DNA of 64,000 nt from contig JAFQBX010000041.1 in the NCBI GenBank assembly GCA_017399535.1, forward strand, positions 1-64,000, given 5' to 3'. Position 1 is the first letter of the stretch. Each line of letters begins with the position of its first letter. Source of the DNA: Clostridia bacterium. Its GTDB lineage: Bacteria > Bacillota > Clostridia > Oscillospirales > Acutalibacteraceae. Positions 1 to 64,000 of the stretch are shown here, piece after piece. The position numbers and the translations under genes were made by a program. The notes below the pieces were generated by a model. It was not told the origin of the DNA and searched no databases. It saw only the letters and a program-made list of their open reading frames with translations.

Positions 1-1
1 G

Positions 2-43
2 ACTTCTCAAATTCGAGAACTTTGCGAAAAATATAAAGATTAA
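2..43 (+). CDS. C-terminal end of an unidentified gene (partial)
   Basis: One frame runs open from the window edge to a TAA at 41-43 and ends in a charged tail (IRELCEKYKD). It stops 15 bases before the next start codon, which fits an upstream operon partner of the LOG-family gene. Thirteen residues are too few to assign a family, and a chance open frame is possible. Confidence 0.3.
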   Translation, partial: TSQIRELCEKYKD

Positions 44-58
44 AAAAGAGGTACTCTA

Positions 59-640
59 ATGAGGATATGTGTATATGGAGCAGCATCACCAACTATCGAT
101 AAGGAATATATTGATTTGGTTGAAAAAATGGGACAAGAAATGGCAAACCGTGGTCATTCACTTGTGTTTGGTGGCGGCGGTAACGGTCTGATGGGTGCCG
201 CAGCAAGAGGTGTTAAATCCGGCGGAGGTTACATTTTAGGTGTTATTCCTAAATTCTTCGATGAAGAAAAAGTTGAGGCCATATGTGATTTTTGCGACGA
301 ACTTATACAGCCAGACACAATGCGTCAACGTAAGCAGTTAATGGAGGATAATGCAGATGCATTTATTATAGTTCCGGGTGGCATTGGAACATATGAGGAG
401 TTCTTTGAAATCCTAACGCTGAAACAATTATGCCGACACAATAAACCGATTGCTCTTTATAATATAATGGGATATTACGATGATATAAATTATGCAATGG
501 AACAGGCTATGAAGAAAAACTTCATTCGTGATAATTGTAAGGAATTATATTATGTTACCGACGACCTTAATGATTTGCTTCGTTATATTGAAACTCCGGT
601 CGATAAAATAAGAACGATAAAAGAATTAAAAGATGGCTAA
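59..640 (+). CDS. LOG family protein (TIGR00730-type Rossmann fold)
   Basis: This 193-residue protein matches the LOG / lysine-decarboxylase-like family. Characterised members hydrolyse nucleoside 5'-monophosphates (cytokinin riboside 5'-monophosphate phosphoribohydrolase) in the cytoplasm; the bacterial physiological role is often unknown. The glycine-rich loop FGGGGNGLMGAAARG lies near residues 38-52 and the family signature PGGIGTYEEFFE near residues 106-117, with the conserved MRQRK just before it. Length is normal. AAAGAGG lies about 7 bases before the ATG. It may belong to whatever lies left of the tRNA-Pro fragment at 945, possibly an integrated element; that is inference. Substrate is not determined by the sequence. 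Confidence 0.85.
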   Translation: MRICVYGAASPTIDKEYIDLVEKMGQEMANRGHSLVFGGGGNGLMGAAARGVKSGGGYILGVIPKFFDEEKVEAICDFCDELIQPDTMRQRKQLMEDNADAFIIVPGGIGTYEEFFEILTLKQLCRHNKPIALYNIMGYYDDINYAMEQAMKKNFIRDNCKELYYVTDDLNDLLRYIETPVDKIRTIKELKDG

Positions 641-692
641 TATCCAACCTTTTGACTTTTTCTTTGGTTAATGCGTAGTAATTTTTACCCAC

Positions 693-721
693 TTGATTTC
701 ACGGCAGAAGTAAGGTATAAT
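693..721 (+). promoter_or_regulatory. Strong sigma-A-type promoter, no ORF behind it
   Basis: TTGATT (693-698) and TATAAT (716-721) are separated by exactly 17 bases. Transcription would start near 728. No convincing ORF with a ribosome binding site follows before the terminators at 999 and 1090, so it probably drives a non-coding RNA. Confidence 0.6.
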
Positions 722-735
722 ATCGGTACACGTAA

Positions 736-989
736 GGTTGAGTGGTGTTTCGACCACATATTGTTGATATATAAATCGATAGCATCTTTGAAAAAACTTT
801 TTGTTTTTACGACCACATTTCTTCCCACAGACCAAAATGGAGTAGGCGGAAACAGTGGAGAGAAGATGCCCAAAGACAATATTTAGCCGAGAGAAAACCC
901 TTATAAACCGCCAAAAACGGCTATAGAAGATGTTTTCAGATGGCTTCGGGACGCAGAGGCCGCAGGTTCAAGTCCTGTCACCTCGACCA
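736..989 (+). ncRNA. Candidate structured RNA ending in a tRNA-Pro-like 3' half
   Basis: About 250 nt lie between the promoter at 693-721 and the terminator at 999. Nested complementarity is visible by eye: 758-764 with 876-882 (ATATTGT/ACAATAT), 782-786 with 865-869 (GCATC/GATGC), and 819-828 with 855-864 (ten positions, one mismatch, one wobble). A second domain pairs 893-898 with 932-937 (GAAAAC/GTTTTC), 902-905 with 922-925 and 908-910 with 918-920. GGTTGAG (736-742) can pair with CTCGACC (982-988) in the tRNA-like tail and close the whole molecule. It matches no RNA family I recognise. It could instead be the end of a mobile element whose pairing is fortuitous. Confidence 0.35.
945..989 (+). 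tRNA. 3' half of a tRNA-Pro(CGG) gene, 5' half missing
   Basis: The 45 bases read as a tRNA from the anticodon loop onward: loop TTCGGGA (anticodon CGG), 3' anticodon strand CGCAG, variable loop AGGCC, T arm GCAGG-TTCAAGT-CCTGT, acceptor strand CACCTCG, discriminator A and encoded CCA. The left side does not supply the matching 5' halves (CGAGGTG acceptor, D arm, CTGCG anticodon strand), so this is a fragment, not a functional gene. A tRNA 3' half starting in the anticodon loop is the usual footprint of tyrosine-recombinase integration (attR). Terminators directly downstream suggest the right side is the native chromosome. Confidence 0.7.
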
Positions 990-998
990 TATCGAGAG

Positions 999-1040
999 CC
1001 TCGACACGCAATTCGCGTGCTGAGGTTCTTCTCTTTTTTG
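999..1040 (+). terminator. Rho-independent terminator after tRNA-Pro fragment
   Basis: CCTC..CACGC pairs with GCGTG..GAGG around the loop AATTC, followed by a T-rich run ending TTTTTT. It lies ten bases after the CCA of the tRNA fragment, as expected for a tRNA terminator. Confidence 0.75.
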
Positions 1041-1089
1041 GTTCCAATCTCGCGTTTCAGGTTGGTTATGAACAACCGCACCATATTGA

Positions 1090-1126
1090 AAAAACCTCGA
1101 CACGATGATTACGTGTCGAGGTTTTT
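1090..1126. terminator. Bidirectional terminator hairpin
   Basis: AAAAACCTCGACACG pairs perfectly with CGTGTCGAGGTTTTT around a 7-base loop. The left arm repeats the word CCTCGACACG also used in the hairpin at 999, so the two terminators may be related by duplication. Confidence 0.8.
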
Positions 1127-1236
1127 ACTTTGTTATTATACAGCTTCCAAAATATCATCGATAACGTCACGGAAATGAACGACTGAAAGTGTGTTTTTGT
1201 TGCATAGGTTAACAAACGATTTAATTTTTTAATCGT

Positions 1237-1380
1237 ATGGCTGATCAAAAGGAGCATATTTCTACAATTATGCTTGATAAGCGTTGGTTTAGAATAGCAA
1301 CGTGTATATGTGCGGTTGCGCTTGTTGCTTTGTTTGTTATAGAAATTCTTACACCCGGTCTGGGTTGGTTCCGTTATTAA
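1237..1380 (+). CDS. Possible small single-pass membrane protein (47 aa)
   Basis: An open frame from ATG at 1237 to TAA at 1380 encodes a charged N-terminus (MADQKEH) and one hydrophobic segment (IATCICAVALVALFVIEIL, about residues 20-38), ending GLGWFRY. It lies alone between two terminators. No good ribosome binding site precedes 1237. AAGGAG at 1249-1254 could instead serve the in-frame ATG at 1270, giving 36 residues. I do not recognise a family. Confidence 0.4.
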   Translation: MADQKEHISTIMLDKRWFRIATCICAVALVALFVIEILTPGLGWFRY

Positions 1381-1403
1381 ATTATATTGCGTGTAAATCA
1401 ATA

Positions 1404-1447
1404 AAATAACCGTCAAAACTTGAATTTAAGTTTTGACGGTTATTTAT
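1404..1447. terminator. Bidirectional terminator
   Basis: A perfect hairpin, ACCGTCAAAACTT/AAGTTTTGACGGT with loop GAATTT, is flanked by A-rich and T-rich runs. It can end the small plus-strand ORF and the minus-strand GH3 operon. Confidence 0.85.
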
Positions 1448-1478
1448 ATTTGTATAAAAATTGGCGGATTAGATTGCG

Positions 1479-3683
1479 TTAGATTAACTCAAATTTCACA
1501 CTGTTTCTATTGTCCATGCTGTGTGCACCAACATAAATAATAAATTCGCCATTTTCAGCAACAAAGTTGCAATCCTTGTCATAGAATTTGAGCATTTCCT
1601 CGGTAATTTCGAATGTGACAGTTTTCTTTTCGCCTGATTTGAGGAATACCTTTTCAAATCCTTTTAGTTCCTTTAAAGGACGCGCAACCAGCTTCGCCTT
1701 GACATCGCGAATATAAAGCTGCGCTGTTTCGTATCCGTCATGTTTACCTATGTTTTCAATATCAACGCTGACTGAAATGTTTTCACCTCGTTTGAGTGTG
1801 CTTGACGAAACGGAAAGGTTGCTATACTTAAACTCGGTGTACGACAGTCCGTAGCCAAAGGGATAAAGCGGAGTATTCGGCGTGTCAATGTAACGGAGCA
1901 CGTATTTATCAAACTGTCCTTCCTCGTGGTCGTGACCTGTCGCAATATTGCTGTAAAACAAGGGGACCTGACCGCTTTTTCGCGGGAAGGAGAAGGGAAG
2001 TCGTCCACTTGGCGAAGTGTAGCCAAAGAGCATATCGCATATTCCTAAGTAACCCTGTGAGCCCGGATACCACGAAACAACGATACTTTTTGCAAGTTTG
2101 TCTAATTCGCTCAATACAAGCGGTCTGCCGTTAAAGAGCACGACGACAATATTTTCGTTTACCTTGCTGATTTTTCTAAGCAACTCCATCTGAACATCGG
2201 GTATTGTGATTTCGGTACGGCTACCCGACTCGCCAAATAGCTGGTATGGTTCGCCCATCAGCATTATTACTGTGTCGGCATTTTTTGCCTGTTTGATTGC
2301 CTCTTTTTCGTGCATTTCGGCATCGTTTTCGCAAGGGTTTTCGGGCTTTTCGAGTAATTCTTCATCATCGCTTAAATAGGGGCAACCAATGGAATAGCTG
2401 TATTCACCTTTAAGGTCATCGAAGCTTTCAATCGCCTCATTTATGTATAGTCCGATTTCGCGTTCTCCGTGAATTTGAGCCCAGTGGGTTGTAAGGTCAT
2501 TGTTGGCGACAAACGGACCGATGAAGGCGACCTTTTTATCCTTTGCGATAGGCAACAGATTGTTTTCGTTTTTTACAAGTGTCGAGGATTCGCTTACCGA
2601 CCGCCTTGCAACCGAGCGGTGATTTGCTCGCTCGGATTCGGAAATTGAATCGCTGCCTCTGAAATATTTATACGGATTTTCGAACAGACCGAGCTTGTTT
2701 TTGAGCTCAAGTATTCTCATGACACATTCATCAATTTGTGCAATAGAAACGGCGCCATTCTCAACAGCTTTGCCCAAATATTTCATTCCGTAAATGCCGC
2801 CCATCATGTCAATATCAACCTTGTTTTCAACAAGCAGTCCGGCGGTTTCGGTGTGGTTTTCAACTACTCCTGCGTTATAGCACATTTTCGCCGAGCCGTA
2901 ATCGGTTATCGAAACGCCGTCAAATCCCCATTCGTCACGGAGAATATCAACATTGGTGTGATGATTTATTGTGGCAGGTGTTCCGTTTATGTTATTGAAT
3001 GCCGTCATAATCATAGCAACATTTGCGTCAACGGCGGCTTTGTACGGCGGTAGATAATCGTTTCGCATCAATCTTTCCGACATATCAACGTTGTTATAAT
3101 CTCTGCCGTCATATGGGGCGCCATAAAGAGCAAAATGCTTTACACACGCGGCGATGGTATCGTCGTTTTCCAAGCTTTCTCCCTGATAGCCCTCGACCAT
3201 TGATTTTGAGCATATCGAGGAGAGATAGGTATCCTCTCCATATCCTTCACAAACGCGACCCCATCTTGCATCACGCGAAATATCAACCATCGGAGAAAAG
3301 GTAACGTTGATGCCGAAAGCGGCTGATTCCTTTGCCGAAATTCGTGCTGTTTCCTTGATTAGTTCGGGGTTGAATGTAGCCGCAAGGGCAGGGGAAATCG
3401 GGAATATAGTATTAAACCCATGAATAATATCATTCATGAATAAAAGTGGAATTTTACTGCTTTTCAGGTGCTCCTCCTGAAGCTTTTTCATTCGCTCAGT
3501 GTCGTACATATTGAGAATTGAGCCAACGGTAGCGATAATATCGTCGGTCTCGACATTTTCGTCAAATATACCGGTTATAGCGCCATCCTCGCCGAAAATT
3601 TGCGGCAACGCCTGAAACATTTGTCCGATTTTTTCCTTTATTGTCAAGCTGTCCAGCAGCTCTTTGAGTTCCTTTTTTGTCAT
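1479..3683 (-). CDS. Glycoside hydrolase family 3 beta-glucosidase
   Basis: This 734-residue GH3 protein hydrolyses terminal non-reducing beta-D-glycosyl residues, probably from plant oligosaccharides. The N-terminal TIM-barrel domain contains the conserved KHFALYGAP region and the nucleophile motif GFDGVSITDYGS (Asp near residue 262). The alpha/beta sandwich domain follows, with GESGSRTEI near residue 489, and a C-terminal fibronectin-III-like domain begins near residue 640. No signal peptide is visible, so it is likely cytoplasmic. AAAGAGG precedes the ATG. It is the last gene of a minus-strand run behind recG (21-base gap) and ends at the terminator at 1404. Substrate specificity is not determinable. 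Confidence 0.9.
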   Translation of the reverse strand: MTKKELKELLDSLTIKEKIGQMFQALPQIFGEDGAITGIFDENVETDDIIATVGSILNMYDTERMKKLQEEHLKSSKIPLLFMNDIIHGFNTIFPISPALAATFNPELIKETARISAKESAAFGINVTFSPMVDISRDARWGRVCEGYGEDTYLSSICSKSMVEGYQGESLENDDTIAACVKHFALYGAPYDGRDYNNVDMSERLMRNDYLPPYKAAVDANVAMIMTAFNNINGTPATINHHTNVDILRDEWGFDGVSITDYGSAKMCYNAGVVENHTETAGLLVENKVDIDMMGGIYGMKYLGKAVENGAVSIAQIDECVMRILELKNKLGLFENPYKYFRGSDSISESERANHRSVARRSVSESSTLVKNENNLLPIAKDKKVAFIGPFVANNDLTTHWAQIHGEREIGLYINEAIESFDDLKGEYSYSIGCPYLSDDEELLEKPENPCENDAEMHEKEAIKQAKNADTVIMLMGEPYQLFGESGSRTEITIPDVQMELLRKISKVNENIVVVLFNGRPLVLSELDKLAKSIVVSWYPGSQGYLGICDMLFGYTSPSGRLPFSFPRKSGQVPLFYSNIATGHDHEEGQFDKYVLRYIDTPNTPLYPFGYGLSYTEFKYSNLSVSSSTLKRGENISVSVDIENIGKHDGYETAQLYIRDVKAKLVARPLKELKGFEKVFLKSGEKKTVTFEITEEMLKFYDKDCNFVAENGEFIIYVGAHSMDNRNSVKFELI

Positions 3684-3704
3684 TTGCTATCCTCTTTAAA
3701 TAAA

Positions 3705-5741
3705 TTAATTCATTTCGACCTGCGCCATCTTTTGCTTTAATTTATCGGCAACTTTCTTAATCTTTGCGTTCTTCGGTTCGGAAAGGGTCGGGTCGCTGTC
3801 CAAAATTGATTGTGCGCAACTTTGCGTTTCGTGGAGAATGTCAATGTCAGCGAACAGATTGGTGATTTTGAGCGCAGGTAGTCCGTGCTGTCTGTTGCCA
3901 AAAAAGTCACCCGGCCCTCTTAGTTTGAGGTCCTCCTCACTGATTACAAAGCCGTCGTTGGTGCTTTTTATAACGTTTAGTCGTGCTTTTGCTATGTCTG
4001 TTTCGGCGTCGGAAACGAGTATGCAGGTCGATTTATGCTCACCTCTGCCAACTCGACCACGAAGCTGATGAAGCTGTGAAAGCCCAAATAAATCAGCATT
4101 TTCAATCATCATAATAACCGAATTCGGTACGTCAACACCTACTTCGATTACCGTCGTCGAAACAAGTAATTGGATTTGTCCCGATGCGAATTTTCTCATC
4201 ACGTCCTCTTTTTCGGATGATTTCATTTTTCCGTGAAGGAGCCCTACCGAATAGCCCTTAAACTGATTTTCGGACAGCTCGTTTTTATAGTTTTCGGCGG
4301 CAATTTTGTTACTGTTATCGTCGTCGTTTTCGTCAGAAACGAGGGGACAGACGATATAGCCCTGCCTACCTTCGTCGAGGTGCTTTTTAATGTATCCGAA
4401 TGCTCTTTCGCGTATTTTACTGTTAATTACAAAGGTTTCAATTGGCTGACGTCCCGGCGGAAGCTCGTCGAGTATGGAGATATCGAGGTCGCCGTAAATC
4501 ATTAGCGCAAGTGTACGCGGAATTGGCGTTGCCGACATGACCATAACGTGCGGATTGAGTCCCTTTGATGAAAGCATGGCGCGTTGATTTACGCCGAATC
4601 GGTGCTGTTCGTCGGTGATAACGAGACCGAGTCGGTTGAATTCAACGTCATTCTGAATTATCGCGTGGGTACCTACAATGAGATCAATGTCGCCTTCCTT
4701 TAATCGAGAAAGGATTTCTGCGCGCTTTTTCGCCGTCGTTGAGCCGGTCAAAAGGGCAACCTGCATTCCCGTTTTGGAAAACATTTTTACAAATGATGCA
4801 AAGTGCTGTTCGGCGAGAATTTCGGTGGGAGTCATCATGGTCGCCTGCAATCCGTTCTTTATCGCGGTATAGCAAACGGCGGCGGCAACTGCCGTTTTAC
4901 CCGAGCCGACGTCGCCCTGAATGAGTCGGTTCATCATAATTCCGTGGTTCATATCGTTTACGCAGTCGATAATCGCGTTTTTCTGCGCCTTCGTGAGCGA
5001 AAAGGGAAGTAACTGCTCGAATTCAGCCGTGTAATCGGTTTCTATATTATACGAGTTTGCGAGTTTGCTGCTCTGTTTAATCATTCTCATTCCGAGCTGT
5101 AAGCCAAAAAGCTCGTCAAAAACCAACCTGCGCCTTGCCTTATTTAGAGCGGCAAAGCTGTCGGGAAAATGAATATTTCTAATTGCATAGTCATATCCGC
5201 AAAGCTTGTATTTGTCGAGGATTTCCTGCGGCAAATATTCGTCAAACCTTGCACTTGAAATGGCAGTTTTGACCGTTTTTTCGATAGCGTAGGTGTTGAG
5301 CGAATCGGTTTGGCGGTAAATCGGTCTTATTTTTGCGCCGTCGGGATTAAGAATTTCCGGTGACGACATTTCACGCCAAATTAGACTGCCACCAATTTTA
5401 CCGTAAAATAAATATGTTTCGCCGCATTTAACCTTATTCGCCTGATATTTGTTGTTAAAAATAGTGACGTTCAGCCGCATTCCGTTATCCTCGGCCTTAA
5501 ACTTGTATAATGTCAAACCTTTGCGAATTCGGTTTTCGGCAGGGGAAGTAATTACGGTGGCTTTCACACAGGCGACTTCGCCGATTTCGGTGTCTTTTAT
5601 CGGCTTTATATTTGAATAGTCGATATAATTTCGGGGGTAAAAATGAAAAAGGGCGTCGACGGTATCCACGCCCAACCTTTTAAAAAGTTGGGCGCGTTTA
5701 TCGCCAACACCTTTAATTGTAGATATTTTGTCGCCGGTCAT
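3705..5741 (-). CDS. recG: ATP-dependent DNA helicase RecG
   Basis: RecG remodels stalled replication forks and branched DNA by ATP-driven fork regression. The 678 residues match the family length. The N-terminus has a helix-hairpin-helix-like start (ISTIKGVGDKRAQLFKRLGV) and the wedge/OB domain. The helicase core carries Walker A GDVGSGKT (near residue 277), the DEQH box in DEQHRFG (near 376) and motif VI QLRGRVGRG (near 560). The TRG region follows. GGAGGG lies about 8 bases before the ATG. It lies between fakA (28-base gap) and the GH3 gene; the yloU-yloV-recG order is typical of Firmicutes. Confidence 0.97.
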   Translation of the reverse strand: MTGDKISTIKGVGDKRAQLFKRLGVDTVDALFHFYPRNYIDYSNIKPIKDTEIGEVACVKATVITSPAENRIRKGLTLYKFKAEDNGMRLNVTIFNNKYQANKVKCGETYLFYGKIGGSLIWREMSSPEILNPDGAKIRPIYRQTDSLNTYAIEKTVKTAISSARFDEYLPQEILDKYKLCGYDYAIRNIHFPDSFAALNKARRRLVFDELFGLQLGMRMIKQSSKLANSYNIETDYTAEFEQLLPFSLTKAQKNAIIDCVNDMNHGIMMNRLIQGDVGSGKTAVAAAVCYTAIKNGLQATMMTPTEILAEQHFASFVKMFSKTGMQVALLTGSTTAKKRAEILSRLKEGDIDLIVGTHAIIQNDVEFNRLGLVITDEQHRFGVNQRAMLSSKGLNPHVMVMSATPIPRTLALMIYGDLDISILDELPPGRQPIETFVINSKIRERAFGYIKKHLDEGRQGYIVCPLVSDENDDDNSNKIAAENYKNELSENQFKGYSVGLLHGKMKSSEKEDVMRKFASGQIQLLVSTTVIEVGVDVPNSVIMMIENADLFGLSQLHQLRGRVGRGEHKSTCILVSDAETDIAKARLNVIKSTNDGFVISEEDLKLRGPGDFFGNRQHGLPALKITNLFADIDILHETQSCAQSILDSDPTLSEPKNAKIKKVADKLKQKMAQVEMN

Positions 5742-5769
5742 TTTTTCTTCCCTCCGGCCTATTTAATTT

Positions 5770-7431
5770 TTATTCAACAGAGATTATAAAGTAGTAAACG
5801 GGCTGGTTACCTTTTACTGCGCTAATCTCGATTCCGTTAGGCAGTTTTTCTTCGAGCTTGGATACAACCTCTTCTGCCTGAGCGTCGCTGATATCTTCGC
5901 CGTAAATAACGGTGACAAAGCTCGAATCCTTTGTGCACATTTTATTTGTGAGCTTAACAGCCGCTTTAATACAATCGGTTTCGGTGAAAGAAAGCTTTCC
6001 GTTAACCATGGCGAGAATGTCGCCCTCTTTGATATCATAGCCCTCAAAGTTGCTGTTACGAGCGGCATAGGTAATCTGACCTGTCGTAACGTTATCGGCA
6101 GCTTCCATCATGTTGACGGCATTTGCATCGTCGTCTGCGCTCGGGTCGAATGCGAGCATAGCCGAAATACCCATCGGTATAGTTCTGGTATGGAGAACGA
6201 TAACCTTTCTGGTTGCAATCGGTACGGTAAGCTCGGCAGCCATGATAATATTTTTATTGTTCGGGAGAACGAATACAGTTTCGGCTGGGGTAAGCTCGAC
6301 TGCGCGGAGAATATCCTCTGTGCTGGGGTTCATTGTTTGTCCGCCGCTAACGAGGGTATCAACGCCGAGGTCGGTAAAGAGCTGTTCAATTCCGTCGCCG
6401 ACACAAACGCTGACAAATCCGTATTTCTTTTCGGGTTTAACCGGCGTATAGTCGTTCCCGCTCGGTGTCGAAATCTTTTCGGGTTCGCTTTCGCGGTCGT
6501 CGTGCTTCATACGCTCGTTTTGGTCGCGCATATTCTCGATTTTGAGATTAACGAGGGGACCGAATTCAAGAGCGTGTTCGATAGCGTCGCCGGGATGATT
6601 GGTGTGAACGTGAACCTTTATAATGTCCTCATCGTCAACTACTACGCAACTGTCACCGATTGATTCAAGATACTTTCTGAGCTCCAATGGCTCGGTGGCA
6701 ACAGCTTTATCGCGGTTGATAATGAATTCGGTGCAGTAGGTGAAGGTGATTTCTGCATCGGAGCTTGCGGCTGCGGAAAGTGATTTTTCGGGAGCCGAAA
6801 CCGTGGGTGCAGTTTTACCTTCGATGATGTTGCCGCCCTTAAATACTTCGAGCATTCCTTCGAAAATGGTGACAAGTCCCTGACCGCCGGCGTCAACGAC
6901 ACCTGCTTTTTTGAGAACAGGGAGCATCTCGGGCGTCTGAGCGAGTGCTTCCTTCGCTCCGCTAAGTGCTGCCTCGAATGTTTCGACAAAGTCGTCAGAT
7001 GTAACCTTTTTGGCTGTTTCTGCGGCAACTCTGGCTACTGTTAAAATGGTGCCTTCGGTCGGTTTCATAACCGCCTTGTAAGCGGCGGCAACGCCCAGAG
7101 ACAAAGCTTCTGCGAATACCTTTCCGCCAACCTCGGCTTGACCCTTTAATCCCTTTGAAATTCCGCGGAAGAGAAGGGAAAGGATAACACCTGAGTTACC
7201 TCTTGCTCCGCGAAGGAATGAAGAGGCAGCTGTGTCGGCAACCTCAGTTGCAGTAGGATTTCCGAGACGGCTAAGCTCACGTACAGAGCTGGATATAGTC
7301 ATTGACATATTTGTACCTGTATCGCCGTCGGGAACAGGGAATACGTTTAATTGGTCGATTTTTTCGCGGTTGTTTGTAATATTGTTAGCACCCGAAATGA
7401 ATGCGTCACGAAGAATTTGTCCGTTTATCAC
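5770..7431 (-). CDS. fakA: DAK2-domain fatty acid kinase FakA/YloV
   Basis: The protein resembles YloV/FakA, the ATP-binding subunit that phosphorylates fatty acids held by a DegV-type FakB. The N-terminal DAK2 domain has the metal/nucleotide motif NVFPVPDGDTGTNMSM near residue 30, then a middle domain and a C-terminal DegV-like domain with VHVHTNHPGDA. I chose GTG at 7431 (V-I-N-G-Q start, about 553 aa) because it matches the usual N-terminus and lies about 11 bases behind GGGAG; an in-frame TTG at 7449 has no Shine-Dalgarno. It follows the Gls24-family gene by about 43 bases. No FakB-like gene is visible in the window. Confidence 0.9.
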   Translation of the reverse strand: MINGQILRDAFISGANNITNNREKIDQLNVFPVPDGDTGTNMSMTISSSVRELSRLGNPTATEVADTAASSFLRGARGNSGVILSLLFRGISKGLKGQAEVGGKVFAEALSLGVAAAYKAVMKPTEGTILTVARVAAETAKKVTSDDFVETFEAALSGAKEALAQTPEMLPVLKKAGVVDAGGQGLVTIFEGMLEVFKGGNIIEGKTAPTVSAPEKSLSAAASSDAEITFTYCTEFIINRDKAVATEPLELRKYLESIGDSCVVVDDEDIIKVHVHTNHPGDAIEHALEFGPLVNLKIENMRDQNERMKHDDRESEPEKISTPSGNDYTPVKPEKKYGFVSVCVGDGIEQLFTDLGVDTLVSGGQTMNPSTEDILRAVELTPAETVFVLPNNKNIIMAAELTVPIATRKVIVLHTRTIPMGISAMLAFDPSADDDANAVNMMEAADNVTTGQITYAARNSNFEGYDIKEGDILAMVNGKLSFTETDCIKAAVKLTNKMCTKDSSFVTVIYGEDISDAQAEEVVSKLEEKLPNGIEISAVKGNQPVYYFIISVE

Positions 7432-7474
7432 TTTTATAAACACTCCCAAAATTTATCGCTGAAAATGCAAGGCG

Positions 7475-7819
7475 TTATTCGGTATCGATTCCGTCAATAT
7501 GAACGGTAACCTTTTTAACCTTGATGCCTGTTGTGGATTCAACGGTATATTTAACCTTGTGCACAATGCTGTTTGCGATTGCGTTAATATTTATTCCATA
7601 GCTTACAATAATATGAAGATCGACCGTTATCGAGTCAAAGTTACCCTTAACGGTGATACCCTTTTCAGGTGTACGTCTGAAAAGGCCGACAACCTTCTGC
7701 GGAATGTTAGGAACCATTCCGGCTACACCATAGCAGGATGATGCCGCATTACCAATAAGCTTTGCAAAATATGAGTTTGAAATTGTGATGGTGCCGTTTC
7801 TGTTTTCGTAAGAGATCAT
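7475..7819 (-). CDS. Asp23/Gls24 family envelope stress protein (YloU-like)
   Basis: This is a 114-residue Asp23/Gls24 domain protein. The conserved segment Y-F-A-K-L-I-G-N-A-A-S-S-C-Y-G-V-A-G-M lies near residues 17-35, followed by the V-D-L-H-I-I-V-S-Y-G-I-N and V-H-K-V-K-Y-T-V-E-S-T-T-G strands and the terminal V-H-I-D-G-I. Family members are linked to cell-envelope stress and to membrane-anchored partners. AAAAGGAG precedes the ATG. It heads the run yloU-fakA-recG-GH3, matching the yloU-yloV pairing common in Firmicutes. The specific role here is unknown. Confidence 0.9.
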   Translation of the reverse strand: MISYENRNGTITISNSYFAKLIGNAASSCYGVAGMVPNIPQKVVGLFRRTPEKGITVKGNFDSITVDLHIIVSYGININAIANSIVHKVKYTVESTTGIKVKKVTVHIDGIDTE

Positions 7820-7909
7820 AATAAGCTCCTTTTCTCCGCATTATGTGTAATTTGTATCGCAAATGATTTGCAACCTATGCGGATTGATGCAAATCAAATT
7901 TTTTCATTA

Positions 7910-9412
7910 TTATAGGTCGGCGTAAATGTCGCTTATACTGACCTTAATATCCTCAATCGCATTTGAATAAACAAAAACGCCCTTTCGGTTGCATATGGGA
8001 ATAATCGGCATTTCACTTACACATGAGCTGATAACGGTCGAAATATCGGCGTTTCCTTCGTAAAATGCACTAATCATTTCGCTTGTATAAGTTTCGCTCA
8101 TTCCCGAAACAACATTCTTTAAGAATATATCGCGAAGGTCCATATTTTTATTCAACTTGACTTCGCCGATGTATATATCGTAATCATTGTTTTGAATCAT
8201 CTCGCTGTATTCCTTGAAGCTTTCGGCTTCGGTGACAATGATTTCGACTCCGACCTTTTTAAGCTGTTGTGCGATAAGCTCGGCGGCTAATTTTCGTGAA
8301 ACGTTTTCTTTATTATAAAGCAAGGAAAAGGTGATTCTTTCACCCGTTTGAGCCACGTAATAGCCGTCGGTATCTTTACTATTATAACCTAATTGTTCAA
8401 GATAAGCAACTACTTGTTTAATATTTTGTTCGGAACTAATGTGTTGAAGCTCGTTTGCTTCCTTCCAATTGGCAGGGAAAATGCCGGTTGCAGCCGTTGC
8501 AAAACCGAAATAAGCCGACTTTACAATTTCGCTTCGGGAAAGAGCTGAACTTATTGCAACACGCATCTCGGTCTTTAATAAAAGGTGGTTATTCGGGTTG
8601 ACTCCGAGATAGACGATGTTTGTAAGAGGTACGTCTTTTTGCGTTCCGTTCATTTTCGGAATCGTGTTATCCGAAAATTCGGAGTATATCATATCAATAG
8701 CGCTAACCTCAACCATGTGAGAAAGCGATTCGTTATCGGGTGTGTCAATTAAATTGATATAATCAAACTTTGTTTTTCCGTTATAATAGCTTTTATTCGG
8801 AATGAGTCGAAAGCTGTTTTCGCTGTCGATTACGTATCTGCCGCAGCCGACAGGCGGAATTGTTCGGTCGTTTGAGTCTTTTGTTTCGGCCGTTCCATTT
8901 TTAAAAATCGGGAAATCAAGCAGATTGACAAAATACGGGTCGTATTTGTATAGGTCGAATATAACAGTCTTTTGGTCAAAAATCGTACATGCCTTAATGT
9001 TGTTAAATTGCGGCTTGTACTTGTTATCGGTTTTCTTCGCTTGATTAAAGGAATATTTGACGTCCTCGGCAGTTAGTTGTGAGTTGTCGGTGAATCTTAC
9101 GTCCTTTAAGGTGACGGTGACCCGTTGCTTATCAATGTTAATCTCATCAGCGAGATAATACACAGGGCTGAAGGTGTCGTCGAGCTTGATAAGCGGGTCG
9201 TACAGAAGCATACTCAGCTCCTGATTGACCTTTGTTACTGCGACGTAAGGGTTAAGCGAATCGGTCGAAGAGAAGGGAAGTGCAATCCCGACTTTTTCTT
9301 TTGTGACGGAATTGTTATCGGAAGCATTACCGTCCGAATTACCGCCTGAATTACATGAGGAGAATATAATTAAGCATAATAAAATAATGGAAATTATTTG
9401 AATTTTTTTCAT
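7910..9412 (-). CDS. Peptide/oligopeptide-type ABC transporter substrate-binding lipoprotein
   Basis: This is a 500-residue SBP_bac_5-like protein. The N-terminus is a lipoprotein signal (MKKIQIISIILLCLIIFSSC, lipobox Cys20) followed by a Gly/Ser/Asn linker. Typical family segments are present: SLNPYVAVTKVNQELSMLLY, LKDVRFTDNSQLTAEDVKYS, VGCGRYVI and the late YNKENVSRKLAAELIAQQL region. It would bind peptides or a similar solute at the outer membrane face and deliver them to an ABC permease. No permease or ATPase gene is adjacent, so it is an orphan. GGGGGAG precedes the ATG. The ligand cannot be inferred. Confidence 0.85.
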   Translation of the reverse strand: MKKIQIISIILLCLIIFSSCNSGGNSDGNASDNNSVTKEKVGIALPFSSTDSLNPYVAVTKVNQELSMLLYDPLIKLDDTFSPVYYLADEINIDKQRVTVTLKDVRFTDNSQLTAEDVKYSFNQAKKTDNKYKPQFNNIKACTIFDQKTVIFDLYKYDPYFVNLLDFPIFKNGTAETKDSNDRTIPPVGCGRYVIDSENSFRLIPNKSYYNGKTKFDYINLIDTPDNESLSHMVEVSAIDMIYSEFSDNTIPKMNGTQKDVPLTNIVYLGVNPNNHLLLKTEMRVAISSALSRSEIVKSAYFGFATAATGIFPANWKEANELQHISSEQNIKQVVAYLEQLGYNSKDTDGYYVAQTGERITFSLLYNKENVSRKLAAELIAQQLKKVGVEIIVTEAESFKEYSEMIQNNDYDIYIGEVKLNKNMDLRDIFLKNVVSGMSETYTSEMISAFYEGNADISTVISSCVSEMPIIPICNRKGVFVYSNAIEDIKVSISDIYADL

Positions 9413-9511
9413 AAATTCTCCCCCTTATAACCTTATTTCACTCCTATTTTACATTATATTCGCAATTTAATCAATAGATTTAGCCCTATTTCGAAAAAAC
9501 TGTAACAATTG

Positions 9512-9540
9512 TTGAAATAAGTAATGTGATATGTTAAAAT
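9512..9540 (+). promoter_or_regulatory. Promoter of the transglutaminase-like dockerin gene
   Basis: TTGAAA (9512-9517), 17-base spacer, TAAAAT (9535-9540), about 42 bases before the chosen start. The palindrome AACAATTGTT overlaps the left edge. The word AATGTGATA inside the spacer recurs before the -10 of the next gene. Confidence 0.55.
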
Positions 9541-9581
9541 GTTTATGTATGAAATCAATAAATTCAGTTTCGGAGGATTGT

Positions 9582-11231
9582 ATGAACAGATTGAAAAAGT
9601 GTTTATGTGCTATTTTATCGTTTGTGTTGATTATTACAGCGCTTCCGGTTGCTATTGTAGCTTCGGGTGAAACAGCGTCATATTCAACCACGCTTAGCGA
9701 ATTGGAAGAGCATTTATATTCAGGGTACAAAGAGATGGCAAAAACCATTTATGTTCACTCTTATTCCGCTACATATAATGATATTGCAACAGCTATCGAA
9801 AATGTGTTTAATAAACGCCCCGATGTGTTTTACGTTTCAAAGACTATAAATTGCGCTATTGCTTCCGACGGGTATGTGACCACAATTACTCCGGTATATC
9901 TTTTTACCTCTGAGCAGGTTGAATCGGCAAAAACGACCATCAACAATTCTGTTAATGCGCTTATCGGAGACCTTGATAGTAGTATGACCGACATTCAGAA
10001 ACTGTTACTTTTACACGATAGAATGATTCTCGACATTGAATATGTCGACGAGGAAGATGCTGATATATACGACACACTTACAGAAAATGATTATACCATT
10101 TACGGCGCCTTTGTGAATAAAAAAGGTGTCTGCGAAGCTTATGCAAAGGCGTTTAAATATTGTGTCGATTTACTTGGCATCGAGAATGAGATTATTCCGT
10201 ATTCTACGACCAACAGGTGCGTATGGAATCAGGTAAAAATTAACGGCAAATGGTATAACGTTGATGTTAAAAGCGATGATAAAGCATCTTTGGGACTGTT
10301 TTCTAATGTCGAACATAAGTATTTCCTTTTCTCAGATACCGCTGCATTGGATAAAGGGTATGGAGAAGGATATTCTACCAACGGAGCAACCGACATTACC
10401 TACGATAGCGGTGCTTTTTGGCAATCCAGTATTTCGTCGGTGTTTATGGCAGGAGACGTTTTTGTTTACACACAAAGAAACGGAAAGCTTTGCACCTACG
10501 ATTTTGCCACAGGAGAATCTACGGTATTGGTATCCCTGACTTCAAGCGATCGTTGGAAGGCACCAAACACGAATGGCTCGTATCCGTATTACTTTATGCG
10601 TCCTATTTACTATAACGGGTATATTTATTACAATTTGCCAAAGGCGATTTGTACCATTCGCCCTGACGGAACGGGAAAAAGCATCATATACACATATTCG
10701 GTCGACAACCGTCAGATTTTTGGACTTGGATATAATAATGGTGTACCAAGCTTTACTGTCAGAGATGGAATGTATTCGGAGGATCAGATAATTCCTCTTT
10801 CACAAACTACAAAAATTCTCAAAGCTATCAACGTGACAACCAACCCGACAAAGACGGTTTATATAAAGGATGAAGCTCTCGATACCAGCGGAATGGTTGT
10901 AACCGCATCATACAGCGACGGCAGTAAATTCGACCTTCTTGACACCGACTATACTGTATCATCATTTGATTCAAGTTCAGTTGGCTCAAAGTCTCTTACC
11001 GTGTCCTATGGAGGCAAGACTTGTCCCCTCGATTTAAGCGTAGTTGATTACGGCGATATTGATATGGATTACTCCTGGACAAGCGCAGATTTGCTTAAAT
11101 TACAGCAGCATTTCTTCGAAATAAACGTCCTTTCGGATATGGAATTTACCTTAGCCGATAATGATAAAAACGGAGTGGTTGATTCTACCGATATTTTGAC
11201 GCTTCAAACAAAAATATTGGGCGTTTTTTAA
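9582..11231 (+). CDS. Secreted transglutaminase-like protein with Ig-like and dockerin domains
   Basis: I start at ATG 9582, which has GGAGG 5 bases upstream and begins a signal peptide (MNRLKKCLCAILSFVLIITA). Numbering from there, a transglutaminase-like domain carries the nucleophile region KKGVCEAYAKAF (Cys184) and WNQVKINGKWYNVD (Asp228). The usual catalytic His before WNxV is Cys213 instead, so activity is doubtful. A bacterial Ig-like (Big_3-type) domain follows near residues 425-490, then two dockerin-type repeats (SADLLKLQQHF and ADNDKNGVVDSTDILTLQ) to the C-terminus. It is probably exported and bound to a cohesin scaffold or the cell surface. A terminator follows at 11253. The next gene encodes another dockerin protein. 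Confidence 0.8.
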   Translation: MNRLKKCLCAILSFVLIITALPVAIVASGETASYSTTLSELEEHLYSGYKEMAKTIYVHSYSATYNDIATAIENVFNKRPDVFYVSKTINCAIASDGYVTTITPVYLFTSEQVESAKTTINNSVNALIGDLDSSMTDIQKLLLLHDRMILDIEYVDEEDADIYDTLTENDYTIYGAFVNKKGVCEAYAKAFKYCVDLLGIENEIIPYSTTNRCVWNQVKINGKWYNVDVKSDDKASLGLFSNVEHKYFLFSDTAALDKGYGEGYSTNGATDITYDSGAFWQSSISSVFMAGDVFVYTQRNGKLCTYDFATGESTVLVSLTSSDRWKAPNTNGSYPYYFMRPIYYNGYIYYNLPKAICTIRPDGTGKSIIYTYSVDNRQIFGLGYNNGVPSFTVRDGMYSEDQIIPLSQTTKILKAINVTTNPTKTVYIKDEALDTSGMVVTASYSDGSKFDLLDTDYTVSSFDSSSVGSKSLTVSYGGKTCPLDLSVVDYGDIDMDYSWTSADLLKLQQHFFEINVLSDMEFTLADNDKNGVVDSTDILTLQTKILGVF

Positions 11232-11252
11232 ACAAAATATATAAAGTGATTT

Positions 11253-11298
11253 GACAATGGTGGCTTGATGTAAAAATTCAAGCCACCATTTTGTTTAT
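11253..11298 (+). terminator. Rho-independent terminator
   Basis: AATGGTGGCTTGA pairs with TCAAGCCACCATT around a short A-rich loop, followed by TTGTTTATTTT. It ends the transglutaminase-like gene. Confidence 0.8.
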
Positions 11299-11333
11299 TT
11301 TGTAGAATCGGCTTTTATATATGTATGTAATTA

Positions 11334-11362
11334 TTGCTTTTTTATGAATAATGTGATAAAAT
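11334..11362 (+). promoter_or_regulatory. Promoter of the second dockerin gene
   Basis: TTGCTT (11334-11339), 17-base spacer, TAAAAT (11357-11362). The spacer contains AATGTGATA, the same word found before the -10 of the preceding dockerin gene, suggesting shared control. Confidence 0.5.
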
Positions 11363-11392
11363 TTATCTATCTATGCAAAGGAGATGCAACAA

Positions 11393-13678
11393 ATGAGTAA
11401 ACGTATAATTTCTTTATTGCTTACAATCGTGATTCTCGCCGGAAGCATTGTTTCGGCAACGGCTGCGATTGACACAACCGGGCTTGTTGATATTACAATG
11501 CCTACTTCGTCTGATTATTACACCGGCGAAAGTACCAGCATTAGAAACGAATTGTTCTGCTGTGACAGCACTAATTACAGCGTTGATGCTGAAGGTAATG
11601 TTACAAGCAGCAATGTTAAGGGCGGAGACAGATATTTCGTTTCAAAGATCGCTTATAACCTTGGTGACAAGTTTGAGGTTAGCTTTAAAACCAATTCTGA
11701 CAACCAGAACCCTAACTCGAATAACCGAATTGTATATCAGCTTGGCGATTTAGCCGTAGCATTCTTCTCATACGGTTCGGGTACAAATGATAACCACGGA
11801 ATGTTCCGCTTCTATTATGGTACTGATATTGCTTCAATCGGAGGTAGCGGCATTTCTTACACGGACGCATCCGATTATCTTATCGGCGAAACCGAAGATA
11901 TCGGAATTTCCACTCACAAGGCAGTAATCGGTTTTGATAACGGTACATTTGAATTTGAAGTTTATAATGATGATACGCTTGTTTATGAATTAAGCGAGCA
12001 AGTTGCCGAATACGATTTCTCAAACGTTAAACCCGCTGTCAGAGTGTATAAGAGATCTTCTGTTTGGGATAATGGTTTGTATCTTTCCAGTCACAAGATA
12101 ATGGCTAATCTCGATGGCGAATCGGTTACTCAGTCTATCGCTGCTCTCGATATAGATGCACTTACTTACGATAATATTATTGCTGTTTCAGCGCTGAGAA
12201 ATTGGTACGATTCTCTTGATGAGGCCGAACAGGCGAATGTTACCAACTATGCCGACCTCGAAGCTCTTGAAGCAAAGGTTCCCGTTCTTGTCGCTGAGAA
12301 TTTTAATGAAATAATCGGAGCAATCGTCGTTGATGACTTAAAGCTCGCTAACAAGTCCACTATTGAGGGCTATCGCGCTGAATACGAAAGCTACACCGAC
12401 GAACAAAAAGTACTTGTTACCAATATTGAAAATCTTGCCGCCGCAGAGGCAGAGATTCTTCGTCTTGTTATTCTTAAGAATGATACCGACGCAGCAAATA
12501 TTGTTAACGACGAAATTCTCGCAATGGGCGAAATCACCTTTGCAAATTACCTCTACGTAAGCGATGCCAGAAAGTCGTACGAAACTCTCACCGCTCAGGG
12601 AAAGACACTTGTTGCTGATTATTCTGTACTCACCGCTGCCGAGGATACGGTTGCCGATCTCAGAAAGTCTGTTAATTTCAGAATGGTTACAAATATGGTA
12701 GCAGAAATTTCTGAAACAGTAACAATGGCAGATAATGATGCGGTATTCAATGCTCTCGGTGCATACTCAATGCTCAGCACAGCCGAAAAGAGACTCGTTG
12801 AAAATATCCAGGTTGCCATCGATGCAGCAGACCTTCTTATTAAATTAGAGACCGAGAACAATACTCTCATCTCACCGAAGATTGTCAGTCTCGAACTCAT
12901 TGGACAAAAGATTTCGGCGGGATGGCTTCCCAATGCTGAAAACGGACGCTACACAGACGTACCCGACGGAGTTACAGTTTATGCCGGCGACACGGTAAAG
13001 CCCGGTGTGTATTGGGAAAATCTCCTTTACAACGTTACATATAACGAAGATGGCTCTGTTGCTTCCTACACAGGAACAGGCACCTGCTACAATATCACCA
13101 CAGGCGGTAGCAACTGGTGGGGCAACAATATGCAGCCCCTTTCAAATGGTGCTTGCCGTAACGTTTCTGTCGGTACCTTGAATCTGTACCACTCAAATAA
13201 TGGTATTCACATCGCTCAGGTCGAAGTTTACGAGCGTCCGACATACGAATATAACGAGCTCTTTGATGTTTCGATGAATGTTCGTACAATGATCGAAGCA
13301 CTTCCGAGAGAGTACAGCAAGCTTATCGAAGACGATCGCTATCTCGTAGAATCTGCTAACGAAGCACTTGATACAATCAGCGTTTTCGACCTCGACGAAG
13401 TTCATAATGTTCGTTACCTTATCAACTGTGAAAAGGTTCTCAACGGCGCTACAATTGAAGATGAGGAAAATGTTTACGAATCCAACATTACCGGCGATAT
13501 CACAAAGGATTTCGTTATCAATAGCTTAGACCTTCTTTCACTTCAGTTGCACATTCTCAATATCAATCAGGTTATTGATGCTGACCGTTGCGATTTGAAC
13601 AATGATGATGTTGTTGATTCTGCCGACCTTGTTGCTCTCCAAATGTACATTGTTGGTCTTTCATCATTCATTGAATAA
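11393..13678 (+). CDS. Large secreted protein with C-terminal type I dockerin
   Basis: The start at ATG 11393 is chosen because AAAGGAG lies 9 bases upstream; an ATG at 11384 overlaps that site. A signal peptide (MSKRIISLLLTIVILAGSIV) leads into a beta-rich region (about residues 30-250) resembling a carbohydrate-binding sandwich. Repeated helical segments of FIVAR-like character follow (for example WYDSLDEAEQANVTNYADL and YESYTDEQKVLVTNIENL). A further beta-rich domain precedes two dockerin F-hands (GDITKDFVINSLDLLSLQL and CDLNNDDVVDSADLVALQM). No catalytic domain is recognised. It is likely a binding or structural partner in polysaccharide attachment. Codon use is smoother and C-ending, as in a highly expressed gene. 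Confidence 0.8.
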   Translation: MSKRIISLLLTIVILAGSIVSATAAIDTTGLVDITMPTSSDYYTGESTSIRNELFCCDSTNYSVDAEGNVTSSNVKGGDRYFVSKIAYNLGDKFEVSFKTNSDNQNPNSNNRIVYQLGDLAVAFFSYGSGTNDNHGMFRFYYGTDIASIGGSGISYTDASDYLIGETEDIGISTHKAVIGFDNGTFEFEVYNDDTLVYELSEQVAEYDFSNVKPAVRVYKRSSVWDNGLYLSSHKIMANLDGESVTQSIAALDIDALTYDNIIAVSALRNWYDSLDEAEQANVTNYADLEALEAKVPVLVAENFNEIIGAIVVDDLKLANKSTIEGYRAEYESYTDEQKVLVTNIENLAAAEAEILRLVILKNDTDAANIVNDEILAMGEITFANYLYVSDARKSYETLTAQGKTLVADYSVLTAAEDTVADLRKSVNFRMVTNMVAEISETVTMADNDAVFNALGAYSMLSTAEKRLVENIQVAIDAADLLIKLETENNTLISPKIVSLELIGQKISAGWLPNAENGRYTDVPDGVTVYAGDTVKPGVYWENLLYNVTYNEDGSVASYTGTGTCYNITTGGSNWWGNNMQPLSNGACRNVSVGTLNLYHSNNGIHIAQVEVYERPTYEYNELFDVSMNVRTMIEALPREYSKLIEDDRYLVESANEALDTISVFDLDEVHNVRYLINCEKVLNGATIEDEENVYESNITGDITKDFVINSLDLLSLQLHILNINQVIDADRCDLNNDDVVDSADLVALQMYIVGLSSFIE

Positions 13679-13684
13679 TTTTGA

Positions 13685-13725
13685 ATAATAAAGAAACCAC
13701 CGGCTTAAGCCGGTGGTTTCTTTAT
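13685..13725. terminator. Bidirectional terminator
   Basis: AATAAAGAAACCACCGGCTT pairs with AAGCCGGTGGTTTCTTTATT with almost no loop. It separates the dockerin gene from convergent yebC. Confidence 0.85.
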
Positions 13726-13770
13726 TGTACCCAAAATACAATCTATACGATTGTTTTATATCGTTATCTC

Positions 13771-14496
13771 TTATTCGCTCTGTGCCCAGGAATGCCAAAC
13801 GTGCTGGATATCGTCGTCTTCTTCCATCATGTCGAGCATACGGTTCATTTTAAATAAATGCTCCTCATCAGTGAGTGCGGTTGTGGTGGCAGGAATGTAA
13901 GCAGCTTCAGCCGATTCAAAGGTGTATCCCTTTTCCTGAAGTGCGGTTGCTACGTTGATAACGTCGTTAGGGTCGGTAGTGATTTCGAAAATATCGCCGT
14001 CAGCGTTAAAATCGTCTGCACCCGAATCGAGAGCGTCCATCATAACTGTATCTTCGTCGAGGTCCTCTGCGTTCATAATTATGATACCCTTGCGCTCAAA
14101 CATGAACATAACCGAGCCGTTCTGACCGAGGTTGCCGCCGTTTTTATCAAAATAATGGCGAACGTTTCCTGCTGTGCGGTTGCGGTTGTCGGTAAGTGTT
14201 TCTACTACCACGGCAACGCCATTCGGTCCGTAACCCTCATAAACGATTTCTTCGTATTCCTTGTCGGTTTCACCTGCCGCTTTTTTGAGCATGCGATCGA
14301 TATTATCGTTGGGCACGTTGTTCGCCTTTGCCTTTGCGATAACGTCACGGAGCTTTGAGTTGCTGGCGGGGTCGGGACCGCCCTCTTTAACGGCAACGGC
14401 AAGCTCACGTCCGATTCGAGTGAAAACGGATGCTTTTGCGGCGTCGGTCTTTTCCTTTTTTCTTTTGATATTATTCCATTTTGAATGTCCTGACAT
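13771..14496 (-). CDS. yebC: YebC/PmpR family protein
   Basis: The 241 residues begin with the hallmark MSGHSKWNNIKRKKEKTDAA, then FTRIGRELAVAVKEGG and NVPNDNIDRMLKKA. Members act either as DNA-binding regulators or, in recent work on relatives, as translation factors that relieve ribosome stalling; I cannot decide here. Three-domain length is normal. It is a single gene between the 13685 terminator and the GT39-like gene. Confidence 0.95.
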   Translation of the reverse strand: MSGHSKWNNIKRKKEKTDAAKASVFTRIGRELAVAVKEGGPDPASNSKLRDVIAKAKANNVPNDNIDRMLKKAAGETDKEYEEIVYEGYGPNGVAVVVETLTDNRNRTAGNVRHYFDKNGGNLGQNGSVMFMFERKGIIIMNAEDLDEDTVMMDALDSGADDFNADGDIFEITTDPNDVINVATALQEKGYTFESAEAAYIPATTTALTDEEHLFKMNRMLDMMEEDDDIQHVWHSWAQSE

Positions 14497-14550
14497 TTAT
14501 CTTCACACCTTTTTTAAAACTACCTGAACATTTTAGCACAAATTATTTAA

Positions 14551-16092
14551 CTATTCAATAGTTACAACCGAGTAATTTTTGAATTTGACAATGTTGTTAT
14601 TTGATTCGGCGTCAATCTTTTCATTCTCGATAATATATATACCCGGTTTGTTTTCCTTATAGCCCTCTGTATTGAACTCCCATTTTCCGAAAGACTCGAC
14701 CTGTAAAAAGTCGGAACGCCCTTCTTCAAATTTGACAGTGTTTATATATTCGTGAGGATTTTCTTTGGTATAAAAGAGGACGTATATGTACGGCATTGTA
14801 ACATCATTTGTAACGTAAATGGTTTGGTCCTCTGTTATCGAATCGGCATATTTAATAGCTGTGCCGAGGGACTCATACAAATTGGAATTTTGCGAATTTG
14901 TATAGCTGTTTGAATAGAATTTGATGGTAAATGCTGAGCAAAAAATAACGTAAGAGCACAGAATTGCCAAGGCTGTTTTTTTATTAGTAGCGACTGAATT
15001 TATGCCTATCGCGGTGAAAATGATTACCGGTATGAAAATGCAATTTATCCGATTACTGTTAATGTAGTTTAAAAACAAAAATAGAATTGCTGCTGAAATA
15101 AATGCAAACAGAATAAGTTTATGAGTACGGACTTTACTTTTTACCGTTTCGAAAAAGCCGAGGATACAGAAGGGAACCGAGATAATATAAACCCAACCGA
15201 AAGGCGTTACATTGTTTAGAAATGTCTTATCATCCTGCAAAACACAAATGTATATTAAATTAAAAATTAGTTTAGCCGGATTAGGAATATCCATCAGAGC
15301 GTTTATTCTGGAGTTTTGCGCCATTGAGGGAATGGTTATAGGTCCTAAGTGAATGCTGTTCAACCCAAATTTGTTTATGATTATAAACAGACCTATGGGT
15401 ATCGACATTATTACAAATATTGCGAATGCTATTGAAATCCATTTGATTGGAATAAGCTTATTTTTAATAATAAAAATCACTGATAATAAAAGGAAAACGG
15501 GCACAGCGACGTAAGCCGATCCATAGGAATACAGACACAGTGAGAATATGGCGGCCGAAAAGCATATTTTATACGGCTTTTTTAATGCTTTGACCAAAAA
15601 TAAAAGAGCAAACACAAACAAAGAGGGGAAAACGTTGCTTTCGAGTCCCCAGGTGGAAATCATAACGCTCCAGGGAGAAATTGCTGTGAGAGCCATTGCG
15701 ATTAGTCCGACTTTTTTATCAAACAGGTCTCTGCATATATGATAGACGGCGGCAATCGAGCCGATAACAGCAATAAAATTGACTATTCTGACCGAAAATG
15801 AACACAGCCCGAATATCGCGATAAACGGCATTGAAAGATATGCGTATAGGGCATTTTGACCGCTGCCCCAAGCAATCAAATGAACGGGAAAGGAAGTGCC
15901 GTTTCGGTCGATGCCGTAGTTAAGCAGAGCAAAAGCATCGTATCCAATCGATGCTTCGTCCTGATTGAGCCAGGCGCTGTTGCTAAAAAGTTTAAAAATT
16001 CTCAGTGATATTGCGATAAACATAATAGCGCAGAACAAAAACTTTGTGTTTTTTGTCACCGCTTTTATTCTATTTACCATTGTCCTCACCAT
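14551..16092 (-). CDS. GT39-like membrane glycosyltransferase
   Basis: This is a 513-residue polytopic protein with roughly 10-12 hydrophobic segments and an early periplasmic-loop motif WLNQDEASIGYDAFALLNYG, the acidic pair expected of PMT/ArnT-type enzymes that transfer sugars from polyprenyl phosphate. The C-terminal ~130 residues form a soluble domain. It is likely in the cytoplasmic membrane and modifies lipid, glycan or protein. The first ATG (16092) lacks a Shine-Dalgarno, while the in-frame ATG 12 bases later follows GGTGAGG closely; either start is possible. No glycan gene cluster surrounds it. Substrate unknown. Confidence 0.75.
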   Translation of the reverse strand: MVRTMVNRIKAVTKNTKFLFCAIMFIAISLRIFKLFSNSAWLNQDEASIGYDAFALLNYGIDRNGTSFPVHLIAWGSGQNALYAYLSMPFIAIFGLCSFSVRIVNFIAVIGSIAAVYHICRDLFDKKVGLIAMALTAISPWSVMISTWGLESNVFPSLFVFALLFLVKALKKPYKICFSAAIFSLCLYSYGSAYVAVPVFLLLSVIFIIKNKLIPIKWISIAFAIFVIMSIPIGLFIIINKFGLNSIHLGPITIPSMAQNSRINALMDIPNPAKLIFNLIYICVLQDDKTFLNNVTPFGWVYIISVPFCILGFFETVKSKVRTHKLILFAFISAAILFLFLNYINSNRINCIFIPVIIFTAIGINSVATNKKTALAILCSYVIFCSAFTIKFYSNSYTNSQNSNLYESLGTAIKYADSITEDQTIYVTNDVTMPYIYVLFYTKENPHEYINTVKFEEGRSDFLQVESFGKWEFNTEGYKENKPGIYIIENEKIDAESNNNIVKFKNYSVVTIE

Positions 16093-16215
16093 TTTTCATA
16101 ATATTTATATCCATCATTTTACCAAAATTTTATAAAAAATCAATATTCTTTGTGACCGTATATTAGAAAATAAAGCGTTAAGAATAATAACAATTCCACG
16201 AAAGAGGTGAATATA

Positions 16216-16323
16216 ATGGATAACAAGCAGAACAATCAGAACAACCAGCAGAAGAAAGATAACAAGCAGAACAACAACCAGAACAATCAGCAGAAGAAAG
16301 ATAACAAGCAGAACAATTTCTAA
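16216..16323 (+). CDS. Asn/Gln/Lys-rich repeat microprotein (35 aa)
   Basis: A 108-base ORF begins at ATG 16216, with AAAGAGGTG 6 bases upstream, and ends at TAA 16323. It encodes only D, N, K and Q apart from the first Met and last Phe. The unit DNKQNNQNNQQKK is repeated: first copy 13 residues, second copy 14 with an extra Asn, then a partial DNKQNNF. A strong terminator follows at 16341. The repeat is also visible at DNA level, so the ORF may evolve by slippage. It should be disordered, highly soluble and basic. The function is unknown; storage, spore or condensate-type roles are speculation. Confidence 0.65.
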   Translation: MDNKQNNQNNQQKKDNKQNNNQNNQQKKDNKQNNF

Positions 16324-16340
16324 TTATCAATGATTAAAAC

Positions 16341-16383
16341 AGGGCCGTCAAAGAAAAATATCTTTGGCGGTCTGTATTTTTTT
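16341..16383 (+). terminator. Rho-independent terminator of the repeat microprotein
   Basis: CCGTCAAAGA pairs with TCTTTGGCGG around AAAATA, followed by a T-rich run. It isolates the microprotein as its own transcription unit. Confidence 0.8.
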
Positions 16384-16389
16384 ATGTGC

Positions 16390-16418
16390 TTGATTTGAAA
16401 ATGGGCTTGTGTTAAAAT
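16390..16418 (+). promoter_or_regulatory. cysK promoter
   Basis: TTGATT (16390-16395), 17-base spacer, TAAAAT (16413-16418), 34 bases before the cysK start. No T-box or SAM riboswitch is present in this short leader. Confidence 0.6.
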
Positions 16419-16452
16419 GTAATAAATTCAGTTAGTTGTTTGGAGGATAGAT

Positions 16453-17379
16453 ATGAAAATTTACGGTTCGGTTGCCGAGCTTGTCGGCAACACTCCTCTT
16501 TTAGAATTAAAAAGATTTGCCGAGCTTAACGGCGCAAGGGCGACCATTCTCGCAAAGCTTGAGTTTTTTAATCCTGCCGGTTCGGTAAAGGATAGGGTAG
16601 CAAAGAATATTATCGACGACGCCGAAAAACAGGGCAGATTAAAACCGGGTTCAACCATTATCGAGCCAACATCGGGCAATACGGGAATAGGTCTCGCCGC
16701 AATCGCCGTGTCAAAGGGATACCGCGTGATAATCGTAATGCCCGATTCAATGTCGGAGGAACGTCGTAACTTAATAAAAGCGTATGGAGCCGAGCTTGTA
16801 CTCACCGAGGGAAAACTCGGAATGACCGGCGCTATAAACAGGGCAGAGGAACTCTTAAAAGAAATTCCCGATTCGATTATAGCGGGTCAGTTCGAAAATC
16901 CTGCCAATCCCGAAGCACATTTTACCTCGACAGGACCTGAAATTTGGGAGGATACAGATGGCGAGGTTGACATTTTCGTTGCAGGAGTTGGCACGGGCGG
17001 TACAATCAGCGGTACCGGTAAGTATCTCAAATCAATGAACCCAAACATAAAGGTCGTAGCCGTCGAACCAACCGATTCACCCCTTCTGTCAAAGGGGATT
17101 TCCGGTCCTCACGGATTGCAGGGAATAGGAGCTAATTTCGTTCCCGAAACGCTCGATATCGATATCTATGACGAAATAATCACCGTTTCTACCGAAGAAG
17201 CATTCGCTGCGGCAAAAACACTTGCAAAATCGGAAGGCGTGTTGGTGGGAATTTCGTCGGGAGCAGCTCTCTATGCCGCAAAGGAAATTGCCCTTCGCCC
17301 CGAAAATGACGGTAAGCGAATTGTAGTTCTCCTTGCCGATACGGGCGACCGCTATTTATCTACACCGCTGTTTTTATAA
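16453..17379 (+). CDS. cysK: Cysteine synthase A (O-acetylserine sulfhydrylase)
   Basis: This PLP enzyme makes L-cysteine from O-acetylserine and sulfide in the cytoplasm. The 308 residues match the family. The PLP lysine sits in NPAGSVKDR (near residue 45), the substrate loop is PTSGNTGIGLAA (near 73-84), the phosphate-binding loop is GTGGTISGTGKY (near 180), and the C-terminal DTGDRYLSTPLF is present. GGAGG lies upstream of the ATG. Its last 28 bases overlap the convergent end of bioY, with no terminator visible between them. Confidence 0.96.
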   Translation: MKIYGSVAELVGNTPLLELKRFAELNGARATILAKLEFFNPAGSVKDRVAKNIIDDAEKQGRLKPGSTIIEPTSGNTGIGLAAIAVSKGYRVIIVMPDSMSEERRNLIKAYGAELVLTEGKLGMTGAINRAEELLKEIPDSIIAGQFENPANPEAHFTSTGPEIWEDTDGEVDIFVAGVGTGGTISGTGKYLKSMNPNIKVVAVEPTDSPLLSKGISGPHGLQGIGANFVPETLDIDIYDEIITVSTEEAFAAAKTLAKSEGVLVGISSGAALYAAKEIALRPENDGKRIVVLLADTGDRYLSTPLFL

Positions 17380-17915
17380 TGGGCTGAATTTGACCTTTTA
17401 AACACTGATTTTTCGGCGGCTGATACAATAATAGTTGCCGCAAAAATCTTTATAAAATCAGGAATGATAAAGGGTAAAACGGTCACCAAAACCGCCTTAT
17501 TAAACGGAATTTGCGTGACGGCACTGTACCATGCCGAGCCCAAAAGATAGCATACAAAAAGCGAAATGATATATGAAAATAGAAGTACCGTTTTACGGTG
17601 CTTCTTATTTTTTTGCGCAATAATAGAAATAATTGCCGCCATTATCGGATACGACATAATGTAGCCGCCCGTGGCACCAAAAATTACGCTCGGTCCCGAC
17701 CCGAAGGATGAAAAAATCGGCAGTCCTACACAACCCGAAATTATGTAAACCAAAACAGAGACAATTGCACATTTCAGCTTTAAAAATGAAGCTGCAATCA
17801 TCACGCCTAAGGTTGCCAAAGAAACAGGCACTGAACCGATAGGGAATGTGATGATTGAAAGTAGGCATATAACGGCGGAAAATATTGCTGTTAAAGTAAT
17901 TTCTTTGATTTTCAT
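17352..17915 (-). CDS. bioY: Biotin ECF transporter S component BioY
   Basis: BioY binds biotin in the membrane and works with the shared ECF module (ecfA1-ecfA2-ecfT at 32261-34793 here). There are six hydrophobic segments and the family features GSVPVSLATLGVMIAASFLK and GCVGLPIFSSFGSGPSVIFG, the latter contributing the biotin site. I start at ATG 17915 (MKIKEITLTA, 187 aa), five bases after the birA stop, with the ribosome site inside birA; an upstream in-frame start overlaps birA and is unlikely. It is co-transcribed with birA and so should be controlled by the BirA operator at 18942. Confidence 0.92.
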   Translation of the reverse strand: MKIKEITLTAIFSAVICLLSIITFPIGSVPVSLATLGVMIAASFLKLKCAIVSVLVYIISGCVGLPIFSSFGSGPSVIFGATGGYIMSYPIMAAIISIIAQKNKKHRKTVLLFSYIISLFVCYLLGSAWYSAVTQIPFNKAVLVTVLPFIIPDFIKIFAATIIVSAAEKSVFKRSNSAHYKNSGVDK

Positions 17916-17919
17916 TATC

Positions 17920-18885
17920 TCACTTAACCTTAATGCTGATTTCACCCGATGTCTTTTTTATTATCTCGCCATTGTCGGGTTTGAGTATGATTGCGGCGGT
18001 GTCGTCAATATCGATAACTGTCACTGTTTTCATTTCGCCGTTTTCAATTATGTAAACCTCTTTATTGATTAAAATTGACCTGGCTCGGTATTCATCAATT
18101 ACCGTTTTGTCGTCGGGCGCCTTCATAATTTCGCTAAACTGATTTAGCACCTCTGCGGCAAGTCGGTTTTTTATTCCCCACGGCACGTCCTTTTCATAAA
18201 TCGCCGTTGCAATATCCGCAATTTCAGCATTAAATTTGCCTTTTGGCTCGGTGACGTTTATGCCGATACCGACCACCGCGTATTGAAGCCGCCCTGTCTC
18301 AAAGTCGGATGCTCCCTCGGTGAGAATGCCGCACACCTTTTTGCCGTCGATGAAAATATCATTCACCCATTTTATGCCGACCTTTTTACCGCATACCTTT
18401 TCTATCGCTCGCGAAACGGCAACCGCCGCACCGGTAGTAATAAAAAGCGACCTTTCGGTAGGCATATCGGGGCGAATGAGGATGCTCATATATAATCCGC
18501 CCTTGTCTGAGTAAAAGTGTCTGCCGAGCCGACCTCTGCCTGCCGTTTGAGTTTCGGCAATCACCACCGAGCCGTCCTTTTCTCCCTTTTCTGCGGCGCT
18601 TTTGAGATAGGTGTTGGTTGAGTCGATTTCATTCAAAACGGTTATCATGTATCGATTTTTGTCGGCTAAATGCGCCTCTATCTCATTTTTTGAAATATAA
18701 TCGCCGTCCATCGAATACCCTTTGTTTGTAGTGGCAGAAATGCTGTATCCGTCCTTTCGTAGCGCATTTATCGCCTTCCAAACGGCAGTGCGGCTGATAC
18801 CAAGCGCTTTTGCAATATTTTCGCCCGAAAGGGATTTTCCACCCTCGTTTTTTATAAGTTCTAAAACACGTTCTTTTGTAGTCAA
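17920..18885 (-). CDS. birA: BirA: biotin operon repressor and biotin-protein ligase
   Basis: This bifunctional protein attaches biotin to acyl-carrier targets and represses biotin genes. Residues 1-65 form a winged helix (GENIAKALGISRTAVWKAINALRKDGY), so the regulatory type is present. The ligase domain has STNTYLK, the ATP/biotin loop AGRGRLGRHFYS (near residues 115-126), KWVNDIF and VVGIGINV. 321 residues is normal. The start is TTG at 18885; no ATG lies near. It is the first gene of birA-bioY and its promoter overlaps its own operator, so it should be autoregulated. Confidence 0.95.
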   Translation of the reverse strand: MTTKERVLELIKNEGGKSLSGENIAKALGISRTAVWKAINALRKDGYSISATTNKGYSMDGDYISKNEIEAHLADKNRYMITVLNEIDSTNTYLKSAAEKGEKDGSVVIAETQTAGRGRLGRHFYSDKGGLYMSILIRPDMPTERSLFITTGAAVAVSRAIEKVCGKKVGIKWVNDIFIDGKKVCGILTEGASDFETGRLQYAVVGIGINVTEPKGKFNAEIADIATAIYEKDVPWGIKNRLAAEVLNQFSEIMKAPDDKTVIDEYRARSILINKEVYIIENGEMKTVTVIDIDDTAAIILKPDNGEIIKKTSGEISIKVK

Positions 18886-18919
18886 TTTTATTTCCGCCTT
18901 TTACTCATAGTTGCCATTT

Positions 18920-18948
18920 AGTATAATAAAAACGCTCTCTATTGTCAA
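18920..18948 (-). promoter_or_regulatory. birA-bioY promoter
   Basis: Read on the minus strand: TTGACA (18948-18943), 17-base spacer, TATACT (18925-18920). The -35 hexamer lies inside the left operator half-site, so BirA binding would block RNA polymerase. Confidence 0.8.
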
Positions 18949-18974
18949 CCTTGATAAATCAATCGGGTTTACAA
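18942..18974. promoter_or_regulatory. BirA operator (biotin box)
   Basis: TTGTCAACC (18942-18950), a 15-base spacer, and GGTTTACAA (18966-18974) match the known bacterial biotin operator pattern TTGTnAACC-N14/16-GGTTnACAA. The symmetry extends outward through CTCTCTA/TAGAGAG. Confidence 0.9.
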
Positions 18975-19008
18975 TAGAGAGTGTGTTAAATGCGCATTGT
19001 AGTTGATT

Positions 19009-19308
19009 TTATCTGATTTTCAGTCTTTGACCGGGATATATCATCGACGGGTCGGCGATTTCGTTTATTTCAGCGAGTTTTTCTACCGTTGTGCCGAAGC
19101 GGTTTGCGAGAATGAAAAGCGTGTCGCCCGAGCGGACTGTATAATAATTCGGAGTCGGTCCGACGGGAATTCTGATTTGCTGACCGATGCTCAGTTTGTC
19201 CGGCTCTTTTATTCGGTTGAATCGGGCAAGTACCTCAACGGGCAGTCCGTAGCGTCGCGAAATTGAATAGAGAGTGTCTCCCGGCTTTGCGAGATATATG
19301 ATGACCAA
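19009..19308 (-). CDS. Two-LysM-domain protein
   Basis: The protein is essentially two LysM modules: YLAKPGDTLYSISRRYGLPV and YYTVRSGDTLFILANRFGTT, each ending in a GQQIRIP/GQRLKIR strand. LysM binds N-acetylglucosamine-containing glycans such as peptidoglycan. I choose TTG 19308 (about 99 aa) because AAGGAGG lies 9 bases upstream; longer in-frame starts would place that site inside the gene. With this start there is no signal peptide, so export is unexplained; a spore-coat or phage-like LysM role is possible. It lies between birA and the two-component genes. Confidence 0.8.
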   Translation of the reverse strand: MVIIYLAKPGDTLYSISRRYGLPVEVLARFNRIKEPDKLSIGQQIRIPVGPTPNYYTVRSGDTLFILANRFGTTVEKLAEINEIADPSMIYPGQRLKIR

Positions 19309-19375
19309 AATAATCAACCTCCTTCGCCACATTATATGCAGAAAAAAGCACGTTGACAAAGGAGATTGGCTTAAT

Positions 19376-20935
19376 TTAGTTTTCGTTATCGGAAATCCTT
19401 TCGGGGAGCTGTGGAATGGGTGTCAAATACGCCCTGTCAACCTCGAACCAGAAGCAAACACCGTTCTCGATATTATAAACGCCGAAGCTGTTATTGTGAG
19501 CGAGAATGATTGCCCTGACTATTGAAAGACCGAGTCCGAATCGGTTTTCTGTGCGATTGTGCGATTTGTCGCCACGCCAGAAGCTTGTCCATATTTTTTC
19601 CATGTGAGAGGGTTTTACCGACGAGCCGGTGTTGATTACCGAAAGTCGTATTTTTTGATTGTCGTTGGGCGATTCGGCTATGCGGATGTTGATTTTACCG
19701 CCCTCGTTTACGTGGCTGACAGCGTTTGAAACATAGTTCTGAATAGCATTTCCTATTAGCATTTCGTCGGCGTTTACCATAGCTGAACTTGGCGCATCGA
19801 TTGATATCGAAACGCTCTTGTTTTCGACCGCTTGACCGAACGAGTCAAGTAAGGTTTCGCAATACGAAACAAGGTCGTATATGCGGTATTCGGGCATAAA
19901 GCCGCCTTCGAGCTTGGACAGTTCGAGCAGCTTTATTACAAGGTGATTCATTCTTTCGGTTTCGTTGCGAATGACTGCCGAGTATTTTTTACGCTTTTCG
20001 GGGTTTTCAGCCATCTTGCTGTCAATCGCTTCGGCGTACCCCTGAATTATCGAAATGGGCGTTTTCAGCTCGTGTGAAACGTTGGCGATAAAGCCCTTTC
20101 GCATCTTATCAATGCGTCTTTCTAACTCGATTTCATTTTGCAGCTTACGATTTTGCTCGTTAAGCTGACCGAGCGCGTTATCGAGCGCGACCGAAAGATT
20201 GTTTATCGAGCAGGCAAGCTGACCGATTTCGTCATCCGATTCGATAATCAGCTTTTGGTTAAAATCAAGTCCTGCCATTTTGACGGCAATATTATTCATA
20301 TCCGAAATCGGTCGCGAAAATCTCCTTGAAAACACAATCGACCACAAAAGCGCTACTATCAGTCCGAGTGACGAAACTATGATGATAAATTCACTCGCAA
20401 TGCTTGACGATTGCTTGATTAAATTCTCCTGAACGATTACGTTAACGGCATAGCCGTTTCCGAAATTTCTCGAATAAACGAGATAATCGGTGGCTGAATT
20501 GGGCAGAGAAAGGGTAAAATACTGCCCGCTTTTGTACTCGCTTTTTTCGGTTACATATTTACCGTAGTGAAAGTTTCCGATAAGCATATCGAATCCCGTT
20601 ACGTTTGGACGGCCGCCAAACATATTCTGCCTTATGGTTGAATAAATGAGATTTTCGTTGTAATAAATTCCGATAACAACGTTGTGTTCACTTTCAAGAT
20701 TTTGGAATATCTCTGCGGCGGTCATTTTATCGTCCAGAGGTGTGTTTTCCACTATTTTTGCGCATTTGACTAATATGTTCTTTTCACGCCACTCAAAGTA
20801 TTTGGGCAGAAAATACGTGTTTGCTGATATGTTTATCAGTGTTATAACCGAAAGTACAATCAGTATATTGGCAAAAAGGCGCCGCCAAATTTTATGTTTT
20901 CTGATTTTTTTGTTAGTTATCAAGCTTGTATCCAA
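19376..20935 (-). CDS. Membrane sensor histidine kinase (two-component)
   Basis: The 519-residue protein has a transmembrane segment near residues 19-38, an extracytoplasmic sensor of about 145 residues, a second segment near 183-203, a HAMP region, and a HisKA domain with SHELKTPISIIQGYAEA (His near 288). The HATPase domain has the N box NYVSNAVSHVNEGGKI and the G box GLGLSIVRA. It should phosphorylate the OmpR-type regulator encoded just upstream; the genes overlap by about 23 bases at a TTG start, and another TTG 12 bases later is an alternative. The signal is unknown. VanS/PhoR-like architecture. Confidence 0.93.
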   Translation of the reverse strand: MDTSLITNKKIRKHKIWRRLFANILIVLSVITLINISANTYFLPKYFEWREKNILVKCAKIVENTPLDDKMTAAEIFQNLESEHNVVIGIYYNENLIYSTIRQNMFGGRPNVTGFDMLIGNFHYGKYVTEKSEYKSGQYFTLSLPNSATDYLVYSRNFGNGYAVNVIVQENLIKQSSSIASEFIIIVSSLGLIVALLWSIVFSRRFSRPISDMNNIAVKMAGLDFNQKLIIESDDEIGQLACSINNLSVALDNALGQLNEQNRKLQNEIELERRIDKMRKGFIANVSHELKTPISIIQGYAEAIDSKMAENPEKRKKYSAVIRNETERMNHLVIKLLELSKLEGGFMPEYRIYDLVSYCETLLDSFGQAVENKSVSISIDAPSSAMVNADEMLIGNAIQNYVSNAVSHVNEGGKINIRIAESPNDNQKIRLSVINTGSSVKPSHMEKIWTSFWRGDKSHNRTENRFGLGLSIVRAIILAHNNSFGVYNIENGVCFWFEVDRAYLTPIPQLPERISDNEN

Positions 20936-21575
20936 CTCCGTAAATGGTTTTTAGGTGTTCATTTCCGTATTCGCCGAGCTTGACTCTGAGACGCGCTATG
21001 TGCGAGTCAACCGTCCTGATGTCGCCGTCATAATCATAGCCCCAAATTAAGTCAAGCAGCTGGTCACGGGTAAAGACGCGACCTGTATTTTCTTTCAATG
21101 TTTTGAGCAGCTCGAATTCTTTTACGGTCAGGTCAAGCGGCTTTGAATCAATGGTAGCCGTGTATGCTTCCGAGTTGATTACCAGCCCCGTATCAATCTG
21201 CACGTTGCCCTTTGACCGCTTGATAAGAGCGTCGATTCGCTTTTCGAGTACGGCAAGCGAAAACGGCTTTGTTACGTAGTCATCGGCACCCGATTCGAAT
21301 CCCATAAGCTGATCGAATTCCTGGCTTCGTGCAGTCAGCATGAGAATCGGCACCGATGAAAATTCGCGGATTTTCTTTGTTGCCGACCAACCGTCGAGCT
21401 CGGGCATCATAACGTCCATAATTATCGCATCGGTGTCCGAATTTTTTTCTAAAAGGGAGATAGCAACGTCGCCGTCATCCGCTTGTAAAACCTCGTATCC
21501 TTCGACCTCAAAATAGTCGGCAACCAACTCTCTCAAAGCCGGTTCGTCATCTGCAACGATAATCTTTTTACTCAT
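20913..21575 (-). CDS. OmpR/PhoB-family response regulator
   Basis: The receiver domain contains the acidic pocket ADDEP and phospho-acceptor Asp54 in IIMDVMMPELDG, the conserved LTAR Thr and the YVTKPF Lys. The C-terminal winged helix (LTVKEFELLKTLKENTGRVF and VDSHIARLRVKLGEY) binds DNA. 220 residues is normal. It is translationally coupled to the histidine kinase downstream. Its targets are not visible; the neighbouring LysM gene on the same strand is one candidate, which is inference only. Confidence 0.95.
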   Translation of the reverse strand: MSKKIIVADDEPALRELVADYFEVEGYEVLQADDGDVAISLLEKNSDTDAIIMDVMMPELDGWSATKKIREFSSVPILMLTARSQEFDQLMGFESGADDYVTKPFSLAVLEKRIDALIKRSKGNVQIDTGLVINSEAYTATIDSKPLDLTVKEFELLKTLKENTGRVFTRDQLLDLIWGYDYDGDIRTVDSHIARLRVKLGEYGNEHLKTIYGVGYKLDN

Positions 21576-21741
21576 ATATTTTTAAACCGTCCTTTTTTCA
21601 TTGTTTACGAGTATTATTATACTGCGGCTATTTTACGTTTTTATGGCAAAAAATATAAATAAACTGTGAACATCTCGTTAAAAATACACCTTATATGATT
21701 ATATTATACATTATTATGCGAAATCTTCAATATTTTTTGCT

Positions 21742-21859
21742 TGACATTGAGTTTCGGTTGTGTTATTCTGTTAAAGCCGCATATTACGGGCTTTTATAAA
21801 AAAGTGAGTTTACTCCGCCCCTAAATAGCGAGACTATAATTAAGGCAGGTGCCAAAGAA
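21742..21859 (+). promoter_or_regulatory. rplU promoter and L21 ribosomal-protein leader
   Basis: TTGACA, a 17-base spacer and TATTCT form a good promoter starting near 21742. The untranslated leader contains ACTCCGCC...GCGAGACT...AAGGCAGGTGCC just before the start, which resembles the Firmicutes L21 leader (RF00559) as I remember it. Such leaders mediate autogenous control of the L21-Prp-L27 operon. A covariance-model match would confirm. Confidence 0.65.
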
Positions 21860-22168
21860 ATGTACGCAATTATCGTTACCGGAGGCAAACAGTACAAGGT
21901 AGAAAACGGAGATGTTATCTACATCGAAAAGCTGGATGTCAACGAAGATGAAACTGTTACCTTTGATAAGGTTGTCGCAGTTAATGATGACAACGGATTA
22001 AAGGCAGGAGCTCCCTACATCGAGGGTTGCACCGTAACAGGTAAGGTGCTCAAGAACGGTAAGGGAAAGAAGATCACAGTCTTCACCTACAAGCCGAAGA
22101 AGAGCGCTCGTAAGCTCGGTCATAGACAGCCGTATACAAAGGTACAGATCGAAGCTATCAACGCATAA
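21860..22168 (+). CDS. rplU: 50S ribosomal protein L21
   Basis: The 102 residues show the L21 signature: [20 protein letters not shown] at the start, [20 protein letters not shown], and the C-terminal [19 protein letters not shown]21 binds 23S rRNA in the large subunit. It opens the operon rplU-prp-rpmA and lies behind the L21-type leader. Confidence 0.98.
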
Positions 22169-22187
22169 GCTAAGAAAACAAGAAAAA

Positions 22188-22514
22188 ATGACGAAGGCAA
22201 CTTTTTATTTCGAAAACGAAAGTATAATCGGCTTTTTATTGGTCGGTCATACTGCTGACAACGACACCGAAGAGGGACGAATAATCTGTTCCGCAATTTC
22301 GAGTGCGACCTATATGGCGGCAAATACCGTCACCGAGATAATCGGAAACAAGGCGAAAATAGATGTCAGCGACGGAAAAATGAGCTTAAAATTAGCAAGG
22401 CCTTACCAGTCATCACAGAATGTATTGCAAGGGTTAAAGCTTCATTTAGAAGGACTTGCCGAGCAATACCACGATTACATTGCAGTTAACATGGAGGTGC
22501 AACACAATGCTTAA
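22188..22514 (+). CDS. prp: Ribosomal-processing cysteine protease Prp
   Basis: Prp cleaves the N-terminal extension of L27 in Firmicutes. The 108 residues carry the catalytic His in [13 protein letters not shown] (near residue 20) and Cys in [12 protein letters not shown] (near 33), spaced as in the family. It lies in the canonical position between rplU and rpmA and overlaps the rpmA start by 8 bases. The ribosome site is weak. Confidence 0.93.
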
Positions 22515-22791
22515 GATCAACATTCAGTTATTCGCTCATAAAAAAGGTATGGGTTCAACAAAGAACGGTCGTGACTCCGAGTCAAAGCGCCTCGGCGTAA
22601 AGCGTGCCGACGGTCAGACTGTACTCGCAGGTAACATTCTCGTTCGTCAGCGCGGTACCCATTTCCATCCGGGTAATAATGTTGGACGCGGCTCCGACGA
22701 TACCCTTTTTGCCAAAATTGATGGCAAGGTTAAGTTCGAGACATACAGCGGCGGACGCAAGAGAGTTAGCGTTTACGCAGTAGAACAGTAA
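22507..22791 (+). CDS. rpmA: 50S ribosomal protein L27 with cleavable N-terminal extension
   Basis: I start at ATG 22507 ([14 protein letters not shown]), preceded by GGAGG. The eight residues before AHKKG form the MLxxNLQxF-type extension that Prp removes in Firmicutes, so the mature protein begins at A-H-K-K-G. The rest ([33 protein letters not shown]) is standard L27, which contacts the peptidyl transferase centre. A longer upstream frame exists but lies inside prp. Confidence 0.97.
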
Positions 22792-22808
22792 TTTTATCTT
22801 ATGACCTT

Positions 22809-22846
22809 AAAAAGTCTCGGGCATACTATGTCCGAGACTTTTCTTT
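22809..22846 (+). terminator. Hairpin with T-rich tail between rpmA and obg
   Basis: AGTCTCGGGCAT pairs with ATGTCCGAGACT (one wobble) around ACT, followed by TTTTCTTTT. It ends just before the obg ribosome binding site (AAAGGAG), so it can act as a partial terminator lowering obg relative to ribosomal proteins. Confidence 0.65.
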
Positions 22847-22861
22847 TAAAGGAGAAACAAT

Positions 22862-24132
22862 ATGTTTGCAGATATTGCGACAATATTCGTAAAGGCAGGA
22901 AACGGCGGCGACGGAGCCGTCACCTTTCATCGCGAAAAGTACGTTGCATCGGGTGGACCTGATGGCGGCGACGGCGGAAAGGGCGGCGACATTATATTAG
23001 AGGTTGACGACAATCTCTCGACACTCGCCGATTTCCGATACAAGCGCAAATATTTTGCCGAAAACGGACAAAAGGGAAGCGGTGGTCGTTGCTATGGTAA
23101 ATGGGCACCAAACCTGACCATAAAGGTGCCTCGCGGTACGGTCGTTTACGACAATGCGACCAATCGACTCATCGTCGATATGTCGGATAAGGAAACCTTC
23201 GTATTGGCAAAGGGCGGAAAGGGCGGCTTTGGCAACATCCATTTTGCCACCTCAACCCGTCAAACACCTCGATTTGCAAAGGCAGGAGCGCCCGGTGAAG
23301 AATACGAAATTCGCCTTGAACTGAAATTACTTGCCGACGTAGGTTTAATCGGCTTCCCGAACGTAGGTAAATCGACCTTAATTTCGGTAGTATCGATGGC
23401 AAAGCCGAAGATTGCGAATTATCATTTTACTACACTTACACCCGTTCTGGGCGTTGTTCGAATGGACGAAGAAAATTCGTTTGTAATGGCGGATATTCCC
23501 GGACTTATCGAGGGTGCAGGAGAGGGCATAGGACTCGGTCACGAGTTTTTGCGTCACGTTGACCGTTGCCGATTGCTCGTCCACGTTATCGACGCATCAG
23601 GAAGCGAAGGTCGCGATCCCATTGACGATTTTGAAAAAATCAATCGTGAGCTTGCCGTTTTGACGAGGGACTTGCCACCCGTCCTCAGATTGTTGCCGCT
23701 AATAAATGCGACCTCACCGACGAGGACAAAATTGCCGAATTAAAGGAATACTTCGATAAAAAGGGAATACCCTTCTTTCCGATTATGGCGCCGATTGCCG
23801 AGGGAACAGGCGAGCTAATCAATTACGTAGCTGCAGAACTTGCAAAGTTGCCGCCGATAAAGGTTTACGAATCGGAACCCGAGCCCGAACCTGACTATTC
23901 GAAAAAGACCGAACGCGATTTTTCTATTCGTAAGGAGGACGGAGTTTTCATTGTCGAAGCACCTTGGCTGCTTAAGGTTATGGAAACCATCAACCCCAAC
24001 GAATACGATTCGCTTCAATATTTTGAGCGTGTGCTTAAAATGAGCGGAATTTTAGCCGCTTTGGTAAAGGCAGGTGTCCAGGAGGGCGACACCGTCAGCA
24101 TTTACGACGTCGAATTCGATTACGTTCCCTAA
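22862..24132 (+). CDS. obg: GTPase Obg, interrupted by an apparent one-base frameshift
   Basis: Obg is an essential GTPase of ribosome assembly and stress signalling. The glycine-rich Obg domain ([20 protein letters not shown]) is followed by the G domain with G1 GFPNVGKST and G3 DIPGLIEG. The first frame ends at 23743. Near 23675-23681, after [17 protein letters not shown], the homologous sequence continues in the -1 frame as [12 protein letters not shown] (G4 NKCD) and runs to the OCT domain ([18 protein letters not shown]), ending at 24132. Adding one base restores about 423 aa, the normal length. Because obg is essential, a sequencing or assembly error is more likely than a null; programmed frameshifting is less likely. 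Confidence 0.9.
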
Positions 24133-24170
24133 TTTTTGATAAAAGCTAAAAAAGGAGCTATACTAAAAAA

Positions 24171-24551
24171 ATGCCCGAAATGACCAATCCCAATCAGCTC
24201 AGTCCTCTCACACTCGCGTTTATGGGCGATGCCGTTTACGAAATTCTCGTGAGAGAAAGCATCGTAACCGCCGCCAACCGCCAGTCGAAAAAACTGCATA
24301 ACGAGTCGATAAAAATGGTTAACGCCTCAGCACAGGCAAAGGCGGCAGAATTCATTTTTGACCACCTCACCGACGAGGAAAAGGCGGTTTACAAGAGGGG
24401 GAAAAACGCTCACGTTGACCATTTTCCAAAAGGGGCAACACCCATGGAATACAATATGGCAACGGGACTCGAAGCACTTTTCGGTTGGCTCCATCTCTGC
24501 GGTAAAAGCGACCGCATAAACGAACTTTTTGACCTCATTAAAAATAAATAA
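24171..24551 (+). CDS. mrnC: Mini-ribonuclease III (MrnC)
   Basis: MrnC is an RNase III catalytic domain without a dsRNA-binding domain; in Bacillus it matures 23S rRNA. The 126 residues contain the signature LAFMGDAVYEILVRE (acidic catalytic residues), KRGKNAHVDHFPKGA and ATGLEALFGWLHLCG. AAAAGGAG precedes the ATG. It follows obg by about 40 bases and ends in the terminator at 24562. B. subtilis keeps mrnC next to cysS; here it is with obg. Confidence 0.93.
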   Translation: MPEMTNPNQLSPLTLAFMGDAVYEILVRESIVTAANRQSKKLHNESIKMVNASAQAKAAEFIFDHLTDEEKAVYKRGKNAHVDHFPKGATPMEYNMATGLEALFGWLHLCGKSDRINELFDLIKNK

Positions 24552-24561
24552 TCGCATAAAA

Positions 24562-24596
24562 AAGGATTGCAGTTTATTCGCTGCAATCCCTTTTTG
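24562..24596. terminator. Bidirectional terminator between mrnC and GH3
   Basis: GGATTGCAG pairs with CTGCAATCC around TTTATTCG, flanked by AAAAAA and TTTTT. It separates convergent genes. Confidence 0.85.
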
Positions 24597-26744
24597 TTAT
24601 ACTGCTTTAATTGTTGTTATGAGGGGGAGGTCAACCGAGCTTCCGCCGACCATAATTTCAAAGTCGCCCTTTTCAAGCACTCTTTCGAGGTTCTGCTCAA
24701 CAACCTTTAATTCCTCAACGGGAAGGGTGAAGGAAACCGTCTTTTCTTCACCTGCGTCAAGCTCAACCCTTTCGAATCCTTTGAGCTCAAGAATCGGACG
24801 CATTACGGTACCCACAACGTCGTGAATATACATCTGTGCGATTTCGGTACCCTTTACCTTGCCGGTGTTTTTAATCTTTGCCGTTACGATAATTTCGCCG
24901 TCAGCTTCGGTGAATTCAGTTTTCGAAACCGAAAGATTACTGTACTCGAATGTAGTATAGCTTAAACCGAAACCGAAGGGATAAAGAGGTCCTTCCTCGA
25001 TATCCTTATACTTATTATCGCCATGCCAACCGGGGAGATAATTGTAATAAACAGGCACCTGACCGGCTGTTCTCGGGAATGAAATGGGGAGCTTTCCACT
25101 CGGATTAACGTCGCCAAAGAGAATTTCTGCGGCAACCGTTCCGCCAACCATACCGCTGTTGAAGGTTTCAAGAATAGCGTTCATATTTTCGGCTTCCCAA
25201 TTTATACAAAGCGGCTTTCCGTTAACCATGACGAGAACAATCGGCTTCTTTGTCTTTTTCAGTTCAATTAGAAGTGCCGTCTGCTCACCGGGAAGATCAA
25301 GTGTTGCTCGCGATTTGTATTCGCCGTTGAGCTCGATATAGTCACCCATAACGGCAATAATGAGGTCGCTTTCCTTTGCTGCTTTTATCGCGGCATTAAA
25401 TCCGCGTTTGCCCGGCTTTTCAATGTCGCAACCCTTCTTATAAACAACCTCGATGCCGTCCTTTTTGGCGCGCTTTTTGATGCCTTTGAGCATGGAGGTT
25501 GCGGGCTTTCTATGTCCGTTTGCGGCGCCGCAGGACCAGTCGCCGTACTGCGCTTCGAGGTCGTCTGCGTTGGGACCGATAACGGCAATCTTGCGAACCT
25601 TTTTGGTGTTAATCGGGAGAATTCCGTCATTTTTGAGCAGTGTCATCGACTCTCTCGTGACCTCTAAATCCACCTCAACGTGCTCGTCACAGCAAATTTT
25701 ACTGCGGTCGGGTTTTTCAAAGGGATGCTCAAAAAGCCCCATATCAAATTTTGCTTTCAGAATACGGAAAACTGAGTCGTCAATATGCTTCATATCAACC
25801 TGACCGTTTTCGATAAGCTTGAGGGTTGCGTCATAGAATTCCTCAGTCTGCATAATCATATCGTTACCTGCATCAATTGAAACTCGCGATGCATCCTCGA
25901 AATTATCACAAACCTTTTGATTATCAATCAGCGAGCGGACGTTTGCCCAGTCGGTGATGATAAATCCGTCGACGCCAACCTCTTCTTTCAGCACCTCGCG
26001 TAAAAGGCGTCGGTTGGAGTTCATCGGCACGCCGTCAACCGACTGATAGCCGGTCATATATGTCTTGCATCCTGCCTTTGCCGCCTTCTCAAATGGCGGA
26101 AGGAAGGTTTCTCTAATCATTCTTTCGCTGACCATACTGTCATAGGCGTCACGTCCACCGATCGACTCGCCGTAAGCTATGTAGTGCTTTGCACAGGCCA
26201 TGATGCAGGTGTTATCAACGAAATTATTCTGATATCCGTCAACGATTGCGGCACCAAGCTCACCAATCAAATAGGGGTCCTCGCCAAAGGTTTCGTTAAT
26301 TCGTCCCCAACGGGTGTCGCGACCGATACAGAAAACAGGGGAGAAGGTCCAATGAAGCGAATCGCAACGTACCTCGGTAGCCGAAACTCGACCGCATTTA
26401 CGCATTGCTTCGCGGTCGAATGACTGAGCCATTGCTAGCTGCGTTGGGAAAACGGTAGCGTATTCGTTAAGCGCGTGTCCGTGAATACAGTCGATACCAA
26501 AGATGATGGGAATACCCAGACGAGTTTCATTAATAGCCGTTCTCTGCAATTCGTCGGCATTGTCACCAAGCACGTGCAGATAGGAGCCGAGTCCTTTTTT
26601 TGCCCATTCGAGCGCTTCCTCGCGGGTCATGAATTTATACGCGAGCTGCATCATCTGACCTACCTTTTCCTCGTTGGTCATGAGGGAAAGCAGGGCGTTT
26701 GCACGCTCGGTTGAAGTATATTTTGGATCCTTATAATCTATCAT
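24597..26744 (-). CDS. Glycoside hydrolase family 3 (second copy)
   Basis: The second GH3 enzyme of the window is about 715 residues. The catalytic nucleophile motif is GVDGFIITDWANV; KHYIAYGESIGGRDA and GRDTRWGRINETFGEDP are conserved barrel loops, and the C-terminal fibronectin-III-like domain begins near residue 610. No signal peptide is seen. The ATG at 26744 has the best spacing (6 bases) behind GGAGG; ATG at 26747 is directly adjacent. It differs substantially from the copy at 1479, so it is probably not a recent duplicate. It is transcribed alone from the promoter at 26777. Confidence 0.9.
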   Translation of the reverse strand: MIDYKDPKYTSTERANALLSLMTNEEKVGQMMQLAYKFMTREEALEWAKKGLGSYLHVLGDNADELQRTAINETRLGIPIIFGIDCIHGHALNEYATVFPTQLAMAQSFDREAMRKCGRVSATEVRCDSLHWTFSPVFCIGRDTRWGRINETFGEDPYLIGELGAAIVDGYQNNFVDNTCIMACAKHYIAYGESIGGRDAYDSMVSERMIRETFLPPFEKAAKAGCKTYMTGYQSVDGVPMNSNRRLLREVLKEEVGVDGFIITDWANVRSLIDNQKVCDNFEDASRVSIDAGNDMIMQTEEFYDATLKLIENGQVDMKHIDDSVFRILKAKFDMGLFEHPFEKPDRSKICCDEHVEVDLEVTRESMTLLKNDGILPINTKKVRKIAVIGPNADDLEAQYGDWSCGAANGHRKPATSMLKGIKKRAKKDGIEVVYKKGCDIEKPGKRGFNAAIKAAKESDLIIAVMGDYIELNGEYKSRATLDLPGEQTALLIELKKTKKPIVLVMVNGKPLCINWEAENMNAILETFNSGMVGGTVAAEILFGDVNPSGKLPISFPRTAGQVPVYYNYLPGWHGDNKYKDIEEGPLYPFGFGLSYTTFEYSNLSVSKTEFTEADGEIIVTAKIKNTGKVKGTEIAQMYIHDVVGTVMRPILELKGFERVELDAGEEKTVSFTLPVEELKVVEQNLERVLEKGDFEIMVGGSSVDLPLITTIKAV

Positions 26745-26776
26745 CATTAACCTCCATGATAAACAAATCATATAAT

Positions 26777-26805
26777 ATTATATTGTAAATACACCCTTCG
26801 GTCAA
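26777..26805 (-). promoter_or_regulatory. Promoter of the second GH3 gene
   Basis: Minus strand: TTGACC (26805-26800), 17-base spacer, TATAAT (26782-26777). No obvious operator palindrome overlaps it. Confidence 0.7.
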
Positions 26806-26917
26806 CAATAATAATGTATTTTCAGAAATATTTTTGCCGCTGGGAAAATAAAATTACTTTACTTGCGGAATAAATTGTGGTATCATATAGATGAATATGT
26901 GTAAGGAGAATTGAAAA

Positions 26918-27205
26918 ATGGCTAAAAAAGGCGAATTTTTAACATACAAGGGCCGTCCTCTCGTGCGTAAGGATAACGTAATCTATTACGGCGACATGGC
27001 CGAAAAATATGTCGTAATGTTACAGATTATGTCAACTAAAAAGGAGGGCGATATGGAGATTGCCGACAAGGTATCCATTCAGCTTATTGATACCGATCCC
27101 GATAAGCGCCCAAAGGAAAGAATTATCAAAAAGAGCGAAAAAACAGGTCTATATAACGCTATGGATATCGGCGCAATTTGGCTCGAAAGAGAACTATCGA
27201 AATAA
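26918..27205 (+). CDS. Conserved-looking small protein of unknown function
   Basis: This 95-residue soluble protein begins MAKKGEFLTYKGRPLVRKDN and has alternating beta and charged segments (NVIYYGDMAEKYVVMLQIMS, KVSIQLIDTD) with a helical end. AAGGAG is well placed, and a plausible promoter (TTTACT-17-TATCAT, 26858-26886) lies upstream, so I treat it as real. I do not recognise a family. It lies just before the FMN riboswitch but has its own promoter and shows no link to riboflavin. Confidence 0.75.
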   Translation: MAKKGEFLTYKGRPLVRKDNVIYYGDMAEKYVVMLQIMSTKKEGDMEIADKVSIQLIDTDPDKRPKERIIKKSEKTGLYNAMDIGAIWLERELSK

Positions 27206-27246
27206 GCAGAAAACAGCACAAGTTTATTAGCAAAAAATTTAATATG

Positions 27247-27392
27247 TCTTCGGGGCGAGGTGAAATTCCTCACCGGCGGTAAGGTTTTTACATTGTTTAC
27301 GATGGATAAAGCCGTAGCCCGCGAACTGTGATGCGTCACAGCCGATTTGGTGAAAATCCAAAGCCGACGGTATAGTCCGGATGAAAGAAGAT
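27247..27392 (+). ncRNA. FMN riboswitch (RFN element)
   Basis: The conserved core is unmistakable: TCTTCGGGGCGAGGTGAAAT at the 5' side, CCTCACCGGCGGTAA, GCCGTAGCCCGCGA, GATTTGGTGAAAATCC, GCCGACGGTATAGTC, and a closing GAAAGAAGA strand. It binds flavin mononucleotide and, with the terminator at 27450, controls the downstream riboflavin transporter. Confidence 0.96.
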
Positions 27393-27449
27393 ACATAGTT
27401 TTTTTTAGGATAAGTCACATGAATTGATTGTGTGATTATTATAAAAAAA

Positions 27450-27497
27450 TTCAAGTACTCGCACCCTTTTATTTAAAAGGATGCGGGTATTTTTTAT
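27450..27497 (+). terminator. Expression-platform terminator of the FMN riboswitch
   Basis: TACTCGCACCCTTTT pairs with AAAAGGATGCGGGTA around ATTT, followed by TTTTTT. It ends about 30 bases before the ribU start. FMN binding should favour termination. Confidence 0.85.
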
Positions 27498-27528
27498 TAT
27501 ACAAACAAATCAATAGGAGAAATGTATT

Positions 27529-28149
27529 ATGTCAACCAAAATCAATCGTAAATTATCATTCAAAGTGAATACCAGAAAGCTGGTTTTGACCGCCGTTCTT
27601 GGCGCAATAGCGTCTGTAATGATGATGGAACCTTTTAGTTTCCCGATTCCGATAATGCCAAGCTATATAAAAATGGATTTTTCCGAAGTGCCTGCACTTA
27701 TAGCTTCATTCAGTATGGGACCGATAAGTGGAGCTGCCGTTTGTTTCATTAAGAATGTTATCAATGCATTTTTTTCTAAAACAGCTTGTATCGGAGAATT
27801 AAGCAATTTCTTACTTGGTGTAGCTTTTGTTGTGCCTGCAGGATATGTATATAAATTTAAGAAAAATCGAACCGGTGCAGTAATTGCCAGTATGACCGGT
27901 TCGGTCACAATGGCATTGACCGGCGTTGCGACAAATTATTTTATAATTTTCCCCCTGTTTTCGAAATATCTTATGCCGATTGAAAGCATTATCGGAATGT
28001 ATCAGAAGATAATGCCTAGTGTTGATGGAATGTTAATGTGTCTCTTAATATTTAATTTGCCGTTCACCTTGGTTAAGGGCTTAATCGACTCTGCGCTTAC
28101 CTTCCTCATTTACAAGCGAATTTCGCCGCTGATTAAGGGTAAGAGATGA
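27529..28149 (+). CDS. ribU: Riboflavin ECF transporter S component RibU
   Basis: This is a 206-residue S component with about six hydrophobic segments. It has the early cytosolic basic stretch, KLVLTAVLGAIASVMMM, and IKMDFSEVPALIASFSMGP, typical of RibU. It should bind riboflavin and use the ECF module encoded at 32261-34793. The FMN riboswitch upstream fixes the substrate assignment. AGGAG precedes the ATG. Confidence 0.94.
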   Translation: MSTKINRKLSFKVNTRKLVLTAVLGAIASVMMMEPFSFPIPIMPSYIKMDFSEVPALIASFSMGPISGAAVCFIKNVINAFFSKTACIGELSNFLLGVAFVVPAGYVYKFKKNRTGAVIASMTGSVTMALTGVATNYFIIFPLFSKYLMPIESIIGMYQKIMPSVDGMLMCLLIFNLPFTLVKGLIDSALTFLIYKRISPLIKGKR

Positions 28150-28195
28150 TTTTTAAAAATTGTTAATAATATAATTATAAATATATAATAAAATA

Positions 28196-28224
28196 TTGAT
28201 ATTATTTACCTATCGTGCTATAAT
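28196..28224 (+). promoter_or_regulatory. Promoter of the ruvA-to-pgsA run
   Basis: TTGATA (28196-28201), 17-base spacer, TATAAT (28219-28224). A weak hairpin (TCGG/CCGA) followed by TATTTTTT at about 28243-28268 lies in the leader and could attenuate. Confidence 0.65.
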
Positions 28225-28289
28225 ACTTTGTTAGAAAATGCTTTCGGTGATTTTGCCGATATTTTTTAGGTACGAGGGTGAATGATAAA

Positions 28290-28895
28290 ATGCTATATTC
28301 AATTACAGGCCGATTGGTTTATGCCGACTCATCGTCAATAGCTGTCGAGTGTAATGGAGTTGCCTTCCGCTGTGCTGTGTCAATGAATACCTTACAACAC
28401 ATGCCACAGAGGGACAATACCGTTACAGTTTACACCTATCTCAATGTGCGAGAGGATGCGCTGGACCTTTTCGGCTTTTATAGTATCGACGAGCTGGACG
28501 TTTTTAAGCTTATTACGTCGGTCAGCGGCGTTGGGCCAAAGAATGCGATGGCAATTTTGTCCGAGTTTGAGCCGAATAAATTACGCGTAATAATTGCCAG
28601 CGGTGATGCAAAGAGCTTGACAAGAGCATCGGGCGTCGGTACAAAATTGGCACAGCGAATCATCCTCGAATTAAAGGATAAGGTCGGCTCATTAGTCGGC
28701 GACGATGAGGTTATTGGCGAGGTAGCGGCAGTCGGAGCAGTTTCGGCATCGCAGAATGCCGCCGATGCAGTAGCCGCACTCGTTTCGCTCGGCTATTCCC
28801 AGAGCGAAGCGTCCCTTGCGGTAGGTCGACTTGACAGTCAGCTTTCGGTCGAGGAACTTATAAAATCGGCACTCAAAGCAATGTCAAAATTCTAA
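28290..28895 (+). CDS. ruvA: Holliday junction DNA helicase subunit RuvA
   Basis: RuvA binds four-way junctions and loads RuvB. The 201 residues include the N-terminal OB fold (MLYSITGRLVYADSSSIAVE), helix-hairpin-helix motifs (LITSVSGVGPKNAMAILSEF and LTRASGVGTKLAQRIILELK) and the C-terminal RuvB-binding domain (AVAALVSLGYSQSEASLAV). ATG 28290 is preferred because GAGGG lies about 11 bases upstream; an in-frame GTG at 28278 overlaps that site. Confidence 0.96.
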   Translation: MLYSITGRLVYADSSSIAVECNGVAFRCAVSMNTLQHMPQRDNTVTVYTYLNVREDALDLFGFYSIDELDVFKLITSVSGVGPKNAMAILSEFEPNKLRVIIASGDAKSLTRASGVGTKLAQRIILELKDKVGSLVGDDEVIGEVAAVGAVSASQNAADAVAALVSLGYSQSEASLAVGRLDSQLSVEELIKSALKAMSKF

Positions 28896-28913
28896 TTACA
28901 GGAGGAAAAAAGC

Positions 28914-29942
28914 TTGTCGGAACACGAAACAAATAACAGGTGGACGGCACCCGAATATGCCGAAGCCGATTCTGAAATCGAGCTTTCACTCCGCCCAAAA
29001 ACGCTTGACCAATACATCGGTCAGGACATAGCAAAAGAGAATCTGTCGGTCTATATGAACGCGGCAAAAATGCGTGGCGAAACGCTTGACCATTGCCTAA
29101 TTTACGGACCACCCGGACTGGGAAAAACTACTCTCGCAGGAATTATCGCCAACGAAATGGGCGTTAATCTTAAAATTACCTCGGGACCCGCAATCGAGCG
29201 TCCTTGTGACCTTGCGGCGCTGATGACCTCGCTTGACGAAGGGGACGTCCTCTTTATCGACGAGATTCACCGACTGCCAAAGATGGTTGCAGAGGTGCTT
29301 TATCCCGCGATGGAGGACTTTGCCATCGATATTATGGTCGGTCCTGCCCAGGCGAAGCATTCGATTCGACTCGATTTGCCTCATTTTACCCTCGTCGGCG
29401 CAACGACAAGGTCGGGTCAGCTTGCGGCACCCCTTCGCGACCGATTCGGCGTTCAACTTCGACTTGAGCTTTATACACCCGAGCAACTCGGCGATATCGT
29501 TATGCGCTCGGCAGGAGTGCTTCAAGTACCCATCGACCGTGACGGCGCTCTCGAAATAGCGTCAAGGTCGCGCGGAACACCCCGAATAGCCAACCGCCTT
29601 TTAAAGAGGACACGCGACTTTGCCCAGGTTTTGCGTGATGGCAGAGTTGACGAAGAGGTGGCGAGATATGCCCTCGAACAGCTCCGAATCGACGAGCTCG
29701 GACTTGACGATTTCGACCGCCGAATGTTATCAACTATTATCAGTTTTTATGGCGGCGGACCTGTCGGTGTCGAAACCTTGGCGGCTGCCCTTGGCGAAGA
29801 AGCCGTCACAATTGAGGATGTTTACGAGCCCTATTTAATGCAAATTGGATTTCTGTCACGAACTCCGCGTGGTCGTTGCGTAACAGCACTTGCTTACGAC
29901 CATCTCGGAATAGAACAGCAGGGGCAGCAATCTTTATTTTAA
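28914..29942 (+). CDS. ruvB: Holliday junction DNA helicase RuvB
   Basis: RuvB is the AAA+ motor of branch migration. The 342 residues carry Walker [13 protein letters not shown], Walker [11 protein letters not shown], the sensor loop GATTRSG and the C-terminal winged helix with FLSRTPRGR. The start is TTG at 28914 behind AGGAGG. It follows ruvA by 18 bases. Confidence 0.98.
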
Positions 29943-29989
29943 ATTTTAGTTAGATACCCACAATTCTTTATAATTTTGGAGGAATTTTT

Positions 29990-31351
29990 ATGGCAAGAAT
30001 GTTTGGAACAGATGGAGTAAGAGGCGTTGCTAATACCGAGCTTACCGTCGAACTCGCAATGGGGATCGGCAGAGCGACTGCTATGGTTTTAGCCGAAGAA
30101 GCAAAGAGACCGAAGGTGCTTATCGGTATGGATACACGTGCATCGGGTAATATGTTTGAATCGGCACTTGCCGCAGGACTTTGCTCGGTAGGCGCAGATG
30201 CCGTTCTGGTAGGAGTAGTGCCTACACCCGCAGTAGCTTATTTGGTTCAAAAATACGGCTGTGATGCAGGAATAATGATTTCGGCATCGCACAATCCTTG
30301 TGAATACAACGGAATAAAGCTTTTCAGCGCCGACGGATACAAGCTTCCCGACGAAATAGAGGACAAAATCGAGAATATCGTCACCCGTACCGATATCGGT
30401 CATCCTGCACCCACTCACGGGGAAGTAGGTCGTGTTTCTCGCGCCGAGGATGCCGCTGCCGATTACGTTGAATATGTAATTTCTACTACCGATTTGCGCT
30501 TTGACGGGATGAAGATTGCACTCGATTGTGCTAACGGTTCATCTTCCGTAACGGCAAAGGTGCTTTTCTCAATGCTTGGTGCCGAAGTTCACGTTATGTC
30601 TGATACTCCCGACGGAGTTAATATCAATGACGGCTGCGGCTCAACCCACATGGAGAATTTGCAGAAATACGTTCGCGAAAATGGAATGGACGGCGGTTTC
30701 GCCTTTGACGGAGATGCCGACCGTTGCCTTGCCGTTGACGAAAACGGCGAATTGATTGACGGAGATAAGATAATTGCAATTTGTGCCCTCGATTTAAAGG
30801 CAAGGGGACTTTTAAAGGATAACAAAGCGGTTGTTACAGTAATGTCTAATCTTGGATTTTTCCGCTTTGCCGACGATAACGGAATCATCGCTGAAAAGAC
30901 AAAGGTAGGAGATCGCTACGTTCTCGAATGTATGAAGGAAAATGACCTCGCAATCGGTGGAGAACAGTCGGGTCACGTTATATTCTACAACCTCGCAACG
31001 ACAGGCGACGGACAGCTTACAGCCGTCCAGTTCCTCGCCGCAGTAAAACGCGCGGCAAAGCCGTTTAGCGAGCTTGCAAAGGTAATGACTGTATATCCTC
31101 AGGTGCTTAAAAATATCGTAATCGATAATGATAAAAAGGATATGCTTTTTGAGGACGAGGATATTAAAAAGATTATTTTCGATACCGAGGTTGAGCTCGG
31201 AGATAACGGTCGCGTTCTCGTTCGCGCTTCGGGTACCGAGCCGCTTGTACGAGTTATGCTCGAAGGAAAGGATATTTCCGTTATTGAAGAAAAGGCAATG
31301 GCAATCTCTAACGTAATTGCCGACCGCTTGAACGGAAAAATTAAAGCATAA
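29990..31351 (+). CDS. glmM: Phosphoglucosamine mutase GlmM
   Basis: GlmM converts glucosamine-6-phosphate to glucosamine-1-phosphate for UDP-GlcNAc and peptidoglycan synthesis. The 453 residues start MARMFGTDGVRGVAN. They contain the phosphoserine loop ISASHNPCEYNGIK (Ser near 101), the metal loop DGDADRCL, the sugar-binding GGEQSGHVIF and the phosphate-binding RASGTEPLVRVM. GGAGG precedes the ATG. The diadenylate cyclase genes that often precede glmM are absent. Confidence 0.97.
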   Translation: MARMFGTDGVRGVANTELTVELAMGIGRATAMVLAEEAKRPKVLIGMDTRASGNMFESALAAGLCSVGADAVLVGVVPTPAVAYLVQKYGCDAGIMISASHNPCEYNGIKLFSADGYKLPDEIEDKIENIVTRTDIGHPAPTHGEVGRVSRAEDAAADYVEYVISTTDLRFDGMKIALDCANGSSSVTAKVLFSMLGAEVHVMSDTPDGVNINDGCGSTHMENLQKYVRENGMDGGFAFDGDADRCLAVDENGELIDGDKIIAICALDLKARGLLKDNKAVVTVMSNLGFFRFADDNGIIAEKTKVGDRYVLECMKENDLAIGGEQSGHVIFYNLATTGDGQLTAVQFLAAVKRAAKPFSELAKVMTVYPQVLKNIVIDNDKKDMLFEDEDIKKIIFDTEVELGDNGRVLVRASGTEPLVRVMLEGKDISVIEEKAMAISNVIADRLNGKIKA

Positions 31352-31366
31352 AGGATTGAAAAAAAT

Positions 31367-32245
31367 TTGAGAGAAGTCAAAGGATTTGACGATTACGAGC
31401 TTATCGACACCTCGTGCGGAGAAAAGCTTGAACGCTGGAAGGATATAATTCTCATTCGTCCCGACCCGCAAATCATCTGGAATACCGAAAGGGTAAATCC
31501 GCTTTGGCATAATGCTCACGCGCGTTATCACCGCTCGTCATCGGGCGGCGGCTCGTGGGAAAGGTATAAGAGTGTACCTGATGTCTGGACGGTCAAATAC
31601 CGCGATTTGCAGTTTAATTTAAAGCCGATGGGCTTCAAGCACACCGGACTCTTTCCCGAACAGGCGGTTAACTGGGATTTAATGAGCGATATGATTGACC
31701 GCCGCGTCAGAAAGGGCAAGGAGGTAAAGGTACTCAACCTCTTTGGCTACACGGGTGCGGCTACACTTGCCTGTGCAGCGGCAGGAGCCAACGTAACCCA
31801 CGTTGACGCGTCAAAGGGAATGGTTTTGTGGGCAAAGGATAACGCGGTGGCAAGTCGCCTTGCCGATAAGCCGATTCGTTGGCTTGTCGACGATTGTAAA
31901 AAGTTTGTACTGCGCGAAATTCGTCGCGGAAACAAGTATGACGGAATAGTAATGGACCCTCCGTCTTATGGACGAGGACCGGGCGGAGAGGTATGGAAAA
32001 TCGAGGAACAGTTGTGGGATTTGCTTACCGTTTGCAGTCAAATTCTCACCGACGAGCCCCTCTTTTTTCTGCTGAATTCCTATACAACCGGACTGTCACC
32101 GAGCGTAATGAAATATATGCTTGCTTCGGTAATAGCAAAGGGTAGAGGCGGCTCTGTCACCTGTGACGAAATTGGACTCCCCGTTACCGATAGCGGACTG
32201 GTACTCCCTTGCGGAAATACTGCCGCTTGGCTTAATGAAGATTAA
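31367..32245 (+). CDS. Class I SAM-dependent methyltransferase, RlmI/RlmK-like
   Basis: The Rossmann methyltransferase core has motif I VLNLFGYTGAATLACAAAGA, the acidic DAS after the second strand, and catalytic motif IV VMDPPSYGRGPGG. These resemble 23S rRNA cytosine-5/guanine-N2 methyltransferases of the RlmI family. At 292 residues it lacks the N-terminal PUA domain of full RlmI, so the RNA target is uncertain. The start is TTG behind AAAGGA. It lies 15 bases after glmM and 15 before ecfA1. Confidence 0.8.
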   Translation: MREVKGFDDYELIDTSCGEKLERWKDIILIRPDPQIIWNTERVNPLWHNAHARYHRSSSGGGSWERYKSVPDVWTVKYRDLQFNLKPMGFKHTGLFPEQAVNWDLMSDMIDRRVRKGKEVKVLNLFGYTGAATLACAAAGANVTHVDASKGMVLWAKDNAVASRLADKPIRWLVDDCKKFVLREIRRGNKYDGIVMDPPSYGRGPGGEVWKIEEQLWDLLTVCSQILTDEPLFFLLNSYTTGLSPSVMKYMLASVIAKGRGGSVTCDEIGLPVTDSGLVLPCGNTAAWLNED

Positions 32246-32260
32246 AAGGAAGAATCGATT

Positions 32261-33115
32261 TTGGATAATATAATCGAACTGGATAACGTCGTTTTTGATT
32301 ATTCCGACGAAAATGATAATCCCGTAACCGTACTGAACGGAATCTCGCTCAGTATCAAGCGTGGCTCGTTTACGGCGGTGCTCGGGCATAACGGCTCGGG
32401 AAAGTCCACAATGGCAAAGCTGTTTAACGCGCTCGAACATCCGTCGAGCGGCACAGTGACGGTCAACGGAATGGACACCGCCGACCAAAAGTATGAATTC
32501 GATATCAGAAAAACGGTCGGAATCGTCTTTCAGAATCCCGATAACCAGATTGTTGCATCAATCGTCGAGGAGGACGTCGCCTTTGGTCCCGAAAATCTCG
32601 GCATTGAGCCCAAGGAGATTAGAAAAAGGGTGGATGAAGCGTTAAAGGCGGTCGATATGTACGAATACCGCGACCACGCACCATTCAAGCTTTCGGGAGG
32701 ACAAAAGCAGCGAATCGCCATCGCGGGAATACTTGCAATGCAGCCCGAATGTATCGTTCTCGATGAGCCGACGGCTATGCTCGACCCAAAGGGACGTCGC
32801 GAGGTTATCGAAACAGTAATGCGACTGAATAAAGAAAAGGGAATGACGGTCGTTCTGATAACTCATTTTATGGACGAGGCGGCTATTGCCGACCGCGTGG
32901 TAGTTATGGACGACGGTAAATTCATACTTGACGGTACTCCCGTTGAGGTTTTCGGTCACGTAAAGGAACTTAAAGCGGTTGGACTCGACGTACCGCAACC
33001 AACCGAGCTCGTCCAGCTTTTAAAGGACGAGGGAATCGACATCCAAACCGATATAATCGATGTCGACGGATGTGTAAATGCGCTTATGAAGGCGCTCAAC
33101 TTGGAGGAAAAATAA
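32261..33115 (+). CDS. ecfA1: ECF transporter ATPase EcfA1 (CbiO-like)
   Basis: This is one of two ATPases powering the shared ECF vitamin uptake module. It has Walker [13 protein letters not shown] (near residue 47), the Q loop VFQNPDNQI, the signature [13 protein letters not shown], Walker [13 protein letters not shown] and the switch His in LITHFMDE. 284 residues. TTG start behind AAGGAAG. Its S components are probably BioY and RibU of this window plus others elsewhere. Confidence 0.95.
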
Positions 33116-33982
33116 TTGTCTATTCTCAAAGTAGAGGGATTGACCTACATCTATGGCGAAGGGACACCCTTTCGCATAGCGGCAATCACCGACGTAAATT
33201 TTGAAATAAATTCACCCGGACTGACCGCCATAATCGGTCACACAGGTTCGGGTAAATCAACGCTTATTCAGCACCTTAACGGACTGATAAAGACCGAACC
33301 GGGACACGTTTTTGTTGACGATGTTGACATTTGGGCGAATGAAAAGGAAATTCGCGACGTAAGGTTTAAGGTGGGACTCGTTTTTCAGTATCCCGAATAC
33401 CAGCTTTTTGAAGAAACGGTAGAAAAGGATATTGCCTTTGGACCGCGAAATATCGGGCTCGACGAGGACGAAATTCAGCAGCGTGTCGTCTGGGCGGCAA
33501 AAAAGGTCGGTCTTTCTGACGAATTGCTTAAAAAATCTCCGTTCGAACTTTCGGGCGGGGAAAAGAGACGAGCCGCAATCGCAGGAGTACTTGCGATGAA
33601 GCCGAGGGTGCTTATTTTAGACGAGCCGACAGCGGGACTCGACCCAAAGGGCAGGGATATGCTGCTTGACTGCATCGTCGAATATCAGAGAAGTGAAAAC
33701 GCCGTTGTTCTCCTTGTTTCTCATTCGATGGAGGACGTCGCCAGAGTAGCCGATAACGTGCTTGTAATGAATGGCGGTCGCCTTGCCATGTTTGGCAAAA
33801 CGCAGGAGGTCTTTTCACGCGGAAAAGAGCTCGAAAAAATGGGACTTGCCGTTCCAAGCATTATGAAAATTGTGTCTGGCTTGCGTGAAAAAGGGGTAGA
33901 TTTACCCGACGGAATTTTAAACGTCACCGATGCAAAGGATGCGCTTTTGCACCTTTTGAAAGGCGGTGAGCCGAATGCTTAA
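33116..33982 (+). CDS. ecfA2: ECF transporter ATPase EcfA2 (CbiO-like)
   Basis: The second ATPase of the ECF module: Walker A GHTGSGKSTLIQ, Q loop VFQYPEYQLFEE, signature LSGGEKRRAAIAG, Walker B LILDEPTAGLD and H loop VSHSMED. 288 residues. The start is TTG immediately after the ecfA1 TAA, with GGAGG inside the end of ecfA1, so translation is coupled. Confidence 0.95.
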   Translation: MSILKVEGLTYIYGEGTPFRIAAITDVNFEINSPGLTAIIGHTGSGKSTLIQHLNGLIKTEPGHVFVDDVDIWANEKEIRDVRFKVGLVFQYPEYQLFEETVEKDIAFGPRNIGLDEDEIQQRVVWAAKKVGLSDELLKKSPFELSGGEKRRAAIAGVLAMKPRVLILDEPTAGLDPKGRDMLLDCIVEYQRSENAVVLLVSHSMEDVARVADNVLVMNGGRLAMFGKTQEVFSRGKELEKMGLAVPSIMKIVSGLREKGVDLPDGILNVTDAKDALLHLLKGGEPNA

Positions 33983-34793
33983 TAATATCACAATCGGTCA
34001 GTATTTCCCGGCAAAATCGGTCATTCACCGAGCCGACCCGAGAATAAAAATTCTGGTCACCTTACTGCTAATCGTCACGCTGTTTATGGCGGGTAATTTC
34101 ACCGCACTCTTACTTTGCGGCGGCTTTACGATTTTATCGGTTTTGCTGACTAAAATTCCGCTCAAAATGTATCTAAAAACTCTAAAAGCGATATGGATGA
34201 TTTTATTTTTCACCGCCATACTGAATATATTTTATTCTACAGGCGATGGTGACCCTCTGTTTAAATGGAGGTTTATTTCCATCTATTCCGAGGGAATCGA
34301 GAGGGCTGTTTTTATCGCTATACGAATACTTTTACTTTTGATAATCAGCTCGGCTCTCACATATACAACCTCACCGAGCGAGCTTACCGACGCGATTGAG
34401 CGACTATTAAAACCGCTTAAATTCATCGGTCTCGGCGGTGCAGTGCACATTTTTGCGATGATGATGTCGATTGCGCTCCGATTTATTCCAACGCTCATTG
34501 AGGAAACGGATAAAATTATGTCGGCGCAAAAGGCACGTGGAGCCGATATGGAATCGGGCGGCCTTTTAAAGAGGGCAAAGGCGCTTATTCCCATAATGGT
34601 ACCGCTTCTCAGCTCGTCTGTACGCCGTGCAACCGACCTTGCCGAAGCGATGGAATGCCGTTGCTACAATGGCGGAAAGGGACGCACTAAGTTAAAACAG
34701 CTCCATCTCGGTATTAGGGATTGGCTGATTCTGTTTTTTGCCGCTTTATTGCTTGCGGCAGTAATTGTTTTGAATACTCTGCCCGTAATTTAA
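33975..34793 (+). CDS. ecfT: ECF transporter transmembrane subunit EcfT
   Basis: EcfT is the membrane scaffold joining the ATPases to S components. It has about six hydrophobic segments, the early HRADPRIKI, and the two coupling-helix motifs, AQKARGAD and the ARG-like MECRCYNG near the C-terminus. ATG 33975 is chosen because the purine-rich GGCGGTGAG lies just upstream; GTG at 33966 is in frame. It overlaps the ecfA2 end by 8 bases. Confidence 0.95.
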   Translation: MLNNITIGQYFPAKSVIHRADPRIKILVTLLLIVTLFMAGNFTALLLCGGFTILSVLLTKIPLKMYLKTLKAIWMILFFTAILNIFYSTGDGDPLFKWRFISIYSEGIERAVFIAIRILLLLIISSALTYTTSPSELTDAIERLLKPLKFIGLGGAVHIFAMMMSIALRFIPTLIEETDKIMSAQKARGADMESGGLLKRAKALIPIMVPLLSSSVRRATDLAEAMECRCYNGGKGRTKLKQLHLGIRDWLILFFAALLLAAVIVLNTLPVI

Positions 34794-34828
34794 TCGGGTG
34801 TAAAAAAATATGATGGGAGGTGCTTTTT

Positions 34829-35566
34829 TTGCGACGTGTAATGTTAAAATTACGCTACGATGGCGGTGCATACCACGGCTGGCAGGTGCAGAATAATGCC
34901 ACGTCGGTTCAAACCGTGTTGCAGAATGCGGCCGAAATGGTTTTGGGCAACCGCCCGAATATCACCGGTTGCAGTCGCACCGATGCAGGTGTCCACGCTA
35001 ATATGTTCTGTTGCCATCTGGATATAGAAAAAAGCATCTCTGACGACCGCTTGATTGCGGCGCTTAACGCCCATTTGCCTAATGATATTGCCGTTTTCGA
35101 ATGCAAAACGGTGGATAACGATTTCCACGCCCGATACAGCGCAGTGGGAAAGAATTATGTTTATAAAATTTATTCGAGCCCGTACAGAAATCCTTTTTAC
35201 GAGGGCTACTCTTTGCACGTAAAGAATGGTATTGACGTCGAACTGATGAATGCTGCGGCGCAGAAATTTGTCGGTAAATACGACTTTTCTGCCTTTTGCT
35301 CGTCGGGCTCATCGGTAAAGGATACCGTCCGTCACGTAAAAAACGCCGAGGTAAGAAAAAACGGCGATATGGTCGAATTTTCGGTCACTGCCGATGGATT
35401 TTTATACAATATGGTTCGCATAATGGTTGGCACCTTGCTCTATGTTAACGAAGGGAAAATAAAGGTGGACGATATTACGAATATTATCGAATCGCGCGAC
35501 AGGAGTCGAGCAGGAAAAACCGTATCACCGAGCGGATTATATCTTAATGAAGTTTATTACGAATGA
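34829..35566 (+). CDS. truA: tRNA pseudouridine synthase A
   Basis: TruA makes pseudouridine at positions 38-40 of the tRNA anticodon stem. The catalytic Asp lies in CSRTDAGVHA (near residue 48); LKLRYDGGAYHGWQ and the C-terminal YNMVRIMVGTLL are conserved. I choose TTG 34829 (about 245 aa), which lies 8 bases after GGGAGG; an in-frame GTG at 34820 overlaps it. truA often follows ecfT in Firmicutes. Confidence 0.95.
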   Translation: MRRVMLKLRYDGGAYHGWQVQNNATSVQTVLQNAAEMVLGNRPNITGCSRTDAGVHANMFCCHLDIEKSISDDRLIAALNAHLPNDIAVFECKTVDNDFHARYSAVGKNYVYKIYSSPYRNPFYEGYSLHVKNGIDVELMNAAAQKFVGKYDFSAFCSSGSSVKDTVRHVKNAEVRKNGDMVEFSVTADGFLYNMVRIMVGTLLYVNEGKIKVDDITNIIESRDRSRAGKTVSPSGLYLNEVYYE

Positions 35567-35588
35567 TAGAAAGGTGGGTGACAGATAG

Positions 35589-37019
35589 ATGGAATATCAG
35601 CGCAAAAAGGTTGATAAAATAAAGGCACAAAAGCCGCGCGAAAAGGACGAGTTAAAGGCGAATAAAGTACGCCGACCGATGCGTCCTCGATCCGAACCGA
35701 AAAAGAATAGAGACGTTGGCTTTGACGTTGAGGATATTCCAATGTCACCGAAAAAAAGCAGCGATATTTTAACCGAAAACGCTGCTAACGAACCCGCACA
35801 TCGCGATATCAAAATAGGCAGACGCGAGGTAAAAAAAGCCAATACCGAACCGACTGAAAATGTCGATTTACGCGTAATCATCGGCGGCAAACTGCAACGA
35901 TTAAAGGAACGCAAAAAAACGCTTATAATAATGGCAGTTGCGCTTGTAATGGTGCTTTCGATATTTATCGCGGCGATAGCAACCCCAGCCAATTTGTTTG
36001 AACTGATGCAAAATAACTTGACGCTATGGGGAAAGGGAAGCGGAATGCCCTGCGAGGTTGGCGGTTCGGCAACCTTGGATATAAAAACGAGGGACAATAC
36101 TATTTTTGTCCTTACCGATACACGAGCATACGTCTATAATCGGACGGGAAAGCAGGTTCAGTCGATTCAGCACGGTTATTCGAATCCCGAACTGTACGTT
36201 TCCGATTCGCGTTCACTTGTCTATGACCGAGGTGGCGTAAAGCTCCGCGTCGACACCCTCAATACAAACATTGCTAATAAATCCCTTTCTGAAAAAATAA
36301 CTACCGCCACACTTTCTGACAGCGGTAGAGTCGGTATCATAACCGAAGGGGTAAAATCGGTATCACAATTTGTCGTTTCGGACGAGTCTTTTACCGAATT
36401 TTCTGCTTGGGCATCGACCGAGCGCTTGACCGCCGTTGCCCTCAGCCGATTTGGCGACACTGCCGCTGTGTCGGCGGTAACTTCGGCGTCGGGCAATTTT
36501 AAATCAATCGTTTACCTGCTCGACATTTCTGACGAAAAAATTACCGAAATTGATAGAATTGAATTCGATTCAACGCCGATAGTCACACTTCAAACGGTGG
36601 GCGACCGAGTAATTGCCGTCGGTACCGATTTTATAAGCAGCTTTGAATTTGACGGCAGCGGAAAGATTGAGAAACCCATCAACTATTTAAAACACGTCAA
36701 ATTCGAGAATGACCGTCAAATTCTCGTTTCAAACAGCCCGTCAAACAACGTGCAAAAGACGCAAATAACCCTTTTTAACAACGAACTTGAAGAAAAGAAA
36801 ATGGTTACAGTAACGGGAAATTGCGATAACGTCAGTCTTTGCGGAGACGGAATTTCGGCACTTTTCGGCAATTCGCTCGTTATGTATGATAAAAACGGTA
36901 AAGAAATAAATAGCAAAAACGTAGGATATGAGGGAATAAAAATCGCTTCATATAGGGACGGAACGGCGGTTTCGGCCGATATGAAGCTGGATTATTACGA
37001 ATACGGAGCGGATGAGTGA
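35589..37019 (+). CDS. DUF5711-like membrane-anchored beta-propeller protein
   Basis: The 476-residue protein has a basic cytoplasmic N-terminus of about 110 residues rich in Lys/Arg/Glu, one transmembrane helix (TLIIMAVALVMVLSIFIAAI), and an extracytoplasmic region of repeated beta strands resembling a propeller. The arrangement is typical of clostridial DUF5711 proteins, as I recall. It lies 22 bases after truA and overlaps the cvpA-like start. Function unknown; it may be an envelope protein acting with the neighbouring membrane gene. Confidence 0.65.
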   Translation: MEYQRKKVDKIKAQKPREKDELKANKVRRPMRPRSEPKKNRDVGFDVEDIPMSPKKSSDILTENAANEPAHRDIKIGRREVKKANTEPTENVDLRVIIGGKLQRLKERKKTLIIMAVALVMVLSIFIAAIATPANLFELMQNNLTLWGKGSGMPCEVGGSATLDIKTRDNTIFVLTDTRAYVYNRTGKQVQSIQHGYSNPELYVSDSRSLVYDRGGVKLRVDTLNTNIANKSLSEKITTATLSDSGRVGIITEGVKSVSQFVVSDESFTEFSAWASTERLTAVALSRFGDTAAVSAVTSASGNFKSIVYLLDISDEKITEIDRIEFDSTPIVTLQTVGDRVIAVGTDFISSFEFDGSGKIEKPINYLKHVKFENDRQILVSNSPSNNVQKTQITLFNNELEEKKMVTVTGNCDNVSLCGDGISALFGNSLVMYDKNGKEINSKNVGYEGIKIASYRDGTAVSADMKLDYYEYGADE

Positions 37020-37720
37020 TGAATCTTTCGATTATTCTTGATATTCTCATTTTGGCAATAATTGCGTTTTTTATCGTTTTATCGTCAAAGCAGGGCTTTG
37101 TAAAGACCTTTATCAGCTTTGTCGGATGCATTGCCGCCCTTGTTTTAAGCATTGTTCTTTCATGGGTAGTTTCGGATTTGATTTATGGTAGTTTTGTTCG
37201 ACCGAGCTTAGTTTCGAACGTCGAGGAGTACCTCGATTCAAAGACCTTTGTTTCGGTTGCCGAAATGCTCGACCAAGCGACCGAGGCCATGCCGGAATTT
37301 ATTGTAAAAATGGCTGATTCGAGGGGCGAAACGCAAAACGTCGAAATAGCAAAGGAAATCTCGATGTCAAAGAGAAGCCCGTCGGAAATAGTCGTCGATA
37401 CCATAGCAAAGCCGGTTGTAACCGGAATAATTCAGACCCTTTCGATGATAATTATATTCATTCTGGGTATCATTGTCGTAAGGTTGCTTGCCCGATTTTT
37501 TAATAAAATGTTTTCCGGGAAGTATCTCGGTACGCTGAATGGATTTTTAGGTGGAATAATTGGCATACCAAAAGGGATTATTTTTGCCGTGCTGGTTGCG
37601 TGGGTAATAGGATTTTACCTATCGACGAGCGATGGCGGATTATTTTCCATAACCCAGGAAATGACCGAAAGCACATATCTTTTCAGGATTTTAAATTCAT
37701 TTAACCCGCTTATAAAATAA
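37019..37720 (+). CDS. CvpA family membrane protein
   Basis: This is a 233-residue protein with four hydrophobic segments, opening with IILDILILAIIAFFIVLSSK and the conserved GFVKTFISFVGCIAALVLS, as in CvpA (colicin V production) proteins. A soluble segment of about 80 residues lies between helix pairs. The ATG overlaps the previous TGA by one base (TGATG), indicating coupling. Homologues relate to envelope homeostasis; the role here is open. Confidence 0.85.
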   Translation: MNLSIILDILILAIIAFFIVLSSKQGFVKTFISFVGCIAALVLSIVLSWVVSDLIYGSFVRPSLVSNVEEYLDSKTFVSVAEMLDQATEAMPEFIVKMADSRGETQNVEIAKEISMSKRSPSEIVVDTIAKPVVTGIIQTLSMIIIFILGIIVVRLLARFFNKMFSGKYLGTLNGFLGGIIGIPKGIIFAVLVAWVIGFYLSTSDGGLFSITQEMTESTYLFRILNSFNPLIK

Positions 37721-37738
37721 AAGGAGAATAAAAAGCAA

Positions 37739-38296
37739 ATGAAACCGATATTCACCATTCCGAATATTTTGTCAATGATAAGAATATGCTTAATTCCGTT
37801 TATAGTATGGTATTACTTTGACACGACAATCGAATACAATCTCTTGATTGTAACCGGTTTGGTTATGTTTTCGGGATTAACCGACGTTGTTGACGGATTT
37901 ATTGCGCGTCGCTTTAATATGATTTCCGACGTGGGAAAGATACTCGACCCGATAGCCGACAAGCTGACTCAGGCATCGGTGGTGTTCTGCCTTTGCACAA
38001 AGCATACTGTGCTTATCCCTCTCGTTATCATAATCGTAATTAAGGAATTGTTTATGCTTATCGGCACACTTGTAATACTTAATGACGTAGATGCCGAGAC
38101 ACCTTATGCACGCTGGTGGGGAAAGCTTGCAACGGTGGTGCTTTATGCTCTAATGGTGCTTGTAATTATCAGCGACTATTTCGGTGGATTTATACCTGAT
38201 ATTGTTATCACTTTCCTGTCATCTATCGCAATTGCATTTGTTTTCTTTGCATTTTTAAGCTACCTCAATATATTCTTTAAAAAGGATAATAAATAA
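37739..38296 (+). CDS. pgsA: CDP-diacylglycerol--glycerol-3-phosphate phosphatidyltransferase
   Basis: PgsA forms phosphatidylglycerophosphate, the precursor of phosphatidylglycerol and cardiolipin. The 185 residues carry the CDP-alcohol phosphotransferase motif D-V-V-D-G-F-I-A-R-R followed by GKILDPIADK, giving the catalytic Asp set, with about five membrane helices. AAAAGGAG precedes the ATG. It ends the long plus-strand run. Confidence 0.93.
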   Translation: MKPIFTIPNILSMIRICLIPFIVWYYFDTTIEYNLLIVTGLVMFSGLTDVVDGFIARRFNMISDVGKILDPIADKLTQASVVFCLCTKHTVLIPLVIIIVIKELFMLIGTLVILNDVDAETPYARWWGKLATVVLYALMVLVIISDYFGGFIPDIVITFLSSIAIAFVFFAFLSYLNIFFKKDNK

Positions 38297-38307
38297 CTTT
38301 CTTGCTT

Positions 38308-38343
38308 TCCGTATGAAGCAAAGCGTTATCAATTCCATACGGA
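38308..38343. repeat. Inverted repeat upstream of clpE-like gene
   Basis: TCCGTATG (38308-38315) and CATACGGA (38336-38343) are 8-base arms 20 bases apart, ending about 20 bases before the start. It could be a regulatory hairpin or operator. It is not the CtsR consensus as I know it. Confidence 0.45.
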
Positions 38344-38362
38344 GAAACGGTGATAAATTTCA

Positions 38363-40648
38363 ATGTTCCAAGTTTGTTCAAAATGTAAACAGAGACCCGC
38401 TGTGGTCAGAATAATAAAAAAAGAAGGGGACAAACAGCACGACGAGTGGCTGTGTCTCCAATGTGCCAAGGAAATGGGCTTTAATCCTCTCGAAGGAATG
38501 ATGAAGGGTATGAACCTTTCAGAAGAGGATATTGAAAATATGACAAATGAGCTTATGGGCAATATGAGTGAGCTTATGAATCCCGATGAAATCGAGGACG
38601 GAGAGGACTCATTCGAGCCGGGTGGAGCTATGCCATTTCCTTTTATGAATAATATTATGGGCGGTGAAACTGCCGAACCGACCGAAAAGGCGGATAAAAG
38701 CACCGACAAAAAAGCCAAAAAGGATAAGAAAAAGAAAAAAATGATTGGCGCATACTGTACCAATCTTAATTCACGCGCAGCTCTCGGCGAAATTGACCGC
38801 ATAATCGGACGTGACCGCGAGCTCGAAAGGGTTATCCAGATTCTGTCCAGAAGGACAAAGAATAATCCTTGCCTTATCGGTGAGCCGGGCGTAGGAAAGA
38901 CCGCAATTGCCGAAGGACTTGCACTTCGCATTGTTTCGGGTAATGTTCCCGCTCGTCTGCTTGACAAGGAAATTCATCTTTTGGACCTGACCGCTCTCGT
39001 TGCAGGAACACAGTTCAGAGGTCAGTTTGAGGCGAGGGTAAAGGGACTCATCGACGAGGTGAAGGCGGATGGAAACATCATCCTCTTCATCGACGAGGTT
39101 CATAATATGGTTAGCACCGGCGACAGCGAGGGTACGATGAATGCCGCCAATATGCTCAAACCTGCCTTGTCGCGTGGTGAAATTCAGGTTATCGGCGCCA
39201 CCACCTTCAAGGAATACCGAAAATATATCGAAAAGGATGCCGCGCTTGAGCGACGCTTTCAGCCGGTGACCGTCGAGGAGCCGTCAATTTCGGACACAAT
39301 CACCATGTTAAAGGGTGTAAAGGATTACTACGAGGGATTCCACGGCGTAACCCTTTCGGACGCTATGATTTCGAGCGCAGTTATCCTTTCTGAGCGATAT
39401 ATAAACGAGCGATTTTTACCTGATAAGGCAATTGACCTGCTCGATGAGGCCTGTGCCGCCGCGTCACTTCGTAATAAGGCGGCTGACAGCTTGTTAAAGG
39501 CGCAAAAGAAACTCACCGCATTGAAGGAAAAAGAGAGCGAACTTACTTCCGATGCCGAGAATATTGACTTTGAAGCGGTTGCAAACGTTCGATTCGAAAT
39601 AGCAAAGCTCGAGGACGAGAGCAAGGGATTCGAAAAGGATGCTGCTGACAATGCCGTGACCGACGATGATTTGGCGGCGGTAATCGAGCTTTGGACGGGA
39701 ATTCCTGCCGCAAAGGTAAAGGAATCAGGACTGAGAAAACTGTCATCACTCGAAGAAACGCTTAAATCAAAGATTATCGGTCAGGATGACGCGATTAAGG
39801 AGATATCTGCAGCCGTACGCCGTTCACGAGTGCAAATCAGCCCCAGAAGACGACCTGCGTCCTTTATTTTCGTTGGCCCGACGGGAGTGGGAAAGACTGA
39901 GCTCGTCCGTCAGCTTGCGGCTGAACTTTTTGACACACCGGAGTCACTTATTCGCCTCGATATGTCGGAATATATGGAAAAGCATTCTGTATCGCGACTC
40001 ATCGGAGCACCTCCCGGATACGTCGGCTACGACGAGGCAGGACAGCTCACCGAAAAAATTCGCAGAAAGCCATATTCGGTTATACTTTTTGACGAAATTG
40101 AAAAGGCACATCCCGACGTGCTGAATATACTTTTGCAGGTGCTTGACGAGGGACGAATCACCGACGCCCAGGGCAGAACGGTCAATTTTGAGAATACGAT
40201 AATCGTTATGACCTCGAATGCAGGGAGCGAGAAAAAGGGCGGCTCACTCGGCTTTGGAAAGACCAGCATGGACCTTAATAAAGAAAAGGTTATGAAGGCG
40301 CTTGAGGAGTTTTTACGCCCTGAATTTATCGGTCGAATTGACGAAATAATCGTGTTTAATCAGCTTTCTGTCACCGATTACGAAAGTATTGCGGCGCTTA
40401 TGCTTGGCGAGCTTTCGCCCGTCCTTGCCGAAAAGGGAATTGACTTTACATTTGATTCGGACGTTTGCGCAAATCTGGCAAAGAGAGCCCACGAAAATTC
40501 GATACGAGGAGCGCGTGATTTACGCCGTCTTATCCGCAAGGATGTCGAGGATAAAATAGCCGAAATGCTTGTCGAGCGTCAGGATGAACAGATAACAAAG
40601 ATAAAGGTAATCATCGAGGACGAAAAAGTAACGGTAATCGGATTATAA
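38363..40648 (+). CDS. clpE: ClpE-like AAA+ unfoldase with N-terminal zinc finger
   Basis: The 761-residue Hsp100 protein starts with a four-Cys zinc finger (CSKCKQRPA near residue 5 and CLQCAKEMG near 33), as in ClpE, instead of the double Clp-N repeat. An acidic linker follows. AAA-1 has GEPGVGKTA and the Walker B LFIDEVHNM; AAA-2 has GPTGVGKTE and ILFDEIEKAH. It would unfold proteins for ClpP; no clpP lies in the window. ClpC is encoded convergently next door. The call ClpE rests on the zinc finger plus length. Confidence 0.85.
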   Translation: MFQVCSKCKQRPAVVRIIKKEGDKQHDEWLCLQCAKEMGFNPLEGMMKGMNLSEEDIENMTNELMGNMSELMNPDEIEDGEDSFEPGGAMPFPFMNNIMGGETAEPTEKADKSTDKKAKKDKKKKKMIGAYCTNLNSRAALGEIDRIIGRDRELERVIQILSRRTKNNPCLIGEPGVGKTAIAEGLALRIVSGNVPARLLDKEIHLLDLTALVAGTQFRGQFEARVKGLIDEVKADGNIILFIDEVHNMVSTGDSEGTMNAANMLKPALSRGEIQVIGATTFKEYRKYIEKDAALERRFQPVTVEEPSISDTITMLKGVKDYYEGFHGVTLSDAMISSAVILSERYINERFLPDKAIDLLDEACAAASLRNKAADSLLKAQKKLTALKEKESELTSDAENIDFEAVANVRFEIAKLEDESKGFEKDAADNAVTDDDLAAVIELWTGIPAAKVKESGLRKLSSLEETLKSKIIGQDDAIKEISAAVRRSRVQISPRRRPASFIFVGPTGVGKTELVRQLAAELFDTPESLIRLDMSEYMEKHSVSRLIGAPPGYVGYDEAGQLTEKIRRKPYSVILFDEIEKAHPDVLNILLQVLDEGRITDAQGRTVNFENTIIVMTSNAGSEKKGGSLGFGKTSMDLNKEKVMKALEEFLRPEFIGRIDEIIVFNQLSVTDYESIAALMLGELSPVLAEKGIDFTFDSDVCANLAKRAHENSIRGARDLRRLIRKDVEDKIAEMLVERQDEQITKIKVIIEDEKVTVIGL

Positions 40649-40733
40649 AAAATACAACCAAAGTTGTATTGAAAGGTTAACCCGTTTGTGCGAAAATATT
40701 TGTCAGTGAGTTTTTTCGGAGGCGGTATAAACC

Positions 40734-40931
40734 TTGTATAGTCTAACCAGTAAAATTATCGAAATCGAGGGAAAAACCGCCGTCACCTTTGGTATATACT
40801 GTGGTACGGTTTCGATTGATGATGTATCAGCCGATAGGGCGGAAATGGTGAACTTTATTGATAAATGCAATCGGCTGGAACTTTCACCAACCCATCTCTT
40901 TGAAGTTGTCGAGGATTTTCTCAATGAATAA
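40734..40931 (+). CDS. Small DUF6514-like protein
   Basis: The 65-residue soluble protein begins at TTG 40734, 11 bases after GGAGG. The end CNRLELSPTHLFEVVEDFLNE and middle FGIYCGTVSID match my memory of the clostridial DUF6514 family, whose function is unknown. It lies between clpE and a bidirectional terminator. Confidence 0.7.
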   Translation: MYSLTSKIIEIEGKTAVTFGIYCGTVSIDDVSADRAEMVNFIDKCNRLELSPTHLFEVVEDFLNE

Positions 40932-40972
40932 TAAAAAAGCAGTCTGTGCTTGTTACACAGACTGCTTTTCTA
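40932..40972. terminator. Bidirectional terminator between DUF6514-like gene and clpC
   Basis: AAAAGCAGTCTGTG pairs with CACAGACTGCTTTT around CTTGTTA, flanked by A and T runs. The clpC stop lies within its right arm. Confidence 0.85.
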
Positions 40973-43379
40973 TTTTTAGCTTTCCGTCGTCCATCCGGCA
41001 GGTAATTGTATCGCCTTTATTTATCTCGCCCGCCAAAATCATTTCGCTCAATTCGTCCTCAACCGTTCTTTGTAAAAGGCGATTAAGCGGTCTCGCGCCG
41101 TATGCCTTGTCAAATCCGTTTTTTACAAGATGGGCTGTGATACTATTATCAAATTCTGTATCTATACCGATGGATAAAAGTCGATTTTTGAGTAACAGGA
41201 GCAGTTTTTCTGCAATTTTTGTCATATCCTCGCTTTTTAGCGTTTCGAATATAATTATATCATCCACTCGGTTCAAAAATTCGGGGCTGAATGTCCTTTT
41301 CAGCTCGTCTGTTACCGATGATTTTATGAATCCTGACGGGTCCTGTTCACCGAAACCAAAAGCTCGTTTTTCGGTAATACTTCTCGCCCCGATGTTTGAG
41401 GTCATTATAATAATTGTATTTTTGAACGAAACCTTGCGACCTTGCGAATCGGTCAGTATACCCTCGTCGAGAATTTGCAAAAGCAGATTAAAAACGTCGG
41501 GATGCGCCTTTTCAATTTCGTCAAAAAGTATAACCGAATATGGCTTTCTGCGGATTTTTTCTGTGAGCTGTCCTGCCTCGTCGTAGCCGACGTATCCGGG
41601 CGGAGAGCCAATGAGTTTCGATACCGATTGCTTCTCCATATATTCCGACATATCGAGTTTAATAATGGTGTTTTCAGAGCCAAAAACCACCTCGGAGAGA
41701 GCGCGGCAAAGCTCGGTCTTTCCAACTCCCGTCGGACCGAGGAAAATGAAGGACCCAATCGGTCTTTTCGGGTCGCTGATTCCCGACCTGCCGCGTCTTA
41801 CAGCCCGTGCCACAGATGATACGGCTTTTTCCTGACCGACAACCCGCTTTTGAAGTTCGCTTTCGAGTTTTAAGAGACGCCGTCCTTCCTCCTCGGTTAA
41901 TCTGCTAATCGGGATTTTTGTCCACTGGGCAACCGTTTCGGCAATATCGGTTGATAGTACGGCACCCGAGCTGTGTTCGCGATTTTCGTGCCAGGTGCTT
42001 TTGAGTAAGTCAAGCTCGTTTTGCTTTTCGTTTTCCTTGTCGCGAAGTCTTGCCGCCTCCTCGAAATTCTGTAATTTTATTGCCGACATTTTTTCGTCAC
42101 AAATATACTTGATTTCGTCCTCAATTTGTTTTAAATCAATGGGCGCAGTTATCGAACGAAGTCGAACTCTTGCCGCTGTTTCGTCAATGAGGTCAATTGC
42201 CTTGTCGGGCAAAAATCGGTCGGAAATATATCTATTTGACAGCTCGACGGCGGCGGTTATCGCCTCGTCGTCTATTCTTACCTTGTGATGTGCTTCGTAC
42301 TTGTCGCGTAGCCCCTTTATTATTTTTATCGTTGCCTCTTTGCTCGGCTCGTTTATGCTGAGTGGCTGAAATCGTCTTTCGAGCGCGGCGTCCTTTTCGA
42401 TGAATTTGCGGTATTCGCTGAGGGTTGTTGCGCCTATAACCTGAATTTCACCACGCGATAGGGCGGGTTTTAGCATATTGGCGGCATCGGTTGAGCCCTC
42501 AGCAGAACCGGCTCCGACAATGGTATGAATTTCGTCGATAAAGAGGATTATATTTCCGTCCTTTTTGACCTCGTTTACGGTGTTTTTTATCCGTTCCTCA
42601 AAGTCACCGCGATATTTCGTCCCTGCAACCATAGACGTCAGGTCAATGGAAATAATCCGCTTATCTTTTAGAATTTCGGGTACGTCATTTTCGGCGATTT
42701 TCAGCGCAAGTCCTTCTGCAACAGCTGTTTTTCCGACTCCTGCTTCTCCGATTAGGCAGGGATTGTTTTTGCTTCGTCTGAGCAGAATTTGTATCAGTCG
42801 GTCGATTTCTTCCTCTCGCGAAAATACGGGGTCGAGAAGCCCTGCCTTCGCCTTTTTTGTCAGGTCGGTGCCGAATTGGTCGACCAGCGGAGTTTTACTC
42901 TTTGCGCTATCCTTTTCTTGCGGTGAAAAACCGCCCGAAGCCGATTGCGAAATTTTAACAAGGTCGTTCAGTAGCTTTTCGGTGTCGATTCCCGACGATG
43001 CAAGGAATTTCACCGCGTAGTTTTCATTTTCGCTCAGTATGCTGATGAGAATGTGCTCGGTGCCGACAAACGAGTTGCCCATCTGTCTCGCGGTGGTAAT
43101 GGACAGCTCTATAATCTTTTTTGCCCGTGGTGTAAATCGGTCGGGGGTCAAAAGTGTCCTTCCGCCGATGCCAACCGTTTGCTCCAATAATTTTTCAATC
43201 TGCTCGGCGGTAATGCCTTTTTCCTTTAAAATACTAGCGGCAATACCTCCACCTTCGCGTAGAATTCCGATAAGCAGATGTTCACTACCAATATAAGTGT
43301 GTCCCAGATTTTGCGCCGAATCAATGGCGAGATTGAGCGCAATATTTGCCTTTGCCGTAAACCCGTTGAATTTAAACAT
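40953..43379 (-). CDS. clpC: ClpC AAA+ protease regulatory subunit
   Basis: ClpC (808 aa) unfolds proteins for ClpP. Two Clp-N repeats occupy residues 1-145 (IGSEHLLIGILREGG, VGTEHILISILSE). AAA-1 has GEAGVGKTA and LFIDEIHTIVGAGSAEG. The middle domain carries a UVR-like segment (LQNFEEAARLRDKE). AAA-2 has GPTGVGKTELCRAL and ILFDEIEKAHPDV. In many Firmicutes clpC is the last gene of ctsR-mcsA-mcsB-clpC; here it stands alone, with no such neighbours. Regulation is not visible. Confidence 0.95.
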   Translation of the reverse strand: MFKFNGFTAKANIALNLAIDSAQNLGHTYIGSEHLLIGILREGGGIAASILKEKGITAEQIEKLLEQTVGIGGRTLLTPDRFTPRAKKIIELSITTARQMGNSFVGTEHILISILSENENYAVKFLASSGIDTEKLLNDLVKISQSASGGFSPQEKDSAKSKTPLVDQFGTDLTKKAKAGLLDPVFSREEEIDRLIQILLRRSKNNPCLIGEAGVGKTAVAEGLALKIAENDVPEILKDKRIISIDLTSMVAGTKYRGDFEERIKNTVNEVKKDGNIILFIDEIHTIVGAGSAEGSTDAANMLKPALSRGEIQVIGATTLSEYRKFIEKDAALERRFQPLSINEPSKEATIKIIKGLRDKYEAHHKVRIDDEAITAAVELSNRYISDRFLPDKAIDLIDETAARVRLRSITAPIDLKQIEDEIKYICDEKMSAIKLQNFEEAARLRDKENEKQNELDLLKSTWHENREHSSGAVLSTDIAETVAQWTKIPISRLTEEEGRRLLKLESELQKRVVGQEKAVSSVARAVRRGRSGISDPKRPIGSFIFLGPTGVGKTELCRALSEVVFGSENTIIKLDMSEYMEKQSVSKLIGSPPGYVGYDEAGQLTEKIRRKPYSVILFDEIEKAHPDVFNLLLQILDEGILTDSQGRKVSFKNTIIIMTSNIGARSITEKRAFGFGEQDPSGFIKSSVTDELKRTFSPEFLNRVDDIIIFETLKSEDMTKIAEKLLLLLKNRLLSIGIDTEFDNSITAHLVKNGFDKAYGARPLNRLLQRTVEDELSEMILAGEINKGDTITCRMDDGKLKIEKQSV

Positions 43380-43500
43380 AAAAAATCCTTTCGTCGCGTC
43401 GTTAATTATATTTTAGTCGGGCGACAGAAATTTTATGCGAAAGTGAACTCGACCCTTGTAACCAAAAAGCGAAAATTACATAGAATGATGGTGAAGGTTG

Positions 43501-43519
43501 GTACAGCAAAAAGCTGTAC
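43501..43519 (+). repeat. Short perfect hairpin before the Cys-rich microprotein
   Basis: GTACAGC pairs with GCTGTAC around AAAAA, 24 bases before the microprotein start. It may stabilise or regulate the leader. Confidence 0.5.
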
Positions 43520-43543
43520 GGTCGAAAGGGGGATAGAACGATT

Positions 43544-43690
43544 ATGTGTAATAACGGTTTATTTGGTGGCGGCTGCTGCACTTGGATAATTATCCTTATC
43601 CTTATCTTCGCTTGCTGCGGAAACGGCTTCGGCACAAATACTACTTCCGGCTGCGGATGCGGCTGCGGTTGCAACAATGACTGCTGCTAA
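43544..43690 (+). CDS. Cys/Gly-rich small membrane protein (48 aa)
   Basis: A 147-base ORF begins at ATG 43544 with AAAGGGGG upstream and ends at TAA 43690. It starts MCNNGLFGGGCCTW, continues with a hydrophobic segment (IIILILIFACC) and ends in a Gly/Cys tail (CGCGCGCNNDCC). Ten of 48 residues are Cys. A terminator follows at 43706. It resembles in style the small Gly-rich sporulation/envelope peptides of Firmicutes (YjcZ-like), but the Cys content suggests metal binding or a lantibiotic-like or structural role. Family not recognised. Confidence 0.7.
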   Translation: MCNNGLFGGGCCTWIIILILIFACCGNGFGTNTTSGCGCGCGCNNDCC

Positions 43691-43705
43691 TCCCTTTTGG
43701 TAGTA

Positions 43706-43743
43706 AAAAAATCCGATGCATTCATTTGCATCGGATTTTTTTG
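43706..43743. terminator. Bidirectional terminator
   Basis: AAAAAAATCCGATGCA pairs with TGCATCGGATTTTTTT around TTCATT. It ends the Cys-rich ORF and the TSCPD gene. Confidence 0.88.
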
Positions 43744-43747
43744 TTTA

Positions 43748-43999
43748 TTATGATTTTTCCTTGATTTCTTTTAGCGCTTTTGCAAGCTGGTCGGGACATG
43801 AGGTTGTTTTGAATCCGCAACGGATATTTTCGAGCCGGCTTATAACCTCGTCAATTTCCATTCCGACAACGAGCTTTGAAATTCCCGAGGTATTTCCGTT
43901 ACAACCGCCGAGAAATTTCACATCTTTTACAATATTATTCTCAACTTCGATTGTTATGCTTCTGGCGCAAACTCCCTTTGTTGTGTATGTATATGTCAT
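43748..43999 (-). CDS. TIGR03905 family TSCPD-domain protein
   Basis: This is an 83-residue TSCPD-type domain, the zinc-binding tail also found in some ribonucleotide reductases. Conserved Cys residues lie in TKGVCARS, FLGGCNGNTSGI, IRCGFKTTSCPDQLAKAL. It is a stand-alone form typical of Clostridia. AGGAG precedes the ATG. Function is unknown; RNR regulation or metal binding is conjecture. Confidence 0.88.
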   Translation of the reverse strand: MTYTYTTKGVCARSITIEVENNIVKDVKFLGGCNGNTSGISKLVVGMEIDEVISRLENIRCGFKTTSCPDQLAKALKEIKEKS

Positions 44000-44147
44000 A
44001 AGTAATTCTCCTTGTTGATTTTTATTTATTATATCATTTTCTATGAATTTTACAAGTCACTTTATGTTACAAAAATATCATAAGTTGATAAATCTAAAAT
44101 AATGTGGTATTATATTGTCAGTTTATGATAAGGAGGCGTGTGATTTT

Positions 44148-45761
44148 ATGAAGAGAATTGTTTCGGCTTTGGTATCGATTTTGCTTTTGTTGTCGCTTGT
44201 TTCGTGTACCGAGCCGTCAAATTCGCCTCACACCGATTCCAATTTATCCGAGCTTATTTCGTCGGACGAGCTTTCGAGTGAAGCTACCTCGTCAGAAATT
44301 GACGAACGTTATGAGGGAATGATTCCGCGTACTGATGTTTCGCTAAATAAAATGACCATCGAGAATGTGTTTTATTCTACCGCCGAGGTTACCGATATAT
44401 GCCTTATCGACGTTTCCGAGCTTGATGCCGATACGGTCGAAACACTCCGTTCGCTTCAAGGATTGGTAGCGCGAAATTTAGGTGGTGCAATATATCTGCA
44501 TAGCGGAAGCGCCGCTGACGAATTTTGGCTGGAATACTGTTCAACCGAATACGGTTTTTATTTTAAGAGGACAACCCCTGCCGATGCAATAAAGCGCTTT
44601 TCGAAGTATATAAAGGGAGCGATAATTTATTCGGATGATACTCCCTATGAGTACACTGTTGCTAATAACGTTGCCATTCAGTCGGAGTATCTCGTCGTGA
44701 CTGAAAATTCGGTTTCGCTTGTCAACTCCGTTCTTTCAAATAAGCCGCTTATTGACATTCGAAAGCAGTTTGAAAACAAGAGGGAAGCGTATGATTATAT
44801 TATTGAAAATTGTTTGCCCTCATCTTCCATTCGCTTTCTCGGTTTTGCAGGTAAGGGTACGGCATTTGCCGACTATCTTTACGCGATAAAGGCGCTTGTT
44901 TTGGATTTCGATTTTTCTGAGGAATGGGAAACCGAAATGCTGTCACATTTAGTCGGACGCCCCGACTGGTACGATGTTTCCTACGTCTTTACCGACCGCA
45001 ATTTGAGCACAGCTCTTGTCAATACATTCAGCGCTAGCGGATTTGGAATAATTAACGCGGGTAATTTCACCAATACGACCCTTTTGGCTTCGGCGTCAAT
45101 CGAGTATTCGAGTAATAATACAAAGTACGAGAATAAAAAACTTGACAAGAATATGATTTACGCGTCCATTCATTACAACGTTGATTCGCTGTCCGACGTT
45201 CAGCGTACGGCCTACACCGTTTGGAGCCATAAGAGTACTAATTCTGCAATATCGGTCGAGTTTTATCCCGTTCTTTACGAAATTGCACCGCCGATTGCAA
45301 AATGGTTTAGACAGAATAGAACTACCAACGATATGCTCGTTTCTGCCGACTTGGGATGCGGACTTGCCAATTTAAGCGTAATGGACCCGACCACCGCAAT
45401 CAAATTCAGAAAGATTAACGAGTATTTCCTCAAAATGTGCGGAATAGACGTGGTCAGCGACGGTCAAAAGGTGTATACGCTGAGCAGCTTTAACGATATG
45501 CTTGACGGACTCGTTACTCCCGAAACCGAAAGCAATATTACCGCGTCAATGAGTTTCGTCGATGTCGAAGGATTCGAAAACTGGATTTCAAATGCTGAGC
45601 CGATTTCGAATGCACCCATGTACTTTTTAATCGACCTGTCGGCAACCAATTTTACCGGATATGAGTTTGTTCAGGTGGATAAGATTGTAACAAGGATTTT
45701 AAAGAATAAAAAGGACGTTATCAAATTTGTCCACGTAAAGAATATTTTGCAGTATATGTGA
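44148..45761 (+). CDS. Lipoprotein with GxGYxYP-like putative glycosidase domain
   Basis: I start at ATG 44148, behind AGGAGG, giving a lipoprotein signal (MKRIVSALVSILLLLSLVSC) and 537 residues. After a Ser/Glu linker, RSLQGLVARNLGGAIYL resembles the N-terminal part of GxGYxYP-domain proteins (putative glycoside hydrolases). The family's G-x-G-Y-x-Y-P loop should fall near ADLGCGLANLSVM but is degenerate here. It is probably surface-anchored and polysaccharide-related. The linker shares the short word SPHT with the lipoprotein at 54060. The assignment is tentative. Confidence 0.55.
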   Translation: MKRIVSALVSILLLLSLVSCTEPSNSPHTDSNLSELISSDELSSEATSSEIDERYEGMIPRTDVSLNKMTIENVFYSTAEVTDICLIDVSELDADTVETLRSLQGLVARNLGGAIYLHSGSAADEFWLEYCSTEYGFYFKRTTPADAIKRFSKYIKGAIIYSDDTPYEYTVANNVAIQSEYLVVTENSVSLVNSVLSNKPLIDIRKQFENKREAYDYIIENCLPSSSIRFLGFAGKGTAFADYLYAIKALVLDFDFSEEWETEMLSHLVGRPDWYDVSYVFTDRNLSTALVNTFSASGFGIINAGNFTNTTLLASASIEYSSNNTKYENKKLDKNMIYASIHYNVDSLSDVQRTAYTVWSHKSTNSAISVEFYPVLYEIAPPIAKWFRQNRTTNDMLVSADLGCGLANLSVMDPTTAIKFRKINEYFLKMCGIDVVSDGQKVYTLSSFNDMLDGLVTPETESNITASMSFVDVEGFENWISNAEPISNAPMYFLIDLSATNFTGYEFVQVDKIVTRILKNKKDVIKFVHVKNILQYM

Positions 45762-45767
45762 TGAAAA

Positions 45768-45803
45768 AAACAGCTCTCGGTCAAACTTTAACCGAGAGCT
45801 GTG
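45768..45803. terminator. Bidirectional terminator
   Basis: ACAGCTCTCGGT pairs with ACCGAGAGCTGT around CAAACTTTA. It separates the lipoprotein from convergent rubrerythrin. Confidence 0.85.
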
Positions 45804-45819
45804 ATTATTTATTTTATAA

Positions 45820-46356
45820 TCAATAGTTTTCTGCGTGAATTTCAAAGAAACTCTTTGGATGTGCACATGTGGGGCAAATTTCGGGCGCCTTCGTGCCAAC
45901 AATGATGTGACCACAGTTGCGGCATTCCCAAACCTTGACCTCGCTCTTTTCAAATACGGCGGCGGTCTCTACATTTTTGAGAAGGGCTCTGTAACGCTCC
46001 TCGTGATGCTTTTCGATAGCGGCTACGAGACGGAATTTATGAGCCAATTCCTTGAATCCTTCTTCTTCGGCTGTTTTGGCAAAGCCCTCGTACATATCGG
46101 TCCATTCGTAGTTTTCGCCTTCGGCTGCGGCGGCAAGGTTAGCGGCAGTATCGCCGAGACCTTCGAGCTCCTTGAACCATAATTTTGCGTGTTCTTTTTC
46201 GTTTTCGGCGGTTTTCAGAAAGAGTGCGGCAATCTGCTCATATCCTTCTTTTTTTGCGACAGAAGCGAAATATGTGTATTTATTTCTGGCTTCTGATTCG
46301 CCTGAAAATGCGGCTCTGAGATTCATTTCAGTTTTTGTTCCAGCGTATTTGTTCAT
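45820..46356 (-). CDS. rbr: Rubrerythrin
   Basis: Rubrerythrin reduces hydrogen peroxide in anaerobes using a diiron site and a rubredoxin centre. The four-helix domain has [15 protein letters not shown] and [11 protein letters not shown] (ExxH), then a second pair near residues 94-130 including IEKHHEERY. The C-terminal rubredoxin-like domain has CRNCG and [13 protein letters not shown]. 178 residues, normal. AAGGAG is upstream. Its presence supports an anaerobic lifestyle. Confidence 0.95.
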
Positions 46357-46498
46357 TGTTCATTGCTCCTTAATTGAATTTAACTATATTATACAATATG
46401 ATTATTTGGTTTTCAAGCGGTTTATATTCATTTTATGTGAGCATATTTTCATCTTTTTTTCAGAAAATAAATATAAAATTACATTTTTGAGGTGTAAA

Positions 46499-47476
46499 AT
46501 GTGTACTGCATTAGGGTTTAAAACTGATTTTGGATGCTTTTTTGGACGGAATATGGATTTATCATACTCTTTTAATCAGTCGCCGATTTATTTGAATAAG
46601 GGCTTTCGCTACCTGAACCCTGTCACAAATGAAACGATTGCACTTAACAGGTCGATAATCGGTATGGGCACAGTTATTGACAGTCATCCGGCCTTTGCGG
46701 AAGGGATGAACAGCGACGGACTTGGTTGTGCGGGTCTCAATTTTTCCCGTTACGCGTACTATGAAAAAAACGCACTCGACGGTAAAATCAATTTAGCGCC
46801 ATACGATTTTATTTTGCACGTGCTGTCGAATTTTTCGTCCGTCGCTGAGGTGAAGGAAAACCTGCCGTCAATTGAGCTTGTCAGTGTCCCGATAAACAAA
46901 GATACCCCGATTGCAACACTCCATTGGATGATATGCGACAGAACCGGAGCATCAATAGTTGTCGAAAGGACTAAAAATGGCTTAACTTATTACGATAACC
47001 CTGTCGGAGTAATGACAAATGACCCTACCTTCGATTGGCATTTAACAAACCTCAACGAATATATTAAAATCAGCCCGTTTGACTGCAACCCGACTGTGTG
47101 GAGCAACCACCAACTGAAAGGGCTCGGTGTAGGGAACGGCACGCTGGGTTTACCGGGAGATTTTGAGTCGGTTTCGCGCTTTGTTCGAGCGGCTTTTTTG
47201 CGCTCAAACCTACCCGAAATAGATTGCGAAAATGATGCACTTTCAGCTTTTTTTCACATACTTGATAATGTAGCGATGCCAAAGGGAAGCGTAATCGTAG
47301 AAGGGAATAGGGCGTCGTACACCCTTTATTCCTCGTGTATGAATCTCGATAAGGGAATATATTATTTCAGAACCTATCAAAACAGCCGGATTTCAGCAAT
47401 AAATATGAATAGCGTCAATGAGGAAATAAAATTATTTGATTATGATACTGCGCAGGATATAACTTACCTGAATTAG
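46499..47476 (+). CDS. Linear amide C-N hydrolase (choloylglycine hydrolase / penicillin V acylase family)
   Basis: This Ntn hydrolase starts Met-Cys (MCTALGFKTDFGCFFGRNMD), so Met removal exposes Cys2 as nucleophile; Arg17 and Asp20 match the conserved active-site positions. VMTNDPTFDWHLTNL contains the conserved Asn/Trp segment. The 325 residues fit bile-salt hydrolases and penicillin V acylases. I start at ATG 46499, behind GAGGTG; the longer upstream frame is antisense to rubrerythrin and would bury the nucleophile. No signal peptide. Bile-salt versus N-acyl amide specificity cannot be read from the sequence. Confidence 0.88.
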   Translation: MCTALGFKTDFGCFFGRNMDLSYSFNQSPIYLNKGFRYLNPVTNETIALNRSIIGMGTVIDSHPAFAEGMNSDGLGCAGLNFSRYAYYEKNALDGKINLAPYDFILHVLSNFSSVAEVKENLPSIELVSVPINKDTPIATLHWMICDRTGASIVVERTKNGLTYYDNPVGVMTNDPTFDWHLTNLNEYIKISPFDCNPTVWSNHQLKGLGVGNGTLGLPGDFESVSRFVRAAFLRSNLPEIDCENDALSAFFHILDNVAMPKGSVIVEGNRASYTLYSSCMNLDKGIYYFRTYQNSRISAINMNSVNEEIKLFDYDTAQDITYLN

Positions 47477-47481
47477 CACGG

Positions 47482-48330
47482 TTATATTTCTAAAAAACTT
47501 TTAATTTCGGCTAACCTTTCGGTTGCAATTTTTCTGCCGATTTCATATACAGCAGTCAATGCTTTTGGGTCCTTTTCGGTCCTTTTTATCGGCAAGGCGG
47601 CTTCGGGTCGAATGACCAATATTGAGCCGTCCTTTTCTTTTTGATCAATATATTCGAGTGTTTCGTTGTAGGTTTCGTGCCGATTTTTCATAATTTCAAT
47701 CAGTTTTGGGTACCTTCTGTATTTGAGTTTAACGAGCGGTATAATGCCGCTCTTTTTCTTTCTGTAATTCTTTGGTCGGGTGAGGATAACAATGTTTTTA
47801 TTATAGCATAAATTTTCAAAAAAGCGAAGTGGGATAGCATCGGAAATTCCGCCGTCAAGTAATTTCAGTCCATCTATTTCGACTATTTGCGACACCATCG
47901 GCATTGAAGCAGACGCCCTTATCCAATCGAAGCCGTTTCCTTCGCAGGCGGTAAAATTATGATAAACCGCTTCACCCTTTTCAATATCGGTACATACAAC
48001 ATAAAAGTCCATCGGATTTTTCTTATAGCTTTCGAAATCGAATATGTCGTGTTTAAGCGGCACTTCATTGTAACAGAATTCGTTGCTGTAAAAGTTACCT
48101 GTTTTCAGTAATACGCCTAGTCCGCCGTAACGCTTGTCGTTGCAGAACTTGGTATTATAGCGGAGAACGCGACCGATTTGCCCCGACTTATAGTTACAGC
48201 CAAAGGCGGCACCTGCCGAAACGCCGACAGCACCGTCAAATTCAATTCCGTTTTCCATTAAAACGTCGATAACACCCGCGGTAAACATACCGCGCATAGC
48301 GCCACCTTCTAAAACAAGCCCTTTTTTCAT
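47482..48330 (-). CDS. Patatin-like phospholipase family protein
   Basis: The Ser-Asp dyad is visible: oxyanion loop EGGAMRGMFTAG (near residue 8), nucleophile elbow GVSAGAAFG (Ser near 38), and the DGG of LLDGGISDAIPL. About 282 residues, as in bacterial YjjU/RssA-like proteins. It likely hydrolyses acyl lipids in the cytoplasm. ATG 48330 lies 9 bases behind GAGG; a TTG two codons upstream is in frame. The substrate is unknown. Confidence 0.9.
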   Translation of the reverse strand: MKKGLVLEGGAMRGMFTAGVIDVLMENGIEFDGAVGVSAGAAFGCNYKSGQIGRVLRYNTKFCNDKRYGGLGVLLKTGNFYSNEFCYNEVPLKHDIFDFESYKKNPMDFYVVCTDIEKGEAVYHNFTACEGNGFDWIRASASMPMVSQIVEIDGLKLLDGGISDAIPLRFFENLCYNKNIVILTRPKNYRKKKSGIIPLVKLKYRRYPKLIEIMKNRHETYNETLEYIDQKEKDGSILVIRPEAALPIKRTEKDPKALTAVYEIGRKIATERLAEIKSFLEI

Positions 48331-48423
48331 AACCAAAAACCTCGAATGCGCATTATAAATTTATTGTATCATAATATATGTCCAATTTCAACGTCGCTAA
48401 GGTTGTTTTATATAAACATTGGT

Positions 48424-48451
48424 TTGACTTTTTGTACTAATTAAATATAAT
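48424..48451 (+). promoter_or_regulatory. Promoter of the acyltransferase gene
   Basis: TTGACT (48424-48429), 16-base spacer, TATAAT (48446-48451), 23 bases before the start. Confidence 0.6.
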
Positions 48452-48474
48452 TAAGATATGAAAGGGGAGTAAAA

Positions 48475-49551
48475 ATGAAAAATAGTAATTCCGAGCAAAA
48501 CGCTTTGTTGTTTGATAGTCGTTTTATAAGCGTCATATTTTTTGTTTGTTCTATAATGGTTGTAGGTATCCATTGCTATAATGCAGCAACTTTACCTCCC
48601 GATGATATCGTGTTTTATATAGAAGGATTTTTTTGTCACGGCTTGTTTGTTGCCGCGGTGCCGATCTTTTTTTATTTGTCAGGATATTTGTTTTTTAGAA
48701 ACATACAGTCAATTACCGATGTGTTTAAAAAGATGGGAACAAGGGCAAAAAGCGTACTGATGCCCTTTTTAGCATGGTCTACCATATACTTGCTCTTTTA
48801 TCTTGTAGGAAGTACAGTGTTTAGTGGTATGCTTAACGACCCGATTCTTTTAGATCCGCTGAGTATTATTAAATATATTGTATTTTACCGTTATTCATTT
48901 GCGCTATGGTATATGTACCAGCTGATGATGTACTTACTACTTACTCCGATTATTTTCTTTGTTATAAAAAATCGTTGGGTGGCTGTTTTGTTGCTGGTTG
49001 CTTGTTTTTTATTCACAGTATTTGTAACCGATGGAATTGATTTTAAAGCATTTAATGATATTCCTCGCTCTGTTTTTCAGTTTAATTTTTTTGGTTACTA
49101 TCTTGCCGGCTGCATATCAGTTAAGTTCGCTGGTGAGATAAATAAAATAAAAGAGTTTATTTTTAGAAATAAAAAATTGAGCATGATTATTTCCACGGCG
49201 CTTTTGATTATGTTTTCATTTTTAGGTGCATTGACCTTTGATAGAATATTACCGATTATTTATGATAGAATATTTGTTCCTTTAATTGCTGTGTTTTTAT
49301 TTATTTTTGTGGGCTTAATATATGAAAAAATACCCTATCCAAAACAGGTGTCTACAATGATAGTTTATGGTGTGCACACAATGGTTTGCGTGTGTATGTC
49401 GTATGCGTATATGCCTATTTTGCCCTATGTACCGAAATTGGTGTTGTTTATTATTGCAACTGCTATTGGTGCTGTATTGTCCTGTCTGATATCTTATATT
49501 TTAAAGCGATTCTTCAAACCGATATATTATGTTTTAAGCGGCGGAAGATAA
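48475..49551 (+). CDS. Acyltransferase family 3 membrane protein
   Basis: This 358-residue protein has about ten hydrophobic segments and the family features: an early CSIMVVGIHCYNAA helix with the conserved His, FFYLSGYLFFR, and ALWYMYQLMMYLLLTPI. Members O-acetylate or acylate surface glycans. AGGGGAG precedes the ATG. The gene is visibly more A/T-rich than those to its left and marks the start of the accessory stretch up to 51430, suggesting acquisition. The acceptor is unknown. Confidence 0.88.
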   Translation: MKNSNSEQNALLFDSRFISVIFFVCSIMVVGIHCYNAATLPPDDIVFYIEGFFCHGLFVAAVPIFFYLSGYLFFRNIQSITDVFKKMGTRAKSVLMPFLAWSTIYLLFYLVGSTVFSGMLNDPILLDPLSIIKYIVFYRYSFALWYMYQLMMYLLLTPIIFFVIKNRWVAVLLLVACFLFTVFVTDGIDFKAFNDIPRSVFQFNFFGYYLAGCISVKFAGEINKIKEFIFRNKKLSMIISTALLIMFSFLGALTFDRILPIIYDRIFVPLIAVFLFIFVGLIYEKIPYPKQVSTMIVYGVHTMVCVCMSYAYMPILPYVPKLVLFIIATAIGAVLSCLISYILKRFFKPIYYVLSGGR

Positions 49552-49704
49552 TAAGAAAATGTAAAAAACCGCTCTGCCAAATGAGGAAGGGTGGAAATAA
49601 TAAGACATATCACCATTCTTTTAAATACAAGGATTTTTTACAAGTAAATAAGTATAGTAAATTGTGAAAAGGTTCAGTGTCGGCTTTGCCGACAAATATA
49701 AGAA

Positions 49705-49738
49705 CAGCACCTGATTCCAAAACGGAGTCGGGTGCTAT
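49705..49738 (+). terminator. Rho-independent terminator
   Basis: AGCACCTGATTCC pairs with GGAGTCGGGTGCT around AAAAC, followed by ATTTATCTTTT. A short TGTCGGC-TTT-GCCGACA hairpin sits just before it (about 49678-49694). Confidence 0.75.
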
Positions 49739-49896
49739 TTATCTTTTCTACCTATAAAATAATCGGCTGATACCTTATAAAAATCACACAGCTTAATTAA
49801 ATCTTCAATTTTCAATTCAGCGCGACCGATTTCGATATGATTATAACCTTGTTGTGATTTACTTATAATTTCAGCAAATAATTTTTGGGCATAATT
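49735..49896 (-). pseudogene. Truncated XRE-type HTH regulator remnant
   Basis: The minus strand encodes the C-terminal half of a Cro/CI-type helix-turn-helix: KLFAEIISKSQQGYNHIEIG, then ELKIEDLIKLCDFYKVSADY and the typical end FIGRKDK and TAG. The frame is closed by a TGA just upstream, there is no start codon, and the first helices are missing. It therefore looks like a decayed regulator, left of hairpin array A. Confidence 0.65.
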
Positions 49897-49942
49897 TCAC
49901 TTCCATTAAGATGTGATTATAACATATATTTTTTGATAAATC

Positions 49943-50128
49943 AACGCGAAGCGTTGTATATCATCAATTCCGTAAGGAATTGCATATCATCAAAACGAAG
50001 TTTTGTATATCATCATTGCGAAAGTTTTTTTGATACACACCTAAAGGTGTGATGAGATACGAGGGCGGTCTTGCCGCCCTTGATGATATACGCCTTACGG
50101 CGATGATATACCATTGCTTTAGCAATGG
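49943..50128. repeat. Hairpin array A (variable hairpins with TATATCATC / GATGATATA words)
   Basis: Seven or eight short palindromes, each different, alternate with a constant word. Left half: AACGC-gaa-GCGTT, AATTCC-gtaa-GGAATT and AAAAC-gaa-GTTTT, each followed by (G)TATATCATC (49956, 49982, 50005). Right half: CACACC-taaa-GGTGTG, AGGGCGG-tcttg-CCGCCCT and CGCC-ttac-GGCG, each followed by GATGATATAC or GATGAGATAC (50051, 50082, 50102), then CCATTGC-ttta-GCAATGG. The words are inverted between halves, so the array can fold into one long stem with hairpin branches. It contains no ORF. Confidence 0.85.
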
Positions 50129-50130
50129 AT

Positions 50131-50165
50131 AAAAAAATAGACTTGCAAAAGCAAGTCTATTTTTT
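50131..50165. terminator. Terminator-like hairpin closing array A
   Basis: ATAGACTTGC pairs with GCAAGTCTAT around AAAA, flanked by AAAAAA and TTTTTT. It sits between array A and the shared 19-mer tail. Confidence 0.8.
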
Positions 50166-50184
50166 GGCTGTTACGAACTATTTA
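50166..50184 (+). repeat. Shared 19-mer tail, copy 1
   Basis: GGCTGTTACGAACTATTTA follows the terminator hairpin of array A and is identical to the copy at 51378. The sequence after it stays similar (ATGC, then CTTATATT and GTCTTTT). Confidence 0.9.
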
Positions 50185-50236
50185 GATGCTTCTTATATTA
50201 AGCGTCTTTTAAACGCTCGATTTTGTTGGAACATCT

Positions 50237-50368
50237 TCATTTACACTCTCTGACCACTTGCATAAATTCAAGTTCGTCGTTTTCCTTTAAATGTTCTTGC
50301 AAATAACTTAACCGTTCCCATAAGGCATACATAAACCTTAATTCTTGTTGTTTGCTTTCAAATTTCAT
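50237..50368 (-). CDS. Small helical ORF (43 aa) inside the array-bracketed segment
   Basis: ATG at 50368 with AAAGGTGG about 10 bases upstream opens a 43-codon frame ending at TGA 50237. The product begins MKFESKQQELRFMYALWERL and is charged and helical, with a likely amphipathic or coiled-coil helix. It lies 66 bases behind the 213-aa gene on the same strand, as a cassette-like pair between the two hairpin arrays. I do not recognise a family. Confidence 0.6.
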   Translation of the reverse strand: MKFESKQQELRFMYALWERLSYLQEHLKENDELEFMQVVRECK

Positions 50369-50433
50369 AGCTACTGCCACCTTTCTTTTTGGTAACAGCA
50401 ATTATACACATTAAAGTTTAGAAGTCCAGAGAT

Positions 50434-51075
50434 TTATTTATAACGGGCAACAACATAGCCTTTGTTATATATTTGCTCAAAAGCTTCTTTTTTGTTTGAA
50501 AGAATATATTCTAAAATATGCCTATTGTCTAATTTAATTTCCAAACTCTCCAACATTTTTAGAGTTGTAGGATTAACCGAAAGAGTAACTCTGTGTTCTT
50601 CGTCCAAAGCGAATTGTAAATACACACCTACTCGTTTTAAGTAATTTCCTGTCACAACATTATTATTTAAATGGTTGTAATAAAACAATTCGTCATTTAC
50701 ATACATTCCGTACTTATCAAATTTCAGAGAAAATTCTTCAGTAGAAAAATCATAAATTTCAAGTGATTCTTCTTTTGAAGTGTCAAAATCATATCTTTCA
50801 ATTTCAATTTTGATTGCTTTTTTTCGCACAATAGGAACACATGCTAAAAAGATAATTGAAATAAAAACCATTGCCCCCAAACACAATAAACCGTGAACTA
50901 AATATTTTTCATCGTCTATTTCCATTAAAACAGCAAATGCACCTATAAGTAAAAAACAAACAACCGCATAAATGGGGGTTAATATGTACGATACGGTGAA
51001 ATTCAAAGGCAACATTTGAGTTTTTTCGTATGCCACAATTTCTTTTAATCCTATTTTGTTTTTCTCATTATCCAT
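50434..51075 (-). CDS. Membrane protein of unknown function between the arrays
   Basis: The 213-residue protein has a cytoplasmic start (MDNEKNKIGLKEIVAYEKTQ), two transmembrane helices near residues 28-48 and 62-83 (LLCLGAMVFISIIFLACVPIV), and a soluble C-terminal region of about 125 residues with beta-rich character. GGCGGTGAT precedes the ATG. The gene is A/T-rich compared with the core genes. It is the main cargo between hairpin arrays A and B. The two-helix-plus-soluble-domain layout resembles YcxB-like proteins, but I cannot name a family with confidence. Confidence 0.7.
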   Translation of the reverse strand: MDNEKNKIGLKEIVAYEKTQMLPLNFTVSYILTPIYAVVCFLLIGAFAVLMEIDDEKYLVHGLLCLGAMVFISIIFLACVPIVRKKAIKIEIERYDFDTSKEESLEIYDFSTEEFSLKFDKYGMYVNDELFYYNHLNNNVVTGNYLKRVGVYLQFALDEEHRVTLSVNPTTLKMLESLEIKLDNRHILEYILSNKKEAFEQIYNKGYVVARYK

Positions 51076-51169
51076 AACATCACCGCCTTTATTTTATTAT
51101 AGCATAAACGAAAGAATTAAACAAGATATGATAGTTTCGGTCGTTCGAATCCATACTGACGGAGATTTG

Positions 51170-51341
51170 AGTGATATTCCGACTTCGTCGGAGTGATATT
51201 TTCGCTATGCGAAAGTGATATTGAAACCTACGGTTTCAGTGATATTATATTCGCCTCCAAAACTGCCCGTAGGGCAATATCACTCGGCGTAAGCCGAATA
51301 TCACTGCGAAGCAATATCACTCGCCGAAGGCGAATATAACT
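51170..51341. repeat. Hairpin array B (variable hairpins with AGTGATATT / AATATCACT words)
   Basis: Four AGTGATATT words (51170, 51192, 51214, 51238) alternate with CCGAC-ttc-GTCGG, TTCGC-tat-GCGAA and GAAACC-tac-GGTTTC. After a centre at 51247-51264, the complementary word AATATCACT appears at 51276, 51297 and 51313, with AATATAACT at 51333. These alternate with GCCC-gta-GGGC, CGGC-gtaa-GCCG, GC-gaa-GC and CGCC-gaa-GGCG. Every constant word on the left has a complement on the right, giving a foldable ladder of 9-bp rungs with paired hairpin branches. There is no ORF. Confidence 0.88.
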
Positions 51342-51375
51342 GAAAAAGACGATCGCTTTCGCAATCGTCTTTTTC
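51342..51375. terminator. Terminator-like hairpin closing array B
   Basis: AAAAAGACGAT pairs with ATCGTCTTTTT around CGCTTTCGCA (itself partly paired). It occupies the same place as the hairpin at 50131 in array A but has a different stem sequence. Confidence 0.8.
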
Positions 51376-51377
51376 TT

Positions 51378-51396
51378 GGCTGTTACGAACTATTTA
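51378..51396 (+). repeat. Shared 19-mer tail, copy 2
   Basis: GGCTGTTACGAACTATTTA, identical to 50166-50184 and in the same orientation, again directly after a terminator-like hairpin. Confidence 0.9.
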
Positions 51397-51437
51397 TATG
51401 CCACTTATATTTCGTCTTTTTAAAAAATGTTATTCTA

Positions 51438-52736
51438 TTAGTGGTTGTCTATATTATAATCATTGAAAAAATTATCAATACTTTCAACCGTATCTTCGCG
51501 TCTTGATTTTTCTGCTGCAAATCCAATAAGATGGTTTTTAATCGAAATGTTGATATCTGCCGCACAGTAACCGTTATAATTACCGCCAAGATAATCATAA
51601 AGCTCGAATATCAAACCTGCATCGCCGCCGCCATGGCCGCCTAAAATGCTTTCTTCTGTCACGTTAAACGGGATTCCTGTTTGCTTCCTATCCTCAAAAG
51701 TATAAACGTTTATTTTATCGCTTTCCATATGGGCAAAGAGCTCGCCTTTTGTGCCGAAAATACGAATATATCTTCCGCCCTCATTGAATGCATTCATGCT
51801 AAGTGTTGCATTAGCACCGCTTTTAAACTGCATATTGACTGTTTGATGATCAACAACATCGTTATTGGCATGATAAACGCACAAACCGAAATCTGTTGTC
51901 TTAAGCGCTGTCATAACTTCTTCATCGGTTGGGATTTCATTCTTAGCAATACCACGTGTGCACGCAGGTCTAAACCATGAGTTATCCTTGTTTTCATAAT
52001 AAAGCTTTTTACTGTTGTAAGGACAAGTATCTTCAATAGGACATCCACCGTCAATACACCTTTTAGGAGCTCCTTCAGGGGCATTTTCAGGTGTAAAATA
52101 TGTAAGTTTGCCGAAGGACTGAATTTTTTCGCAAGGCTCATCTAAAATCCACTGCAGAATGTCTAAATCGTGGCAGCACTTTGCCAAAAGCATAGGTGAA
52201 GTTTCTGATTCACTGTGCCAATTTCCGCGCACATAACTGTGGCTTTGGTGTACGTTTCCTACGGCCTCAACGTGAACAATAGACATAATTTTGCCTATTG
52301 TACCATTCATTACGATTTCCTTGACTTTTTTGAAAAAAGGAGAATATCTTAACACATGACAAACGAGAACCTTTACGCCCTTTTTATCAGCGGCAAGTGC
52401 TAAATTAGCACATTCCTCTGCGGTTGGGGCAACAGGTTTTTCAAGAAGAATATCGTAACCTAATTCAATCGCTTTCATGGCGGGTTCGTAGTGCATATTG
52501 TCCATGGTAGCAATAATGGCTAAGTCAGCCATTTTCGGCTTTGAAAGAATTTCTTTCCAAGTATTAAAGCACATATCATCTGATACATTGTGTTTGTTTT
52601 TAATGCTTTCTCTCCGGCTTTTAATAGGCTCTGCTACACCGACTACCTTAAATTTGTCCTTTAAATCAAGCATTATATTAGTGTATGTAGTGCCTCTTTG
52701 TCCTGCGCCGATTAAAATTGCAGAATATTGTTTCAT
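51438..52736 (-). CDS. Gfo/Idh/MocA family NAD(P)-dependent oxidoreductase
   Basis: The N-terminal Rossmann domain opens SAILIGAGQRGTTYTNIMLD; the EKPVAPT motif (Lys near residue 95) is the usual catalytic/cofactor element. GNWHSESETSPMLLAKCCHD lies in the C-terminal domain. An internal Cys-rich insert (CIDGGCPIEDTCPYNSKK and later ACT) is seen in a subset of these enzymes. I start at ATG 52736, 8 bases after GAGGAG, giving about 432 residues. The divergent AraC regulator is probably its controller. The sugar substrate is unknown. Confidence 0.88.
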   Translation of the reverse strand: MKQYSAILIGAGQRGTTYTNIMLDLKDKFKVVGVAEPIKSRRESIKNKHNVSDDMCFNTWKEILSKPKMADLAIIATMDNMHYEPAMKAIELGYDILLEKPVAPTAEECANLALAADKKGVKVLVCHVLRYSPFFKKVKEIVMNGTIGKIMSIVHVEAVGNVHQSHSYVRGNWHSESETSPMLLAKCCHDLDILQWILDEPCEKIQSFGKLTYFTPENAPEGAPKRCIDGGCPIEDTCPYNSKKLYYENKDNSWFRPACTRGIAKNEIPTDEEVMTALKTTDFGLCVYHANNDVVDHQTVNMQFKSGANATLSMNAFNEGGRYIRIFGTKGELFAHMESDKINVYTFEDRKQTGIPFNVTEESILGGHGGGDAGLIFELYDYLGGNYNGYCAADINISIKNHLIGFAAEKSRREDTVESIDNFFNDYNIDNH

Positions 52737-52776
52737 AAAAATGCTCCTCACGCTTGAAATTTTGTTATACTTATGT

Positions 52777-52830
52777 TAGCATAAAATCGAATATGAAGAT
52801 AGCATAAAACAAGCGTTTTTTAGCATTATT
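52777..52830. promoter_or_regulatory. Candidate AraC operator: three TAGCAT repeats
   Basis: TAGCATAAAA at 52777-52786 and 52800-52809 and TAGCATTATT at 52821-52830 are spaced 23 and 21 bases apart (about two helical turns), between the divergent oxidoreductase and AraC genes. This is the geometry expected for AraC-type dimer half-sites. Confidence 0.55.
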
Positions 52831-52849
52831 TTGATATATTGGTGATAAA

Positions 52850-53665
52850 ATGAATAAAGCGTCAAAAGAAATTACACCGGTTGAATACAGCACCGCTGCA
52901 GTAAAAATACTGCATTTTAAAATTAAACCTCATACAACATGCTTTCAACTTCATTGGCATGACCGTGTTGAGATTATCAGAGTGAAAAAAGGTCAAATGG
53001 TGCTTCAATGTTACAATAATACTGTAAAACTAAAAGAGGGAGAAATGATATTATTCACCCCAAAAACAGCGCACGGAGGTTATACTGACGATGAAGAGGT
53101 AGAGTATGATGTTTTGATGTTCGATTTGAAAATGTTTTACAATCAAACTGATGTTTGCAACCACTTTTTTTCGGCTTTTTATGATGGGGACGCAAAATTT
53201 GAAACGGTCATTTGCAATAGCGAAACCATATCTTGTATCGACAAAATTTGCAATAGCACTGACCATGGCTCACTTGAAATTATTGCGCTTGTTTACAAAC
53301 TAATATCTTTGTTATTTAAAAAGCATTTATACAAGCTCAGCCCTGATTCAAATACAAAAATCAAACTTATAATTGATTATATTGAAGAAAACTATAAGCT
53401 TGATATCAGCACAAAAACACTAAGTAAAAAATTTGGTTATAGTTCTGAACATTTTTGCAGAAAATTCAAAGAATCCACCGGCATTACTCCCATGACCTAT
53501 CTTAAAATTTACCGATTAGAGCAATCTCTTAAAATGATTAAATCTAATGAATATAGCATTAGTGAAATTGCGTTAGAATGCGGCTTTTTAGACGCTAATT
53601 ATTTTACCCGTTGTTTCAAGGCTTATTATGGAGTCCCGCCTAAGCATTATAAAAATAAAAGTTAA
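52850..53665 (+). CDS. AraC family transcriptional regulator
   Basis: The 271-residue protein has an N-terminal cupin sensor domain (HWHDRVEIIRVKKGQM, LKEGEMILFTPKTAHGGY) and a C-terminal AraC double helix-turn-helix: LSKKFGYSSEHFCRKFKEST, then ISEIALECGFLDANYFTRCF and the closing GVPPKHYKNK. It likely senses a sugar and activates the divergent oxidoreductase gene 113 bases away. GGTGAT precedes the ATG. Confidence 0.93.
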   Translation: MNKASKEITPVEYSTAAVKILHFKIKPHTTCFQLHWHDRVEIIRVKKGQMVLQCYNNTVKLKEGEMILFTPKTAHGGYTDDEEVEYDVLMFDLKMFYNQTDVCNHFFSAFYDGDAKFETVICNSETISCIDKICNSTDHGSLEIIALVYKLISLLFKKHLYKLSPDSNTKIKLIIDYIEENYKLDISTKTLSKKFGYSSEHFCRKFKESTGITPMTYLKIYRLEQSLKMIKSNEYSISEIALECGFLDANYFTRCFKAYYGVPPKHYKNKS

Positions 53666-53676
53666 TAGTGAAAAAA

Positions 53677-53712
53677 AGTAAAAATCCCCGTATCAAACGA
53701 TACGAGGATTTT
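53677..53712. terminator. Bidirectional terminator
   Basis: AAAATCCCCGTATC pairs with GATACGAGGATTTT around AAAC. It can end araC on the plus strand and the tRNA-Thr/Tyr transcript on the minus strand. Confidence 0.8.
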
Positions 53713-53798
53713 TGGTGGGAGAGGGTGGATTCGAACCACCGAAGCGAAGCGCAACAGATTTACAGTCTGCCCCCTTTGGCCACTCGGGAACTCTCCCA
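53713..53798 (-). tRNA. tRNA-Tyr(GTA)
   Basis: Class II tRNA on the minus strand: acceptor TGGGAGA paired with TCTCCCA, D arm CCGAGTGGCC, anticodon stem-loop CAGACTGTAAATCTG (anticodon GTA), a long variable arm (GCGCTTCGCTTCGG), T arm GTGGTTCGAATCCAC and encoded CCA. Confidence 0.95.
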
Positions 53799-53820
53799 TA
53801 TTCAGTTAAGCTCGGCTAAA

Positions 53821-53896
53821 TGGAGCTGGTGGACGGACTCGAACCCCCGACCTGCTGATTACAAATCAGCTGCTCTACCAACTGAGCTACACCAGC
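53821..53896 (-). tRNA. tRNA-Thr(TGT)
   Basis: Class I tRNA on the minus strand: acceptor GCTGGTG/CACCAGC, D arm GCTCAGTTGGTAGAGC, anticodon stem-loop CTGATTTGTAATCAG (anticodon TGT), T arm GGGGGTTCGAGTCC and encoded CCA. It is co-transcribed with tRNA-Tyr, 22 bases apart. Confidence 0.95.
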
Positions 53897-54059
53897 ACAA
53901 CCGCGCAAGCAATAATATACCACAGAAGTCGTTTCATGTCAACATTTATTTTCAATTTTTTTAAATTTTTTTCTACCATTAAAAAAGGAGATTTAAACCG
54001 ACTTGACACGGCAATATCTTTGGTATAAAGTAAGGGTAGGAACTACAAGGAGGTGCGTT

Positions 54060-54551
54060 ATGAAAAGATACTTTATTGCCGTAATGATGGTCGTTGCATT
54101 GCTTAATTTTACTGCTTGCACGCATGAAAGCGAAACATCACCTCATACCGAAAACACCTACTCCGACCTCTATCCTCAAAGTGCATTTAGCGAAAATTCG
54201 GCCGATACTACTGATGCCGAATGGCTCAGTGACCTTACCGAATGTGAATATAATAAATTCTATGAATTCAAGGTAAAGGAAACCGCTTCATATAATTTCG
54301 AGATTGTAAAAACCTCGTCAAAAGCGGACGAAAAGCTTAAATGGTTTATATACGTACTCGACGAATCTTTCGTAAACGGACTGCGTTATCTTTACGAGTC
54401 GAACAACCCTGATTGCACCATACAAATGGATGAGGCGGTTTCGCTTAATCTGGTCGAAAACAGTTATATATATTGCTTCTGTTCCTATAACGAGTATAAT
54501 GCGACGAGTGACACAGCCGCAGGGGCATATCTTCTTATCGAAAGGGAATAA
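54060..54551 (+). CDS. Small lipoprotein of unknown function
   Basis: I start at ATG 54060, which lies behind AGGAGG, giving 163 residues with a lipoprotein signal (MKRYFIAVMMVVALLNFTAC). A Ser/Glu-rich linker follows (THESETSPHTENTYS) sharing SPHT with the lipoprotein at 44148, then a small alpha/beta domain ending in EYNATSDTAAGAYLLIERE. A promoter-like TTGACA with TATAAA (15-base spacer; 54003-54029) lies upstream. No family recognised. Confidence 0.7.
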   Translation: MKRYFIAVMMVVALLNFTACTHESETSPHTENTYSDLYPQSAFSENSADTTDAEWLSDLTECEYNKFYEFKVKETASYNFEIVKTSSKADEKLKWFIYVLDESFVNGLRYLYESNNPDCTIQMDEAVSLNLVENSYIYCFCSYNEYNATSDTAAGAYLLIERE

Positions 54552-54555
54552 GCCG

Positions 54556-54729
54556 ATGAAAACAAATTGCGAAGAATGCGTATATTATGTGTATGACGAG
54601 GAAACCGAAAGCTACTGTTGTGAAATGTCTTTCGACGAGGATGAATATGCTCGGTTTTTATCATCATCGAATTACAGTTGTCCGTATTTCCGACTCGATG
54701 ACGAATACGCCATAGCGCGAAAACAATAA
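54556..54729 (+). CDS. DUF6472-like Cys-containing small protein
   Basis: The 57-residue protein starts MKTNCEECVYYVYDEETESY and continues with two further Cys clusters (YCCEMSFDEDEY, NYSCPYFRLDDEYAIARKQ), as in the clostridial DUF6472 family as I remember it. The four conserved Cys suggest a zinc site. It begins 4 bases after the lipoprotein stop, with the ribosome site GAAAGGGAA inside that gene, so the pair is coupled. Confidence 0.75.
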   Translation: MKTNCEECVYYVYDEETESYCCEMSFDEDEYARFLSSSNYSCPYFRLDDEYAIARKQ

Positions 54730-54734
54730 TAAAA

Positions 54735-54768
54735 AAAGCACCTGCCGCGGCAGGTGCTTTTTTTATTT
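54735..54768. terminator. Bidirectional terminator
   Basis: AAAAAAAGCACCTGCCG pairs with CGGCAGGTGCTTTTTTT with minimal loop. It separates the DUF6472-like gene from the convergent alcohol dehydrogenase. Confidence 0.88.
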
Positions 54769-54775
54769 ATCATTA

Positions 54776-55921
54776 TTACATCAAGCTTCTGTAAAGTGCC
54801 TTGATTTCTTCGACAGAGGTTTCTCTCGGATTGCCCGGGCGACAAGCGTCAGCATAAGCCGATTCAGCAAGCTCGTCGATGTCCTCCTCTTTTACAATTC
54901 CTTTGAGAGTCGTCGGAATACCAACGTCCTCGGCCAATTGCTTAACAGCGTTCACGGCGGCTGCTCTGTATTCCTCTTGTGTCATTTTGTCAACGCCTTC
55001 TACGCCCATAGCGATAGCGATGTCGCGGTACTTTGTACCGGTGTATTCAGCGTTATAAGCCATAACGGTCGGCAGGAGAATTGCACATGCCTTTCCGTGA
55101 GGAGTATCGTAATAAGCCGAAAGTGTGTGTGCCATCGAGTGGTCAACACCGAGTCCTACGTTTGAGAAGCCCATACCTGCAACATACTGACCGAGAGCCA
55201 TGCCTTCTCTGCCGTCAGCGTCATTCTTAACAGCGGCTCTGAGACTTCTCGCAATAATTTCGATAGCTTTGATATGGAACATATCCGAAAGCTCCCAAGC
55301 GCCCTTTGTAATATATCCTTCGATAGCGTGTGTGAGAGCGTCCATGCCGGTAGCGGCTGTCAGAGCGGCAGGCATTGTATTCATCATATCAGGGTCAACA
55401 ACGGCAACAACGGGAATGTCGTGAACGTCAACGCAAACGAACTTGCGCTTCTTTTCAACGTCGGTGATAACGTAGTTGATTGTAACCTCGGCAGCGGTTC
55501 CTGCTGTGGTAGCAACTGCGATAATCGGAACACAAGGATTCTTTGTCGGGGCAACACCTTCGAGTGAACGGACGTCCTCGAATTCAGGATTTGTGATAAT
55601 GATACCGATTGCCTTTGCGGTGTCCATTGACGAGCCGCCGCCGATAGCGATAATGCAATCAGCGCCACATTCCTTGAATGTCTTTACGCCATTCTGAACG
55701 TTTTCGATTGTCGGGTTTGCCTTTATATCAGTAAAGAGGGTATAGGGGATGCCTGCCTTTTCGAGAAGGTCGGTCACCTTTTTTGAAATGCCGAATTTTA
55801 CAAGGTCGGGGTCGGTAGCAACAAAGGCCTTTTTAAATCCTCTGCTTTTAATTTCATCAGGTACTGCGTTTATGGCACCTGCGCCGTGATAAGAGGTTTC
55901 GTTAAGTACAAACTTTTTCAT
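54776..55921 (-). CDS. Iron-dependent alcohol dehydrogenase (lactaldehyde-reductase-like)
   Basis: This 381-residue group III dehydrogenase has NAD-binding GGGSSMDTAKAIGI (near residue 98) and the iron ligands in GMDALTHAIEGY (Asp, His) and GVDHSMAHTLSAYYDTPHG (two His). ATG 55921 is chosen: AAGGTGG lies upstream and MKKFVLNETSYHGAGA matches the usual N-terminus, unlike the longer frame. It would interconvert alcohols and aldehydes in fermentation, perhaps lactaldehyde/propanediol; fucose or rhamnose pathway genes are not adjacent. Confidence 0.92.
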   Translation of the reverse strand: MKKFVLNETSYHGAGAINAVPDEIKSRGFKKAFVATDPDLVKFGISKKVTDLLEKAGIPYTLFTDIKANPTIENVQNGVKTFKECGADCIIAIGGGSSMDTAKAIGIIITNPEFEDVRSLEGVAPTKNPCVPIIAVATTAGTAAEVTINYVITDVEKKRKFVCVDVHDIPVVAVVDPDMMNTMPAALTAATGMDALTHAIEGYITKGAWELSDMFHIKAIEIIARSLRAAVKNDADGREGMALGQYVAGMGFSNVGLGVDHSMAHTLSAYYDTPHGKACAILLPTVMAYNAEYTGTKYRDIAIAMGVEGVDKMTQEEYRAAAVNAVKQLAEDVGIPTTLKGIVKEEDIDELAESAYADACRPGNPRETSVEEIKALYRSLM

Positions 55922-56049
55922 TTCAATTAACCACCTTTTAAGATAATTTTTATAACGGTTTTCCGTTACCTTTATTATACATTTAAACAGGTAAACTTGC
56001 AAGAACTTTTTGTTAAAAAAATATCAAACTTTGTCGGGACATAAAAAAT

Positions 56050-56083
56050 ACCCCTTTTTCAACCGAATAGTCGGCAAAAAAGG
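56050..56083 (-). terminator. Terminator of the rsmA operon
   Basis: CCCCTTTTT pairs with AAAAAGGGG, with an inner CCGA/TCGG stem. On the minus strand it ends in TATTTTTTATG, 10 bases after the membrane-protein stop. Confidence 0.7.
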
Positions 56084-56092
56084 GGCAGGGAA

Positions 56093-57007
56093 TTAGGTCA
56101 CCTTGAAGCTGTACTGAATATCGCTTTCCATTGTGCCGCCGGCAATTTCCATCGAAACTACAAAGCTTTTAAATATTGTCGGGATTTCACCGGTAAGGTC
56201 GAATCGATATTCGGCTGTGTTTTTCGGGAAATCGGTAGCGGCTTGGTTGAGTGTAATTACCGTCTTTTCGTCGGTTTCGTCAACGTTCGGCTTGTGAACG
56301 GAGTTGTTTACAGCGTCGACAACGGTATTGAAGATATGCCGTCTTACAGCTTCGCCATATCCTTTTGTCGATTTGAGAGTGAGCTCGTACCCAACATTTT
56401 TCATCGTGCCGCAGCCGAGCGAAAGGGTAAAGTTGTTTAACTGCATACGGAACATTGATTTATCATAACCCATATAGTTAATGTTGCCCTGGCTGGTATT
56501 ATAAATTAGGGTAAAGCGGATAAACTCGTTCATCTCGATTGATGCAGTGGTATCATCGAATTCTTTATCAAAGCCGAAAACGGCGATATCAAGCGTCTTT
56601 CGATTTTCGTTGGTGGAATAAAAGCTTTGTGCTACCGCAATATGATTTTCGCTTTCGTGGATATACGGCTGATTTTCCTTGTAAACCGACGGGTCCATAT
56701 TAAAAAGCTTTGCTATTGTCGGAAACTCGTCAGAAAATCCATTATCCATTTCAAAGTGATTCTCGGGGTCGAGCATAGCGTTATAAACGTCGTAGAATTC
56801 GTTATTTTTTGCAAGTGTTTGTGAAAAATCGACCTTTTCGGTAGTGGTTGTTTCGAAATAATACTTCATTCCGTAATCGGTCGGGGTCATAATGAGGTAT
56901 ATGCCGAATATAAAAAGCGCAATAATAACGCAAATAGAAATGTTTGACCAAATTCGGCGCTTTTTATCGCTCTTTGGCTCATAAGGATTGTATTTACTGT
57001 ATCTCAT
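56093..57007 (-). CDS. Single-pass membrane protein of unknown function
   Basis: The 304 residues have a basic cytoplasmic start (MRYSKYNPYEPKSDKKRRIW), one transmembrane helix (ISICVIIALFIFGIYLIM) and a large extracytoplasmic beta-rich region containing FIRFTLIYNTSQGNINYMGY. The ATG overlaps the rsmA stop by one base (TAATG), so it is translated with rsmA. No family recognised; the operon partnership with rRNA dimethylase appears incidental. Confidence 0.75.
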   Translation of the reverse strand: MRYSKYNPYEPKSDKKRRIWSNISICVIIALFIFGIYLIMTPTDYGMKYYFETTTTEKVDFSQTLAKNNEFYDVYNAMLDPENHFEMDNGFSDEFPTIAKLFNMDPSVYKENQPYIHESENHIAVAQSFYSTNENRKTLDIAVFGFDKEFDDTTASIEMNEFIRFTLIYNTSQGNINYMGYDKSMFRMQLNNFTLSLGCGTMKNVGYELTLKSTKGYGEAVRRHIFNTVVDAVNNSVHKPNVDETDEKTVITLNQAATDFPKNTAEYRFDLTGEIPTIFKSFVVSMEIAGGTMESDIQYSFKVT

Positions 57008-57867
57008 TATCTCACGTCCTTTTTAACAGTGTTTGCAATAGCGGTGAATTGCTCCATCGAAAGCTGTTCGCCGCGGATATTTCGGTCGATGCCGCATTCG
57101 TCCAAAATTTCATAAACCGCTTGTTTATCCATTTTCAGCCCGTTTGAAAGGCAGTTGACCAGCGTCTTTCTTCTCATCGAAAATGCCGCCTTTATGACCT
57201 TGAAAAAGTCGGCAGAGTCAACGTCGTATTCCTTTTCCTTTCCCGAAATGTCGAGCTTTATTACCGCGCTGTCGACCTTTGGTGGCGGCATAAACGAGTC
57301 ACGCGGAACGTTGAACAAAAGCGACGGAGTGCAATAAAATCTGACTGCCGCGGTAACGGCACCGCATTCTCTCGTTCCCATTTCGGCGCAAAGTCGGTCT
57401 GCAGCTTCCTTTTGAACCATTACGGTAATGCTCTCGATTGAAAGATTTGATTCAAGCAGCATCATAATAATCGGAGAGGTGATATAGTAGGGGAGATTGG
57501 CGCAAACTGCAATCTTCATTCCTTGCAATTTTTCGTCAATGAGCTTGTTTAAATCGATTTTCATAACGTCGCCGAAAACTACTTCGACGTTGTTATACTC
57601 GGCAAGCGTTTCGTTTAAAACGGGTCTCAGCTTTTCGTCAATTTCGATTGAAACAACCTTTTTCGCTCTTTTTGCGAGTTCAACCGTGAGTACACCTGCA
57701 CCGGGACCGATTTCGATTATCGCATCGGCATCGGCACATGCATCGTCGGCCATTTGCGGACAAACGGTTGGGTCAATGAGAAAGTTTTGACCCAGCGATT
57801 TTTTTAAATTAAAGCCGTTTTTTTCTAAAATGGCACATAGCGTTCTGTAATTTGAAAGGTCAGCCAT
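57007..57867 (-). CDS. rsmA: 16S rRNA adenine dimethyltransferase RsmA (KsgA)
   Basis: RsmA dimethylates two adjacent adenines near the 3' end of 16S rRNA. The 286 residues have the opener KKSLGQNFLID, SAM motif EIGPGAGVLTVELA, the adenine-binding NLPYYITSPI (motif IV, near residue 125) and the C-terminal MPPPKVDSAVIKL and MRRKTLVNCL. It is the first gene of a two-gene unit. Confidence 0.96.
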   Translation of the reverse strand: MADLSNYRTLCAILEKNGFNLKKSLGQNFLIDPTVCPQMADDACADADAIIEIGPGAGVLTVELAKRAKKVVSIEIDEKLRPVLNETLAEYNNVEVVFGDVMKIDLNKLIDEKLQGMKIAVCANLPYYITSPIIMMLLESNLSIESITVMVQKEAADRLCAEMGTRECGAVTAAVRFYCTPSLLFNVPRDSFMPPPKVDSAVIKLDISGKEKEYDVDSADFFKVIKAAFSMRRKTLVNCLSNGLKMDKQAVYEILDECGIDRNIRGEQLSMEQFTAIANTVKKDVR

Positions 57868-57954
57868 ATATAATCTCCGTTAGTTTTGATACCATAATTA
57901 TATCATATTTTACCTCAAACGCAAATGATATATTTTAATATTTCGTAAATAATG

Positions 57955-57983
57955 GTGACAAATTGAAAAAAGTGTGGTATAAT
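57955..57983 (+). promoter_or_regulatory. Promoter of the unknown gene at 58022
   Basis: GTGACA (57955-57960), 17-base spacer, consensus TATAAT (57978-57983), 38 bases before the start. Confidence 0.65.
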
Positions 57984-58021
57984 GCTTAAAGTTTTTAAAT
58001 AGTACGGAGGTTTTTACGACT

Positions 58022-58762
58022 ATGAATGATAACGCTCTTAAAATAATTCTCAACGAGCTCGAACCTGTTTTTGCGGCTCAGAAGCTTGTTCGTCAGCAGG
58101 GTGACGACGTTGTATATACTAACAGTACCCACGCGGTAAAGATTTGGTATAACGAAGAAAAGAAGCTGTTTATGCTTGATTTGGCTGTGCTGAATGGCGA
58201 GGACAGCGTTGATTTTGTGAATAAGTCGATGTACCTTTTTGACGAAGGAAGTAATGACAAGGATGCCAAATCGGTTGGTAGCGACTTTGCCGATACCCTT
58301 AATAATGCTTTTGGCGTCGTTCATACCAGAAAGGCATCGATTGACCTGCCGTCAAAGGCAGCACCCGGTTCAACTCCCGGTGAAGATGCTTTTTGTAACC
58401 GCTTTTTGACCCTCTATCCGCAGTATAAGGATAAGTATAAGGCCGACGTCGAAAGATATGGCGATTTCCTTTACGAAAGATTTTTCAGCGAAACTGCCGC
58501 TGTTAAACTCAACGAGCTTATGACCTCGGGTGACAAAAAGGCGATTATAAAAATGCTTCAGATGCTCGACGAATTTTACGTTGACGGTAATTTCGACGTT
58601 CAGAGTACAATCACCTATACAATTATCGGCGGTGCCTTCCGCAATGACAACGCCCTTTTCGAAAAAGCATGTGCATTTATGGAAGATAATGCACCACACC
58701 TGCTTATTCCTTCAAAGAATATGATGGAGCACGTTATCGCAAAGGAAAATAAGAAAAAATAA
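58022..58762 (+). CDS. Cytosolic protein of unknown function (246 aa)
   Basis: This is a soluble 246-residue protein. The N-terminal half has alternating strands (VVYTNSTHAVKIWYNEEKKL, FMLDLAVLNGEDSVDFVNKS) and the C-terminal half is helical (FFSETAAVKLNELMTSGDKK). There is no signal peptide or membrane helix. GGAGG precedes the ATG. Sequence style suggests a conserved clostridial family, but I cannot name it. It is transcribed alone between a strong promoter and a terminator. Confidence 0.75.
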   Translation: MNDNALKIILNELEPVFAAQKLVRQQGDDVVYTNSTHAVKIWYNEEKKLFMLDLAVLNGEDSVDFVNKSMYLFDEGSNDKDAKSVGSDFADTLNNAFGVVHTRKASIDLPSKAAPGSTPGEDAFCNRFLTLYPQYKDKYKADVERYGDFLYERFFSETAAVKLNELMTSGDKKAIIKMLQMLDEFYVDGNFDVQSTITYTIIGGAFRNDNALFEKACAFMEDNAPHLLIPSKNMMEHVIAKENKKK

Positions 58763-58765
58763 GTA

Positions 58766-58800
58766 AAAAAAGCGGTCATGTTTTTGTGACCGCTTTTTTA
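58766..58800. terminator. Bidirectional terminator
   Basis: AAAAAAGCGGTCA pairs with TGACCGCTTTTTT around TGTTTTTG. Confidence 0.88.
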
Positions 58801-58807
58801 TGGTTTA

Positions 58808-58836
58808 TTGACAATTAAATAATATAATGATAAAAT
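58808..58836 (+). promoter_or_regulatory. Promoter of the zinc-ribbon membrane protein and nfn genes
   Basis: Consensus TTGACA near 58808, 17-base spacer, TAAAAT; a TATAAT also lies within the spacer. About 40 bases before the start. Confidence 0.6.
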
Positions 58837-58876
58837 TAAAGGTAATTTATTTTTTAAGTAAGGGAATGTAAAGTTT

Positions 58877-61114
58877 ATGGCAGAATGTAACAAATGCGGA
58901 AATCTGCTTGACGAAAACGGTGTGTGCAAAAAATGCACTGATGCAGATGCCGGTGATATATACACAATGTGGGGAAAGCCGGGCTCAGCTTCGGAAAAGC
59001 CGGCAGCAAACAAACAGCCCGAAACCGACGAGGAAGATGTACTCGAAAAGGTCGAAATCTCTACCGAGCCCGAGGTAAAATATGCCCGGTCACAAATCGG
59101 TACTGCCGAGCAGCGTGCCGCATATTTCAATGCCATGGCAGGCGTCGAGGAAGAAGAGGTTGACGAGCAGTTTTACGTTTCGGAGAATAGTCTTTTTGAC
59201 GTTCCATTTAATGATACAAAGGATAATTTGGGCTACAATTTTCCGAAATTTCGAAATACCGCATCTAAAAAAACTCGCAAGAGTTTAAAAATTACTGCCC
59301 TTGTTGTTTCGGCTGTTGCCGTACTTACAGCCGCTGTAATCGTTGTCAGCAACTTTTTTAATTTCGGGCTTTTGACTTCGGGTCCCGAGGTGCCGATTAT
59401 CGCGGTAAAGGATGCTTCGCTGTATCTGACGACGAGTAAGGGCGGAATTCAGAGCGATATGTATTACAGCGACCGCATCGGCACGATAAAGAATACCATT
59501 CTCGACGGAAGGGTTAATCGAGTAAACTTTTCCTCCGATTACAGCCGAATGCTTGTTGTAGAAAAGTACGAATCGACCAACCAAACTTATACTCTGCACG
59601 AGAGAGAAACCTATTCTTCTGATTGGGTAACGGCGCAGAATAACGGAACCATAGTTGATACGGCTGTTTGCAGTGAATATAAATTCTTTAATGATGAAAA
59701 AGCAATCGCTTATTTGAAATTGAGCGGTGACGTTACCGAGCTGTGCGTGTATTCCTTTGCCGACGGCACGGCTAAAAAGATTGCCACCGACGTAACTGAA
59801 TTCAGCATTCAGGATAACAATACAGTTCTCTACATTTCTGATGGAAACCTGCATAGCTTAACCTATAAAGGCCATACCGACTTTACTACAAAGCTCGTTA
59901 CTGAATATGTATATCAGGTAAAAACGGCTTATGACTACGGATATACCGATTTAAACGATTATTTTTATATCACAGTCAAGCTAGAATATATCACCCAGAA
60001 TATGTACTACAACGCAGGTGAACTCCATTACGTAAAATCGGGCAAGGATAAGAAAATCGGCGACAATGCGTCCCAAATCGTAATGCCTGTATTTGATGAC
60101 GGTTCGGCATATTATATGCGCTCACAGTATTTTTCGCTTGGCGTAGGTTCCTTTATCGAGGACGATTGCGCCGAAAGTGACGCCGAGTATGTAGAGAAGC
60201 ATTATCAGAAAAACAGTGATGAAGCATACACGACCAGCGCAGAGGATTGGGCAAAGGTTCTCCGCCACAATCGCAGAAATATTAAATTCGGTGATCAAAC
60301 CTTCTCGATACTCGACATGGGAGTGTATAGCGAGGTTGCCAACGACCTTTGGTTCGTAAAAGGGGAAAAGCATACCGAAATAGCAAAGAATATTGTCGAT
60401 ATTACTTTTGCAGATAACGATGCTAAAACACTCGTTTACAGCTACTATCCCTTTAATATCAACAAGCTTCTGTTCAGCGAGGTTGAGCAGAATTATATTC
60501 AGTCGGAGTCGGCTATGGTCGGCTATTGCAAGGACATTCTCCTGCCAAAGTATAAGATAAAGGAGTTTGGCATTACAAAGGAAAATGAAAAGGTTGACCT
60601 CGACGCTTCGTTTGTTCGTAAAGCCGATATTACAGCCGACGGTAAAAAGATGTATTTTATGGACACCGAAAAGGAGAAAAGCGAATCTGGCGTATTAAAA
60701 ATGCTCAATCTCAGCGACCTTTCGGGTTGTGAAACTGTTATCAAGTCGATTGAGGATTTTGAAGTGATGGGCAATAACGCAGTATCAATTGCGCTTAATG
60801 ACGACCTGTTTTTAAATAATGAAAAAATCGGTCAGAATGTTAATAGTTATCAAACAGCCGAGGACGGAAAAAGCATTGTGTTCATCGACAATTTCAACGT
60901 AGTTGATAATGTCGGACGACTTCAAGTGTATAAGAATGGCGAAGTTGATAATATAACCGAAGGTGTTCACGATTTTGCGGTAATCAGCGAAAATACCCTT
61001 GCATACATCGGCAATTTTAATAAGGCAGAGGGCAGAGGTACGCTGTATATTGCTTCGGGTATAAAATCGGGCAGAGCAACCGATGTTATGGTTCAATCTA
61101 TTATTAGATATTAA
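58877..61114 (+). CDS. Zinc-ribbon, membrane-anchored propeller-like protein of unknown function
   Basis: This is a 745-residue protein. Residues 4-20 form a zinc ribbon (CNKCGNLLDENGVCKKC). An acidic cytoplasmic linker of about 115 residues follows, then one transmembrane helix (ITALVVSAVAVLTAAVIVVS, near 138-158) and a long extracytoplasmic region with repeated short beta elements such as TVLYISDGNLHSLTYKG and KSIVFIDNFNVVDNVGRLQV, resembling a propeller. The topology parallels the DUF5711-like protein at 35589. The zinc ribbon and one-pass layout suggest an envelope sensor or structural protein; the function is unknown. Confidence 0.7.
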   Translation: MAECNKCGNLLDENGVCKKCTDADAGDIYTMWGKPGSASEKPAANKQPETDEEDVLEKVEISTEPEVKYARSQIGTAEQRAAYFNAMAGVEEEEVDEQFYVSENSLFDVPFNDTKDNLGYNFPKFRNTASKKTRKSLKITALVVSAVAVLTAAVIVVSNFFNFGLLTSGPEVPIIAVKDASLYLTTSKGGIQSDMYYSDRIGTIKNTILDGRVNRVNFSSDYSRMLVVEKYESTNQTYTLHERETYSSDWVTAQNNGTIVDTAVCSEYKFFNDEKAIAYLKLSGDVTELCVYSFADGTAKKIATDVTEFSIQDNNTVLYISDGNLHSLTYKGHTDFTTKLVTEYVYQVKTAYDYGYTDLNDYFYITVKLEYITQNMYYNAGELHYVKSGKDKKIGDNASQIVMPVFDDGSAYYMRSQYFSLGVGSFIEDDCAESDAEYVEKHYQKNSDEAYTTSAEDWAKVLRHNRRNIKFGDQTFSILDMGVYSEVANDLWFVKGEKHTEIAKNIVDITFADNDAKTLVYSYYPFNINKLLFSEVEQNYIQSESAMVGYCKDILLPKYKIKEFGITKENEKVDLDASFVRKADITADGKKMYFMDTEKEKSESGVLKMLNLSDLSGCETVIKSIEDFEVMGNNAVSIALNDDLFLNNEKIGQNVNSYQTAEDGKSIVFIDNFNVVDNVGRLQVYKNGEVDNITEGVHDFAVISENTLAYIGNFNKAEGRGTLYIASGIKSGRATDVMVQSIIRY

Positions 61115-61125
61115 GGTGAAAAGGT

Positions 61126-61977
61126 TTGTATAAAATTATTCGTAAATCGAAGCTCAATGACCAAATGACCATGATGGTAATTGAGGCGCCTTTTGTCGCA
61201 AAAAAGGCACTCGCCGGTCAGTTTATAATGCTTCGTGTAAATGAAACGGGCGAAAGGATACCCTTGACGGTTGCCGATTACGACCGTGAAAAAGGATATG
61301 TGACCATTATTTTTCAGAAGGTCGGTAAAACGACAATGCTGCTTGATAGTCTCGACGAGGGTGACTCGGTGCTTGACCTTGTCGGCCCTCTCGGAAAGCC
61401 GACCGACCACACGGGAGTAAAACGTGCTGCAGTAATCGGCGGCGGCGCAGGTTGCGCAATTGCATATCCTCAGGCAAAAGCCATGAAGGAAAATGGAATT
61501 TACGTCGATATGATTGCCGGTTTCAGAAATAGCGACCTCGTCATTTTAGAGGATGAAATGGCAGCCGAAAGCAATCAGCTTATCATAATGACCGACGACG
61601 GCTCGAATGGAAACAAGGGCTTTGTCACCGATGCGCTTAAAAACGAGATTGCGGCAGGTAAGAATTATGATTTCGTTATAGCAATCGGTCCCTTGCCAAT
61701 GATGAAGGCGGTTTGCAATCTAACCAAAGAATACGGGATAAAAACCGTTATCAGTATGAATTCATATATGATTGACGGAACGGGAATGTGCGGCTGTTGT
61801 CGAGTGACGGTTGACGGAAAGGTGAAGTTCGCTTGTGTTGACGGACCCGATTTTGACGGCCATCTGGTCGATTTTGACGAAGCGATAAAGAGAAGCAGAA
61901 TTTATGCCGAGCAGGAAAGAAAAGCTCGTGATGAACACTGCAATTTAATGAAGGCAAAGGTGTCGGATAATGGCTGA
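61126..61977 (+). CDS. nfnA: NfnA-type FAD/NAD-binding subunit (electron-bifurcating transhydrogenase)
   Basis: The small subunit of NADH-dependent reduced ferredoxin:NADP oxidoreductase, also annotated sulfide dehydrogenase SudB. It has an FAD-binding domain (ERIPLTVADYDRE), an NAD-binding GGGAGCAIAYPQAKA, and a C-terminal [2Fe-2S] Cys cluster (DGTGMCGCCRVTVDGKVKFACVD). 283 residues. The start is TTG 61126 behind AAGGTGAAAAGG; no ATG fits. It overlaps nfnB by 8 bases. Confidence 0.9.
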   Translation: MYKIIRKSKLNDQMTMMVIEAPFVAKKALAGQFIMLRVNETGERIPLTVADYDREKGYVTIIFQKVGKTTMLLDSLDEGDSVLDLVGPLGKPTDHTGVKRAAVIGGGAGCAIAYPQAKAMKENGIYVDMIAGFRNSDLVILEDEMAAESNQLIIMTDDGSNGNKGFVTDALKNEIAAGKNYDFVIAIGPLPMMKAVCNLTKEYGIKTVISMNSYMIDGTGMCGCCRVTVDGKVKFACVDGPDFDGHLVDFDEAIKRSRIYAEQERKARDEHCNLMKAKVSDNG

Positions 61978-63352
61978 ACTGAATAAAAACAGGGTTGCCA
62001 TGCCCGAGCAACCTGCTGATAAGCGTGTTACGAATTTTGACGAGGTTGCGCTTGGCTATACTGCCGAAATGGCGGTTAAAGAGGCGTCACGTTGTCTTAA
62101 TTGTAAAAATATGCCCTGTGTCAGCGGCTGTCCCGTTAACATTCGCATCCCTGAATTTATAAAAAAAATACGCGAAAATAATATTGAGGGTGCGTATAAA
62201 ATTATTAAATCGACCAGTTCGCTTCCTGCCGTTTGCGGTCGCGTTTGCCCTCAGGAAAATCAATGTGAAGCGCGTTGCGTTTGCGGAATAAAGGGCGAAA
62301 GCGTTGCAATCGGTCGACTCGAAAGATACGTTGCCGACTATATGTTTGATAAGGAAATTGCCGAAAAAGCCGAGCAGAACGGCAAAAAGGTTGCGGTAAT
62401 CGGCGGTGGTCCGGCAGGGCTTACCTGCGCAGGAGACCTCAATAATCTCGGCTATGACGTTACCATTTTTGAGGCGTTTCATACCGCAGGTGGCGTTCTT
62501 TCTTACGGAATCCCCGAATTCCGTTTGCCAAAGAGTGTTGTACGTCACGAAATAAAAAATCTCGAAAAATCGGGCGTCAAGATAATGACGAATATGGTTA
62601 TCGGAAACGTACTTACCATTGACGAGATTTTTGATATGGGCTTTGAAGCGGTGTTTATTGGAAATGGCGCAGGTTTACCTAACTTTATGGGTATCGAGGG
62701 CGAAAACTTAAACAGCGTATTTTCTGCCAATGAATTTTTGACCCGTATCAATTTAATGAGAGCGTTTGACGATAATTACGATACGCCGATTTATAAATTC
62801 TCGTCGGTTGCGGTAATCGGCGGCGGAAACGTTGCCATGGATGCCGCCCGTTCAGCGAGACGACTCGGCGCCGAAAGGGTGTATATCGTGTACCGCCGTT
62901 CCGAGCAGGAAATGCCTGCCCGAAAGGAAGAGGTGCTTCACGCAAAGGAGGAGGGGATTGAATTCCTTTTCCTCAATAATATAAAGAAGATTAACGGCGA
63001 CGACAGCGGTAACGCAAGCTCGATTACCTGCGTTAAAATGGCACTTTCCGAAGCTGACGAAAGCGGTCGCAGAGCCCCTGTTGAAATTGTCGGCAGTGAA
63101 TATGACCTGAATGTTGATGCCGTAATTATGGCTATCGGAAACTTACCTAATAAGACGGTTGTTTCCACTTGTGAAGGCGTCCAAACGAATAGAAAGGGCT
63201 GCATCATCGTTGACGAGGAAACGCTTAAAACCACCCTCGACGGCGTATATGCAGGTGGCGACGCAGTAACAGGTGCCGCTACCGTAATTCTCGCTATGGG
63301 TGCAGGAAAAAAGGCCGCGCAATCAATTCACGAATATCTACAAAACAAATAA
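61970..63352 (+). CDS. nfnB: NfnB-type NADPH-binding subunit (GltD-like)
   Basis: The large subunit, similar to glutamate synthase small chain and annotated gltA/SudA in other genomes. N-terminal Cys clusters CLNCKNMPCVSGCPVN and CGRVCPQENQCEARCVCG hold two [4Fe-4S] centres. FAD-binding VAVIGGGPAGLTCAGDLN and NADPH-binding VAVIGGGNVAMDAARSARRL follow. Paired with nfnA, it should bifurcate electrons between NADPH, NADH and ferredoxin, as is common in Clostridia. 460 residues. The ATG lies inside the nfnA end. Confidence 0.92.
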   Translation: MAELNKNRVAMPEQPADKRVTNFDEVALGYTAEMAVKEASRCLNCKNMPCVSGCPVNIRIPEFIKKIRENNIEGAYKIIKSTSSLPAVCGRVCPQENQCEARCVCGIKGESVAIGRLERYVADYMFDKEIAEKAEQNGKKVAVIGGGPAGLTCAGDLNNLGYDVTIFEAFHTAGGVLSYGIPEFRLPKSVVRHEIKNLEKSGVKIMTNMVIGNVLTIDEIFDMGFEAVFIGNGAGLPNFMGIEGENLNSVFSANEFLTRINLMRAFDDNYDTPIYKFSSVAVIGGGNVAMDAARSARRLGAERVYIVYRRSEQEMPARKEEVLHAKEEGIEFLFLNNIKKINGDDSGNASSITCVKMALSEADESGRRAPVEIVGSEYDLNVDAVIMAIGNLPNKTVVSTCEGVQTNRKGCIIVDEETLKTTLDGVYAGGDAVTGAATVILAMGAGKKAAQSIHEYLQNK

Positions 63353-63366
63353 ATTCTCATTCAAAT

Positions 63367-63407
63367 AACGACTGTGGAAAAATTTCTCCACAGTCGTTAT
63401 TTTTTTA
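63367..63407 (+). terminator. Rho-independent terminator after nfnB
   Basis: AATAACGACTGTGGA pairs with TCCACAGTCGTTATT around AAAATTTC, followed by TTTTTT. Confidence 0.88.
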
Positions 63408-63454
63408 ATATCCTCGTCATATATTTAATTGATTAAATAAAGGCGGTGGTAAAT

Positions 63455-64000
63455 ATGTCTGGCGAAAAAATGATTGAAGAAATGACAAAGGACGAAAACA
63501 AAAGGGTAAAGGACCGCCTTATGAGCTTGATTTTCACTCAATCGGTGGTATGTGCGCTGATTATACTTTTTTCTTTTGCATTAAAGCTGATTGGCGGCGA
63601 CCTGTACGAATGGGAAAAGGGCGTTTATATATCCGATTTTGAGGACAAAACCTCGGTAAAAGAGGTGCTGAGTCAACTTTCCACCGCCGTCACGTCATCA
63701 AATTCGGCTGATGAAAAAGAGAAACCAACCCCTCCCGAAACCAAATCCGATAATACTCTCGAATATGCCGTTTTGAGTGAGGATGACGGCGCAGATGCAG
63801 TGATTGATTTCAAGGAGGTTCAAACCCTTTCGAGTGTAAAAATAGCCAAGCTTAATATGGTTATGCCTCTTTCAAAATACCGTGTCACAAGTGAATATGG
63901 CTATCGAGTGAATCCTGTTTCGGGACTTTATAAATTGCATAGTGGAGTTGATTTGGGCGCAAACAGCGGCGAAAAAATCTATTCTGTTCTTGACGGAAAG
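63455..64000 (+). CDS. M23 family metallopeptidase, SpoIIQ/NlpD-like (partial, runs off window)
   Basis: The frame opens at ATG 63455, behind AAAGGCGGTGG, and is still open at 64000 (182 codons). It has a charged cytoplasmic start (MSGEKMIEEMTKDENKRVKD), one membrane helix (MSLIFTQSVVCALIILFSFA), a Ser/Pro/Glu-rich spacer, and the beginning of an M23 peptidase domain: TSEYGYRVNPVSG and the zinc-ligand motif KLHSGVDLGA. It would face the envelope and cut or bind peptidoglycan. The rest lies beyond the window. Confidence 0.85.
   Translation, partial: MSGEKMIEEMTKDENKRVKDRLMSLIFTQSVVCALIILFSFALKLIGGDLYEWEKGVYISDFEDKTSVKEVLSQLSTAVTSSNSADEKEKPTPPETKSDNTLEYAVLSEDDGADAVIDFKEVQTLSSVKIAKLNMVMPLSKYRVTSEYGYRVNPVSGLYKLHSGVDLGANSGEKIYSVLDGK

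Follow-up and report, generated by a model that had tools for sequence, protein, structure and literature searches.

The window, a stretch of 64,000 nucleotides of a Clostridia bacterium (contig JAFQBX010000041.1 of assembly GCA_017399535.1), carries a palindromic array of constant words and short hairpins (array B) between a gene at 51438-52751 and a minus-strand gene for a predicted membrane protein. The features of this neighbourhood are as follows.

51438-52751: upstream gene, Gfo/Idh-like as read from its sequence; GTTCGTAACAGCCA stands 3' of it on the minus strand, and the hairpin 51375-51342 comes next
51377-51423, minus: direct repeat, copy 1, ending ...GTTCGTAACAGCCA, an insertion site resembling a tRNA 3' end
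51342-51375, minus: near-perfect terminator-like hairpin of unit B, GAAAAAGACGATTGCGAAAGCGATCGTCTTTTTC, left end of the mobile unit
51170-51341: array B as a whole, four AGTGATATT words and, beyond a centre, four inverted words, the units being spaced by seven perfect hairpins
51276-51341, minus: right arm, AATATCACT at 51276, 51297 and 51313, and the variant AATATAACT at 51333
51170-51246, plus: left arm, AGTGATATT at 51170, 51192, 51214 and 51238, with three hairpins between
51306-51312, plus: GCGAAGC, seven-base ultrastable DNA mini-hairpin (from the sequence and PMC4686876)
51245-51256: first strand of P1, a covarying long-range stem, TTATATTCGCCT
51328-51339: second (partner) strand of P1, AGGCGAATATAA
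50434-51075, minus: predicted membrane protein of 213 aa, with promoter-like sequence adjoining the ladder
50165-50212, minus: direct repeat, copy 2, likewise ending in GTTCGTAACAGCCA; unit B has its right boundary here, and unit A starts
about 51376 down to 50165: unit B (hairpin, ladder B, promoter-like sequence, gene, short ORF, repeat copy)
50132-50165, minus: terminator-like hairpin of unit A, AAAAAATAGACTTGC-TTTT-GCAAGTCTATTTTTT
about 49943-50140: array A, words TATATCATC / GATGATATA

Array B was confirmed as real. The first-pass annotation had described four left words, four right words (one a variant) and hairpins between them. The right-arm hairpins are CGGC-GTAA-GCCG, GC-GAA-GC and CGCC-GAA-GGCG, and the others CCGAC-TTC-GTCGG, TTCGC-TAT-GCGAA, GAAACC-TAC-GGTTTC and GCCC-GTA-GGGC; the left-arm loops TTC, TAT and TAC of the plus strand read GAA, ATA and GTA on the other. 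The array folds far better than 200 dinucleotide shuffles on both strands, with z values of -6.9 and -9.0 as RNA and of -7.7 and -8.1 as DNA. In the window's genome the word-hairpin-word pattern occurs at 9+9 places and the reversed pattern at none. Furthermore, a search for ladders of this kind that was blind to the word found 43 in 331 kb of fetched loci and none in shuffled sequence, the shuffle being the valid control, as reversal preserves inverted words and is therefore uninformative.

The stretch 51170-51396 also contains the terminator-like hairpin at 51342-51375 and the start of the direct repeat at 51377-51423, neither of which is mentioned in the first-pass annotation. The direct repeat that bounds unit B is 46-59 bp long (85% for the 59-bp extent). 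In a sister genome (G001) the upstream gene is 98% identical and continues to AGCCA, after which unrelated DNA follows; unit B is thus bounded by direct repeats, and the break falls at a CCA-type junction as it does at tRNA genes, the window copy standing behind a CCA-like end and not behind a tRNA gene. The gene for the 213-aa membrane protein is the probable cargo of unit B. The right end of unit A was not found; a small HTH (Xre-like) reading frame at 49741-49860 on the minus strand adjoins array A and is perhaps its cargo. Elsewhere in the window an FMN riboswitch is located at 27242-27396 on the plus strand (111.9 bits).

Gut-1 and the spread of the ladders

The right arm lies within a match to Rfam RF01706, 'Gut-1 RNA', at 51272-51342 on the minus strand (65.7 bits, gathering score 50), the left arm gives a weak Gut-1 match at 51142-51226 on the plus strand (35.8 bits), as arms in inverted order should, and Gut-1 matches in other genomes often form neighbouring pairs on opposite strands. 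Gut-1 is therefore one arm of the array, and what is new is its place as one arm of a palindromic array of ~170 bp within a dispersed element. Among larger known RNAs sought around array B, Gut-1 alone was found. It was described in 2010 as a 77-nt ncRNA with human gut metagenomes as its only known source (Weinberg et al. 2010, PMC2864571), and this naming paper was its sole trace in the papers searched. The present finding resembles that description in that one arm is a full-score member and the carriers are gut bacteria; it differs in that the arm belongs to a larger palindromic dispersed DNA element with hairpins of DNA type, and in that Gut-1 occurs in herbivore-gut Clostridia/Oscillospiraceae MAGs, so that it is not restricted to human gut metagenomes.

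About 16 arrays are present in the window's genome (G000). Gut-1 matches were detected in 31 of 60 sampled relatives around the window's order, with a maximum of 48 per genome, and in only 3 of 299 genomes sampled from the phylum at large. When GTDB contigs were scanned, at least 115 stretches were obtained which, among the matches listed, come almost entirely from herbivore-gut Clostridia and Oscillospiraceae MAGs; the pattern used was of the AGTGATATT type, a single word type, so that this word is over-represented and the scan is not a census. A unit from the window's genome had no match in public phage and plasmid collections and only a few IMG/VR contigs carry the element, and a phage or plasmid origin was consequently rejected. 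One of these (L333) has, at the contig end, an integrase-like frame and then GGGGTTCGAATCCCCTATGCTCCACCA fused directly to a GAAAAG-hairpin and ladder, which seems to be a prophage end abutting a Gut-1 element.

Among 65 distinct ladders found by the word-blind search, the words GTGAAAT, GTGATAT, ATGATAT, GTGAAGT and AGTGATATT occur beside others, in agreement with the earlier proposal of a family with several word types; arrays A and B likewise have a common grammar and different words, the arms of A being in opposite order. Both word balance and stem complementarity, whose loss elsewhere was to count against the earlier reading, are preserved: word numbers are roughly balanced in other arrays, and 368 of 373 units are hairpins. 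A much longer array with duplicated word-hairpin units, suggestive of unit amplification, was seen around position 5026 of a contig from a rabbit-gut MAG (L127).

Loops, stems and covariation

Loop statistics were compiled in the W' orientation for 297 ladder hairpins of the set fetched with Gut-1 (separate from the GTDB scan). Of 126 triloops, 76 are GNA, with all four bases at N; of 141 tetraloops, 92 are GNNA (56 of them GNRA and 36 not); and the closing pair is C-G in 165 of 173. This loop rule is obeyed at a rate of 56.6% in ladders as against 9.2% in the background outside them; it is valid in both arms, each on its own strand, and still valid in array A despite the opposite order of its arms. 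Loops d(GNA) and d(GNNA) are the rule of extraordinarily stable DNA mini-hairpins of the type GCGAAGC, whose Tm is 78 C (PMC4686876). Among 1438 stem pairs 96.6% are Watson-Crick, with 11 G-T and 12 A-C pairs and thus no G-U excess, which argues against selection at the RNA level. The presence of DNA-type loops on each arm's own strand, together with the lack of wobble tolerance, points to a structure that acts at the level of single-stranded DNA.

Only one long-range stem covaries. This stem, P1, forms between the centre and the outermost word of the Gut-1 arm, and 67 of 69 pairs are Watson-Crick where 23.8 are expected (A-T 27, C-G 24, T-A 16). Conversely, no covariation was found between words, the highest correlation being 0.26 in 31 copies; left-arm words drift (G to T in 10-45%) and right-arm words do not follow with a match, so that word:word pairing is not under visible selection. 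The symmetric ladder of rungs envisaged in the first-pass annotation therefore stands in part: folding predictions give such a ladder for a single DNA strand, yet its rungs do not covary. The same annotation saw stacked four-way junctions and word-specific types, each with its own recognition protein. The variety of words under one grammar and the predicted ladder fold agree with such types; however, at least four words coexist in the window's genome, sister species have different words behind the same tmRNA, no linked gene is common to the arrays and none of the tested enzyme families follows them, which, with the absence of word:word covariation, makes this reading extremely doubtful.

The original proposal that Gut-1 is a trans-acting structured ncRNA (PMC2864571), of which the ladder would be a larger form, draws on its place among the ncRNAs of that survey. 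It draws further on the RF01706 match above the gathering score, a Gut-1 strand that folds strongly as RNA (z -9.0), the covariation of P1 and a fixed orientation downstream of tRNA promoters. Against it stand the stem pairs with no G-U excess, loops that follow the DNA rule with any base at N (many of them GNYA), two arms that obey this rule on opposite strands, and the position of the element behind terminators, from which transcription would require tRNA read-through or an own promoter. Moreover, the commonest small unit, GCGAAGC/GCTTCGC, has only 2 bp, and such a hairpin is stable as DNA and not as RNA. We regard the ncRNA proposal as unlikely, while the element may have an additional RNA role.

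Insertion sites

The 3' end of a tRNA or tmRNA gene faces 30 of the 65 ladders within 200 nt, mostly at 37-105 nt, commonly at 45-75 nt, and with many isoacceptors represented, and about half of the ladders have no adjacent tRNA; because copies are related by descent, these counts and those that follow are not independent and are inflated by shared ancestry. In all 30 tRNA/tmRNA-linked cases the CCA is encoded and, by comparison of tables, Gut-1 lies on the tRNA strand, and 29 of the 30 continue with a hairpin of 7 bp or more. The typical junction reads CCA|GAAAA-stem-loop-stem-TTTTC, with the ladder starting at once. One such hairpin, GAAAACGACAGATTCC..., stands behind tmRNA in two genomes and behind tRNA-Leu in a third, and another, GAAAAAGACGATTGC..., behind both tmRNA and a tRNA in genome G058, where it precedes ladders and differs by 1 nt from the window copy at 51342-51375. 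Since the same hairpin is found behind different RNA genes in different genomes, it is part of the element and not of the host gene.

Five complete units with both ends were recovered (268-292 bp); their tail, GTTCGAATTCATACG...GTAGCCCATAGNCA, mimics a tRNA 3' end (T-loop plus CCA) and is followed by another terminator. The tRNA-Gln unit of the window's genome and a tRNA-Pro unit of G059, which belongs to a different family, are 94% identical over about 273-300 bp, to both junctions. At an element-free site in G004 the CCA of tRNA-Gln runs straight into the sequence found beyond the unit in the window's genome, and a different repeat comes next. At tRNA sites the two junctions have only 2-5 bp in common, and the classical att pair, for which a long stretch of the tRNA 3' end would recur downstream as a direct repeat, was not found at true tRNA sites. 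Three loci show another dispersed repeat at tRNA ends, AAATCGACAAGTTTC...GAAACTTGTCGATT, with runs such as TTCACTATTCACTATTACTTATTACC after it; two of them lie behind tRNA-Gln and tRNA-Met (L268, L281), and the third is L297.

Additionally, copies occur in a second placement, inside the intrinsic-terminator loops of protein genes, with an extra first hairpin and a longer tail. Empty sites for one such copy (L060) are intact terminators in G003 and G001, GCCCTGA-CTTA-GTCAGGGC and GCCCTGA-TTTA-ATCAGGGC, respectively, and for another (L069) an intact terminator in G003. In 18% of copies, as against 0.9% in swapped controls, there is an outer stem that is exact over 12 bp or more, and homology between copies ends at the element edges. 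The terminator-loop form was also observed within a predicted viral contig (L296), where the split stem is AACGGTAGG...CCTACCGTT.

These observations lead us to consider it likely that array B forms the core of a mobile DNA element that is small, probably non-autonomous and has a ladder which works as DNA (the 'Gut-1 element'). Its smallest unit, of 268-292 bp, would consist of the terminator hairpin (GAAAA...TTTTC), the palindromic ladder and the GTTCGAATTCATACG...GTAGCCCATAGNCA tail, and would insert in one orientation only, right after the CCA of tRNA/tmRNA genes or a CCA-like end, GTTCGTAACAGCCA being an example. Insertion at this point would give the RNA gene the terminator of the element and leave the displaced DNA behind the imitation tRNA end, which could accept a further unit; larger units would hold a gene between ladder and tail, as unit B probably does with that for the 213-aa membrane protein. 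While a strand is transiently single, each arm would form, on the strand to which it belongs, consecutive C(GNA)G / C(GNNA)G mini-hairpins with the constant word as spacer. We infer that a recombinase or ssDNA transposase recognises the hairpin-plus-word (W') units in single-stranded DNA and the CCA end, and that it joins the element behind the CCA, where the element's own terminator would render the insertion harmless. Counting against this reading are the mere 2-5 bp in common between the junctions at tRNA sites, the ladders with no adjacent tRNA, the CCA-like end behind which the window copy lies, the different repeat in G004 and the failure to find a mover among the enzyme families searched.

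The ladders might instead be neutral or insulating palindromes, kept perfect via template switching and spread passively, or retained as insulation behind terminators. The stems do vary freely and yet stay perfect, as under quasi-palindrome correction, but such processes alone leave the d(GNA) loop rule, the exact CCA junction, the fixed orientation and the 94% identical units in different families unexplained, and we judge them very unlikely to account for the arrays. The earlier interpretation of the locus is partly supported overall: the finding is more interesting than that first reading in that an RNA-family name covers a dispersed DNA element which targets tRNA ends, and less so in having neither word-specific proteins nor covarying rungs.

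The Gut-1 element shares with tRNA-targeting integrative elements the insertion at tRNA/tmRNA 3' ends and an imitation tRNA end at the far side; it differs from them in using several tRNAs, in a smallest form of <300 bp, and in its position after the CCA with its own terminator and no restored tRNA segment. Group IIC introns target intrinsic terminators, and in this respect they are similar; here, in contrast, most carriers lack a reverse transcriptase and insertion is in the terminator loop or before the terminator. The terminal inverted repeats with target duplication of DDE-type MITEs were not observed on inspection. The junction at which a tRNA gene's CCA meets its terminator is a little-described insertion niche, and the finding recasts a catalogued RNA family as part of a dispersed DNA element.

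Candidate movers and cargo genes

By inspection, the unit ends GAAAA... and ...GTAGCCCATAGNCA are not terminal inverted repeats. The lack of such repeats and of a clear target duplication, the orientation (the same in 30 of 30) and the insertion 3' of a short tag (CCA|) recall IS200/IS605-type non-autonomous elements and REP/BIME, which are likewise dispersed extragenic hairpins with a short constant word and fixed orientation. Movement by a Y1 (HUH) transposase, as in IS200/IS605-like or REP/RAYT elements, would accord with these properties, with the subterminal hairpins, with the REP-like combination of word and hairpin, and with the one Y1 gene of the window's genome. However, Y1 (PF01797) is absent from the ladder-rich genomes G059, G039, G047, G007 and G055, and several ladder-free genomes have one. 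Y1 as a requirement for movement is thus largely refuted, and this explanation appears rather improbable. The elements also differ from REP/BIME and IS200/IS605 types in their words of 7-9 nt, free stems, two-arm palindromic array, tRNA CCA target and many carriers with no Y1 transposase.

None of the enzyme families searched follows the arrays. Y1/RAYT transposase was rejected as mover, its presence being uncorrelated with ladders, and so were reverse transcriptase (RVT_1; absent in G007, G020, G008, G059, G039, G047 and G055) and serine recombinase, both of which are missing from several ladder-rich genomes. G059 (86% complete) has 48 Gut-1 matches and none of these three enzymes. Tyrosine recombinases (PF00589) are present in every genome examined; the one found in G059 was rejected as well, as its subfamily is missing from most other ladder-rich genomes and its distribution does not track the arrays. 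The element may be moved by housekeeping Xer proteins, by enzymes of HUH or IS110 type, or by another enzyme.

The genes adjoining tRNA-linked ladders are varied single genes, which by sequence reading include a putative acetyltransferase, methyltransferase, hydrolase, four-helix-bundle protein and small membrane proteins. Behind tmRNA, the window's genome, G001 and G004 differ in their genes, and the ladders there have different words or are absent, which looks like cassette turnover. A common promoter/leader, TTAAACAAACTTGAATTTG-like, was noted before different genes, with or without a ladder, at three loci behind different RNA genes (L064, L272 and L276; tRNA-Ser, tmRNA and tRNA-Val, respectively).

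The units might accordingly be compared with integron cassettes. Here the unit would be a cassette (terminator, ladder, one promoter-driven gene, tRNA-like tail), the ladder a folded ssDNA recombination site akin to attC, and tRNA 3' ends the platforms. Sites whose sequence varies while the fold is conserved are common to both systems, as are single-gene cargo, in the form of diverse single genes behind ladders, and tandem units, seen in the window (B then A) and at other loci where tails are followed by further units; moreover, the same tmRNA or tRNA-Met is followed by different genes and words in sister species. Unlike integron cassettes, the smallest units are gene-less, the junction lies after the tRNA CCA and about 35 nt outside the ladder, no attC core (GTTRRRY/RYYYAAC) was noticed in junctions viewed by eye only, no integrase family or tyrosine recombinase subfamily is shared, and many of the genes may be pre-existing host genes. 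The comparison, which we think somewhat unlikely to hold, extends the preferred reading of a small mobile element, so that the probabilities of the two overlap.

Put tentatively, and as possible rather than probable, the Gut-1 element could represent a novel type of mobile DNA. In such an element, or system of gene cassettes, ultrastable ssDNA mini-hairpins in an inverted array would form the recognition site; insertion would take place after the CCA of very many tRNA/tmRNA genes, with replacement of the terminator, and the imitation tRNA end left by it would offer a further platform. On this view the Rfam family Gut-1 would be a site in DNA and not an RNA. Were the ladder a recombination site, d(GNA) mini-hairpins would have a natural use in it, and genes beside tRNA genes in abundant gut Clostridia could be turned over by this route.
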